A stretch of DNA of 34,477 bases from Planctomyces sp. SH-PL62 (GTDB lineage: Bacteria > Planctomycetota > Planctomycetia > Planctomycetales > Planctomycetaceae). This document shows, in pieces, positions 1-34,477 of this stretch. Location: assembly GCA_945893075.1 (NCBI GenBank), contig CAMDDX010000036.1, positions 1 through 34,477 of the forward strand. The letters run 5' to 3'. The stretch's first letter is position 1. Each line of letters opens with the position of its first letter. Under the pieces are notes generated by a model. The model did not search any database. It saw nothing but the letters and a program-made list of their open reading frames with translations, and was not told the DNA's origin. Made by a program: the position numbers and the translations under genes.

Positions 1-59
1 CCCCCACAACGCCGCAATGTGCGGTTCCGCTCCCGCCCAATGCCTTCCTGCCGGTCCTC

Positions 60-1106
60 ATGTCCTCGAACCAATACGCGACGGCTGTTGCTCTCGTGGT
101 CGCGCTGCTGACAGCGCTGGCCGAGTCTTGGCATCACCGACGAAGCCAGTCGGTTGCTCGATTGGCATTTGGTCCGTCGGGGCAGCCGCGAAGTTGGACT
201 CGAATCGTGCCGGTCTTACGAGTCGTCAGCATGTCGCTGGCCTGTTGGGGATTGATCGTGCTGGCCACTCTGGAGCCGCAGTTGTTGGGGGACGCGGGAG
301 CCAGTGCCGCGGATAAAACCGATCCGGCGGATGTGCAGCGAGTCGTGCTGGTGTTGGATGTGTCTCCCAGCATGAACATCGTCGATGCCGGAGCCGATCA
401 AAAGTTGCGACGGCGCGATCGAGTGTTGGAAGTGGTGGAAGGGATCATGTCGCGCATTGCTTTGAGTCGCACTCGATTCAGTGTCGTCGTGTTCTTCACA
501 TCGGCGCGGCCGGTCGTGGTCGATGCGACCGACATCAATGTCGTGCGCAACATTCTCGACAGCATGCCGCTGGTCTGGTCGTTTGAGCCGGGTGAGACAC
601 GGCTGCTCGACGGCGTGCGAGTCGCCGGCGAGTTGGCTCGCGATTGGCCTCCCAAGAGCACGACGATGTTTCTCTGCACGGACGGCGACACGGTCGATTT
701 CAGCCAAGTCCCCAAGCTGCCCCGTTCGATTCGCGATGTGGAGATTCTCGCCGTCGGCGATCCCGTGGTCGGCACGTTGGTCGGCAATCATGACTCGCGG
801 CAGGAGGCCGGCATCCTGCGTCGGTTGGCCGCTGAACTGGGCGGCGCGTACCACAACGTCAACACGCGACACGTCCCTAGCAAGGCGTTGGCCGATTTGG
901 CTCGTCTGCCCCCTCCGCCAGCGAGCGTGGGTTGGCAGATCAAGGATGTGGCTCGCATCGCGGTCACGATCGGGGCCATCCTGCTGACGTCGATTCCGGT
1001 GGCATTGCAATACTTGGGATGCTCGTGGAACGCGGATCGCGAGTTGCCATTATCCCTGTCCACGCCATCGACTGTGGATGGGCAACAGCACGGTGGCGAA
1101 GGGTGA
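60..1106 (+). CDS. VWA-domain membrane protein, BatA/BatB-like
   Basis: A von Willebrand factor A protein of the kind found in MoxR/Bat (aerotolerance) clusters, where membrane-anchored VWA proteins are thought to work with a MoxR ATPase in envelope maintenance. Two hydrophobic segments lie near residues 6-21 and 53-71, the MIDAS motif DVSPSM is at residues 100-105 (D100, S102, S104), and a further membrane segment lies near residue 300. This is the usual Bat layout: VWA domain held between N- and C-terminal anchors. The ATG at 60 is the only ATG in this frame before the domain, but it has no clear ribosome binding site and the frame stays open to base 1, so the true start may lie outside the window. 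Family is secure; exact role is inferred from neighbours. Confidence 0.88.
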   Translation: MSSNQYATAVALVVALLTALAESWHHRRSQSVARLAFGPSGQPRSWTRIVPVLRVVSMSLACWGLIVLATLEPQLLGDAGASAADKTDPADVQRVVLVLDVSPSMNIVDAGADQKLRRRDRVLEVVEGIMSRIALSRTRFSVVVFFTSARPVVVDATDINVVRNILDSMPLVWSFEPGETRLLDGVRVAGELARDWPPKSTTMFLCTDGDTVDFSQVPKLPRSIRDVEILAVGDPVVGTLVGNHDSRQEAGILRRLAAELGGAYHNVNTRHVPSKALADLARLPPPPASVGWQIKDVARIAVTIGAILLTSIPVALQYLGCSWNADRELPLSLSTPSTVDGQQHGGEG

Positions 1107-1186
1107 GGGAGTTGAATATCGTTCCCGGAGTTCGTTGCTATTCCAGGATGTGGATACCATTCCTTGCCGAGAGAGGAGTTCTTTGA

Positions 1187-1453
1187 ATGAGTTTTACTTC
1201 CAAACTCACTGCCAAAAATCAGACGACCATTCCCAAGGCGGTGGTTGAGCTTCTGCAAATCAAGCCGTCCTCGATGTTGCTGTATGAAGTCGATTCAGCG
1301 GGGCGCGTGCTGTTGAGTGCCAAGTCCGCCACCTTCGAGGAGTTGGCTGAATCGTTTCCCCGCAAACGACCCAAGAAGCCGGTGACGGTGGCCATGATGA
1401 AGGAAGCCATTCGGGACGGAGCGGTGCGGCGGTTTCGGAGGGCGAGACCATGA
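1187..1453 (+). CDS. AbrB/MazE-type antitoxin of a VapBC-like pair
   Basis: An 88-aa protein beginning with a SpoVT/AbrB-like swapped-hairpin DNA-binding domain (residues 2-45, with the typical KLTAKNQTTIPKAV start), followed by a basic tail that would wrap the toxin. Antitoxins of this type neutralise a PIN ribonuclease and repress their own promoter. A good ribosome binding site (AGAGGAG, 1172-1178) stands 8 bases before the ATG. Its last four bases (ATGA, 1450-1453) overlap the start of the PIN gene, the classic translational coupling of a toxin-antitoxin pair. The pair sits inside the Bat-type cluster, between the VWA gene and the TPR gene. I saw no convincing operator in the 80 bases upstream. 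Confidence 0.85.
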   Translation: MSFTSKLTAKNQTTIPKAVVELLQIKPSSMLLYEVDSAGRVLLSAKSATFEELAESFPRKRPKKPVTVAMMKEAIRDGAVRRFRRARP

Positions 1454-1845
1454 TCGGCTTGGACACGAATGTGCTCATCCGGTATCTGACTCGCGACGAC
1501 GAGGCCCAATACCGGGCCACCATGAAGCTGCTCAGCCGGAAGGGTGCGACCTTCTTTGTTTGCGATCTCGTCCTTGTGGAAGCCGATTGGGTGCTGTCGC
1601 GTTTCTACGATTGGTCACGCGACGACATTGCCGACGCCATTGCCCGGCTGTTGCAAGTTCACAACTTGCAATTTGAAGACGAGGACCGGATTCGTCACTC
1701 CCTGTCAGCCGTCCGGCGCGGCGCAGACTTGTCGGACGAGCTTCTGGTGGCCCTTTGCCGCGAGCAAGAATGCCGTGAGTTTGCGACCTTCGATGTCGCC
1801 GTCACAAAGCGTCATCCCAAGTTTGCCGTCGTGCCGCGCGAATAA
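1450..1845 (+). CDS. PIN-domain ribonuclease toxin, VapC-like
   Basis: A 131-aa PIN-domain protein, the usual length for a VapC toxin, which is a Mg-dependent ribonuclease that cuts tRNA or rRNA when freed from its antitoxin. The acidic metal-binding residues are in place: D5 in the opening LDTNVLIRYL, E44 in VLVEADWVL, D93 or D96 in GADLSDELL, and D115 in FATFDVAVTK. Nothing looks truncated, so it should be active. It overlaps the antitoxin by four bases and has a GGAGG ribosome binding site (1437-1441) inside the antitoxin gene. The next gene starts only 22 bases after its stop, so the pair may be carried on the Bat-type transcript. Confidence 0.9.
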   Translation: MIGLDTNVLIRYLTRDDEAQYRATMKLLSRKGATFFVCDLVLVEADWVLSRFYDWSRDDIADAIARLLQVHNLQFEDEDRIRHSLSAVRRGADLSDELLVALCREQECREFATFDVAVTKRHPKFAVVPRE

Positions 1846-1867
1846 ACTTCTGATGGAAAGTATCCGC

Positions 1868-2614
1868 ATGAAGAAATGGCTGATCCTCGTCTGGCTGCTG
1901 ATCCCTGTTGCGCTGGTGAGTTATCACTTCGGCCCCGGACAGGCCGCGTTCGCGTATCGACAGGCGCAGACGCATTTGGCCGACGCGCAAAAGCTGGAAC
2001 AGGCCGGACATTTCGAAGAGGCGATTGATCGTTACGGCGAGACGCTCGCCGCACTGCCGGAGTCCGATGAACCGCCGCCGGATTTGGCCGTGCGCCGCGA
2101 TCAATTGCGGTTGGCTCAAATTCGCGCACGCTTCCAACTGGGCCGCTTGGCTGAAACGCTCGACAGTCTCAACGCACTGATTGAAGAGATCGAACGAGAC
2201 CACGGGCCGCACTCAGCGCTGGCCGATGACGCGCGCGATCTTTTGGGCCGCGTGCATTACCAAGCGATGGTCGCGCTGCGGTTGGAGTCGGCGGAAGAAG
2301 CGGTTTGGAAGAAACACTGGGAACTCGCACGACAGAACTTCCGGTTTCTCGCCGAGCACACGACTGGCCGCCGCAACTCACTCGATCGCCGCAATCTCGA
2401 AGTCGTGATCAAGTCCTTCAATCTTCCACAGGTTGCGTTCGCCGCTCCAGCCGGCGGAGCCACCACGACGGCCGGTTTGGCGAAGACGAAAACTCCCCCG
2501 ACCAACGCCGCCGCAGGCGGTGGCCCACCCACGAAAGCCGACGCTCGTCCCCGACCACAACCGCCACCGGGTAAACCGCCGCCACCACCCGATGAATTCG
2601 ATTTAGGTTCCTAA
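1868..2614 (+). CDS. TPR-containing membrane-anchored protein (BatC-position)
   Basis: A 248-aa protein with an N-terminal membrane anchor (residues 3-17), then an alpha-helical stretch with tetratricopeptide character (near residues 32-55 and 75-165) and a low-complexity proline-rich tail (from about residue 190) ending in DEFDLGS. In Bat clusters a TPR protein commonly follows the VWA proteins and is thought to be a periplasm-facing scaffold. The frame is open far upstream, but I chose the ATG at 1868 because GGAAAG (1855-1860) stands 7 bases before it and the protein then begins directly with a MKKWLIL-type signal anchor. Its stop is immediately followed by repeat A copy 1. TPR assignment is moderate; membrane topology is clear. 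Confidence 0.8.
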   Translation: MKKWLILVWLLIPVALVSYHFGPGQAAFAYRQAQTHLADAQKLEQAGHFEEAIDRYGETLAALPESDEPPPDLAVRRDQLRLAQIRARFQLGRLAETLDSLNALIEEIERDHGPHSALADDARDLLGRVHYQAMVALRLESAEEAVWKKHWELARQNFRFLAEHTTGRRNSLDRRNLEVVIKSFNLPQVAFAAPAGGATTTAGLAKTKTPPTNAAAGGGPPTKADARPRPQPPPGKPPPPPDEFDLGS

Positions 2615-2780
2615 CCTGGAGTGCTGCGGCTCGACGCAGCCCTCCATTCGTTTGAAATAGCGACTCTCAAAGTTCCAAAACCGTTGCCACTGAACCCGGC
2701 TGAGAATCGGACGCGTTCTGGGCGATCAACGTCTTTATTCCAAATGAATGGAGGGCTGCGTCGAGCCGCAGCACTCCAGG
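2615..2780. mobile_element. Repeat family A, copy 1 (166-bp inverted-repeat element)
   Basis: Perfect 35-bp inverted ends, 2615-2649 and 2746-2780, beginning CCTGGAGTGCTGCGGCTCGA; with mismatches the pairing extends about 10 bp further inward. Each arm also folds on its own: GCTGCG pairs with CGCAGC around GCTCGA, flanked by GGAG/CTCC. The ~75-bp core resembles the cores of copies 2 and 3, so the element moves or spreads as a unit. It fills the gap between the TPR gene and the 1185-aa gene. No open reading frame or transposase inside. Confidence 0.9.
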
Positions 2781-2784
2781 GGTG

Positions 2785-5700
2785 ATGAGGAGCTCTCAAA
2801 TTCCAAATCTCAAATCTCAAATTCCGGACGGCGTGTGTGCCTGCCTGCGAAGCATGTTCGTGATGGTCTTGGCCACGCTCTGTCTGACTTCGGTGTCGAC
2901 GGCTAATCAAAAGGGAAAGGATAAAGCGCAGGCCGCTTCAGAAACCGGCTTGCGAAAGGACGTCGAGACCTTCGCCAAGATCAAGTTCACACGGCAGGCG
3001 GAAGAAGCGTTTCGCGCGGTGACGGCCGCTCCCGACGCGGCGGCGGATGAGTCCACTCTGCTGTTGTCTTGGGTGCAGTCGGGCCATTGGGACGAGGTCA
3101 AAACATTCCTGAAACAGTTCGAGTCGGAAGGTGGGCGGCGGTTGCACTCCAAGATCTGCTCGGACCTGGCCTTTGCCAATCCGAAGTCCACGATCCTGCC
3201 GCAGGATGTCATCGCGCTGGCCGATGCTTCGCCGGTCGAATTGGATGACAAGCAGATCGGCCACTTGAGCGGTCTGTTGAAGCTGGCCGTGAAGGATTCC
3301 GAATCGCGCACCGAGTTGCTGGCCCAATTGCATCGCGGGACCAACCGGTTGGGTGGGGCCGACGCGGATCGCCGTCGCATGGCCGCGCGGTTGCTGGCAG
3401 GGGCGGACCTGCAAGCCGAAGCGAAAACCTTTGGCTTGCCGGAGCGAGACCTTCGTCCCGGCGCGGTCGAAGTGCCACAACCAGAAGTCCCCTTGGTTCC
3501 GGTGAAACGTTCTTGGGACCAACTGCTCGCGACGCTGCGTGATCCGAAGTTGGAACCAGTCGCTCGCAACGTCGTGCTGGATGAACTGCATGAGTTGTTG
3601 CTCGCCGCTGAGCCGCAGGCCGTCGCGAAGCAGTTGCAAGCCGTTGCCGCCGATCAAAACGGAAAACACACCGAAGTGACGCGGTTGATCTTCGGCATGA
3701 TCGGCCAAAAGACGGCCGCTGCGGGACGTGAGGTCGATTACACCGCGCGAGCCGTGCATCTGGAGCTGCAACATCGAGCCATCACGGCGCTCGTCACGAC
3801 TACCAAACTGGATGACGAACCGTGGCGAACGCTCGCCAATCTCTGCGCCAACAACTGGCTTGTGGAAGCGAATAACAGTCTCAAGGTCTATCCGCTGTGG
3901 CTTCGGTCGCCGGCCAGTCGCGATAAACATCCGCATGTGCCGCTAGAGACCGTGATTCAGCACGCACCAACCGGAGCTTGGATGGCTGCTCTGCAATCGT
4001 CCTTGAACTCGATGGTCCGCGTGACGCTGACGCGCGTCATACTGTCGTCGGACGACATTGATCGGGCCTTGCCCTACGTGCAGGAACTGGTCCGCACCGA
4101 CGGCCCGGCCGCCGCCAAGTTGGCGAACTCTTATCTGGAGACTTGGGCGTTGCGGCACGACCCCAATCTCTCTCAAGAAGTGATGAGACAGTACCGCGTC
4201 GACAACCAAGTCATCGTGCTCACGCGGGCGCAGCAAGAGGCGAGCTTGCAACAACTCGGCGCGCTGCTGGCGTCGCTCGATGAACCGACGCGCAAGCTGC
4301 TCGACGAAACGCAGTTGGTCCGTGCGTTCGATTTCTGCCACAGCCGGGCCGAGGTTTACACGCAGGCGCACCTCGTGGAGGTCTTCGGCACGCTCGAACA
4401 AATCTCTCCCAGCCTGATGCTGTCGCTGACCGATCGAACGCGGAACAAATTGGCGTCGCAGTGGCGTGACCTCGCGGTGCAACGCGATGCCGCGACGAAA
4501 CGGACCACCTCGGATGTGTTTCAGCTCGTCAGCCACGGCTATGACGAAGCTGCTCGCACGGCCGAGCAATGGCTTGCATCGCACTCGGACGATTGGCGGA
4601 TGAATTGCACGGTCGGCTCATTGCTGTCCGACTGGGCCGAGTTTGCGTATTTCCAAAGCGTTGCGATGGACGAAGGCGGCGATCGCTTCGCCAGCTACCT
4701 GAAGCACAGCCAGCAGGCGCTGTCCCGTTTCCACGCCGGAGCCGACGCCTACGCGGCGCTCGTCCCCAAGCTCAAGCGGAATGAGTTCGATCTGCTGCCG
4801 TATAAAGCGTGGTTCTATGGTCTGCTCGGCATCACGCACGACGGGGGCGTCAACCTTCGCAAAGGGGTCACTCGCGACGGGATCGACGAGATTCGCAAAG
4901 CGTTGCTGGACCTGCCGGGTGGTGCCAGTGCGGCGCACATCCAAATGTTCTCGACGATGGTCGCCGACAATGTGACGGCCAATCGCATCGCGCCGGAGAT
5001 GAAGTACCGCTATCTCAGCAGCGCGGTCCACATCACCGGCCGCCAGCCGACCATCTATCCGGCCGAAGAGAAGATCAAATACTACGACTCGCTGCTGAAG
5101 GAGATTCGCCTGCAAACGCGACTGGACGGCAGCGATCGGATTCACACGCCGGGCGTGTTTGGAGTGTTCGTCAGCTTGGCACACACCACGGACGTGGCTC
5201 GCGAGAGTGGCGGCTTCGGCAAATACCTGATGAACGAGATCCCGCGCACGGTGTCGGGCAAGACGATCATCGAAAAGCCGCTCTACCGCGACCGGTTTGA
5301 AGAGGCGTTGCGAGTCGCGCTGGAGGGCTTCTTCGAGATCCGCTCGATCACGTTTGCTGATCCAGCGAGCGGCGCTCGCGGCATCGAGTCTCCGGCCAAC
5401 TCGGGATGGCAAGAGACGCCGCTGGCCTACTTGCTGCTCGAAACGAAAGACAAAACGGTCGATCGCGTCCCAGCGCTGGAGATCGAACTCGACTTCTTCG
5501 ACCGCGAGGGGAAGGTCGTCATCCCCGTGCCGTCGAATCCGATCCTCATTGAGATGAACGCCGAGGCTCCGGTTCAACGCCCGGCGGCAAACGTGGCGCT
5601 GACGCTGATCGTCGATAGCCGCGAACTGGCCGACAAACGCTTGAAGATCGACGTGGTGGCGACGGCTCACGGATTGGTTCCGGAACTCGATCAGTTGTTG

Positions 5701-6342
5701 CAGTTGTCGGACTACTCGCTCGCCGTTCGAGAAGTCGCTGACAAGGACAAGCTGGTCGTGCGCGAGTTGCACAACGGCTCGGACGGGATGTACCCAGTGT
5801 CGGAGCGAAGTTGGACGGTCGATCTCGACCCGACCGCGTTGCTACGCGGCGCGTCATCACGAGTTGATTTTGAGTTCCCGTTGGCGAAGTCTGGTGACAC
5901 GCAATTGACGTATCGGCGATACCAGGACATGGACCCGGTCGAAGCTGCGGCGAAGGTCACGCTCGTGGAAGGTGCGGACGTCGCCAAGGTCGCCGAGACC
6001 GATTACCGAATCTGGATCGGCGGCGGATTGGGGTTGTTGGTGATTGGCCTGCTCACGTTTCTGGCTCTGCGACGGAAACCGGGCGACTCGTCCGCCGCGC
6101 CGCCGCTGTTCACGTTTCCGCGAGAAGTCACGCCGTTCTCGGTCATCGCCCTGCTGCATCGCATCCAGTCGAGCCGTGCCGTGCCGCTGAACGATGACCA
6201 ACGCCACAGCCTGACATCTGACATCCACTCGCTGGAACAAGGGACGTTCGCCCGCGACAGCACTGCCGCGCCGACCCACGATTTGAACGCACTCGCGCGC
6301 CGCTGGCTCAGTATCACAGAATCATGTTTCACAAAATCATAA
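2785..6342 (+). CDS. Large exported membrane-anchored protein of the Bat-type cluster, unknown function
   Basis: A protein of about 1185 aa that I do not recognise. It has an N-terminal signal sequence (hydrophobic core FVMVLATLCLTSVSTA near residue 25), a long mostly alpha-helical region that looks repeat-like up to about residue 780, a more beta-rich part (about 820-1060) and one C-terminal membrane segment (about 1075-1092) followed by a ~90-aa cytoplasmic tail. It sits where BatD-like proteins occur in other clusters, but no BatD motif is visible, so I do not give it that name. Start is uncertain: the ATG at 2785 gives a positively charged n-region but that stretch is coded by repeat-like DNA (2796-2825); an ATG at 2854 is the alternative. 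Its stop codon lies in the 6314-6380 repeat. Confidence 0.8.
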   Translation: MRSSQIPNLKSQIPDGVCACLRSMFVMVLATLCLTSVSTANQKGKDKAQAASETGLRKDVETFAKIKFTRQAEEAFRAVTAAPDAAADESTLLLSWVQSGHWDEVKTFLKQFESEGGRRLHSKICSDLAFANPKSTILPQDVIALADASPVELDDKQIGHLSGLLKLAVKDSESRTELLAQLHRGTNRLGGADADRRRMAARLLAGADLQAEAKTFGLPERDLRPGAVEVPQPEVPLVPVKRSWDQLLATLRDPKLEPVARNVVLDELHELLLAAEPQAVAKQLQAVAADQNGKHTEVTRLIFGMIGQKTAAAGREVDYTARAVHLELQHRAITALVTTTKLDDEPWRTLANLCANNWLVEANNSLKVYPLWLRSPASRDKHPHVPLETVIQHAPTGAWMAALQSSLNSMVRVTLTRVILSSDDIDRALPYVQELVRTDGPAAAKLANSYLETWALRHDPNLSQEVMRQYRVDNQVIVLTRAQQEASLQQLGALLASLDEPTRKLLDETQLVRAFDFCHSRAEVYTQAHLVEVFGTLEQISPSLMLSLTDRTRNKLASQWRDLAVQRDAATKRTTSDVFQLVSHGYDEAARTAEQWLASHSDDWRMNCTVGSLLSDWAEFAYFQSVAMDEGGDRFASYLKHSQQALSRFHAGADAYAALVPKLKRNEFDLLPYKAWFYGLLGITHDGGVNLRKGVTRDGIDEIRKALLDLPGGASAAHIQMFSTMVADNVTANRIAPEMKYRYLSSAVHITGRQPTIYPAEEKIKYYDSLLKEIRLQTRLDGSDRIHTPGVFGVFVSLAHTTDVARESGGFGKYLMNEIPRTVSGKTIIEKPLYRDRFEEALRVALEGFFEIRSITFADPASGARGIESPANSGWQETPLAYLLLETKDKTVDRVPALEIELDFFDREGKVVIPVPSNPILIEMNAEAPVQRPAANVALTLIVDSRELADKRLKIDVVATAHGLVPELDQLLQLSDYSLAVREVADKDKLVVRELHNGSDGMYPVSERSWTVDLDPTALLRGASSRVDFEFPLAKSGDTQLTYRRYQDMDPVEAAAKVTLVEGADVAKVAETDYRIWIGGGLGLLVIGLLTFLALRRKPGDSSAAPPLFTFPREVTPFSVIALLHRIQSSRAVPLNDDQRHSLTSDIHSLEQGTFARDSTAAPTHDLNALARRWLSITESCFTKS
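2796..2825. repeat. AT-rich tandem repeat at the start of the large exported protein
   Basis: Short tandem units of the form TCAAATTCC / AAATCTC / AAATCTC / AAATTCC, far more AT-rich than the surrounding coding sequence. If translation starts at 2785 this repeat encodes most of the first 15 residues. Confidence 0.6.
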
Positions 6343-6380
6343 TTCTGCGGTCCATGATTTTGTGACCCATGATTTTGTGA
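6314..6380. repeat. 12-bp repeat cluster around TCACAAAATCAT
   Basis: Four units: TCACAGAATCAT (6314-6325) and TCACAAAATCAT (6329-6340) in one direction, then ATGATTTTGTGA at 6354-6365 and 6369-6380 in the other. The outer pairs can form a hairpin. The second unit runs into the stop codon of the large exported protein (TAA, 6340-6342); the last unit ends 15 bases before the MoxR start. A role as terminator or mRNA-processing site between the two genes is possible but not shown. Confidence 0.75.
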
Positions 6381-6395
6381 TAAAGGTTTTGCTTC

Positions 6396-7367
6396 ATGAC
6401 GATTCTGAAAACGTCCCTGATCCGAGACATTCGCACTCGCGTTGCCGACGTGGTGGTGGGCCAAGACGTCGTTGTCGAACGCATCCTGGTCGCGCTCCTG
6501 ACGGGCGGTCATCTGTTGCTGGAAGGAGTCCCCGGGCTCGCCAAGACGTTGTTGGTGAATGCCGTGGCAAAGACGATCGGCATCGGTTTCGGCCGCGTGC
6601 AGTTCACGATCGACATGCTGCCGTCGGATGTGCTCGGTTCCGAGATTCTCGACCAGGCGACGCATCAATTTCGCATCCACAAAGGGCCGGTGTTCACGAA
6701 CCTGCTGCTGGCCGACGAGATCAACCGCGCCGCGCCGAAGGTGCAGGGCTGCTTGCTCGAAGCGATGCAGGAGCGCAAGGTGACGCTCGGTGGGAAAACC
6801 TTTCTGCTGCCGGCACCGTTCCTGGTGATCGCCACGCAGAACCCCATCGAGCAAGCCGGCACGTTCGAGTTGCCGGAGGCGCAATTGGATCGCTTCATGC
6901 TCTGCCATCGGCTGCATTACCCAACGGCCGACGAAGAGAAAGACATCTATCGCCGGCAATTGAACATGGGTCTGCGACGCCAGGAAGACGGCGGCGCGGT
7001 CCCGAAGAGTGCCTTCGACATGATCGAAGGCCAACCGGTCTGCGGCATCAACGATCTCGTCGAGATGATGGAGCAAGTCCAAACGATCCACGTCAGCGAA
7101 GCCTTCACCGAACACGTCCTGCGCATGGTCCGCCGCACTCGCGAGCACCCGGCTCTCGAAGTCGGATGTAGTCCCCGTGCCGGCCTGGCCCTCGTACAAG
7201 CCGCGCGAGCCCGCGCATTCCTACACGACCGCGACTACGTCGTTCCCGAAGATCTGTTTTCCTTAGCCGAAGACATCGTGCTGCACCGTATCCGCATGAC
7301 CTACGAATCCGTTGCCCGCGGCGTCAGCCTGCGCGACGTACTCGAAGAAATCATGCGCGAGGTTTGA
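6396..7367 (+). CDS. moxR: MoxR-family AAA+ ATPase
   Basis: A 323-aa AAA+ ATPase of the MoxR family, chaperone-like enzymes that act with VWA-domain partners to assemble or remodel protein complexes. Walker A is GVPGLAKT (44-51), Walker B LLLADEIN (103-110, D107 and E108), sensor 1 lies in ATQNPIEQAGT (N149), and R166 in EAQLDRF is the likely arginine finger region; all look intact and the length is standard. An AAAGG motif (6381-6385) precedes the ATG. The adjacent DUF58 and VWA genes are its expected partners. The stop codon TGA (7365-7367) overlaps the left border of the nested repeat at 7363. Confidence 0.95.
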   Translation: MTILKTSLIRDIRTRVADVVVGQDVVVERILVALLTGGHLLLEGVPGLAKTLLVNAVAKTIGIGFGRVQFTIDMLPSDVLGSEILDQATHQFRIHKGPVFTNLLLADEINRAAPKVQGCLLEAMQERKVTLGGKTFLLPAPFLVIATQNPIEQAGTFELPEAQLDRFMLCHRLHYPTADEEKDIYRRQLNMGLRRQEDGGAVPKSAFDMIEGQPVCGINDLVEMMEQVQTIHVSEAFTEHVLRMVRRTREHPALEVGCSPRAGLALVQAARARAFLHDRDYVVPEDLFSLAEDIVLHRIRMTYESVARGVSLRDVLEEIMREV

Positions 7368-7575
7368 ACAGAAGGTCGCGAAGTGCGCAAAGAGAAAGAG
7401 GAGGAAAGAAGACAAGTCGTTGTTTTAAGCCGTAGCCACGTTCACCAGAACGTAGGCAATTCCACGAAAGCCCCACATTCTGGTCCGCCGTGGCGGATGG
7501 CTACGGCGAACTCGGAGTTTGAAATTGCTTCGACAGTCTGTTTTCCTTCGCGTCCTTTGCGACCTTCTGTTCAAA
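7363..7575. repeat. Nested inverted-repeat element between moxR and the DUF58 gene
   Basis: Outer arms: TTTGAACAGAAGGTCGC (from 7363) pairs with GCGACCTTCTGTTCAAA (to 7575), with imperfect pairing continuing for about 40 bases. Inside sits a second inverted repeat, GCCGTAGCCA (7429-7438) with TGGCTACGGC (7498-7507), plus inner matches around CCAGAACGT and ACATTCTGG and a small hairpin TCCGCC-GT-GGCGGA. The whole 219-bp gap between the two genes is therefore repeat DNA, apparently one element inserted into another. Confidence 0.8.
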
Positions 7576-7586
7576 AGGTTTTCTGA

Positions 7587-8435
7587 ATGTTCCAGCTTCC
7601 TGTGTCCGCCACATCGCGACGTCAGTTTGAGTTTGAGGTCAAGCACTTGGCCGACAGCTTGAACTTTGGCGGCGATCCGTCGCGGTTCTTGGGATCGGGA
7701 TTGGAATACGCTCAATCGCGGCCCTACGAACCGGGCGATCCGGTCAAGGCGATCGACTGGCGCGTGACGGCACGCACCGGCAAGCCCTTCATCAAGGAAT
7801 ACGAAGCGACTCGGCAAGTGCCGATTTACTTGCTGGTCGATACGTCCGCGTCGATGTGTGTCAGTTCGCAGCCGCGCAGCAAATATGAGTGGGCCGTGCG
7901 ACTGGCCGCCGGACTGGCTCGTGCGGCTCAAGAACGGATGAGTCCCGTCGGCCTGCTGGCGGCCGGCGAACGAGACTTGCGGATCACTCCGACGTTATCG
8001 ACCAGCAGCGCGATGCAGTGGGCTCATCAACTCCGACTGTATGATTTTCGCGAGCGGACAAGCCTGTCGCTGCGGTTGCGAACGCTGGCCGCAGCTCTGA
8101 AGAACAGGACGATGGTGGTGGTGCTCAGCGATCTGCACGAGCCGGAGGCTTTTTCCGCTCTGGAATTGCTGGCCACATCGCACGAGGTGATCGTGTTTTG
8201 GTTGGAAGATCCCGCCGAAGCTCAAGCACCGCCGCGCGGCATCTTTCGCGCCCGCGAAGCCGAGACCGGACAGCGATTGATCCTCACCCGCCGCACGCGG
8301 ATGAAAACTCACGAACGCATCCGTCATGCGCTGGTGGACGGCGGGATTGAGTTCCTGCATCTGCCGATCGAAGAACCGGTTCTGCCGCGCGTGCGGCATT
8401 TCTTGAAGTACCGCAAATCCTTGGGACATGCGTAA
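7587..8435 (+). CDS. DUF58-domain protein
   Basis: A 282-aa DUF58 protein, the standard partner coded next to moxR. It carries the family signature RPYEPGD...IDWR..ARTGKPF..EYE (45-73) and a VWA-like fold with metal-site motif DTSASM (85-90). Members are thought to be cytoplasmic or membrane-proximal VWA adaptors of the MoxR ATPase. There is no signal peptide. The ATG at 7587 is preceded by AAAAGG, which lies just at the right border of the nested repeat, so that element provides the ribosome binding site context. Length and motifs are typical. Confidence 0.92.
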   Translation: MFQLPVSATSRRQFEFEVKHLADSLNFGGDPSRFLGSGLEYAQSRPYEPGDPVKAIDWRVTARTGKPFIKEYEATRQVPIYLLVDTSASMCVSSQPRSKYEWAVRLAAGLARAAQERMSPVGLLAAGERDLRITPTLSTSSAMQWAHQLRLYDFRERTSLSLRLRTLAAALKNRTMVVVLSDLHEPEAFSALELLATSHEVIVFWLEDPAEAQAPPRGIFRAREAETGQRLILTRRTRMKTHERIRHALVDGGIEFLHLPIEEPVLPRVRHFLKYRKSLGHA

Positions 8436-8458
8436 CGCGCACCACGCAATTCAAAAAA

Positions 8459-8578
8459 AAGGTAAAACATCGTCGGGTAAAAGATGAAACGCAGAAATAC
8501 AGATGAAGTTTGGAGGATGCCTATTCAACAAAACCTCTTCCAACTTCTTCCATTTTTTACCCAGCATTTTTTACCTTC
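8459..8578. repeat. Imperfect long inverted repeat (GGTAAAA type)
   Basis: AAGGTAAAACATCGTCGGGT (from 8459) pairs with ACCCAGCATTTTTTACCTT (to 8578); pairing continues inward through GAAGTTTGGAGG and its counterpart CTCTTCCAACTTC, so almost the whole 120 bp can fold into one imperfect stem. It occupies the gap between the DUF58 gene and the next membrane protein gene. No coding signal. Confidence 0.7.
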
Positions 8579-8623
8579 ATGCCCTGCGAATCGCTGCGAC
8601 TTTTCCAAGACTCTCCAACAGCC

Positions 8624-9475
8624 ATGACCCAACACCAAATCAACCGCCGTCATTCGCTGGGCATGCTCATCGCCGCTGGGTTGGCGTTGCTGTTGTTTGT
8701 CGTCAGCGTGTTTCTGTGGCCTCGCAACCGCATCACGATTGGTGTCGAGGGTCGCCAGGTCGTGACGATCCCCGGACCGCGGCTGTCGGCGATTCCCTAC
8801 ACGCACGGCGATGCGCTGGCGGTGCGCATCGCCAAAGTGGAACCGATCTCGGACGGCTTCCGCTACGACCTGCGCTACATGGCCTATGGGCCGGGCCGAC
8901 ACGACCTGCGCGAATACCTGTTGGACGAGCGGCAACAACCGGTTTCAGGATTGCCAGAGATGCCGGTTTCCGTCGCGGCGTTGCTGCCAAAGGATGAGAG
9001 CGGCAAGTTGCTGGAGACTCCGCCAGCGCCGATTGATCTGCGCACGAATTATCGCTGGGGCATGGGGCTGATGTGGTGCCTCTGGGGCCTGCTGTTGCTG
9101 CCTTTGTTGTTCTATGGAGGCAAGCCGCGTTCGCGATTGATCGTGCCCCCACCGCCGAGCATTCCCGAACGGCTGCGGACTCTGCTGGAACACGCGGCCC
9201 ACTCCGAATTGACTGTTGAGCAACAGACTGACGTCGAGAAACTGTTGCTGGCCTTCTGGGCCAACAAATTGCAATTACCCAAGGAACGACTGATCGAAAC
9301 GCTCGACGAGTTACGCAAACATCCCTCCGCCGGAGAACACGTCAACCGAGTCGAGAAATGGCTGCACAGCCGCAGTGCGCCCGGCAATGGCAGCGTCGCC
9401 CGCGAATTGCTGGCGAGCTTGGGCTGGTCCTTGGAGTGCGGTGGCTCGACACCGCCCTCCATTCATTTGGAATAG
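8624..9475 (+). CDS. Two-segment membrane protein of the MoxR/Bat-type cluster
   Basis: A 283-aa protein with an N-terminal membrane segment (about residues 16-31), a ~120-residue periplasmic beta-rich part, a second membrane segment (about 150-165) and a cytoplasmic helical C-terminus. A small membrane protein of unknown function between the DUF58 and VWA genes is common in MoxR clusters and would be part of the same complex. The frame is open from 8510; I chose ATG 8624, with 8579 as an alternative, because it leads straight into the anchor. The last 14 residues (LECGGSTPPSIHLE) and the stop codon are coded by the left arm of repeat A copy 2, so the natural C-terminus was replaced or extended by the element. 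Confidence 0.82.
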   Translation: MTQHQINRRHSLGMLIAAGLALLLFVVSVFLWPRNRITIGVEGRQVVTIPGPRLSAIPYTHGDALAVRIAKVEPISDGFRYDLRYMAYGPGRHDLREYLLDERQQPVSGLPEMPVSVAALLPKDESGKLLETPPAPIDLRTNYRWGMGLMWCLWGLLLLPLLFYGGKPRSRLIVPPPPSIPERLRTLLEHAAHSELTVEQQTDVEKLLLAFWANKLQLPKERLIETLDELRKHPSAGEHVNRVEKWLHSRSAPGNGSVARELLASLGWSLECGGSTPPSIHLE

Positions 9476-9595
9476 AGACTCGCAAAGTCCCAAAACCGCT
9501 GTCACTGGAACCGGCTAAGGAATGGACGATTTCTCCCACACCAATGTCTTTATTCCAAATGAATGGAGGGCTGCGTCGAGCCGCAGCACTCCAGG
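9430..9595. mobile_element. Repeat family A, copy 2
   Basis: Same 166-bp element and same orientation as copy 1; the core has clear similarity (for example the stretch around CAAAG.CCCAAAACCG). The right arm 9561-9595 is identical to that of copy 1. The left arm differs at four positions, all inside the arm's own hairpin: GCTGCG/CGCAGC has become GCGGTG/CACCGC, two paired (compensatory) changes. The left arm codes for the tail and stop of the preceding gene. Confidence 0.9.
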
Positions 9596-9604
9596 GATTT
9601 CGCA

Positions 9605-10546
9605 ATGATCTTCTCCCGTCCCGAATTATTGCCGCTGTTGTGCGTGCCAGTGCTGTTCGCGTTCTGGCAATGGTTCGCGCGCGGCCAGCCGCTCGCGCTG
9701 CCGATGGACTTCACGCGGATCCGGAGACGCCCGGTGCTCGACGTGTTCATTCGCGGACTGGGATTCCTGCCGGCCGGATTGTTGGCCTGCACGATTTTGT
9801 TGTGGGCCGGACCGTTGATCGAAGGTCCGCCGACGTATCCCGCGCAGGTCACGAACATCCAAATTGCGTTGGACACATCGGGCAGCATGAACGAGCCGTT
9901 CGGCGATCGCACCAAGGCCGACGGCAAGCAGTTCACTCGCTTTGACGCGGCGATGGAGGCGATCGCTGAATTCACCACCAGCCGGCGCGGCGATGCGTTT
10001 GGCTTCTCGATCTTCACCAGCAAGGTGATTCATTGGGTGCCTTTGACGAAGGACTTGGACGCGATCCGGATGGCCACACCGTTCGTGCGGCCGGGCCTGT
10101 TCCCGCTGCGCTGGTGGGATGGAACTAAGGTCGGCAACGCGATGCTGGCCTGCGCCGAGTTGCTTGAACAACGTCACGAAGGGGACCGGATGCTGATCGT
10201 GCTCAGCGACGGTGAGAGCGATGACCTGCTGGGTGATCTGGCCACGCAAGTCGGTCAGACGTTGAAGTCGAAGAAGATCATCGTGCATTCGATCTCAGTG
10301 CGGACGCAGGCACCGTTGGAGGGAATGAAGCGCGTCAGCCAGATCACCGGCGGCCAAATGTTCGAGTCCGGCGACTCAGCGGGCCTGCGCGAAGTGTTTC
10401 GACAAATCGACCAATTGCAGCGAGCCAAACTCGTCTCCGCGCAGACGCAGTGGCTGGAATACCTGCGTCCGATCGCGCTCGTGGGGTTGGCGTTGCTGGT
10501 CCTCCAGCAGATCGCCGCCTTCGGCCTGCGCTTCGCGCCGTGGTAA
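9605..10546 (+). CDS. VWA-domain membrane protein, BatA-like
   Basis: A 313-aa Bat-type VWA protein. Hydrophobic segments near residues 8-24 and 50-70, MIDAS motif DTSGSM at 90-95 (D90, S92, S94), an LIVLSDGESDD strand in the VWA fold, and a C-terminal membrane segment (about 291-305). The frame is open from an ATG at 9563 inside the repeat A arm, but I prefer ATG 9605, which begins with the expected short FSRPELL membrane entry and lies just outside the repeat. It would act at the membrane with the MoxR ATPase. Oddly it is the last gene of the run whereas in many clusters it directly precedes the second VWA gene, which here lies at the other end (60-1106). Confidence 0.92.
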   Translation: MIFSRPELLPLLCVPVLFAFWQWFARGQPLALPMDFTRIRRRPVLDVFIRGLGFLPAGLLACTILLWAGPLIEGPPTYPAQVTNIQIALDTSGSMNEPFGDRTKADGKQFTRFDAAMEAIAEFTTSRRGDAFGFSIFTSKVIHWVPLTKDLDAIRMATPFVRPGLFPLRWWDGTKVGNAMLACAELLEQRHEGDRMLIVLSDGESDDLLGDLATQVGQTLKSKKIIVHSISVRTQAPLEGMKRVSQITGGQMFESGDSAGLREVFRQIDQLQRAKLVSAQTQWLEYLRPIALVGLALLVLQQIAAFGLRFAPW

Positions 10547-10573
10547 ATTTCCGAAGTGCAACAGGCTGCTATG

Positions 10574-10632
10574 AGCCGCAGGGCGCTAGCCCCGGTTCGG
10601 ATGACACAAACCGGGGCTAGCGCCCTGCGGCT
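10574..10632. repeat. Perfect inverted repeat D at a convergent gene junction
   Basis: Two perfect 24-bp arms, 10574-10597 and 10609-10632, beginning AGCCGCAGGGCGCTAGCCCC, separated by 11 bp. It lies between the ends of the VWA gene (+) and the beta-propeller gene (-) and could work as a two-way terminator, although no U-run follows. Its right arm supplies the TAG stop and the last residues (SAAGR) of the beta-propeller gene. Confidence 0.9.
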
Positions 10633-13600
10633 GATCGAGAAGGAGACTTCACCGCGGACGTCTTGGTCACGCCCTTCACAGGGACAATCGGTGCCGTGCC
10701 GCGCTGAACCGGACGAACGCGCTGGCTCATTTCGGGCGTGCGTTCGTTGGCCGGTTTCTCAGTGGCGCTGCGCGTGTTGGGCACATCGGTCTTGGACCCG
10801 GCCTTGTCGGCGTTCATGGGGGTTTCGGGCTTTGCTGAGTCGCCATCCTCCATCGGCATCGGTTCTTGACCGTCACGCAGACGCTTGGTGAATTCTTTCC
10901 AGAACGCATCGACGCTCGGTGCATCAGAACCATTCGACGATTCAGACGAGTCTTCCGCGCGTTGTTCGGCCCGATCCGCCTGTGACGAATGATCGGAATC
11001 GAATCTCACCAGGGCATCTCGGAGCGAACCTTGATCGAACGAGTTGAATCCTGAGTTCGAGGCAAAGGTGGGGGTGCCGAGTCGTGCGAGATTGTTGGCG
11101 GTGTTCTGAGCGATCTGCGCCGCCACTGCCAAAATGGTTGCCGAGCCGTTGAACCCATCACTGCCGACCGGGCCCGAGGACATCGCGATGAACGTCGCCG
11201 CTGACGGAATCGCGGCGGCAGTGTCGGTACTGTTGCCTGAACCCGTCGCGGAATTCACTGGGACCGGTCCACCACCCTCCCCACGCTCAACGATGACCCC
11301 ACCGCCGGTCGCATAGACAAGGGGGTAATACCAAGGCAGCGCGTTGAACAAGTTGGCCTGACCGATCGCCGAAAAGTCCTTCAAGCTGTAAGCAGTCACG
11401 CCGCTTTCGGAGATCGCATACAGCACGTTGTCGATGCGCACCGTGCGGAAGACGGCTTGGTCGGCGTGAATCTCCCCCAGCACTTCAATTCCGTTGGCAT
11501 CGACGTGCAGCACTTCCAGCAGTTGTTCAAAGTGATAACTCCCCGTCTCCTTGTCGTAGCCGCTGCCGTTGACCGGCAACACCAGCAGGCCATCCTCGGC
11601 CGAGTACAACAAGGCGTGATGATCGTATTGCGCTTCCGATGACGTCCATTGCGCGGACTCATCCAAGAACTGCCGAGCAATCTGTGTGAGATTCGTGCCG
11701 TCGGCGACATCAAACAGCGAGACGTGCAAGTGCAAGTTCCACGTTCCCGCCTCGCGCTCTTGTCCGATTCCCAACAGCAAACCATCGCCGACCGATTGCA
11801 GATAATTCGAGAAGCCGGGAATGACCAGCTCCCCTTGCACGGTGGGATTCGTCGGGGCGCTCAAGTCGATGGCGAAGAGCGGATCGGTTCGCAAGAAGGT
11901 GACGAGGTAAGCCGTGTCGCCGATGAACCGCGCCGCATAAAGCTGCTCGCCCGGAGCCAGTCCGGTCACGCTGCCGACTTCATCGAGCGTGTCCCCTTCC
12001 GTGTCGAGCACATACACGCCGTTGTCGTTCTGAGTGCGCCATTCGGGCCGATCGCTATCCACCCAAGGAGCCCCTTCAACATAGGGCATACCGGGATACC
12101 AGTATTGTGCGAACGTGTGCGTCGCAACATGCAGATAGCCGTCTTGCTCGTCCAACGCGAATTGGTTGATCAACGTGCCGGAAACCACGCCGGTGGCTTG
12201 CCACGTCACGCTCGTCCCATCGATCGAGAAACGGTCGATGCGCGTGTCGCTTGAGAAACCCGATTGATCGTAATTGTATTCGTTCGTCGCCACGTACAGC
12301 GCATCACGCGTCATGTAGACCGTGCTTCCGTATGAAGTCATCAAGCTCGCGCTGCTCGCCACGCCGGAACCGGTCGAGGCGTTCGCCGCGTCGATCGACA
12401 CGATCGTCAACAGGGATTGTTGATTGTCGGAATGCGGACGAACGATGTTCTCCGCGCTGGTCAGCGGGCCGAAATCCTTTGTGCTTCCGTCGGCACCGAC
12501 GCTGAAAGCGTGCGGCAGCGACAAGCTCGTGAGCTGATCGCCGACGCGAGCCACGTAGTCGTCGAAGGATTCATAGGTTCGATTCGCGATGATCATCGGA
12601 TTCCACCAACCCCAGCGAACGGGCATGGCGGCGAATTTGCTGACGACTTCTGGCGCATCACTGCTGTTCTCACTGGGTGCGACGTCAGTGACCTCAGTAA
12701 AGGCTTCCACGGGGTCCGTGATGACAACCAGAGTTTCGTCGGGTGTCACGGGAGTATCCGTGTAAAGCAACTCCGGCAGATGGAACGAGTTTTCGAGGAC
12801 GACATAGACCGTGCCATCAACCGCTCGCGCATCGCGGAAGCTGCCGTCGAGCGTCGTTTGATTGACGATGCTGGGGGCTGTCCGATCCGAAACATTCCAG
12901 ACCGTCACCGTTGTCTGCGGAGTCCAACGTCCCGGTGCGAATCCACCGGCATAGTCGGCGACGCGGATCAGTGCTCCGCCGTACCAACCGCCGCCATACC
13001 CGGACTGCGTGATGATCGTCAGCCGGTCTCCCGATAAGAACTCGCCAACGACGTTGCCGGACAAGGCTTGCTCTGATGCGACGCTCAGTTGATCGGCGGT
13101 GTCGAAAATGGTCAGCCCGCTTCCGCGAGCCACATAAATGTATCGCCCATCCGTTTCAACAAAGTCCGCTTCATCGACTCCGGAAACCTGCGTGTTCGTG
13201 TCGGAGGTCACGCGATTGCTGACCGCGGCCGCGGCCATTGGCGGGGGAGCGTCCATCGCGATGGCATCATCGACTGCCAGGTAGTCGATCCCGCGCCACC
13301 AGTTGTTGTACTCGTACTGCGGAACCGTCTGGCCAAACAACCCGCCCCATTGTTGCTTCGCCAGGCTGAGCAAATAGTCGTTCAGTTCAGCATCGCTGAA
13401 GTACGGGGACGGAGTGGCCGGTTCACCATCCGCCACGCCGAGCGAATAAAACATGACCTCGACTGGATCGCCATCACCGCACTCATTCAAGTTGACGGTC
13501 GATTGATCGCCAGAGTCTTGCTGCGTTCCATCGTCGGTCAGGCAGTCCGTTTCCGAACCGTCCGTGCTTGCCGAATCGTCCAGATTGGTTGGATCGGAAT

Positions 13601-13769
13601 GATCCGCGGCGTCATCCACGGTCATGGTTGCCATGACGCTCGACAGGACACAGCGCGGTTCCAAGACCTCCGCCATCCGCAGCGAGACGAACGAGTCGTG
13701 CCGTTGAGATCGCGCGAACGCCGGCCGGCGCGAGTGTCGCATTTGACGCAACCAATCGAGTTGAACCAT
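10617..13769 (-). CDS. Secreted beta-propeller protein with planctomycete LEPR-type N-terminal motif
   Basis: A 1050-aa surface or exported protein. The N-terminus carries the planctomycete export-associated motif LEPRCVLSS (about residues 36-44), followed by an acidic Asp/Ser/Thr-rich linker. The motif SGVDEADFVETDGRYIYV (about 197-214) is diagnostic of the secreted C-terminal beta-propeller family (COG4880-like), and repeated beta-strand blades follow to about residue 830. The last ~200 residues are low complexity and basic, rich in Ser, Glu, Lys and Pro. Substrate unknown. AAAGGA stands about 6 bases before the ATG. The C-terminus ends inside inverted repeat D, which provides the stop. Family assignment is good; function is open. 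Confidence 0.88.
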   Translation of the reverse strand: MVQLDWLRQMRHSRRPAFARSQRHDSFVSLRMAEVLEPRCVLSSVMATMTVDDAADHSDPTNLDDSASTDGSETDCLTDDGTQQDSGDQSTVNLNECGDGDPVEVMFYSLGVADGEPATPSPYFSDAELNDYLLSLAKQQWGGLFGQTVPQYEYNNWWRGIDYLAVDDAIAMDAPPPMAAAAVSNRVTSDTNTQVSGVDEADFVETDGRYIYVARGSGLTIFDTADQLSVASEQALSGNVVGEFLSGDRLTIITQSGYGGGWYGGALIRVADYAGGFAPGRWTPQTTVTVWNVSDRTAPSIVNQTTLDGSFRDARAVDGTVYVVLENSFHLPELLYTDTPVTPDETLVVITDPVEAFTEVTDVAPSENSSDAPEVVSKFAAMPVRWGWWNPMIIANRTYESFDDYVARVGDQLTSLSLPHAFSVGADGSTKDFGPLTSAENIVRPHSDNQQSLLTIVSIDAANASTGSGVASSASLMTSYGSTVYMTRDALYVATNEYNYDQSGFSSDTRIDRFSIDGTSVTWQATGVVSGTLINQFALDEQDGYLHVATHTFAQYWYPGMPYVEGAPWVDSDRPEWRTQNDNGVYVLDTEGDTLDEVGSVTGLAPGEQLYAARFIGDTAYLVTFLRTDPLFAIDLSAPTNPTVQGELVIPGFSNYLQSVGDGLLLGIGQEREAGTWNLHLHVSLFDVADGTNLTQIARQFLDESAQWTSSEAQYDHHALLYSAEDGLLVLPVNGSGYDKETGSYHFEQLLEVLHVDANGIEVLGEIHADQAVFRTVRIDNVLYAISESGVTAYSLKDFSAIGQANLFNALPWYYPLVYATGGGVIVERGEGGGPVPVNSATGSGNSTDTAAAIPSAATFIAMSSGPVGSDGFNGSATILAVAAQIAQNTANNLARLGTPTFASNSGFNSFDQGSLRDALVRFDSDHSSQADRAEQRAEDSSESSNGSDAPSVDAFWKEFTKRLRDGQEPMPMEDGDSAKPETPMNADKAGSKTDVPNTRSATEKPANERTPEMSQRVRPVQRGTAPIVPVKGVTKTSAVKSPSRSAAGR

Positions 13770-14094
13770 GACGATCCTTTTTCCAAATCCGAATCACGAT
13801 TGCCGTCCGATTGGCCCCCATCCTCGGCAAGGTCGGGGAACCTATCTGTGAGACTTTAGAAGCGGCAACATCAGTTGCTGCCGAGCGGCCAATTTCGCCG
13901 CTTTGCTCCACTGTTTTTCGGCCTTTGAGGCGCGGCAGCCTGAGTCGATTGCCAACAATCGACTTGACCGTCCAGCAACCCAGAGCCGCGGCGAGCTCGG
14001 CGCGGGCGACTCGCAGCCAAATGATGGAGTACCGCGAATCATCGCTAATTGGCGCTAATCAATCTGAGTTCTAATGAGCGGCGATTAGCGAGGA
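13770..14094. other. 325-bp intergenic gap
   Basis: Upstream region of the beta-propeller gene (-) and the end of the TauE-like gene. It holds a small dyad (GCAAC 13864-13868 with GTTGC 13873-13877) and most of repeat O. A short open frame on each strand shows no recognisable protein. The promoter of the beta-propeller gene is expected here but I could not pick one. Confidence 0.5.
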
Positions 14095-14100
14095 TTAGCG
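14043..14100. repeat. Inverted repeat O built from GCTAAT units
   Basis: CGCTAATTGGCGCTAATC (14043-14060) pairs imperfectly with GATTAGCGAGGATTAGCG (14083-14100); each arm is itself a direct repeat of CGCTAAT. The right arm contains the stop codon (TAA on the minus strand, 14095-14097) of the TauE-like gene. Confidence 0.8.
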
Positions 14101-15021
14101 GTCTGTCTTTCCAGATTCCATCGTGCCGGAATCCACCGTAGGTTCCGACTTGGCCGGCGGAGTCGCGGGCTTCGCACCCGGCGAGATCAGCATCTTCACC
14201 CCGACCAGAACGATCACCACCGCGAAGACGCGCGTGAGCGTGTCGTTACCCAGTGACTTCACATAATCAGCGGCGACAAAACTGACCAACGTCGCCGAGA
14301 TCGCGGTCAACGCGAAGACTCGCCAATCCACCAGCTTGTTGATGATGTGGCGGCTGGTCGCGGCCATCGCCGTCGGCACGATCACGGCCATCGAAGTTCC
14401 GGTCGCCAGCGTTTGATCGAAGCCGCTCACGAACATCACGAACGCGGGAACCATGATGATCCCGCCGCCGACTCCACACAGCGCGGCCAGCAGTCCACTC
14501 GCAGTCCCAATTAAGAGAGGAACCACATACCTCTGAGCCACCGCTTTCGCTTTGTGTCGCTCAGGCGACGAAGCCGTCAACTTCACAACGGGTGCCACCG
14601 ATTGCTGAGCCGATACGGCAGCCGGTGCCGGGCGACGGCTCGTTTCGGGAAAGGCCAGCATCTTCACGCCGATCACCAGAATCACGACGGCAAACAGCCG
14701 CGTCAGCGTTTCGTTGCCGAGCTTCTTGACATAATCCGCCGCGAAGAAGCTCACCACCGTCGCGGAGGTCGCCGTCAGCGCGACGACCTCCCAATCCACG
14801 AAGTCGTTCCAGACATGCCGCACAGTCGCCGCGATAGCGGTCGGCACGATCACAGCCATCGACGTCGCGGTCGCCACCTTTTGACTGACTTTCAAGAGAA
14901 TCACGAACGCCGGCACCATGATGATCCCGCCGCCCACTCCACACAGCGCGGCGAGCAGTCCGCTCGCGACACCGATGCCCAGCGGAACAAGAAAAGGGAG
15001 CAAGGCTTTCATGGCAAGCAT
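14095..15021 (-). CDS. TauE/SafE-like permease with internal duplication
   Basis: A 308-aa polytopic membrane protein of the sulfite exporter TauE/SafE family, which moves small sulfur-containing or organic anions. It is made of two halves, about residues 6-122 and 165-283, each opening with the same GLLAALCGVGGGIIMVPAFV block followed by TSMAVIVPTA, a W(R/E)V segment and AADYVK.LGN.TLTR.FAVVI. The two halves are much more alike than the halves of ordinary TauE proteins, in DNA as well as protein (14435-14505 versus 14903-14973), so the duplication seems recent or kept alike by conversion. A ~40-aa linker joins them and a Pro/Lys-rich tail follows. A GAAAG motif lies upstream of the start. 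Substrate cannot be told. Confidence 0.88.
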   Translation of the reverse strand: MLAMKALLPFLVPLGIGVASGLLAALCGVGGGIIMVPAFVILLKVSQKVATATSMAVIVPTAIAATVRHVWNDFVDWEVVALTATSATVVSFFAADYVKKLGNETLTRLFAVVILVIGVKMLAFPETSRRPAPAAVSAQQSVAPVVKLTASSPERHKAKAVAQRYVVPLLIGTASGLLAALCGVGGGIIMVPAFVMFVSGFDQTLATGTSMAVIVPTAMAATSRHIINKLVDWRVFALTAISATLVSFVAADYVKSLGNDTLTRVFAVVIVLVGVKMLISPGAKPATPPAKSEPTVDSGTMESGKTDR

Positions 15022-15060
15022 TCGCTTTCACACGAACCCGGCTCTGTCCGGGTGCGGTTT

Positions 15061-15228
15061 CCTTGGAGTGCTGCGGCTCGACGCAGCCCTCCATTCAATT
15101 GGAATGACGACGCTGATTGCCCAGACAACGACTGTTGATCAGCCAAATTCCTGTAGCAACAACTTCTGGAATTTGAGAGTCGCTATTTCATAGGAATGGA
15201 GGGCTGCGTCGAGCCGCAGCACTCCAGG
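15061..15228. mobile_element. Repeat family A, copy 3 (opposite orientation)
   Basis: 168-bp copy with arms 15061-15096 and 15194-15228. Read on the minus strand its core matches the plus-strand core of copy 1 (shared GAAATAGCGACTCTCAAA and TCTGGGC segments), so it is inserted the other way round. It separates the TauE-like gene from the esterase-like gene. Confidence 0.88.
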
Positions 15229-15238
15229 GTGGGCAATT

Positions 15239-17416
15239 TCACCGCGACAACCACTGCACCGCTGCATTCGCTTTCGCGGCGGCCTCGCCGGTGAAGAGAG
15301 TCGGTGTGTTGGCCCCCGCTGCTTTCGCGCTGGCGGCGGTGAGCTTCGGAAGCTCCTTCTCGCCGCTCAGCCAGACTTCGCTGCCGGCGCTCAATGCCAG
15401 CAGACCGGGGACGTCACCGTACTTCACGGCTCCGGGGAGGAACTGCGGATCGTCGAATTCGGTCAGCGACGCGAAGCGGAACCCAGCGGTGTCGATCGCG
15501 GTGCGATCAATCGCGGGGCCGGCGATCGCTTTCGCGGCGGCGACCCACGGGCCGGCTCCGCCGAAGCCGACGACGTGGACCTTCTGTGCTCCGTGATCGT
15601 CGCCGCGCACGAAGCTGACTAGCGTCAGGATGTCGTGGACTCGCTGAGCGAACAGCGGGTGGTTGTAGCCGTAGGTGAACCCGGCGAATTGGCGCGGCGT
15701 GTTGACCTTGCGATTCCGCAGCGGTGTCGGCGTTCCGGCGGGCACCAGTTCGCCGGTACCGAACACGTCCGGCGAGACAACGCTGAAGCCGGAATCGAGC
15801 AGCGTCTTGATCTCGTACTTCGGCGAGCCGTCGGCGTTGAACAGGCCCGACTTGCCGGACTCATCGACCCAGACGACGACTTGCTTGTTCCACTTCTTCG
15901 GATGCAGGAACACGATCGGCAGTTCTTCCTGTTGCTTCTTCAAGCGCAGCACGTCGCCGAAGAAGAAGAACTCGCCGCGATCTTCTTTCTTGATCTTCTC
16001 TCGTTCGATGCTTTTCGAATCCGGCAGTTCGCGGCCGATCAGAGTCTTCCAGCCGGTGCCGATCACGTCGCGGAACTTCGTCAGTGAGTTGCTGTCGGTC
16101 GGCGTCAGCGCGGCCAGTTGCTTGGCGTCGTCGTCGGCCAGAGTCTTGGTCAGCGTCCGTTCGAAATTGTCGCCGCTGGGTGGCTTCGGATGCTGGTCAT
16201 CCCAGACGGTCAGCTCGGCAATCGACAGCGGCTGGAAATCGCCTTCGACGATCGGGTCTTTGTCTCCGAGCTTCAGATGCTTGTTGAACCACGAGTACAT
16301 CGCGGCTCGGCTGGGCTGGTTGTAGTTGTGGGGGAAGTGCAGATACGCGGTCGCCTTCACGTTGTCCTTTGCGCCGAGCATCTCGTAGAGCTTGGTCAGC
16401 TCAGGCATCCCTTTGGTCATGATCTCCTTGGTCCAGTCATCGGCCGCTGCCATACCCAGCGGCTTCGGAGCGAACAGGCCGGCGAGTTCGATGTTGCCCG
16501 TGTTGACTCGCAGCAGCGAGCAATTCTCGCAGGTGCAGCCCCCCTGCATTCCGGTCGAGACCATCACCGCCGGGAACTGCACGGTGACGCGCGGATCAAT
16601 CGCCGACAGGATGAATGTCTGCGTGCCGCCGCCACTGGCTCCGGTTACGCCGATGCGGTTCGAATCGACGTCGCTTTGACTGAGCATGAAATCGAGAGCC
16701 GCAACGGAGTTCAGCGTTTGCAGGCCCATGACGCTCTGCAATCGCGCCTCGGCTTGAGCGCTGTAGAAGCCCCACGAGTCCGGCTTTTCCATCTCCGGCC
16801 GCCGTTCCGAATAGCGATGCACGAGGGCATGGCTGAGCTGTGTGCTGTCGGCGTTGCCGATCATGTCGTAATGAAACACGACGCAGCCCATCCGCGCGAG
16901 TTGCACGCACCGCGCCTGCAACGGATACCGCCCTGAGTTCTCGAATCGCTCGGCCCCGACGACGATTTGCTGTCGCACGGCTGCCTCGCCGGCATCGTAG
17001 AACCGCCCGTTGTTCCAGTGACCGTGAGGGCAGAGCACTCCCGCGAACGGCCCCTTCTTTCCCTTCGGCTTGAACAGACTGCCGGTCACGAAGAAGCCGG
17101 GAGCACTCTCGAAGTAAACTCGCTCGACGGTGAAATCGTCGCGATCAACTTTGCCGTGAATGACCGGCTTGAGCGGTCCTTTGGTCGGCATCGGCCACAA
17201 GCCCTGCGAGACCAGCACTTGTTTGCGCACGACATCGGCACGCTTGGCCCACTCTTCTTTTGTGGCGGGCACCTCCAGCGGAAAGTAGCCGTTGAGGTCT
17301 TTCAAATTACCGAGTCGCTTATCAGCCGGGACACGCCCATCGGGCAAGACCTTCACATCGGCAACGGCGAGCGAACTGACACAGCACACCACAAACGCAA
17401 GCAGCAGGCGGGGCAT
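15239..17416 (-). CDS. Secreted acetylxylan-esterase-like alpha/beta hydrolase, two hydrolase domains
   Basis: A 725-aa exported hydrolase of a family common in planctomycetes and usually annotated as acetylxylan esterase or acetyl esterase, removing acyl groups from plant or algal polysaccharides. A signal peptide (residues 1-19) is present. In the first domain CPHGHW (129-134), the nucleophile S261 in GASGGG, the family block QGGCTCENC (291-299) and H363 in HFPHNYN are visible. A second alpha/beta-hydrolase-like domain (about 500-725) has GFGGAG where a nucleophile elbow would be, with no serine, and is probably inactive. AAGGAGAT stands 6 bases before the ATG. The stop lies 10 bases from repeat A copy 3. 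Confidence 0.87.
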   Translation of the reverse strand: MPRLLLAFVVCCVSSLAVADVKVLPDGRVPADKRLGNLKDLNGYFPLEVPATKEEWAKRADVVRKQVLVSQGLWPMPTKGPLKPVIHGKVDRDDFTVERVYFESAPGFFVTGSLFKPKGKKGPFAGVLCPHGHWNNGRFYDAGEAAVRQQIVVGAERFENSGRYPLQARCVQLARMGCVVFHYDMIGNADSTQLSHALVHRYSERRPEMEKPDSWGFYSAQAEARLQSVMGLQTLNSVAALDFMLSQSDVDSNRIGVTGASGGGTQTFILSAIDPRVTVQFPAVMVSTGMQGGCTCENCSLLRVNTGNIELAGLFAPKPLGMAAADDWTKEIMTKGMPELTKLYEMLGAKDNVKATAYLHFPHNYNQPSRAAMYSWFNKHLKLGDKDPIVEGDFQPLSIAELTVWDDQHPKPPSGDNFERTLTKTLADDDAKQLAALTPTDSNSLTKFRDVIGTGWKTLIGRELPDSKSIEREKIKKEDRGEFFFFGDVLRLKKQQEELPIVFLHPKKWNKQVVVWVDESGKSGLFNADGSPKYEIKTLLDSGFSVVSPDVFGTGELVPAGTPTPLRNRKVNTPRQFAGFTYGYNHPLFAQRVHDILTLVSFVRGDDHGAQKVHVVGFGGAGPWVAAAKAIAGPAIDRTAIDTAGFRFASLTEFDDPQFLPGAVKYGDVPGLLALSAGSEVWLSGEKELPKLTAASAKAAGANTPTLFTGEAAAKANAAVQWLSR

Positions 17417-17645
17417 GGCAGGATCTCCTTCAACATCGGTGGGACGCGGTTACTTCCGCGCAATCGCGGAGGAGCGGGATTGGAAGTGACTCGCGCCGAG
17501 AACTCAATTCAGTCGCGAGCAGTAGCACCGAAGCTCGTTGCAATTTTCGACCCCCTCGCGCCCGCCGCCTGGGCATTGGTCTCTACACAACTCCCAAAAG
17601 GAGTCTCTCATTCAAAGTCTCGCTCGTGCAGAGAACCAGCCATTC

Positions 17646-17765
17646 TCCCATTCGCTGCCTCCCTTAATTCGCTGTCGAATCCTGTCCTTAGGAATTGAAC
17701 GCGGGGCTGATTGCTTATCGGACAACAAAAGATCGACAGCGAATTTAGAGAGACAGCGAATGGGG
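17646..17765. repeat. Repeat family B, copy 1
   Basis: Inverted arms CCCATTCGCTGCCTCCCTTA (from 17647) and, at the far end, AGAGAGACAGCGAATGGG (to 17764), about 35 bp each with a few mismatches. Each arm contains ATTCGCTG twice as a direct repeat. Same arms as copy 2 at 32001-32089, but a longer and different core (~50 bp). Confidence 0.85.
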
Positions 17766-17894
17766 CACCTGCCGACGGTTTCGTGACGACGCGTGGCACT
17801 GTCTCTAGCCAAGTATCGCTGTGGTTCGAAGTTGGGTAGATATCAATGGATGTGGGGGCGAGGGGACCGGCCGGACAAACATTCGGTGCGTGTC

Positions 17895-17932
17895 TACGAA
17901 ACTCTTCGTTGACAACTACGAACATGTTCGTA
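17895..17932. promoter_or_regulatory. Double dyad, probable BlaI operator
   Basis: Two dyads share the half-site TACGAA/TTCGTA: TACGAA-ACTC-TTCGTT (17895-17910) and the perfect 16-bp palindrome TACGAACATGTTCGTA (17917-17932). Their centres are 22 bp apart, about two helical turns, as expected for two dimers on one face. The second fills the spacer of the predicted promoter. BlaI/MecI-type repressors bind short palindromes over their own promoters, so autorepression is the natural reading; binding itself is inferred. Confidence 0.65.
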
Positions 17933-17937
17933 ATAGT
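17909..17937 (+). promoter_or_regulatory. Predicted sigma70-type promoter of blaI
   Basis: Perfect -35 TTGACA (17909-17914), 17-bp spacer and a weak -10 AATAGT (17932-17937). The transcript would carry a ~140-base leader containing hairpin N. Overlap with the palindrome supports regulation by the downstream repressor. Confidence 0.5.
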
Positions 17938-17983
17938 GCCGCCCGGATTTGATTTGTGCTGGAGAGGTCTGCTTGTCCGTATC

Positions 17984-18054
17984 TTTCGCCTTTCATTTTC
18001 CGCCAGCCGCCTGATTGTGCTGGAAAGAGCTGGCGGAAAATGAAGGGCGAAAAA
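17984..18054. repeat. Inverted repeat N in the blaI leader
   Basis: TTTCGCCTTTCATTTTCCGC (from 17984) pairs with GCTGGCGGAAAATGAAGGGC (from 18029) over ~24 bp with one mismatch. It ends about 30 bases before the blaI ATG, upstream of the GAAGGAG ribosome binding site, and could affect translation or stability of the leader. Confidence 0.85.
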
Positions 18055-18084
18055 TGAGTATTCCGATCCGAAGGAGTAGTTCAC

Positions 18085-18477
18085 ATGCCTAAGCCTGAGT
18101 TGCCACGACCCACGGAAGCGGAACTTGCGATCTTGCGAGTTCTCTGGGAGCGCGGGCCCAGCACCGTGCGTGAAGTGACCGACGTGCTGCAAGAGGCGCG
18201 CGGGACGGGATACACGACCGCGTTGAAGCTGTTGCAGATCATGACCGAGAAGGGGCTCGTCCAGCGCGACGAAACTTCGCGGGCTCATGCTTATGAAGCG
18301 GTCGCCTCGGCCGAGACGACGCAGCGGCAGCTTGTCAGCGATCTGCTGGAGCGAGCCTTTGGCGGTTCAGCTCGGCAGTTGGTGTTGCAAGCGTTGTCGG
18401 CCAAGCGCGCCTCACGCGATGAACTGGCGGAGATTCGCGGCTTGTTGGATGAGTTCGAGAAGAAAGCGAAGTCGTAG
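18085..18477 (+). CDS. blaI: BlaI/MecI/CopY-family transcriptional repressor
   Basis: A 130-aa winged-helix repressor. The family opening LPRPTEAELAILRVLWERGP (about 6-25) and the recognition region TGYTTALKLLQIMTEKGLV are clear, and a C-terminal helical dimerisation part follows. In BlaI/BlaR1 systems the repressor is inactivated when the membrane zinc protease senses a signal. The partner protease gene starts 17 bases downstream. The start is well set by GAAGGAG 8 bases before the ATG. The double dyad upstream suggests it represses its own operon. The signal need not be a beta-lactam. Confidence 0.95.
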   Translation: MPKPELPRPTEAELAILRVLWERGPSTVREVTDVLQEARGTGYTTALKLLQIMTEKGLVQRDETSRAHAYEAVASAETTQRQLVSDLLERAFGGSARQLVLQALSAKRASRDELAEIRGLLDEFEKKAKS

Positions 18478-18493
18478 CGCACGGAGACCGATC

Positions 18494-21400
18494 ATGTTGA
18501 GTCATGCGATCGAAGTTCTCGGTTGGACGCTGCTGCACTTTGTGTGGCAGGGAGCTGTTGTGGGGGTGCTCGCGGCGGCGACGCTGCTGGCGTTGCGGCC
18601 TAGGTCCGCGAACGCTCGCTATTTGACGGCGGTGTCCGCGTTGAGCCTGATGTTGCTGTTGCCGATCGGCACGATCGCTTGGCTCGAACGTGTGCCGGCA
18701 CCGGAAGACATCGCGCCGATCGTCACGACGACACCGGCCATCGAAATGCCTCTCGCTCGCGAAATGGACCTCTCTCCGCTGGACGAGTCGCCGATCAGCG
18801 TCGAACGCATCGAGTTCGAGAAAACGCCTCACGCCGCTGCGGTGGCGGAAACGAAACCGACGCGGCTCGAAGAGGTGTCCGAGAAGCGAGAGACTTTCGA
18901 TGTCGAGGCGTTCGTCAAGCCGTTCATCCCGTGGGCCGTGGGGGTGTGGCTGATCGGTGTCGGAGTTCTTTCGCTCCGCTTGTTCGCGAGTTGGTTGAGC
19001 GTGCTGCGTTTGCGTCGGCGAGCGACTCAGCCGGCGAGTGCGAATTGGCAAGCGCTGCTCGGCCGGTTGGCCGAGCGGTTGCGGGTCACTCGGCCGGTGA
19101 AGCTGGTCGAGTCGGCGTTGGTGGAAGTTCCCGCGGTCATCGGTTGGCTGAGGCCGGTCATTTTGTTGCCGGCCAGTGCGGTGACGGGGCTGACGACTGA
19201 GCAGCTCGAAGCCTTACTCGCTCACGAACTCGCTCATGTGCGGCGGCACGACTATTTCATCAACCTGCTGCAAACGGTGGTCGAGACGCTGCTGTTCTAT
19301 CACCCGGCCGTCTGGTGGATATCGCGCCGCATCCGCATCGAACGCGAGCGATGCTGTGACGACCTCGCCGTGCAAGCTTGCGGCGATCGGCTGGCCTATG
19401 CGAAGGCACTCGTGGCACTCGAAGAGTTAAGAGCACCGGTGTCGCGGTTCGCGCTGGGAGCGGCGGATGGGTCATTGCGTGATCGTGTTCAGCGAGTGAT
19501 TGCTCCGTCGTCGAATCAACGATTGACCGCCTCGTCGCAATTCGCCGTCGTGACCGGCTGTCTGGCGATCGTCTTGGTCGCCATTTTTATGACGCAGTCT
19601 CCGCGCGGGCAGGGAGTCAATCCGCCCAAGTCGGAACCGGTGAATTCGGAGATTGAACCGCGTGCGCTCGGCGCGGGTCTCCTGACCCCGCCGGAAAAGC
19701 CGACCGAAGGTCTCCCGAACAATGCGGAGCAAAAGAGTGAGGCAAAACCACGAGCCGACGAGAACGATCCGGCGATGAAAAAGTTTCTGGCCATCTGCGT
19801 TCGTGACGCGATGGCAGCGTTGGTTGACGGCCGCTTGGAGTTGGCGTTGGAGCAGGAATTCCGGGTCAAGCCCACCGCCGAAAAGCCGGAGGGAGATGTT
19901 TTCAAGTCGACGGCGACCGCGGGCTGGATTGGCGAGGGCCAGAAGTGGCGTGTCGATTTCGACGGACGGATTCTGCGGCCAGTTGAGAATCGTTTCGTCC
20001 ATGAATGGTTGCCGCATCAATGGTCTGCGGGCTTCGATGGCCAACAGCATTACTCGTGGGACCGAGACGCCCGCGAGATCGAGATCGGTCGTCCGTTCTT
20101 GATGGCGTTGCAGTACTCGCCGCCGCAATTGTTTTGGGGCTACTCTTCCGCGGACTTGCAGACGGTGCTGACGTCGCCAGACACCAGAATCACCGAGGCC
20201 GTGCATCAAGGGTTGAGCTGTTTTCGCATCGAAGCGGAACATGCCAACGGTCCCAGCAAGAAAATTCGAGTCGCTCTGCTGTTGTGTCCCGAACGCGGGT
20301 ATCTCCCGTTGGAAATCCGCACTTTCTCCGAGTCCCGACTCGACAGCGAAACACAGTTCTCCGACTTCATCGAACTGCGAGCCGGAGTCTGGGCTCCTCG
20401 GAAGATTCTCACCAAATGGGATGACGCCCCCATCGCTGGCGTCAGTCAGACGGCTCAGCAAATCATCACCACCGTGAAACGCTGCGAGTTGAGTGAGGCT
20501 GCGAAAATCCAATCCGAGGAATTCCGAGTCGATCCCCCTGCAGGGACGAAGCGGATTGAACCTGACAAAACTGGAGACCTGCGGTCCAGCGAAGCGGCGG
20601 GGTCAGGAGACCCGCGCCGAGCGCAGGAATTGCCACAAGGTGACGCGGAAGCACTTGACGCACTTGAGCGTTGGCGAAAAGCCACGGACAACCTTGCTTC
20701 GTTTGAAGCGGATTTTGATCGCTACGAATATGACTCGGTTTTTCAAGTCATGAAGCGCGGAGTCGGTCACTTTCGTTGGAGCGGCGCGGAATCGTGGCAT
20801 TATGAACTCAAGCCGTTCGACGTTCCGAAAGGCAAAACGGTCACGGCCAAACAATGGGAAACTGGCAAACTCAACACGTTTCAGGTTGAAGCGAGTCAAC
20901 CTGAAATCTGGACTCGCGATGGCAACTCCCTCACTCAAGAATCGCTTGGCAAGAAATGGTCGGTTCAGATCCCAAGAGAGAGTGATCTCCCCACGAACTT
21001 TTTCGCTGATCTGATCGCTGCTGTTGCTCGTGGACCGTTCGCTATCCCACCAAAACCCCAGCACATCGAGAAGGTCAGGCAGGTCGAGAAAACCGGGGAA
21101 GAGATTTGGTTGCAGATCACTCCCAATGGCGATGAACGCAGGTGTTATCAACTCATGATCGCCATTCTGAATCGCAAGACGCACTTGCCTCGAGCGATTC
21201 GGATGATCGATCCTGCGGGCACAAAAGTCACCGACCTTGCTTATCGGTCGCTCAGCATTCGGTTGCGAAATGGCGGTGTCACGACCACTACACAAGATTC
21301 GACAAGAGACCTCGATTGGGGGACTCCGGTGGCCGTTGAAAAACGAACCGATTCACTGAAAAGCCGAGCGGATGCACTGAGACTCTTGACCTGGTCCGAC

Positions 21401-24400
21401 CCGGTTGAGGGAGCGGGAGACTCGCGCCAAGCACAGGCGGTGAATCCTCAAAACGCTGACACCGCCCCGAAGGCTGCTACTCCTATCAAGGGGCAAATCC
21501 GATGGGTTGATCCACCCAATAGCCGAGTCTGGATCAATCTTGGTCAGGCTGATGGCGTCGTTCGGCGGATGAAGTTTCAAGTCGTCGAGAAGGAGACTCC
21601 GAAGAATGGCGATCCGCCGCCAGCGGTTAAGGGAAAGATCGAAGTCCTCCGAATCATTGACGGCCACACCGCTGAGGCTCGCATTCTTGAAGGTCAAAAC
21701 AATGCTGTGGCGAAAGGCGATGAAGTCGTTCAACTCTTTGAAACCACACAGACGAACGACGAGCCGATTGAAGGACAACGCAAACTGCCACCGCCGAAAG
21801 GCGAAATCTACGACGCCGCGCGTCCCCGTAATGATCGCGTAAAGCCGAATCGAGAATCAGGGGCTGTGAGTGGAGCGATCAGTGGCAACCGCCGAGATCG
21901 CGATCCAAAGATGTTCGACCAGTTCACCGGCCGAGTGCGGCTCAAGACGGAGAAGCCGTTGCCGGATTTGGAAAAGGTGGTGGTCCCGGCAGGCAAGGTG
22001 TTGGATGAGTCGTTGGTGTTCTCGAAGGACGGCGGCTTGGCGAATGTGTTTGTTTATTTGTGGAAGCCAACATTCAAGATCGACGAGCTGGCGATCGGCG
22101 ACCGAGTGAGTCCAGCATTTCTGTTTGCAGGTGACGGAAAGTTCTGGCCGCGTGCCGCGATCGTGCGCGTGGGAAGTCCGCTCACCTTACTCAACAGCGG
22201 ACCGGATCTCGTCGATTTTCACGCGCAACCGTTGAGAAGCGATGGTTTCAACGTCACTGTCGGGAAGGATCATCAGAGCGAGGTCGCTCCCTTTAAGCGT
22301 GCTGAGAGCGTCCCGTTTTCGGTGAAATGCAGCTTCACACCGTGGTTGCTGGCGCATGTGCTGACGCTCGATCATCCATTCGCGAGCGTGACGGACAAGG
22401 ATGGCAACTTCCGTATCAACGGTCTGCCACCCGGCGAACACGGGTTCCGGGTTTGGCACGAGCGGGCTGGCGACTTGGAAAAGTCACTCGTCGTCACGAT
22501 CAAGCCGGGTGAAAAATCACGCAGCGATTTGGACTACGAACCGACTCGTTTCAAGCTGGAAGAGTCGGAGATCCAGAACTGGGGCAATCGGCAAATCAAA
22601 ACCGCGCGCGGCGCGGGTCTCCCGAACGACACGCGGCCAACATCAACGAAATCAACCGACGCGAACGAGGAGACCTCCGGTCCAACCCAGCGGCGGGGTC
22701 AGGAGACCCGCGCCGAGCGCGACGTCGGACAGCTCACTGGCCGAGTGCGACTCAAGACGGAGAAACCGCTGCCGAATTTGGAGCAGGTGATCGTCCCGGC
22801 GGGCAAGGTGTTGGATGAGTCGTTGGTGTTCTCGAAGGACGGCGGCTTGGCGAATGTGTTCGTGTACTTGCAGAAGCCGACTTTCCCAATCGAACCACCG
22901 CCGAGCAACAAACCTCCGAAACCGTTCGTGTTGATTGCGGAGGGAGAACGGTTCTGGCCTCATGCCTCGTTCGTGCGAGTCGGTAGGCCGGTCGTGTTTG
23001 AGAACCGGCAAACTGAGCCAGTCAACTTTCGCATGGGGCCACTGAAAAACGTTTCCTTCAACGTCCTGGTGAAGATTCAGGAGCATGTCAAAATTCAGGC
23101 GTTCCGATATTCGGAAGCCTTCCCGTTTAAGCTTCAGTCGGACATTCAGCCGTGGATGGTGTCGCATCTGCTGACGCTCGATCATCCCTTCGCCGCCGTG
23201 ACGGATGACGAGGGTCGCTTCAACATCGACGGCCTGCCTCCAGGCGATCACGAGTTCCATGTCTGGCACGAACGGGTCGGCTACTTGGAGAAGAAGCTCC
23301 GCGTCACGATTAAGGCCGGCGAACCCACTCGCAATGCCTTGGAGTACGAACCCAGCCGCTTCGAACTCAACGAGCCCGATGTTCTGAACTGGGGCCAAAG
23401 GCAAATCGACTCGGTGAGGAACCCGATTCCTCTGCCGAGAGTTCCACGCGTACCGGCGGCCGCTCCAAAAGTCGAAGCGAAACGGGAATCACCAGACGCC
23501 GGCGCTGGAAGCGGGGCTCCCGACGTCAGCGCTGGGCGCGGGTCTCCTGACCCCGCCCCGAAGCCGACCGCAGGTCTCCCGGATTCGGTGAGCGAAGTAC
23601 AAGCTGGCGAGAAAAACAAACCCGAAGGAGACCTGCGGTCCAACCCAGCGGCGGGGTCAGGAGACCCGCGCCGAGCGCAGGATGACCCGCGCCGAGCGCA
23701 GGCCGTCGAGCGTGCGGTCGCGTTCTTGAAATCGCAGCAGAAAGCGGATGGCAGTTGGGATGGGTTTGCGAGCGCTCCCGGTGCTGTGACCTCGCTGTGT
23801 GTCGCGGCGTTGTTGCAAGCGGGTGTGAAACCGGATGACGCCGGAATCCAGAAAGCGATCGCCCCCTTGCGGAAGATCGAGCCGGCGCAGATCTACGCGG
23901 TCGCGTTGCAAACGATGGTCTTCTGCGCCGCGTCACCGAAAGAGGATGCGGAATTGATTCGGCGAAACGTGGCCTGGATCGAGAAGGCTCAAGTGCCGGA
24001 CGGCAAGTCGCGCGGAGCTTGGAGTTATGCGTTGGCTCACGGCGGACGAGGGGATGGTTCCTGTTCGCGGTTTGCCCTGCTGGGATTGCAAGCCGCCAAG
24101 AAAGCGGGCTTCGAGGTGCAGGCTGAAACGTGGCGACGAGTCAGCGACTACTACCTGACGACTCAAACGAATGAGGGGGGCTGGAGCTACGCAGCACAGG
24201 GGCCGCCATCACCGACGATGACTCTGGCAGGAGTGGCCGGCTTGGCGACGGCGAATCGGTACTTGCCTCAAGATGAGCAAACGAAAACTCGCGAAGCCGC
24301 CATTCGCAAGCCGGCCGAGTATCTCGAAAAGGTGATCCCCGAACTGCAACGAGCCCCGTTCGCGTTTTATGCCCTGCATTGCCTGGAACGAGCGGGACAT

Positions 24401-24952
24401 GTCAGCGGTCAGACTCAATTCGGCAAGCTCGAATGGAAAGCCGACATGACCAAGCGGCTGCTGGATGCACAAGGTCCAAAAGGGAGTTGGAGTGGTGCCA
24501 CCGCACCGGCCGTCGAAAACGAACTCATCGCAACCAGCTTGGCGCTGCTCTCGCTGACGGGCCAGCCAGAGCCGAAGCTGATGAGTCGCCGTTTGCGCAT
24601 CGAACCGCGCGACGCGAAAAAGCCGTTTCAGGTTCAGAGCAGCTTGATCGAAAACTCATCGCCGCCTCGCCATCGGACTTCGTTCAGCGGCGGCGTGCGA
24701 ATTGAAGGGATCGAATCCGATGGTTCGAAATGGCGAATCGAAGCTGATCGAGCGGTGATCGACTCTTTCGCGCGAGTCAATGAAAAGTTCGAGTTCACTC
24801 CTGACAGCGACGTGACGCGCGTCGTCTGTACCGGTTCGGTGATTTTCGAAGGTGGCGATGGCGATCAATTGACGAAGGTGACGGCAGAGGATTTCGATCT
24901 CAACCTGCTTGAGAACTCCGGTTTGTTCAATACGAACCGCAGCCTGCCGTGA
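18494..24952 (+). CDS. Giant BlaR1/M56 zinc-protease sensor fused to periplasmic modules
   Basis: A 2152-aa fusion; classical BlaR1 is about 600 aa. Residues 1-380 are an M56 membrane protease: membrane segments near 10-35, 45-62, 147-163 and 360-378, zinc motif HELAH (244-248) and ERCCDD (285-290). Then, in order, a LolA-like region (425-690), a second LolA-like domain resembling the TIGR03009 type (715-945), an SH3-like domain (995-1087), two cupredoxin-like domains with carboxypeptidase-regulatory-like ends (1142-1356, 1412-1632), a terpenoid-cyclase-like helical toroid (1736-2033) and an LptA/OstA-like C-terminus (2031-2152). Seven copies of repeat C lie in the linkers. I chose ATG 18494; the frame is open further up inside blaI. 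The protease should cut BlaI; what the outer modules sense is unknown. Domain limits are approximate. Confidence 0.85.
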   Translation: MLSHAIEVLGWTLLHFVWQGAVVGVLAAATLLALRPRSANARYLTAVSALSLMLLLPIGTIAWLERVPAPEDIAPIVTTTPAIEMPLAREMDLSPLDESPISVERIEFEKTPHAAAVAETKPTRLEEVSEKRETFDVEAFVKPFIPWAVGVWLIGVGVLSLRLFASWLSVLRLRRRATQPASANWQALLGRLAERLRVTRPVKLVESALVEVPAVIGWLRPVILLPASAVTGLTTEQLEALLAHELAHVRRHDYFINLLQTVVETLLFYHPAVWWISRRIRIERERCCDDLAVQACGDRLAYAKALVALEELRAPVSRFALGAADGSLRDRVQRVIAPSSNQRLTASSQFAVVTGCLAIVLVAIFMTQSPRGQGVNPPKSEPVNSEIEPRALGAGLLTPPEKPTEGLPNNAEQKSEAKPRADENDPAMKKFLAICVRDAMAALVDGRLELALEQEFRVKPTAEKPEGDVFKSTATAGWIGEGQKWRVDFDGRILRPVENRFVHEWLPHQWSAGFDGQQHYSWDRDAREIEIGRPFLMALQYSPPQLFWGYSSADLQTVLTSPDTRITEAVHQGLSCFRIEAEHANGPSKKIRVALLLCPERGYLPLEIRTFSESRLDSETQFSDFIELRAGVWAPRKILTKWDDAPIAGVSQTAQQIITTVKRCELSEAAKIQSEEFRVDPPAGTKRIEPDKTGDLRSSEAAGSGDPRRAQELPQGDAEALDALERWRKATDNLASFEADFDRYEYDSVFQVMKRGVGHFRWSGAESWHYELKPFDVPKGKTVTAKQWETGKLNTFQVEASQPEIWTRDGNSLTQESLGKKWSVQIPRESDLPTNFFADLIAAVARGPFAIPPKPQHIEKVRQVEKTGEEIWLQITPNGDERRCYQLMIAILNRKTHLPRAIRMIDPAGTKVTDLAYRSLSIRLRNGGVTTTTQDSTRDLDWGTPVAVEKRTDSLKSRADALRLLTWSDPVEGAGDSRQAQAVNPQNADTAPKAATPIKGQIRWVDPPNSRVWINLGQADGVVRRMKFQVVEKETPKNGDPPPAVKGKIEVLRIIDGHTAEARILEGQNNAVAKGDEVVQLFETTQTNDEPIEGQRKLPPPKGEIYDAARPRNDRVKPNRESGAVSGAISGNRRDRDPKMFDQFTGRVRLKTEKPLPDLEKVVVPAGKVLDESLVFSKDGGLANVFVYLWKPTFKIDELAIGDRVSPAFLFAGDGKFWPRAAIVRVGSPLTLLNSGPDLVDFHAQPLRSDGFNVTVGKDHQSEVAPFKRAESVPFSVKCSFTPWLLAHVLTLDHPFASVTDKDGNFRINGLPPGEHGFRVWHERAGDLEKSLVVTIKPGEKSRSDLDYEPTRFKLEESEIQNWGNRQIKTARGAGLPNDTRPTSTKSTDANEETSGPTQRRGQETRAERDVGQLTGRVRLKTEKPLPNLEQVIVPAGKVLDESLVFSKDGGLANVFVYLQKPTFPIEPPPSNKPPKPFVLIAEGERFWPHASFVRVGRPVVFENRQTEPVNFRMGPLKNVSFNVLVKIQEHVKIQAFRYSEAFPFKLQSDIQPWMVSHLLTLDHPFAAVTDDEGRFNIDGLPPGDHEFHVWHERVGYLEKKLRVTIKAGEPTRNALEYEPSRFELNEPDVLNWGQRQIDSVRNPIPLPRVPRVPAAAPKVEAKRESPDAGAGSGAPDVSAGRGSPDPAPKPTAGLPDSVSEVQAGEKNKPEGDLRSNPAAGSGDPRRAQDDPRRAQAVERAVAFLKSQQKADGSWDGFASAPGAVTSLCVAALLQAGVKPDDAGIQKAIAPLRKIEPAQIYAVALQTMVFCAASPKEDAELIRRNVAWIEKAQVPDGKSRGAWSYALAHGGRGDGSCSRFALLGLQAAKKAGFEVQAETWRRVSDYYLTTQTNEGGWSYAAQGPPSPTMTLAGVAGLATANRYLPQDEQTKTREAAIRKPAEYLEKVIPELQRAPFAFYALHCLERAGHVSGQTQFGKLEWKADMTKRLLDAQGPKGSWSGATAPAVENELIATSLALLSLTGQPEPKLMSRRLRIEPRDAKKPFQVQSSLIENSSPPRHRTSFSGGVRIEGIESDGSKWRIEADRAVIDSFARVNEKFEFTPDSDVTRVVCTGSVIFEGGDGDQLTKVTAEDFDLNLLENSGLFNTNRSLP
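19664..19715. repeat. Repeat family C, copy 1 (reverse orientation)
   Basis: GCGCTCGGCGCGGGTCTCCT...GACCGAAGGTCTCC, read in frame as residues 391-408 (RALGAGLLTPP...). It lies right after the last membrane segment of the M56 domain. Confidence 0.85.
20573..20627. repeat. Repeat family C, copy 2 (forward)
   Basis: GGAGACCTGCGGTCCAGCGA...GACCCGCGCCGAGCGCAGG, read as GDLRSSEAAGSGDPRRAQ (residues 694-711), between the two LolA-like regions. Contains the small hairpins GACC-TGC-GGTC and GGGTC-AGGA-GACCC. Confidence 0.9.
21389..21438. repeat. Repeat family C, copy 3 (forward, diverged)
   Basis: GACCTGGTCCGACCCGGTTG...GGGAGACTCGCGCCAAGCACAGG; clearly related to copies 2 and 7 but with many changes, so an older insertion. 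It lies between the second LolA-like domain and the SH3-like domain (residues 966-982). Confidence 0.65.
22604..22626. repeat. Repeat family C, copy 4 (reverse, partial)
   Basis: GCGCGCGGCGCGGGTCTCCC, followed by GAAC as at the end of copy 1; a truncated or internally deleted unit at the end of the first cupredoxin-like domain (residues 1371-1378). Confidence 0.6.
22669..22720. repeat. Repeat family C, copy 5 (forward, different frame)
   Basis: GGAGACCTCCGGTCCAACCC...GGAGACCCGCGCCGAGCGC, read one base out of phase compared with copies 2 and 7, giving ETSGPTQRRGQETRAER (residues 1393-1409). It directly precedes the second cupredoxin-like domain. Confidence 0.9.
23529..23579. repeat. Repeat family C, copy 6 (reverse, second reverse frame)
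   Basis: GCGCTGGGCGCGGGTCTCCT...GACCGCAGGTCTCC, read as AGRGSPDPAPKPTAGLP, a different frame from copy 1. It lies in the linker between the second cupredoxin-like domain and the cyclase-like domain. Confidence 0.88.
23627..23702. repeat. Repeat family C, copy 7 (forward, with end duplication)
   Basis: GGAGACCTGCGGTCCAACCC...GCGCCGAGCGCAGG, read as GDLRSNPAAGSGDPRRAQ, then the last 16 bases repeat (CCGCGCCGAGCGCAGG at 23687-23702). Together with copy 6 it forms an inverted pair of whole units flanking ~45 bp. Confidence 0.9.
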
Positions 24953-24964
24953 AATGAAATCTGA

Positions 24965-24981
24965 GGCGATTCAGAGTCGCC
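24965..24981. terminator. Small hairpin between convergent genes
   Basis: GGCGA-TTCAGAG-TCGCC (24965-24981) between the stop of the BlaR1-like gene (+) and that of lspA (-), which are only 29 bases apart. A weak two-way terminator is possible; there is no U-run. Confidence 0.3.
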
Positions 24982-25617
24982 CTATTGATGAATTGCACCC
25001 GGCAGCGACTCGACCGTGGATTCGTTCGAGCGATTCGCCAGCTTGGCGGCGTGGTGTTCGGCCCAGAATGAGTAAGCCACCAGCATTCCCGTCCCCGTGA
25101 CCAGAAACACGTCGGCGAAATTGAAGACCGGCCACGAATAGTTGCCGAACGTGAAGAGCAAAAAATCGCGCACGGCTCGATAGGGTTCTCCGGTCTCGGC
25201 ATTCCTGTAGCCGTACAAGCCCAGCCGGTCATAAAGATTTCCGAGCGTGCCGCTGAGCACCAAGCAGAGAGCGACCGTCAGCCAATTGCTCTGCCCGGCG
25301 GACGTCTTCAGCAGGCAGTAGACGATGACCACGACAGCCACGACGCTTAGCGCGGCGAACAGCCACGTCAGACCCTGGCCGATGCCCCACAACGCCCCTT
25401 CGTTGAAGCTTGTGAAGAGACGGAACGTCGAGATCTGCCCGAGCCAGCGATAGATGCGTCCTTGCCCGCCGGGGTAGCCGAGCCAGTCGAAGACCACCGC
25501 TTTGGAATACAGATCCAAAGCCAAACAGCACGTCGTCAGCGGGATGATCAGACACAGCCGCCGAAAAATGCGGGGCATCGGGGCTGTCGAAGCAGTTTGA
25601 GATTGCGGCTCGTCCAT
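24982..25617 (-). CDS. lspA: Lipoprotein signal peptidase (signal peptidase II)
   Basis: An inner-membrane aspartic protease of 211 aa that cleaves the signal peptide of lipid-modified prolipoproteins. Four membrane segments are visible. The conserved motifs are present: DLYSK (35-39), FNEGALWGIGQG (71-82), GTLGNLYDR (123-131) with catalytic D130, and FNFADV (165-170) with catalytic D169. It is somewhat longer than typical proteins (~165 aa), with a 20-aa N-terminal extension and an extra loop before the last motif. A TTG at 25629 is also in frame, but ATG 25617 follows a GGAGGA ribosome binding site. Downstream of the DksA-like gene on the same strand. Confidence 0.95.
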   Translation of the reverse strand: MDEPQSQTASTAPMPRIFRRLCLIIPLTTCCLALDLYSKAVVFDWLGYPGGQGRIYRWLGQISTFRLFTSFNEGALWGIGQGLTWLFAALSVVAVVVIVYCLLKTSAGQSNWLTVALCLVLSGTLGNLYDRLGLYGYRNAETGEPYRAVRDFLLFTFGNYSWPVFNFADVFLVTGTGMLVAYSFWAEHHAAKLANRSNESTVESLPGAIHQ

Positions 25618-25657
25618 GAAATCCTCCAAGCCGGGAAACTATGGCTCCCGCAACGAT

Positions 25658-25685
25658 TAACGCTAGAGGAATAACGCTAGAGGAA
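25658..25685. repeat. Tandem 14-bp repeat
   Basis: TAACGCTAGAGGAA occurs twice back to back (25658-25671, 25672-25685), upstream of lspA and next to repeat E. Confidence 0.75.
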
Positions 25686-25700
25686 GTCGTCCCGCGCCAG

Positions 25701-25765
25701 ACGTAGGACGGACAATCCTGTCCGTCGAATGGCCTTGGGCACGGACAGGATTGTCCGTTCTACGT
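25701..25765. repeat. Inverted repeat E
   Basis: 25-bp arms 25701-25725 and 25741-25765 with one mismatch, beginning ACGTAGGACGGACAATCCTG. Each arm is also a hairpin by itself (GACGGACA-ATCC-TGTCCGTC in the left arm). It lies between the DksA-like gene and lspA and could attenuate read-through between them. Confidence 0.9.
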
Positions 25766-25791
25766 TGTGGTTGCGGTTCCGCTGCGATGGA

Positions 25792-26193
25792 TTACCGTCG
25801 CCACTTGCGGGTTCGCTGTTGCTCGGCGCAATGGACGCAGGTGCGAACGTAGGGGATCGCTTTGAGCCGCTCTTTGATGATGACCGCCTTCGCGGGCGGC
25901 TTCCCTTCGGCGAGGCAACTTTCGCAGAGGCCGTAGGTTCCGGCGTCGATCTTTTTCAGAGCCAGCGAGATTTCGTCCAGAATCTCCTGCTCGTTCTCGA
26001 CGAACCGGAGCGAGAAATCCTGCTCGTAGTTGTCGGTCCCCAGTTCGGCAATATGGGTCGGACTCTTCGAGTCGCCATCCCCATCGGCGCGGCGTAAGGC
26101 TCCGTCGGCCAATTGCTGGACGTCTCCGCGGAGACGTGTCTGGAGGACCAACAAAAGTGACTTAAACTCGCCCAGCTCAGTCTTTTTTAGCAT
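25792..26193 (-). CDS. DksA/TraR-family zinc-finger protein
   Basis: A 133-aa protein with a helical, coiled-coil-like N-terminus and a C4 zinc finger: C90 and C93 in YGLCESC, C119 and C122 in RTCVHC. DksA-type proteins enter the RNA polymerase secondary channel and adjust transcription with ppGpp. The frame is open far upstream to 26847 but overlaps the oxidoreductase gene there; ATG 26193 gives the usual family length and start (MLKKTELGEFKSLLL). No strong ribosome binding site. It precedes lspA on the same strand. Whether it is a true ppGpp cofactor cannot be told. Confidence 0.88.
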   Translation of the reverse strand: MLKKTELGEFKSLLLVLQTRLRGDVQQLADGALRRADGDGDSKSPTHIAELGTDNYEQDFSLRFVENEQEILDEISLALKKIDAGTYGLCESCLAEGKPPAKAVIIKERLKAIPYVRTCVHCAEQQRTRKWRR

Positions 26194-26471
26194 TTGAGGA
26201 GACCCATTACGGCTGACCACGCGGGATGTCCGGAAACCGTCACCCCGCCTCGCGAGGCTGCCGTCCGAGCACCTTCCTCCCTGAGCAACTTCAGGCCGAA
26301 ACCCGAACCGGCCACGTCCCTCGGCCGGTAAAAAGCGGCGGATTATCACTGGTTTTTCGCCGTTATCAAGCTGATAGCCGATGTCGTGCGAAAAAGTGAG
26401 CCAGTTTCCGCCAGGAGGCGAGCGATTCTCCGGATCGCTCCGAAGCTGCAACCAATAACCCTGCAAGCGAG
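26194..26471. other. 278-bp intergenic region upstream of the DksA-like gene
   Basis: Contains a small dyad GAGCGAT-N7-ATCGCTC (26420-26440) just after the oxidoreductase stop, which may act as a weak terminator. The rest should hold the promoter of the DksA-like gene; I could not place it with confidence. Confidence 0.4.
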
Positions 26472-27521
26472 TTACGCCGCTCGGCGAGCCGTTGCCACCG
26501 GCATCTGCTCGGAGATCAACTGCTGAGTGGCCAAGACTCCCAGAATCCGTTCGGCCACGGTCAGAGCTTCCAAGGCTACCGAGCCGGTCACGGTCGGAGT
26601 TGAGCCGGTTCGCACACACTCGACGAACTCCGCAATCTCCGCGGTCAGAGCGTCTTGCGGGGCGGGAATCTCCTGGTGGACTTCGATCAGCGAGCCGAAA
26701 ACTTCCTGCTTGAGCTTCTCGATGTCCGCACCCGGCTGCCGAGCTTGCTCGACCGGTGACAGGCCGTGACGCAAGCGGTCCGATGGCGAGTAAGTCGTCA
26801 ATTCCCGCGAGCCATAATCCACGTTCAAACATTGCGTCGCTGTCCAAACTGTGGCGGCACGGCGAGTCGTGGGATGAATCCGGCTGGCGGACAGATCGGC
26901 CAGGCAGCCGTTCTCGAAGATCAGCCGAACTTGTACGGCATCCTCATGTTCGCCCATCAAACGGATTCCGAACGCTTCGACTCGGCTGACCGGCGAATGG
27001 ACCAGCGACAGGATCAAATCCAAGTCGTGGATCAGCATGTCGTGTACGACGCCGATGTCAGTCGATCGAAAGCTGAACGGGCTAAGCCGCTCGGACCGGA
27101 TGTAGCGCGGTGCGTCACACTTCTCTCGCAGCGCTTGGAACGCGGGATTGAACCGCTCGACATGGCCGACTTGCAGGGTCGCCCCCGTTCGGTCGGCGAG
27201 CTGCACGAGCTGTCTGGCTTCGGCCAGGTCGGCGGCCAGCGGCTTCTCAACCAGCGAATGAATGCCGTTTTCGAGGAAGTCGGTCGCAACCCGAAAATGG
27301 AAGCCGGTCGGTACCGCGATGGTCACGGCATCCACGTCGTCGATGAGCACCCGATGATCCGCGACCCATTTCGTGTTCGCGGCCTCGGCCACCTTCTCGC
27401 CCTGAGCTTGGTTCGGGTCCGCAACGGCGATCAATTCGACCCCGGGAATCTGCGACACAATCCGCGCGTGATGCCGGCCAAGAGCGCCGACTCCAATGAC
27501 GGCCATTCGTAATTGAGACAT
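26472..27521 (-). CDS. Gfo/Idh/MocA-family NAD(P)-dependent oxidoreductase
   Basis: A 349-aa oxidoreductase. N-terminal Rossmann fold with AVIGVGALGRHHA (about 6-18), the EKPLA motif (about 92-96) and a C-terminal Gfo/Idh/MocA fold with H.(D/E)..H-type residues in HDMLIHDLDL. These enzymes oxidise or reduce sugars and sugar nucleotides. It follows lpxC and lpxA on the same strand. In some bacteria a Gfo/Idh/MocA enzyme near lpxA (GnnA) oxidises UDP-GlcNAc on the way to a diamino lipid A sugar; its aminotransferase partner GnnB is not in this window, so this is only a hypothesis. ATG 27521 has AGGGG 9 bases upstream; an ATG at 27530 is the alternative. Confidence 0.9.
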   Translation of the reverse strand: MSQLRMAVIGVGALGRHHARIVSQIPGVELIAVADPNQAQGEKVAEAANTKWVADHRVLIDDVDAVTIAVPTGFHFRVATDFLENGIHSLVEKPLAADLAEARQLVQLADRTGATLQVGHVERFNPAFQALREKCDAPRYIRSERLSPFSFRSTDIGVVHDMLIHDLDLILSLVHSPVSRVEAFGIRLMGEHEDAVQVRLIFENGCLADLSASRIHPTTRRAATVWTATQCLNVDYGSRELTTYSPSDRLRHGLSPVEQARQPGADIEKLKQEVFGSLIEVHQEIPAPQDALTAEIAEFVECVRTGSTPTVTGSVALEALTVAERILGVLATQQLISEQMPVATARRAA

Positions 27522-27566
27522 GCTTGCCATCCCCTGAATAAAACGAGGCTATGCCTCAAGCGCGTA

Positions 27567-27626
27567 GCCGAAGTCGTGAGACTTCGGTGAGTTGGTCGAA
27601 GACATCCGAAGTCTCACGACTTCGGC
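27567..27626. repeat. Inverted repeat J between lpxA and the oxidoreductase gene
   Basis: Two perfect 21-bp arms (27567-27587, 27606-27626) around an 18-base loop; each arm alone folds as CCGAAGTC-GTGA-GACTTCGG. It begins 6 bases after the lpxA stop. It may be a terminator or processing site, but its form matches the other REP-like doublets in this window. Confidence 0.88.
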
Positions 27627-27632
27627 GACAAG

Positions 27633-28484
27633 TTATGCCGCTTTGCGTTGTTCGTGCGTATTGATCGACGGCATGTTGCGGAAGACTTCGCGGCCGCGTC
27701 CCATCTTGCCGGCGTTCGTCAGGTCGATGAAGTTCAGCAGCGTGTGCAGCTCAATGGAATGAATGTCTTCATTCTGTTTCGAGAAATACTCACGCACCTC
27801 GGAGACGGTTTTGTGTTCGCGGAACAGCAGCTTGTAAGCCTGCCGGATGATCCCGATCGAAGACTCGGACACACCGGCGCGCTTCATGCCGACGTTGTTC
27901 ACGGTCTTGACCTCAAACTTGTCGCTGCCGGCAGCCATCATGAACGGGGGCACGTCCACCGTGCAGCGGCAGCCGCCGCTGATGAACGCCATCGTCCCCA
28001 CCGATGCGAAGTGATGCACCACTGTGTTGCCGGAAATGATGGCTCGGTCGTGGACATGCACGTGACCACCCAGCAACACGCCGTTGACCAGCATCACGTT
28101 ATTGCCCAGACAACAATTGTGTGCGACATGCGAGTTCGACATCAGCATGTTGTTGTGGCCGATACGAGTGCCGTGGTCTTCCTTCTCGGCTCCGCGGTTG
28201 ACCGTCACCCCTTCACGGAAGACGTTGTCGTCGCCGATCTCCAGCCAGGTCGCGGATTCTTGATAGCTGTAATCCTGCGGCTCGCCCCCGATGACGCAAT
28301 TCGTGAAGAAGCGGTTCCGTTCGCCGATCGTCGTGTGACCGATGACCGTGACGTTGTTGGCCAGACAGCAGCCGTTGCCGATCTTCACATGCGGGCCGAT
28401 AACACAGAACGGACCGATCTCGATGTCGTCACCGAGTTCGGCATGAGGGTCCACGCAAGCAAGCGGGTGAATCGTGTTGGCCAT
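27633..28484 (-). CDS. lpxA: Acyl-ACP--UDP-N-acetylglucosamine O-acyltransferase
   Basis: A 283-aa left-handed beta-helix acyltransferase that starts lipid A synthesis by moving a hydroxyacyl chain to UDP-GlcNAc (or an amino analogue). The hexapeptide-repeat fold runs through residues 1-190, the catalytic histidine is H122 in NSHVAHNC, GGEPQDYSY (66-74) matches the substrate loop, and the helical C-terminus begins near 195 (GMKRAGVSESSI). It is ~20 residues longer than E. coli LpxA at the C-terminus. ATG 28484 has AAGGATG upstream; the longer frame to 28541 lacks support. It lies between lpxC and the oxidoreductase gene, presumably in one operon. Confidence 0.95.
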   Translation of the reverse strand: MANTIHPLACVDPHAELGDDIEIGPFCVIGPHVKIGNGCCLANNVTVIGHTTIGERNRFFTNCVIGGEPQDYSYQESATWLEIGDDNVFREGVTVNRGAEKEDHGTRIGHNNMLMSNSHVAHNCCLGNNVMLVNGVLLGGHVHVHDRAIISGNTVVHHFASVGTMAFISGGCRCTVDVPPFMMAAGSDKFEVKTVNNVGMKRAGVSESSIGIIRQAYKLLFREHKTVSEVREYFSKQNEDIHSIELHTLLNFIDLTNAGKMGRGREVFRNMPSINTHEQRKAA

Positions 28485-28525
28485 GTGACATCCTTGTCGT
28501 AGTTCGTTTGGTCGTTGAACGGCAA

Positions 28526-28585
28526 AAAGTAGACCGGTCACTCCGTGACCGGAACCGTCGAGTCACGGAGTGACTCGTCTACTTT
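28526..28585. repeat. Inverted repeat F between lpxC and lpxA
   Basis: 24-bp arms 28526-28549 and 28562-28585 with two mismatches. Each arm is a hairpin with loop TCC (or GGA): CCGGTCAC/GTGACCGG in the left arm, CGAGTCAC/GTGACTCG in the right. The two mismatches between arms are both compensated inside each arm. Ends one base from the lpxC stop. Confidence 0.9.
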
Positions 28586-28586
28586 C

Positions 28587-29465
28587 TTAAACGGCTTCTG
28601 AACAAGTCGAGCTTTGATGGGTCAGTAGAATGTGTCGGACGAGGTCGTGATTGTGCCGGTGACCGGAGCGATACGCGTTGAAATAGCCGCGCAGGTCTGA
28701 ACCGATCAGGGCAAAGTCACCGAGACAATCCAAAATTTTGTGACGCACCGGTTCATCGGGAGTGCGCAGTTCGTTGTCGATGACATTGCCGCTGGCGTCG
28801 AACACAAGCAAATCTTGAGAAGTCATCCGCAGGCCGTAGCCGGCAGCTCGAAGTGCGGTGACTTCAGATTCCAAGACAAACGTGCGTGCGAAGGCGATGT
28901 CGCGGACGAATGATTCTGGAGTAATCTCGGCCGTCAGATTTTGCGGCGGGATGGGAGAGCGGTCGCCGTAGTCGAGCTGATAAGTGATTGCGAGACCGCA
29001 GTGATTCATCGGCCGAGCGGAGACCTCGACCTCGGATTCGTCGGCGCTCACTTGCACCGGCATCCGCAACGAGATGACTTCGCGCAGATGGTCTTGCTCG
29101 ACGCAGCCGGCTTCGATCAGCAGACGGCAGATCTCCAGGCACGAACCGTCAAAGCCAGGGACTTCCGGGCCGTTGAGTTCGATCAGACAGTTGTCGATTT
29201 GCAACCCGGCGAGGGCCGCCATGACGTGCTCGATCATCTCAACCTGAACGGAGTCGCGAGCGATCGTGGTCCGCCGCAGACTGGAGGCGACGAATTCGAT
29301 CCGAGCCGGAATCGGCGCTGAACCAGCCACGTCCACTCGCTGAAACGCGATCCCATGATCCGCCGGAGCCGGAAGAAAACGCAGTCGGACGTCGGACCCT
29401 GTGAAGAGACCGACGCCCTGCGTTTCGACCGATTGCCGAAGAGTGCGTTGCGAGCGGAGCAGCAT
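28587..29465 (-). CDS. lpxC: UDP-3-O-acyl-N-acetylglucosamine deacetylase
   Basis: A 292-aa zinc deacetylase that carries out the first committed step of lipid A synthesis. Zinc ligands H80 (MIEHVMAAL), H242 and D246 (RHKILDCLGD), with H269 in SGHRHNH as the likely general acid; the start ..LRQSVETQGVGLFTG and FDGSC (105-109) are family blocks. Single-domain, not fused to FabZ as in Bacteroidetes and some planctomycetes. It lies 26 bases after the OmpH/Skp-like gene and upstream of lpxA. Full length and intact, so the organism is expected to make a lipid A-type glycolipid. Confidence 0.96.
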   Translation of the reverse strand: MLLRSQRTLRQSVETQGVGLFTGSDVRLRFLPAPADHGIAFQRVDVAGSAPIPARIEFVASSLRRTTIARDSVQVEMIEHVMAALAGLQIDNCLIELNGPEVPGFDGSCLEICRLLIEAGCVEQDHLREVISLRMPVQVSADESEVEVSARPMNHCGLAITYQLDYGDRSPIPPQNLTAEITPESFVRDIAFARTFVLESEVTALRAAGYGLRMTSQDLLVFDASGNVIDNELRTPDEPVRHKILDCLGDFALIGSDLRGYFNAYRSGHRHNHDLVRHILLTHQSSTCSEAV

Positions 29466-29491
29466 GTCGCGGACTTTCGCGCGAGAATCGA

Positions 29492-30187
29492 CTACTTGTT
29501 CTGATTGGCGATGCGTGGCGTGCCAGTCGCCGGGCCACCGGTCTGCTTCAGAGAACGGTCGTAGGTCGAGTTCAGATACTTGATGACGCCGTCCGTCAAA
29601 TCGTCTTCCGGGCGGTGGTAGACGATGACGCGGTTCATCACCAACTGCATCTTGTTCATGTCGTCGCCGTCGAACGTATCCGAGTTAAACCGCATGACCA
29701 TCGTGTAGCCAAACCTGTCCGCGAACCGGCCGACGACTTCCATCGCTTCCAGATAGACGGTCTTGAGCAGTTCGGCTTCTTTGCGGATCAGATCGCGCTG
29801 CGAGTTCTTGCGGAACGATTCGAATTCACCCGCCATTTGCGTCTGCTTCTTTTCGAGCTGGATGAATTCGGCGCTGCCCGTTTTGAACTGCTTCATCTCT
29901 TCGATGATCTTCTGGATTTGGGCAGACTGTTTCTTGGCGCTCTCTTCGCTGACGGAGAACTCCGCCTTCCAGTCCTCTTTGAGCGCCTCGATCTTCTTGT
30001 ATTCCTTGAAGACGCGGCCCATGTCGATGAGGGCGATCTTGTGCGGCGGATCGGCGGCGGGAGCGGCTGCCGCAGCAGCAGAGGTCGCCTTCTTGGTTCC
30101 GCCCGTCGCCGGGTTCTGCCCGTAGGCGTTGACGAACACGCTGGCCAAGCAGGCCAACACAGCAGATGAAATCAGAAGTTTTCTCAC
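29492..30187 (-). CDS. OmpH/Skp-family periplasmic chaperone
   Basis: A 231-aa exported protein with a signal peptide (VRKLLISSAVLACLASVFVN), an Ala-rich linker and an OmpH/Skp domain (from IALIDMGRVFKEYKK, about 48) with a long coiled coil (about 65-150). Skp-like proteins carry outer-membrane proteins through the periplasm. I chose the GTG at 30187 because AAAGGAG stands 10 bases before it and it begins the signal peptide; the frame is open to 30265. Next to lpxC as skp-lpx clusters in many Gram-negatives, which supports an outer-membrane role. Long low-complexity linker is unusual. Confidence 0.88.
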   Translation of the reverse strand: MRKLLISSAVLACLASVFVNAYGQNPATGGTKKATSAAAAAAPAADPPHKIALIDMGRVFKEYKKIEALKEDWKAEFSVSEESAKKQSAQIQKIIEEMKQFKTGSAEFIQLEKKQTQMAGEFESFRKNSQRDLIRKEAELLKTVYLEAMEVVGRFADRFGYTMVMRFNSDTFDGDDMNKMQLVMNRVIVYHRPEDDLTDGVIKYLNSTYDRSLKQTGGPATGTPRIANQNK

Positions 30188-30537
30188 GGCAAATGCACTC
30201 CTTTGCGGGCCGAGACGAATGATCGGGGTTGGTGATCCGAGATCCGCAGAAGCGGATTCGGTCACAGCTCTCGGTTGCGGATCGCGTTAAGCCAACGCGG
30301 TCCTGGCCAAGGGCGGCGTATTCTGCACACCTCCGGAATTGCGTCAATACGAGTCTGCGCGCCTTGGACGCACGATGCTCTTTGCGCGCGAGCCGGGGTC
30401 AGGTGTTCTGATTTCTGTTTTGGCTGTGGAATTGCCGTCGATGGTCATGGCCTGACAATTTTTCAATCCACACTTGGTTCCGATTACGACGCCAAAACAG
30501 AAATCAGAACACCTGACCCCTCGCCGGTTCTGCGCGT
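30188..30537. other. 350-bp intergenic region upstream of the OmpH/Skp gene
   Basis: Contains dyad ATCCGC-AGAA-GCGGAT (30242-30257), a stronger hairpin GGATCGCGTT/AACGCGGTCC (30279-30303, one G-U pair) and repeat G (30395-30520). No credible gene. The hairpin could end transcription from the Rieske gene upstream of the chaperone promoter. Confidence 0.5.
30395..30520. mobile_element. Inverted-repeat element G (MITE-like, 126 bp)
   Basis: Perfect 29-bp terminal inverted repeats, 30395-30423 and 30492-30520, starting GGGGTCAGGTGTTCTGATTT, around a 68-bp core without an open frame. The arm has a small inner hairpin TCAG-GTGTT-CTGA. Form and GGGGTCAGGT ends are those of short non-autonomous elements moved by a transposase elsewhere. 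Confidence 0.85.
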
Positions 30538-30855
30538 CTAAACGCGGACGAATACGCCGCCCTCTTCGATCCTGACCTCAAACGATGTCTGGCAGATGCG
30601 CGGATTCAAACAGTGGTTTCCATTGGCGACTTGAAACTGCCAGCCATGCCACGGGCAAGTCACGACTCCATCCTTGAACTTTCCTTTGGCGAGCGGGCCG
30701 CCCTGATGCGCACAGATTCCGTCGATCGCATGAAACTGACCAGCGTCGTTAAACAGCGCGACGATCCGTCCGCCGACCGTGAATTCCTGGCTGCTGCCCG
30801 GCGGCACATCGTCCACTCCCGTGAGTACGTACCATTTGGCGGCTTGGTCTGACAT
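30538..30855 (-). CDS. Rieske [2Fe-2S] ferredoxin-like protein
   Basis: A 105-aa soluble Rieske protein. The cluster ligands are C48 and H50 (GICAHQGG) and C67 and H70 (VTCPWHGW), with normal spacing. Small stand-alone Rieske proteins resemble NirD and dioxygenase ferredoxins and pass electrons to an oxygenase or reductase. No such partner is in the window, so its pathway is unknown. Divergent from the ASKHA gene, with 99 bases between the starts. Confidence 0.92.
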   Translation of the reverse strand: MSDQAAKWYVLTGVDDVPPGSSQEFTVGGRIVALFNDAGQFHAIDGICAHQGGPLAKGKFKDGVVTCPWHGWQFQVANGNHCLNPRICQTSFEVRIEEGGVFVRV

Positions 30856-30954
30856 CAGATGATCCCCAGAGTTATCGGAAGCGAACCGCTGCGGCTATTC
30901 TTCGCCGAACGTAGCTTAGCAGTTTCCTTCCTGCACTTAGCGGCCTCAACCCTC

Positions 30955-31992
30955 ATGCAAGTCCTTGGTCTCGACATTGGCGGAGCGAACATCAAAGCGG
31001 CGACCGACACCGCCGAGGCGTTGTCAGTCCCATTAGAAATCTGGCGCTCGCCGGATCGGCTGGTCGATACGTTGGTGCCGATCATGGATCGGTTCTCGGC
31101 CGCCGAGATCTTAGCCGTCACGATGACCGCCGAGTTGGCCGACTGTTTTGCCACCAAAGCCGATGGTATCGACCGAGTTTTGAGAACCGTGGAAGTCGTC
31201 GCTGGCAAACGGCCGATTCGCGTGTGGCAAACATCGGGCGAGTTTGCTTCCACGCAAGAAGCGAGAGACGAATCGCGACTGACGGCCGCAGCAAACTGGC
31301 ACGCGCTCGCGACGTTCGTGGGCCGACTGACTCCGCGCGGTTCGGCCATGCTCATCGACATCGGCTCGACGACCACCGATCTGATTCCGTTGTTGGATGG
31401 ACTACCAAATCCGACTGGCCACACCGACATCAAACGCCTGCAATCAGGCGAGTTGGTTTACTGCGGAGTGCGTCGCACGCCGTTATGTGCGTTGACGGAA
31501 TGCGTGCCGCTGGGCAATGCGAGTTGTGCGGTCGCGGCCGAACTGTTTGCGACGATCTTTGACGTTTATCTGTCGTTGGGTGACATCCCCGAGAACTCGG
31601 CCGACTGTCTGACGGCAAATGGCCGACCGGCCACGATCGCCGCCGCACATGATCGGCTCGCGCGGTCGATCGGCGGAGACGTTTCGGAAATCACGCTCGC
31701 CGAGACACACCGCATCGCGGAACACATTGCGGAGAAGCAACTCCGCCGATTGTGCGATGCCGCGGAAGTCATCGCTGCGCGGATGTCCGGCCCGTGCGAC
31801 AACGTGCTGATCTCAGGCAGCGGAGCCTTTTTAGCTCGGCGCGTCGCAGCCCACACGCCGCGACTGCAAAACGCGACGATCACCGCGCTCCCGGAACTGT
31901 TCGGTCCGAGCGTCTCCGATGCGGCGTGTGCGTTCGCCGTCGCGAAGCTCGCGGCGGAACGTGAGCTGAAGTTCTTTGGCGCGTCACGTTGA
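30955..31992 (+). CDS. ASKHA-fold H4MPT-linked C1 transfer pathway protein (hydantoinase/oxoprolinase-like, MfnF-like)
   Basis: A 345-aa protein of the hydantoinase/oxoprolinase-related ASKHA group found with tetrahydromethanopterin-dependent C1 genes in planctomycetes and methylotrophs. Phosphate motif 1 is LDIGGANIKAA (6-16), phosphate motif 2 is LIDIGSTTTDLIPL (133-146), and an adenosine-type ISGSGAF motif lies near residue 283. The archaeal relative MfnF joins building blocks of the methanofuran cofactor, so a role in making a methanofuran-like cofactor is a reasonable inference. ATG 30955 begins directly with the fold; the frame is open to 30859. No clear ribosome binding site. No other C1 genes are in the window. 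Confidence 0.82.
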   Translation: MQVLGLDIGGANIKAATDTAEALSVPLEIWRSPDRLVDTLVPIMDRFSAAEILAVTMTAELADCFATKADGIDRVLRTVEVVAGKRPIRVWQTSGEFASTQEARDESRLTAAANWHALATFVGRLTPRGSAMLIDIGSTTTDLIPLLDGLPNPTGHTDIKRLQSGELVYCGVRRTPLCALTECVPLGNASCAVAAELFATIFDVYLSLGDIPENSADCLTANGRPATIAAAHDRLARSIGGDVSEITLAETHRIAEHIAEKQLRRLCDAAEVIAARMSGPCDNVLISGSGAFLARRVAAHTPRLQNATITALPELFGPSVSDAACAFAVAKLAAERELKFFGASR

Positions 31993-32000
31993 GTGAGTGC

Positions 32001-32089
32001 GCCCCATTCGCTGTCTCTCTAAATTCGCTGTCGCCTCTGCGACTTGACGGAGAGATCGACAGCGAAGTTAGAGAGACAGCGAATGGGAC
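32001..32089. repeat. Repeat family B, copy 2
   Basis: Arms GCCCCATTCGCTGTCTCTCT (from 32001) and TAGAGAGACAGCGAATGGG (to 32087) in a ~90-bp inverted repeat. The arms match copy 1 (17646-17765), including ATTCGCTGTC as a direct repeat inside each arm, but the core is shorter. It begins 9 bases after the ASKHA gene stop. Confidence 0.88.
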
Positions 32090-32115
32090 GCCTGCGGAAC
32101 CGCAGGGTGAAAGAC

Positions 32116-32655
32116 TCACGCTTGCGCGACGCGCGAGCGAGGGGCTTTCGCTGCCGTTCCTCGCTTGCGCGTCGGGTTGGTGTTGCCAAACACCGCTCGC
32201 AAAAATGCCGATGCTTGGCGTGTGATTCCGGGTTGGGAACTTTCACGCGGGCCCGCCACGTTGAGTACTCGAATCGAATTCGCGGTCATCCAATCGTGGA
32301 CCTGCTGCTCAATCGCGTGGCGCAGATCGACCACCAGGCAGGGACGTCGATAACGCTCGACGAACGTCTTGGTCAGCGCGGTTCCGCCGCGCAATGGTCC
32401 GCGTGAGAGAATCAATGTGCCGTCCGAATCCTTGACGTTCAGAGCCGTCCGTTCGGCGTAGTTGGTGGTCGGCGATTCTTGCAGCGGGTATTTCACCGGG
32501 AGCGGTCCGTCTTCGGCGCGACGTCCTTTCGGACACCAACCGCCGCAGGGGATGCTCAACTCCAAAGCCACATCCAAGGCCGCGCGATCCACTCCGGTCT
32601 GTCCGCCAGAGACGACCTTCTCCAGTCGCCATGCTGTGCCCGTCCCTGCTGCCAT
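32116..32655 (-). CDS. YpsA-like Rossmann-fold nucleotide-binding protein (putative molybdenum carrier family)
   Basis: A 179-aa protein with SGGQTGVDRAALDVAL (16-31), CGGWCPKGRRAEDG (37-50) and a TNYAERTALNV block, the signature of the putative molybdenum carrier/YpsA-related family (Rossmann-like, related to the SLOG group). Function is not established. GGAG stands 7 bases before the ATG. The last ~22 residues, from NTNPTRKRG onward, are coded by repeat K, which also supplies the stop; the conserved domain ends before this, so the tail is an added piece. Confidence 0.85.
   Translation of the reverse strand: MAAGTGTAWRLEKVVSGGQTGVDRAALDVALELSIPCGGWCPKGRRAEDGPLPVKYPLQESPTTNYAERTALNVKDSDGTLILSRGPLRGGTALTKTFVERYRRPCLVVDLRHAIEQQVHDWMTANSIRVLNVAGPRESSQPGITRQASAFLRAVFGNTNPTRKRGTAAKAPRSRVAQA
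32128..32173. repeat. Palindromic repeat K coding for an NPTRKRG tail
   Basis: GACGCGCGAGCGAGG (32128-32142) pairs with CCTCGCTTGCGCGTC (32159-32173), one mismatch, around a 16-base loop. Read on the minus strand it gives the C-terminal peptide NPTRKRGTAAKAPRSRVAQA of the YpsA-like protein. Confidence 0.8.
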
Positions 32656-32680
32656 CCCTGAGCTCCGACTTTGAGAACGG

Positions 32681-33247
32681 CTATTCGGACTCTCGGCCGA
32701 ACGCCAGCCGCAACTGCGGGTCTTTCTGAGCCTGCCATTCCTTGAACAACATGCTGGGCTGGATGTCGCTGTTGTTTTGATATTTGTCGCTGTGGTACTC
32801 GGTGATGTCGCCCACGATCTGGTGATAGAAAATCTGGCAGATCGGCACGCCCGGGTAAATTCGGACGGGCTGAATCGCGTACATCTCCAGCGTCCAATAG
32901 CCGCAGAAGCCGACGTCGCCGAAACCGGCCGTCACATGCACGAACAAGCCCAGGCGGCCGACGGAACTGCGGCCTTCCAGCATGGGCACGAGATTGTGCG
33001 TCTCGGTCCGCTCCATCGTGCGTGCCAGATAAAGCTGATTCGGATTCAGGACGAAGCCATCCTCGGGCATCGTGTAGCGGCGAAAGCGATTCGGCCGCCG
33101 CATGTCGAGCACGATCTCTTCATAGACCAAGAGCTCGTTGTGCAGGCGCAGGTTGTAGCTATTCGCGTTGAGCAACCGTTCGTCGAACGGCTCAATCACG
33201 ATATTGTCGCCAAGCTGGGCTTTGATCTCGTTGCCGGAGAGGATCAT
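32681..33247 (-). CDS. dcd: dCTP deaminase
   Basis: A 188-aa enzyme of the dUTPase-fold Dcd family, which deaminates dCTP to dUTP for dTTP synthesis. The block EGRSSVGRLGLFVHVTAGFG (91-110) with S94 and S95, and the catalytic glutamate E121 in GYWTLEMYA match Dcd. Length is standard. The frame is open to 33352, but ATG 33247 gives the family start MILSGNEI. No good ribosome binding site is visible. Some homologues also have dUTPase activity; the sequence alone does not decide. Confidence 0.95.
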   Translation of the reverse strand: MILSGNEIKAQLGDNIVIEPFDERLLNANSYNLRLHNELLVYEEIVLDMRRPNRFRRYTMPEDGFVLNPNQLYLARTMERTETHNLVPMLEGRSSVGRLGLFVHVTAGFGDVGFCGYWTLEMYAIQPVRIYPGVPICQIFYHQIVGDITEYHSDKYQNNSDIQPSMLFKEWQAQKDPQLRLAFGRESE

Positions 33248-33367
33248 CGGAAGGCCCGGAGCTGTAGAGGACGTGATCGCTGACAGCGGCGGGAAGGTAT
33301 TGGGTCGCGTGGCGGGAGGCAAACGAGCGGTGGGCAGAATTGGCCAGGCCATTCACGACGTTGTGCG

Positions 33368-33459
33368 GGAATGAAAAATGAGAAATGGAAAATGAAAAAT
33401 GCAAATTGGTGGCGTCCTCATTTTGCACTTTTCATTTTCCATTTCTCATTTTCCATTCC
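33368..33459. repeat. AT-rich inverted repeat H
   Basis: 38-39-bp arms, GGAATGAAAAATGAGAAATG (from 33368) with CATTTCTCATTTTCCATTCC (to 33459), around a ~15-base loop. Built of GAAAAATG-type units and much more AT-rich than the genes around it. It lies between the 73-aa gene and dcd on the minus strand. Confidence 0.88.
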
Positions 33460-33494
33460 TTCGGTCGATGCGGCCCTAAACGCAACATTCCTCG

Positions 33495-33716
33495 TCACGT
33501 CTTGCTGTTCCCAATCGGACCCAGCGCCTTGATCTCCAGGATATCCACGTTGCGGCCGCCGACGCTGTACCGCAGTTCGACTTCCTGTTGAAGCTGCCCC
33601 AGATCGACTCCGTCGGTCAGAAACACGCACTCTTTGCGAGAGGTATGGTTCGGGCTATCCGATCCAGTCAGGAAACTGACCAGCCACGCGTGAACTTCGG
33701 CCCCTTTGCCCTTCAT
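33495..33716 (-). CDS. Small protein of unknown function downstream of the CheW-like gene
   Basis: A 73-aa protein I do not recognise. It is polar with alternating beta-type segments (ECVFLTDGVD, VELRYSVGG, VDILEIKAL) and has no signal peptide or membrane segment. A good ribosome binding site (GGAAGGG) stands about 9 bases before the ATG and the gene starts 36 bases after the CheW-like stop, so it is probably co-transcribed. Coding is likely but not certain. Confidence 0.6.
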   Translation of the reverse strand: MKGKGAEVHAWLVSFLTGSDSPNHTSRKECVFLTDGVDLGQLQQEVELRYSVGGRNVDILEIKALGPIGNSKT

Positions 33717-33752
33717 GATTTCAGCCCTTCCAACAACGAGGATTGTTGACCT

Positions 33753-34477
33753 TCATGCTCCCAGCGACTGCGGCCGCGCGAGCCGTGACAAGTTCGGCAC
33801 CACCAAGACTTCCGAGTCTGATTGAAACGTTCCCAAGATCGCGGCCGAGTCCAGCCCTGTCGGCGTCGGACAGGGCAGATGCGGCAGCGGCAGGCGTCTG
33901 GCCTTCATCGACTGAGACGTCAGCAGCACGATGAACTCACGGCCGTGGCGAACGATCATCATTCGCGAGGTCGTCGCCGCGTCGACCACACCCAAGCTCC
34001 GGCTCAACTGAAGAACCGGCAACGGCTGTTCGCGCCACATGACAAATCCAGCGACGTGAGACGGAGCCAGCGGGACAGGAATGATCGGCAGCGGTTCCAG
34101 AATCTCCACGACCTGCGCGACGCTCAGGCCGCACAACAATTCGTGTCCATCGACGCGTGTGTTCGCCAGCGGGAAGAGCACGATGCGATCCGAGTTCGTC
34201 CCACCACTTTTGGCGAGCGGGGTCCGCCGCGGCGGATCAGCCCCCCGGTTCAGGGAACGCTCAGTGCCAGGCGAATTCACCGGGGGGCTGACGCCGCCCC
34301 GCTCGCCAGAACACGTTGAGGTCAGCGGCACCGCATCGCGATGCAGTCGTTCCGGCGACAGCAACAAGCTCATCGAGTCCACTTCTCCCGGCTGACGAAA
34401 CAGCACGACCGATTGGAAGAGTCGCCGCGCGGGATCATTCAGCAGTTCCGGGCATTCTCGAAAGTGCTCAACCGGGA
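33753..34477 (-). CDS. CheW-like chemotaxis coupling protein (5' end outside the window) with in-frame repeat
   Basis: A CheW-domain protein, which links chemoreceptors to the CheA kinase. The domain runs from IVLFPLANTRVDGHELLCGL to the end, with typical VVEILEPLPIIPVP and HVAGFVMWREQPLPVLQL blocks. The frame is open to the window edge and looks coding, so the start may lie outside; internal options are GTG 34406 and ATG 34373 (GGAG 11 bases upstream). Just before the domain a ~32-residue stretch (GERGGVSPPVNSPGTERSLN...) is coded entirely by inverted repeat I (34211-34308), which is not part of any CheW fold. The domain itself is intact. Confidence 0.8.
   Translation of the reverse strand, partial: PVEHFRECPELLNDPARRLFQSVVLFRQPGEVDSMSLLLSPERLHRDAVPLTSTCSGERGGVSPPVNSPGTERSLNRGADPPRRTPLAKSGGTNSDRIVLFPLANTRVDGHELLCGLSVAQVVEILEPLPIIPVPLAPSHVAGFVMWREQPLPVLQLSRSLGVVDAATTSRMMIVRHGREFIVLLTSQSMKARRLPLPHLPCPTPTGLDSAAILGTFQSDSEVLVVPNLSRLARPQSLGA
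34211..34308. repeat. Inverted repeat I inside the CheW-like gene
   Basis: Arms begin TGGCGAGCGGGG (34211) and end CCCCGCTCGCCA (34308), with a second matching block CAGCCCCCCGGT / ACCGGGGGGCTG. The left arm has an inner hairpin TCCGCC-GC-GGCGGA. It is read in frame without stops as the N-terminal linker of the CheW-like protein. Confidence 0.88.

What the first reader, a model, noticed from the sequence alone, without database searches (positions are those of the whole stretch)
19664..23702. A palindromic repeat is used as the interdomain linker seven times in one giant sensor protein
Family C units occur seven times in the 6.5-kb BlaR1-like gene and nowhere else in the window. They lie in both orientations and in at least four different reading frames (copies 2 and 7 share one, copy 5 another, copies 1 and 6 two reverse frames), always without a stop. 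Each falls at a boundary I had placed independently from the domains: after the M56 domain, between the LolA-like regions, before the SH3-like domain, between the cupredoxin-like domains and before the cyclase-like domain. This recalls the Rickettsia palindromic elements inserted in proteins, but here one gene has collected a set. It may mean the element helped join modules, or that only linkers tolerate it.
Basis: partly seen in the sequence, partly recalled or inferred. Interest (0 to 1): 0.87.

Follow-up and report, generated by a model that had tools for sequence, protein, structure and literature searches.

The report
Palindromic inserts as protein module joints
A short palindromic DNA repeat, scattered through a planctomycete's genome, sits in frame between the domains of a giant sensor protein, and in related species the protein's building blocks switch at these repeats, which suggests that they serve as joints where domains are swapped.

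Summary
In detail: seven copies of one unit lie in the 2,221-aa M56/BlaR1-like gene and nowhere else in the window, in both orientations and four reading frames, without a stop. The unit is one 52-nt arm of a genome-wide element. Arms usually form inverted pairs round a unique spacer (98 of 103 adjacent pairs in -/+ order), and 50 of 90 pairs have a length divisible by three. The window gene has two pairs and three single arms. I found 46 arm clusters in this genome, 27 of them in ORFs with Pfam or homology support, mostly between Pfam domains; all six frames are used. Relatives have empty sites. This resembles Rickettsia palindromic elements, in a planctomycete. The new part: in related giants the same arm or pair, recognised by spacer or variable segment, joins different modules, and nucleotide homology ends at the arm. 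Three genes share one left module plus arm but carry three unrelated right modules; a fourth shares one of those right modules with another left one. So 'the element helped join modules' is supported, but my linker-matched control does not separate it from 'linkers are where modules switch anyway', and the genomes are drafts. No mobilising enzyme was found; structure prediction failed.

The parts
18287..24952 (+). M56/BlaR1-like giant gene, 2,221 codons from the listed ATG (likely true start ATG at 18494, inferred)
   Evidence: ORF; Pfam PF05569 at aa 216-401, E 1.3e-32
19664..19715 (-). copy 1: single arm after the M56 domain, frame ALGAGLLTPPEKPTEGLP, joint J1
   Evidence: arm profile E 5.4e-14
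20573..20624 (+). copy 2: single arm, frame GDLRSSEAAGSGDPRRAQ, joint J2
   Evidence: arm profile E 2e-15; junction
21389..21432 (+). copy 3: decayed single arm before the block labelled SH3-like, joint J3
   Evidence: arm profile E 3.3e-4; right flank shared with G007
22605..22625 (-). copy 4: truncated left arm of the pair between the two tandem blocks labelled cupredoxin-like
   Evidence: arm profile E 0.0052
22626..22668 (.). spacer of pair 4/5; resembles the spacers of the pairs after M56 in G003, G006 and G005 and of the pair before the equivalent block in G007
   Evidence: read by eye from the printed sequences
22669..22720 (+). copy 5: right arm of pair 4/5, frame EETSGPTQRRGQETRAER, joint J4
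   Evidence: arm profile E 4.7e-15
23529..23579 (-). copy 6: left arm of pair 6/7, frame SAGRGSPDPAPKPTAGLP
   Evidence: arm profile E 2.6e-12
23580..23626 (.). spacer of pair 6/7, similar to the G003 spacer at the same joint
23627..23678 (+). copy 7: right arm of pair 6/7, frame GDLRSNPAAGSGDPRRAQ, joint J5 before the SQHop-cyclase-like block
   Evidence: arm profile E 1.2e-15
23684..23699 (+). short tandem duplicate of the arm's outer end
   Evidence: (E 0.23), family D5

Best explanation
The unit is the arm of a non-autonomous palindromic repeat family (two 52-nt arms in inverted order round a unique spacer, about 90-160 bp) that spread in a planctomycete genus. Shown: genome-wide copies, empty sites, in-frame insertions, position mostly between Pfam domains. 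Inferred: selection removes insertions that break the frame or a fold, so the survivors inside genes sit in linkers. In the M56 giant family the copies did a second job: near-identical and in the same frame in different genes, they offered short homology tracts at which recombination exchanged whole modules without breaking the frame. Shown: the same arm or pair lies at the switch between different modules in related genes. Inferred: that recombination between arms made the switch. How the element itself moves is unknown.
For: Family: 68 matches in its own genome; 12 of 12 genomes of the genus and 24 of 119 searched, own included. Pairs: 98 of 103 adjacent arms -/+; two pairs fold as ssDNA with z -13.3 and -10.6. 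Length divisible by 3 in 50 of 90 pairs, P 1.2e-5; 43 of 68 where the spanning ORF has >=400 codons, 7 of 22 elsewhere. Empty against filled sites: net +129, +117 and +33 nt. 3 of 26 clusters inside a Pfam domain against 10.0 expected, P 0.0007. Switching at nucleotide level (local scores over 240-nt flanks): window gene, G003 and G007 share left flank and arm (left 87, 98, 185; shuffled maxima 16-18) while right flanks are unrelated (11, 12, 14; shuffled maxima 15-18); G003 and G005 share the right, not the left. The variable segment of the G003 arm matches the window and G007 arms, not the G005 arm (two differences), which fits a switch in the last ~30 nt of the arm or just past it. Pair 4/5 and a G007 pair share spacer and right flank (178), not left. 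Collinearity broken at 62 of 68 informative comparisons at arms, 794 of 2052 elsewhere.
Against: With controls limited to linker-like composition, collinearity is broken in 469 of 818, 300 of 436, 126 of 163 or 39 of 41 comparisons as the cut rises, so the arms' 62 of 68 may be partly or wholly a linker effect. At 11 of 12 non-M56 sites relatives keep both flanks together. Two M56 giants without arms (G001:C59, G001:C450) also match the others only in parts. All genomes are drafts; joints seen in one genome rest on one assembly. Switching events are few (my estimate six or seven), all in one gene family, and the compared genes are related, so counts are not independent. One reverse frame (ALGAGLLTPP, 7 of 46 arms) is hydrophobic rather than linker-like. 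AlphaFold models were useless (mean pLDDT 31.2 and 28.8), so linker position rests on Pfam and homology blocks.
Confidence: 0.62

Rival explanations
1. Linker tolerance only: the element inserts widely, selection keeps in-frame copies in linkers, and the M56 giants exchange modules in linkers by unrelated means; arms at switch points are bystanders.
For: Linker-matched controls break collinearity almost as often at the higher cuts; 11 of 12 other host sites keep both flanks together in relatives; 3 of 26 clusters lie inside Pfam domains.
Against: The same copy, identified by spacer or variable segment, is kept while the module on one side changes, and homology stops at the arm edge in several genes; both partners of a switch carry an arm there.
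Confidence: 0.28
2. Assembly artefact: short-read assemblers joined unrelated contigs at the repeat.
For: The genomes of the genus are drafts of 210 to 1,710 contigs, and repeats are where assemblers fail.
Against: Half-joints recur in separate genomes: left module|arm in three, arm|right module in two (three such cases), pair|cyclase block in three, with a fourth in G001:C26. Frames stay open over 1,779-2,761 codons in four genes. Copies 3 and 4 are too decayed to be confused with other copies (inference).
Confidence: 0.06
3. A REPIN/RAYT system: REP doublets mobilised by a Y1 tyrosine transposase.
For: Inverted doublets with variable spacer and hairpin, as in REPINs; Y1_Tnp matches in 11 of 12 genomes of the genus.
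Against: No arm at E<=0.01 in the 35 of 91 Y1_Tnp places scanned, including all 8 of the window's own genome; 27 of 46 clusters lie in supported ORFs, whereas REPINs are described as extragenic.
Confidence: 0.15
4. Low-complexity drift or a genuine protein domain rather than a DNA element.
For: Several of the encoded peptides are rich in Gly, Pro, Ser and Arg.
Against: Near-identical DNA in all six frames, in many unrelated genes and in places without a supported gene; empty sites.
Confidence: 0.01

Closest known systems
Rickettsia palindromic elements (RPE; Ogata et al. 2000, seen only as cited in PMC3767692 and PMC10969869, passages read) and Wolbachia palindromic elements
   Same: Palindromic repeats of about 100-150 bp dispersed in the genome, many in ORFs in frame without destroying them, at solvent-exposed sites of the protein
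   Different: Planctomycete host; two conserved arms round a site-specific spacer; all six frames used; several copies in one gene; copies at module switch points. Sequence relation to RPE was not tested.
REPIN / REP doublets with RAYT transposase (PMC3116915, passages read)
   Same: Two inverted repeats with a less conserved spacer that form a hairpin, mostly in one order (93% of 430 doublets there, 98 of 103 here)
   Different: REPINs are extragenic and tied to a RAYT; here many copies lie in genes and no Y1 gene scanned has an arm beside it
Intragenic GTAG/CGTC-tagged REPs (PMC3733652, passages read)
   Same: REPs inside ORFs in several species; Planctomycetes are among the REP-bearing phyla
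   Different: That paper places most REPs between genes, and the passages I read mention no module switching; the sequences were not compared
PARCELs, palindromic amphipathic repeat coding elements (PMC2996958, search listing only)
   Same: Palindromic DNA that encodes part of proteins
   Different: Presented in the listing as intragenic tandem repeats; the elements here are dispersed inserts

Membership tests
Rickettsia palindromic elements | Dispersed palindromic repeat of about 100-150 bp | tested here: met
   90 pairs of 88-159 bp, median 132; 68 arm matches in the genome
Rickettsia palindromic elements | Inserted in ORFs in frame without destroying them | tested here: met
   22 of 41 other clusters plus 5 in the window gene lie in ORFs with Pfam or homology support; net inserts of 129, 117 and 33 nt
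Rickettsia palindromic elements | Element encodes a conserved peptide (as stated in PMC10969869) | tested here: not met
   46 arms in 20 supported hosts use all six frames: 14, 6, 4 forward and 7, 14, 1 reverse
Rickettsia palindromic elements | Sequence homology to a described RPE/WPE family | not tested
   No RPE sequences were compared
REPIN/RAYT | Inverted REP doublet with variable spacer forming a hairpin | tested here: met
   98 of 103 adjacent arms -/+; fold z -13.3 and -10.6 for two pairs, -2.3 for a single arm
REPIN/RAYT | Extragenic location | tested here: not met
   27 of the 46 clusters found lie in ORFs with Pfam or homology support; 19 are intergenic or unresolved
REPIN/RAYT | RAYT (Y1) gene flanked by the repeat | tested here: inconclusive
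   No arm in 35 of 91 Y1_Tnp places of the genus, 102 kb with flanks of up to 1.5 kb, all 8 of the own genome among them; 56 not scanned and the genomes are incomplete
MITE | Terminal inverted repeats with target-site duplication | tested here: inconclusive
   Inverted arms at the ends: yes. A 7-nt direct repeat flanks the 33-nt partial insert in L077; none evident in L070 or L075 (read by eye)
MITE | Related autonomous transposon | not tested
   Only PF01797 was checked

The most novel reading that the evidence does not exclude
Intragenic palindromic repeats act as standing, frame-preserving recombination joints in a bacterium: near-identical arms in the linkers of a giant sensor family let whole sensor modules be exchanged between genes and positions, in effect a short-repeat analogue of exon shuffling.
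Probability: 0.45. Interest if true: 0.86.

Novelty: new variant of a known kind. Interest (0 to 1): 0.68.

Why it matters
In-frame palindromic inserts are best known from Rickettsia and Wolbachia, and a 2024 review (PMC10969869, passages read) says that how far they contributed to new or modified Rickettsia proteins remains unexplored. Here is a separate case with empty sites, an in-frame signature and a gene family in which copies traceable by their spacer lie where modules differ between species. It makes the question 'can a mobile repeat help build multidomain proteins in bacteria?' testable in a genus with a dozen held genomes. Planctomycetes are credited with much domain shuffling (PMC8567305, passages read); those passages give no mechanism.

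Tried and rejected
RAYT mobilisation: no arm near the 35 Y1_Tnp places scanned. Conserved hairpins within an arm: of 13 stem pairs only 28-41 (G-C to C-G, 10 distinct arms, one subfamily) and 31-38 (one arm, against 17 broken) show compensatory change, so this is weak. Left and right arm of a pair are no more alike than arms of different sites (P 0.55, 0.10, 0.90). Spacer as host sequence: suggestive at L059 (AANGG) but not at L070 or L075, not claimed. 'The arm is built to be open in all six frames': 99 of 230 distinct arms against 32% of shuffles, weak. Structure prediction: alignments of 3 and 2 sequences gave mean pLDDT 28.8 and 31.2; no fold search was run. The HSP-end test (45 of 106 ends within 25 aa of an arm, 12.3 expected) is inflated by arm-to-arm hits and not relied on. 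The collinearity test was weakened by my own linker-matched control. In loci from other genomes (L089-L103, 15 loci, some of the same genus) the arm lies well inside an ORF of 400 codons or more in about 4 (L097, L100, L101, L102), so intragenic position is not the rule everywhere. Literature: searches for repeats with domain shuffling and for planctomycetes with palindromic elements or BlaR1 or domain shuffling list nothing that describes this; I judged from listings, and the library is open access only.
Full report
Observation. The seven units are real and confined to one gene of the window. A 52-nt arm profile built from 48 full arms of this genome finds arms in the window only between 19664 and 23699, inside the 2,221-codon M56/BlaR1-like ORF. 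Copies 3 (21389-21432) and 4 (22605-22625) are decayed or truncated; the other five match the whole profile. Copies 4+5 and 6+7 are inverted pairs with a spacer; copies 1, 2 and 3 are single arms.

Whose genome. 

What the unit is. A 15-nt core has 25 exact copies in the genome and the arm 68 matches at E<=1. With the profile run on 6-kb stretches round those places I found 41 clusters outside the window gene and 5 inside; weak fragments elsewhere would be missed, so 46 is a lower bound. Among adjacent arms in all loci held then, 98 of 103 distinct pairs are in -/+ order (orthologous sites of different genomes count separately). Arms are near identical; spacers differ from site to site and are similar at orthologous sites. 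Two pairs fold as ssDNA with z -13.3 and -10.6. The element is in 12 of 12 genomes of the genus and in 24 of 119 genomes searched, own included.

Intragenic and in frame. 22 of the 41 clusters outside the window gene lie in an ORF with a Pfam family or with homologous flanks in relatives (in L068 the arm could still precede the true start); 19 are intergenic or unresolved. That is no preference for genes. What marks selection is length: the pair's total length is a multiple of three in 50 of 90 pairs (P 1.2e-5), 43 of 68 where the spanning ORF has 400 codons or more and 7 of 22 otherwise (orthologues are not independent, so P is approximate). 46 arms in 20 supported hosts use all six frames unevenly: 14, 6, 4 forward and 7, 14, 1 reverse; the rare one is the frame with a stop in one arm variant. 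Most frames give hydrophilic peptides; the ALGAGLLTPP frame does not.

Linkers. In 19 hosts with Pfam families (26 clusters), 3 clusters fall inside a domain against 10.0 expected (P 0.0007; 3 of 21, P 0.0012, without the window gene). I used the best stretch of each family only. L058, L073 and the 7952 site of L071 also have families over the cut-off but were left out because the arm lies near the ORF's 5' end and the start is doubtful (all three arms lie outside those families); L062 was left out for a hit below the cut-off, and hosts without Pfam hits cannot be tested. The DUF1595 interruption in L075 counts as inside; L054 (a gap in T2SSE) and the fragment at the M56 edge in L053 count as outside; counting both inside gives P 0.015. 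Examples: between PGM_PMM III and IV (L078), between receiver and Hpt (L066), just before PSD1 (L047, L049), after a kinase domain (L050, L061), between ResIII and Helicase_C (L067). Exceptions: L057 (membrane protein), L075, L079.

Empty sites. 12 of 17 assembled sites were searched in the genus. Relatives keep both flanks together at 11: nine by a direct test on held loci, L047 by single or neighbouring matches, L064. At L061, a protein kinase, 14 held loci have the left flank and none the right, so that site may be another switch. Cleanest insertions: L070, net +129 nt against G010 and G007 (the G005 copy is identical to the G007 one over the 900 nt compared, so it adds nothing); L075, +117 nt against G007 (116 by the same rough count against G006); L077, +33 nt of partial arm flanked by a 7-nt direct repeat, empty in G003. 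At L049 and L057 the empty relatives have a variable linker instead.

Module switching. The related giants of G003, G006, G005 and G007 carry arms too. Block comparison and nucleotide junctions (local scores over 240 nt each side, with shuffled maxima of 13-21) show five joints. J1, after M56: G003, G006, G005 and G007 share the left (136-196); of these only G003 and G007 share the right (134). The window's copy 1 shares the right with G003 and G007 (89, 99), but its left flank near the arm differs (15-24). J2: the window gene, G003 and G007 share left flank and arm (87, 98, 185) with three unrelated right flanks (11, 12, 14); G005 shares the right of G003 (149), not the left (9); G006 shares neither side (its right scores 17 with G003 against a shuffled maximum of 15). 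J3: window copy 3 and G007 share the right only (85; left 12). J4: window pair 4/5 and a G007 pair share spacer and right (178), not left (14); a similar spacer is in the post-M56 pairs of G003, G006 and G005. J5: window and G003 share both sides (159, 65); G005 the right (98), with a left score of 21 against a shuffled maximum of 15. The frame at each joint is the same in the genes compared (in G007 read from the printed sequence). The block called LolA-2 in the window is at the C-terminus of the G005 protein.

How strong is that. Collinearity is broken in 62 of 68 informative comparisons at arms against 794 of 2052 elsewhere, but with linker-like controls the figures are 469 of 818, 300 of 436, 126 of 163 and 39 of 41 as the cut rises. 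So statistics alone do not separate 'arms join modules' from 'linkers break anyway'. The case rests on the identity of the copies: one arm or pair, recognised by spacer or variable segment, is kept while the module beside it changes at its edge, and both partners of a switch bear an arm. Recombination between same-frame arms is the simplest reading; it is inferred.

Caveats. All genomes of the genus are drafts. Half-joints seen in two or more genomes argue against misassembly; joints seen in one do not. The G007 gene has in-frame stops, one inside a J1 arm, and may be a pseudogene. Both structure models failed. No mobilising enzyme was found: 35 of 91 Y1_Tnp places were scanned and have no arm.

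Comparison with the known. In-frame palindromic inserts are known as RPEs (PMC3767692, PMC10969869) and intragenic REPs (PMC3733652), inverted doublets with spacers as REPINs (PMC3116915); passages of each were read. The element works like an RPE and is built like a REPIN, and misses a defining feature of each: a conserved peptide for the first, extragenic position for the second. Four searches of the held library list no description of such elements as module joints.

Noticed in passing
G000 genome; e.g. L050, both sides of the element at 3001-3144: A second palindromic family, GGGGCACGTTNNNAACGTGCCC (encodes GHVSNVP / GHVENV in L050), has 195 forward and 199 reverse matches with up to 3 mismatches against 1 and 2 for the reversed control pattern (being palindromic, one site can count on both strands), often in pairs 31 nt apart. 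In L050 the arm element is nested between two of its copies.
   Followed up: partly
window 17647-17764 and 32003-32087; L072 about 3430: Another inverted-repeat motif (GACAGCGAAT / ATTCGCTGTC) recurs: 6 matches in the window and 5 more in L072, L079 and L080 among the own-genome loci counted.
   Followed up: no
window 25701-25765: Strong 25-nt inverted repeat (ACGTAGGACGGACAATCCTGTCCGT); REP-like by eye, not searched elsewhere.
   Followed up: no
L061, aa 440-484 of the ORF on the - strand: A protein kinase in which the arm pair follows the kinase domain; 14 held loci of other genomes match the kinase side and none the other side: a possible module switch outside the M56 family.
   Followed up: partly
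L277, L043, L044, L045, L275: Some Y1_Tnp genes of the genus have other inverted or direct repeats on both sides (e.g. a GTAG-type palindrome in L277), so they may serve other REP families.
   Followed up: no
L142 (G007:C173) about 2490-2500: In G007 the right arm of the post-M56 pair reads GAGTAGACC, a TAG in the frame used by the other genes; one search counts further stops in the gene.
   Followed up: no
window 21915-23407: Tandem duplication with a spacing of 810 nt (parts 86% and 73% identical), with pair 4/5 between the two repeats.
   Followed up: partly
L145 (G005:C418) and L146 (G003:C28): Other M56-containing giants also collect arms: seven plus a fragment in one G005 ORF, four in one G003 ORF.
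   Followed up: partly
L251 (G005:C341) and L269 (G007:C112): These two genomes hold an identical 900-nt stretch at the same contig coordinates: shared contig or cross-binning between the two drafts.
   Followed up: no
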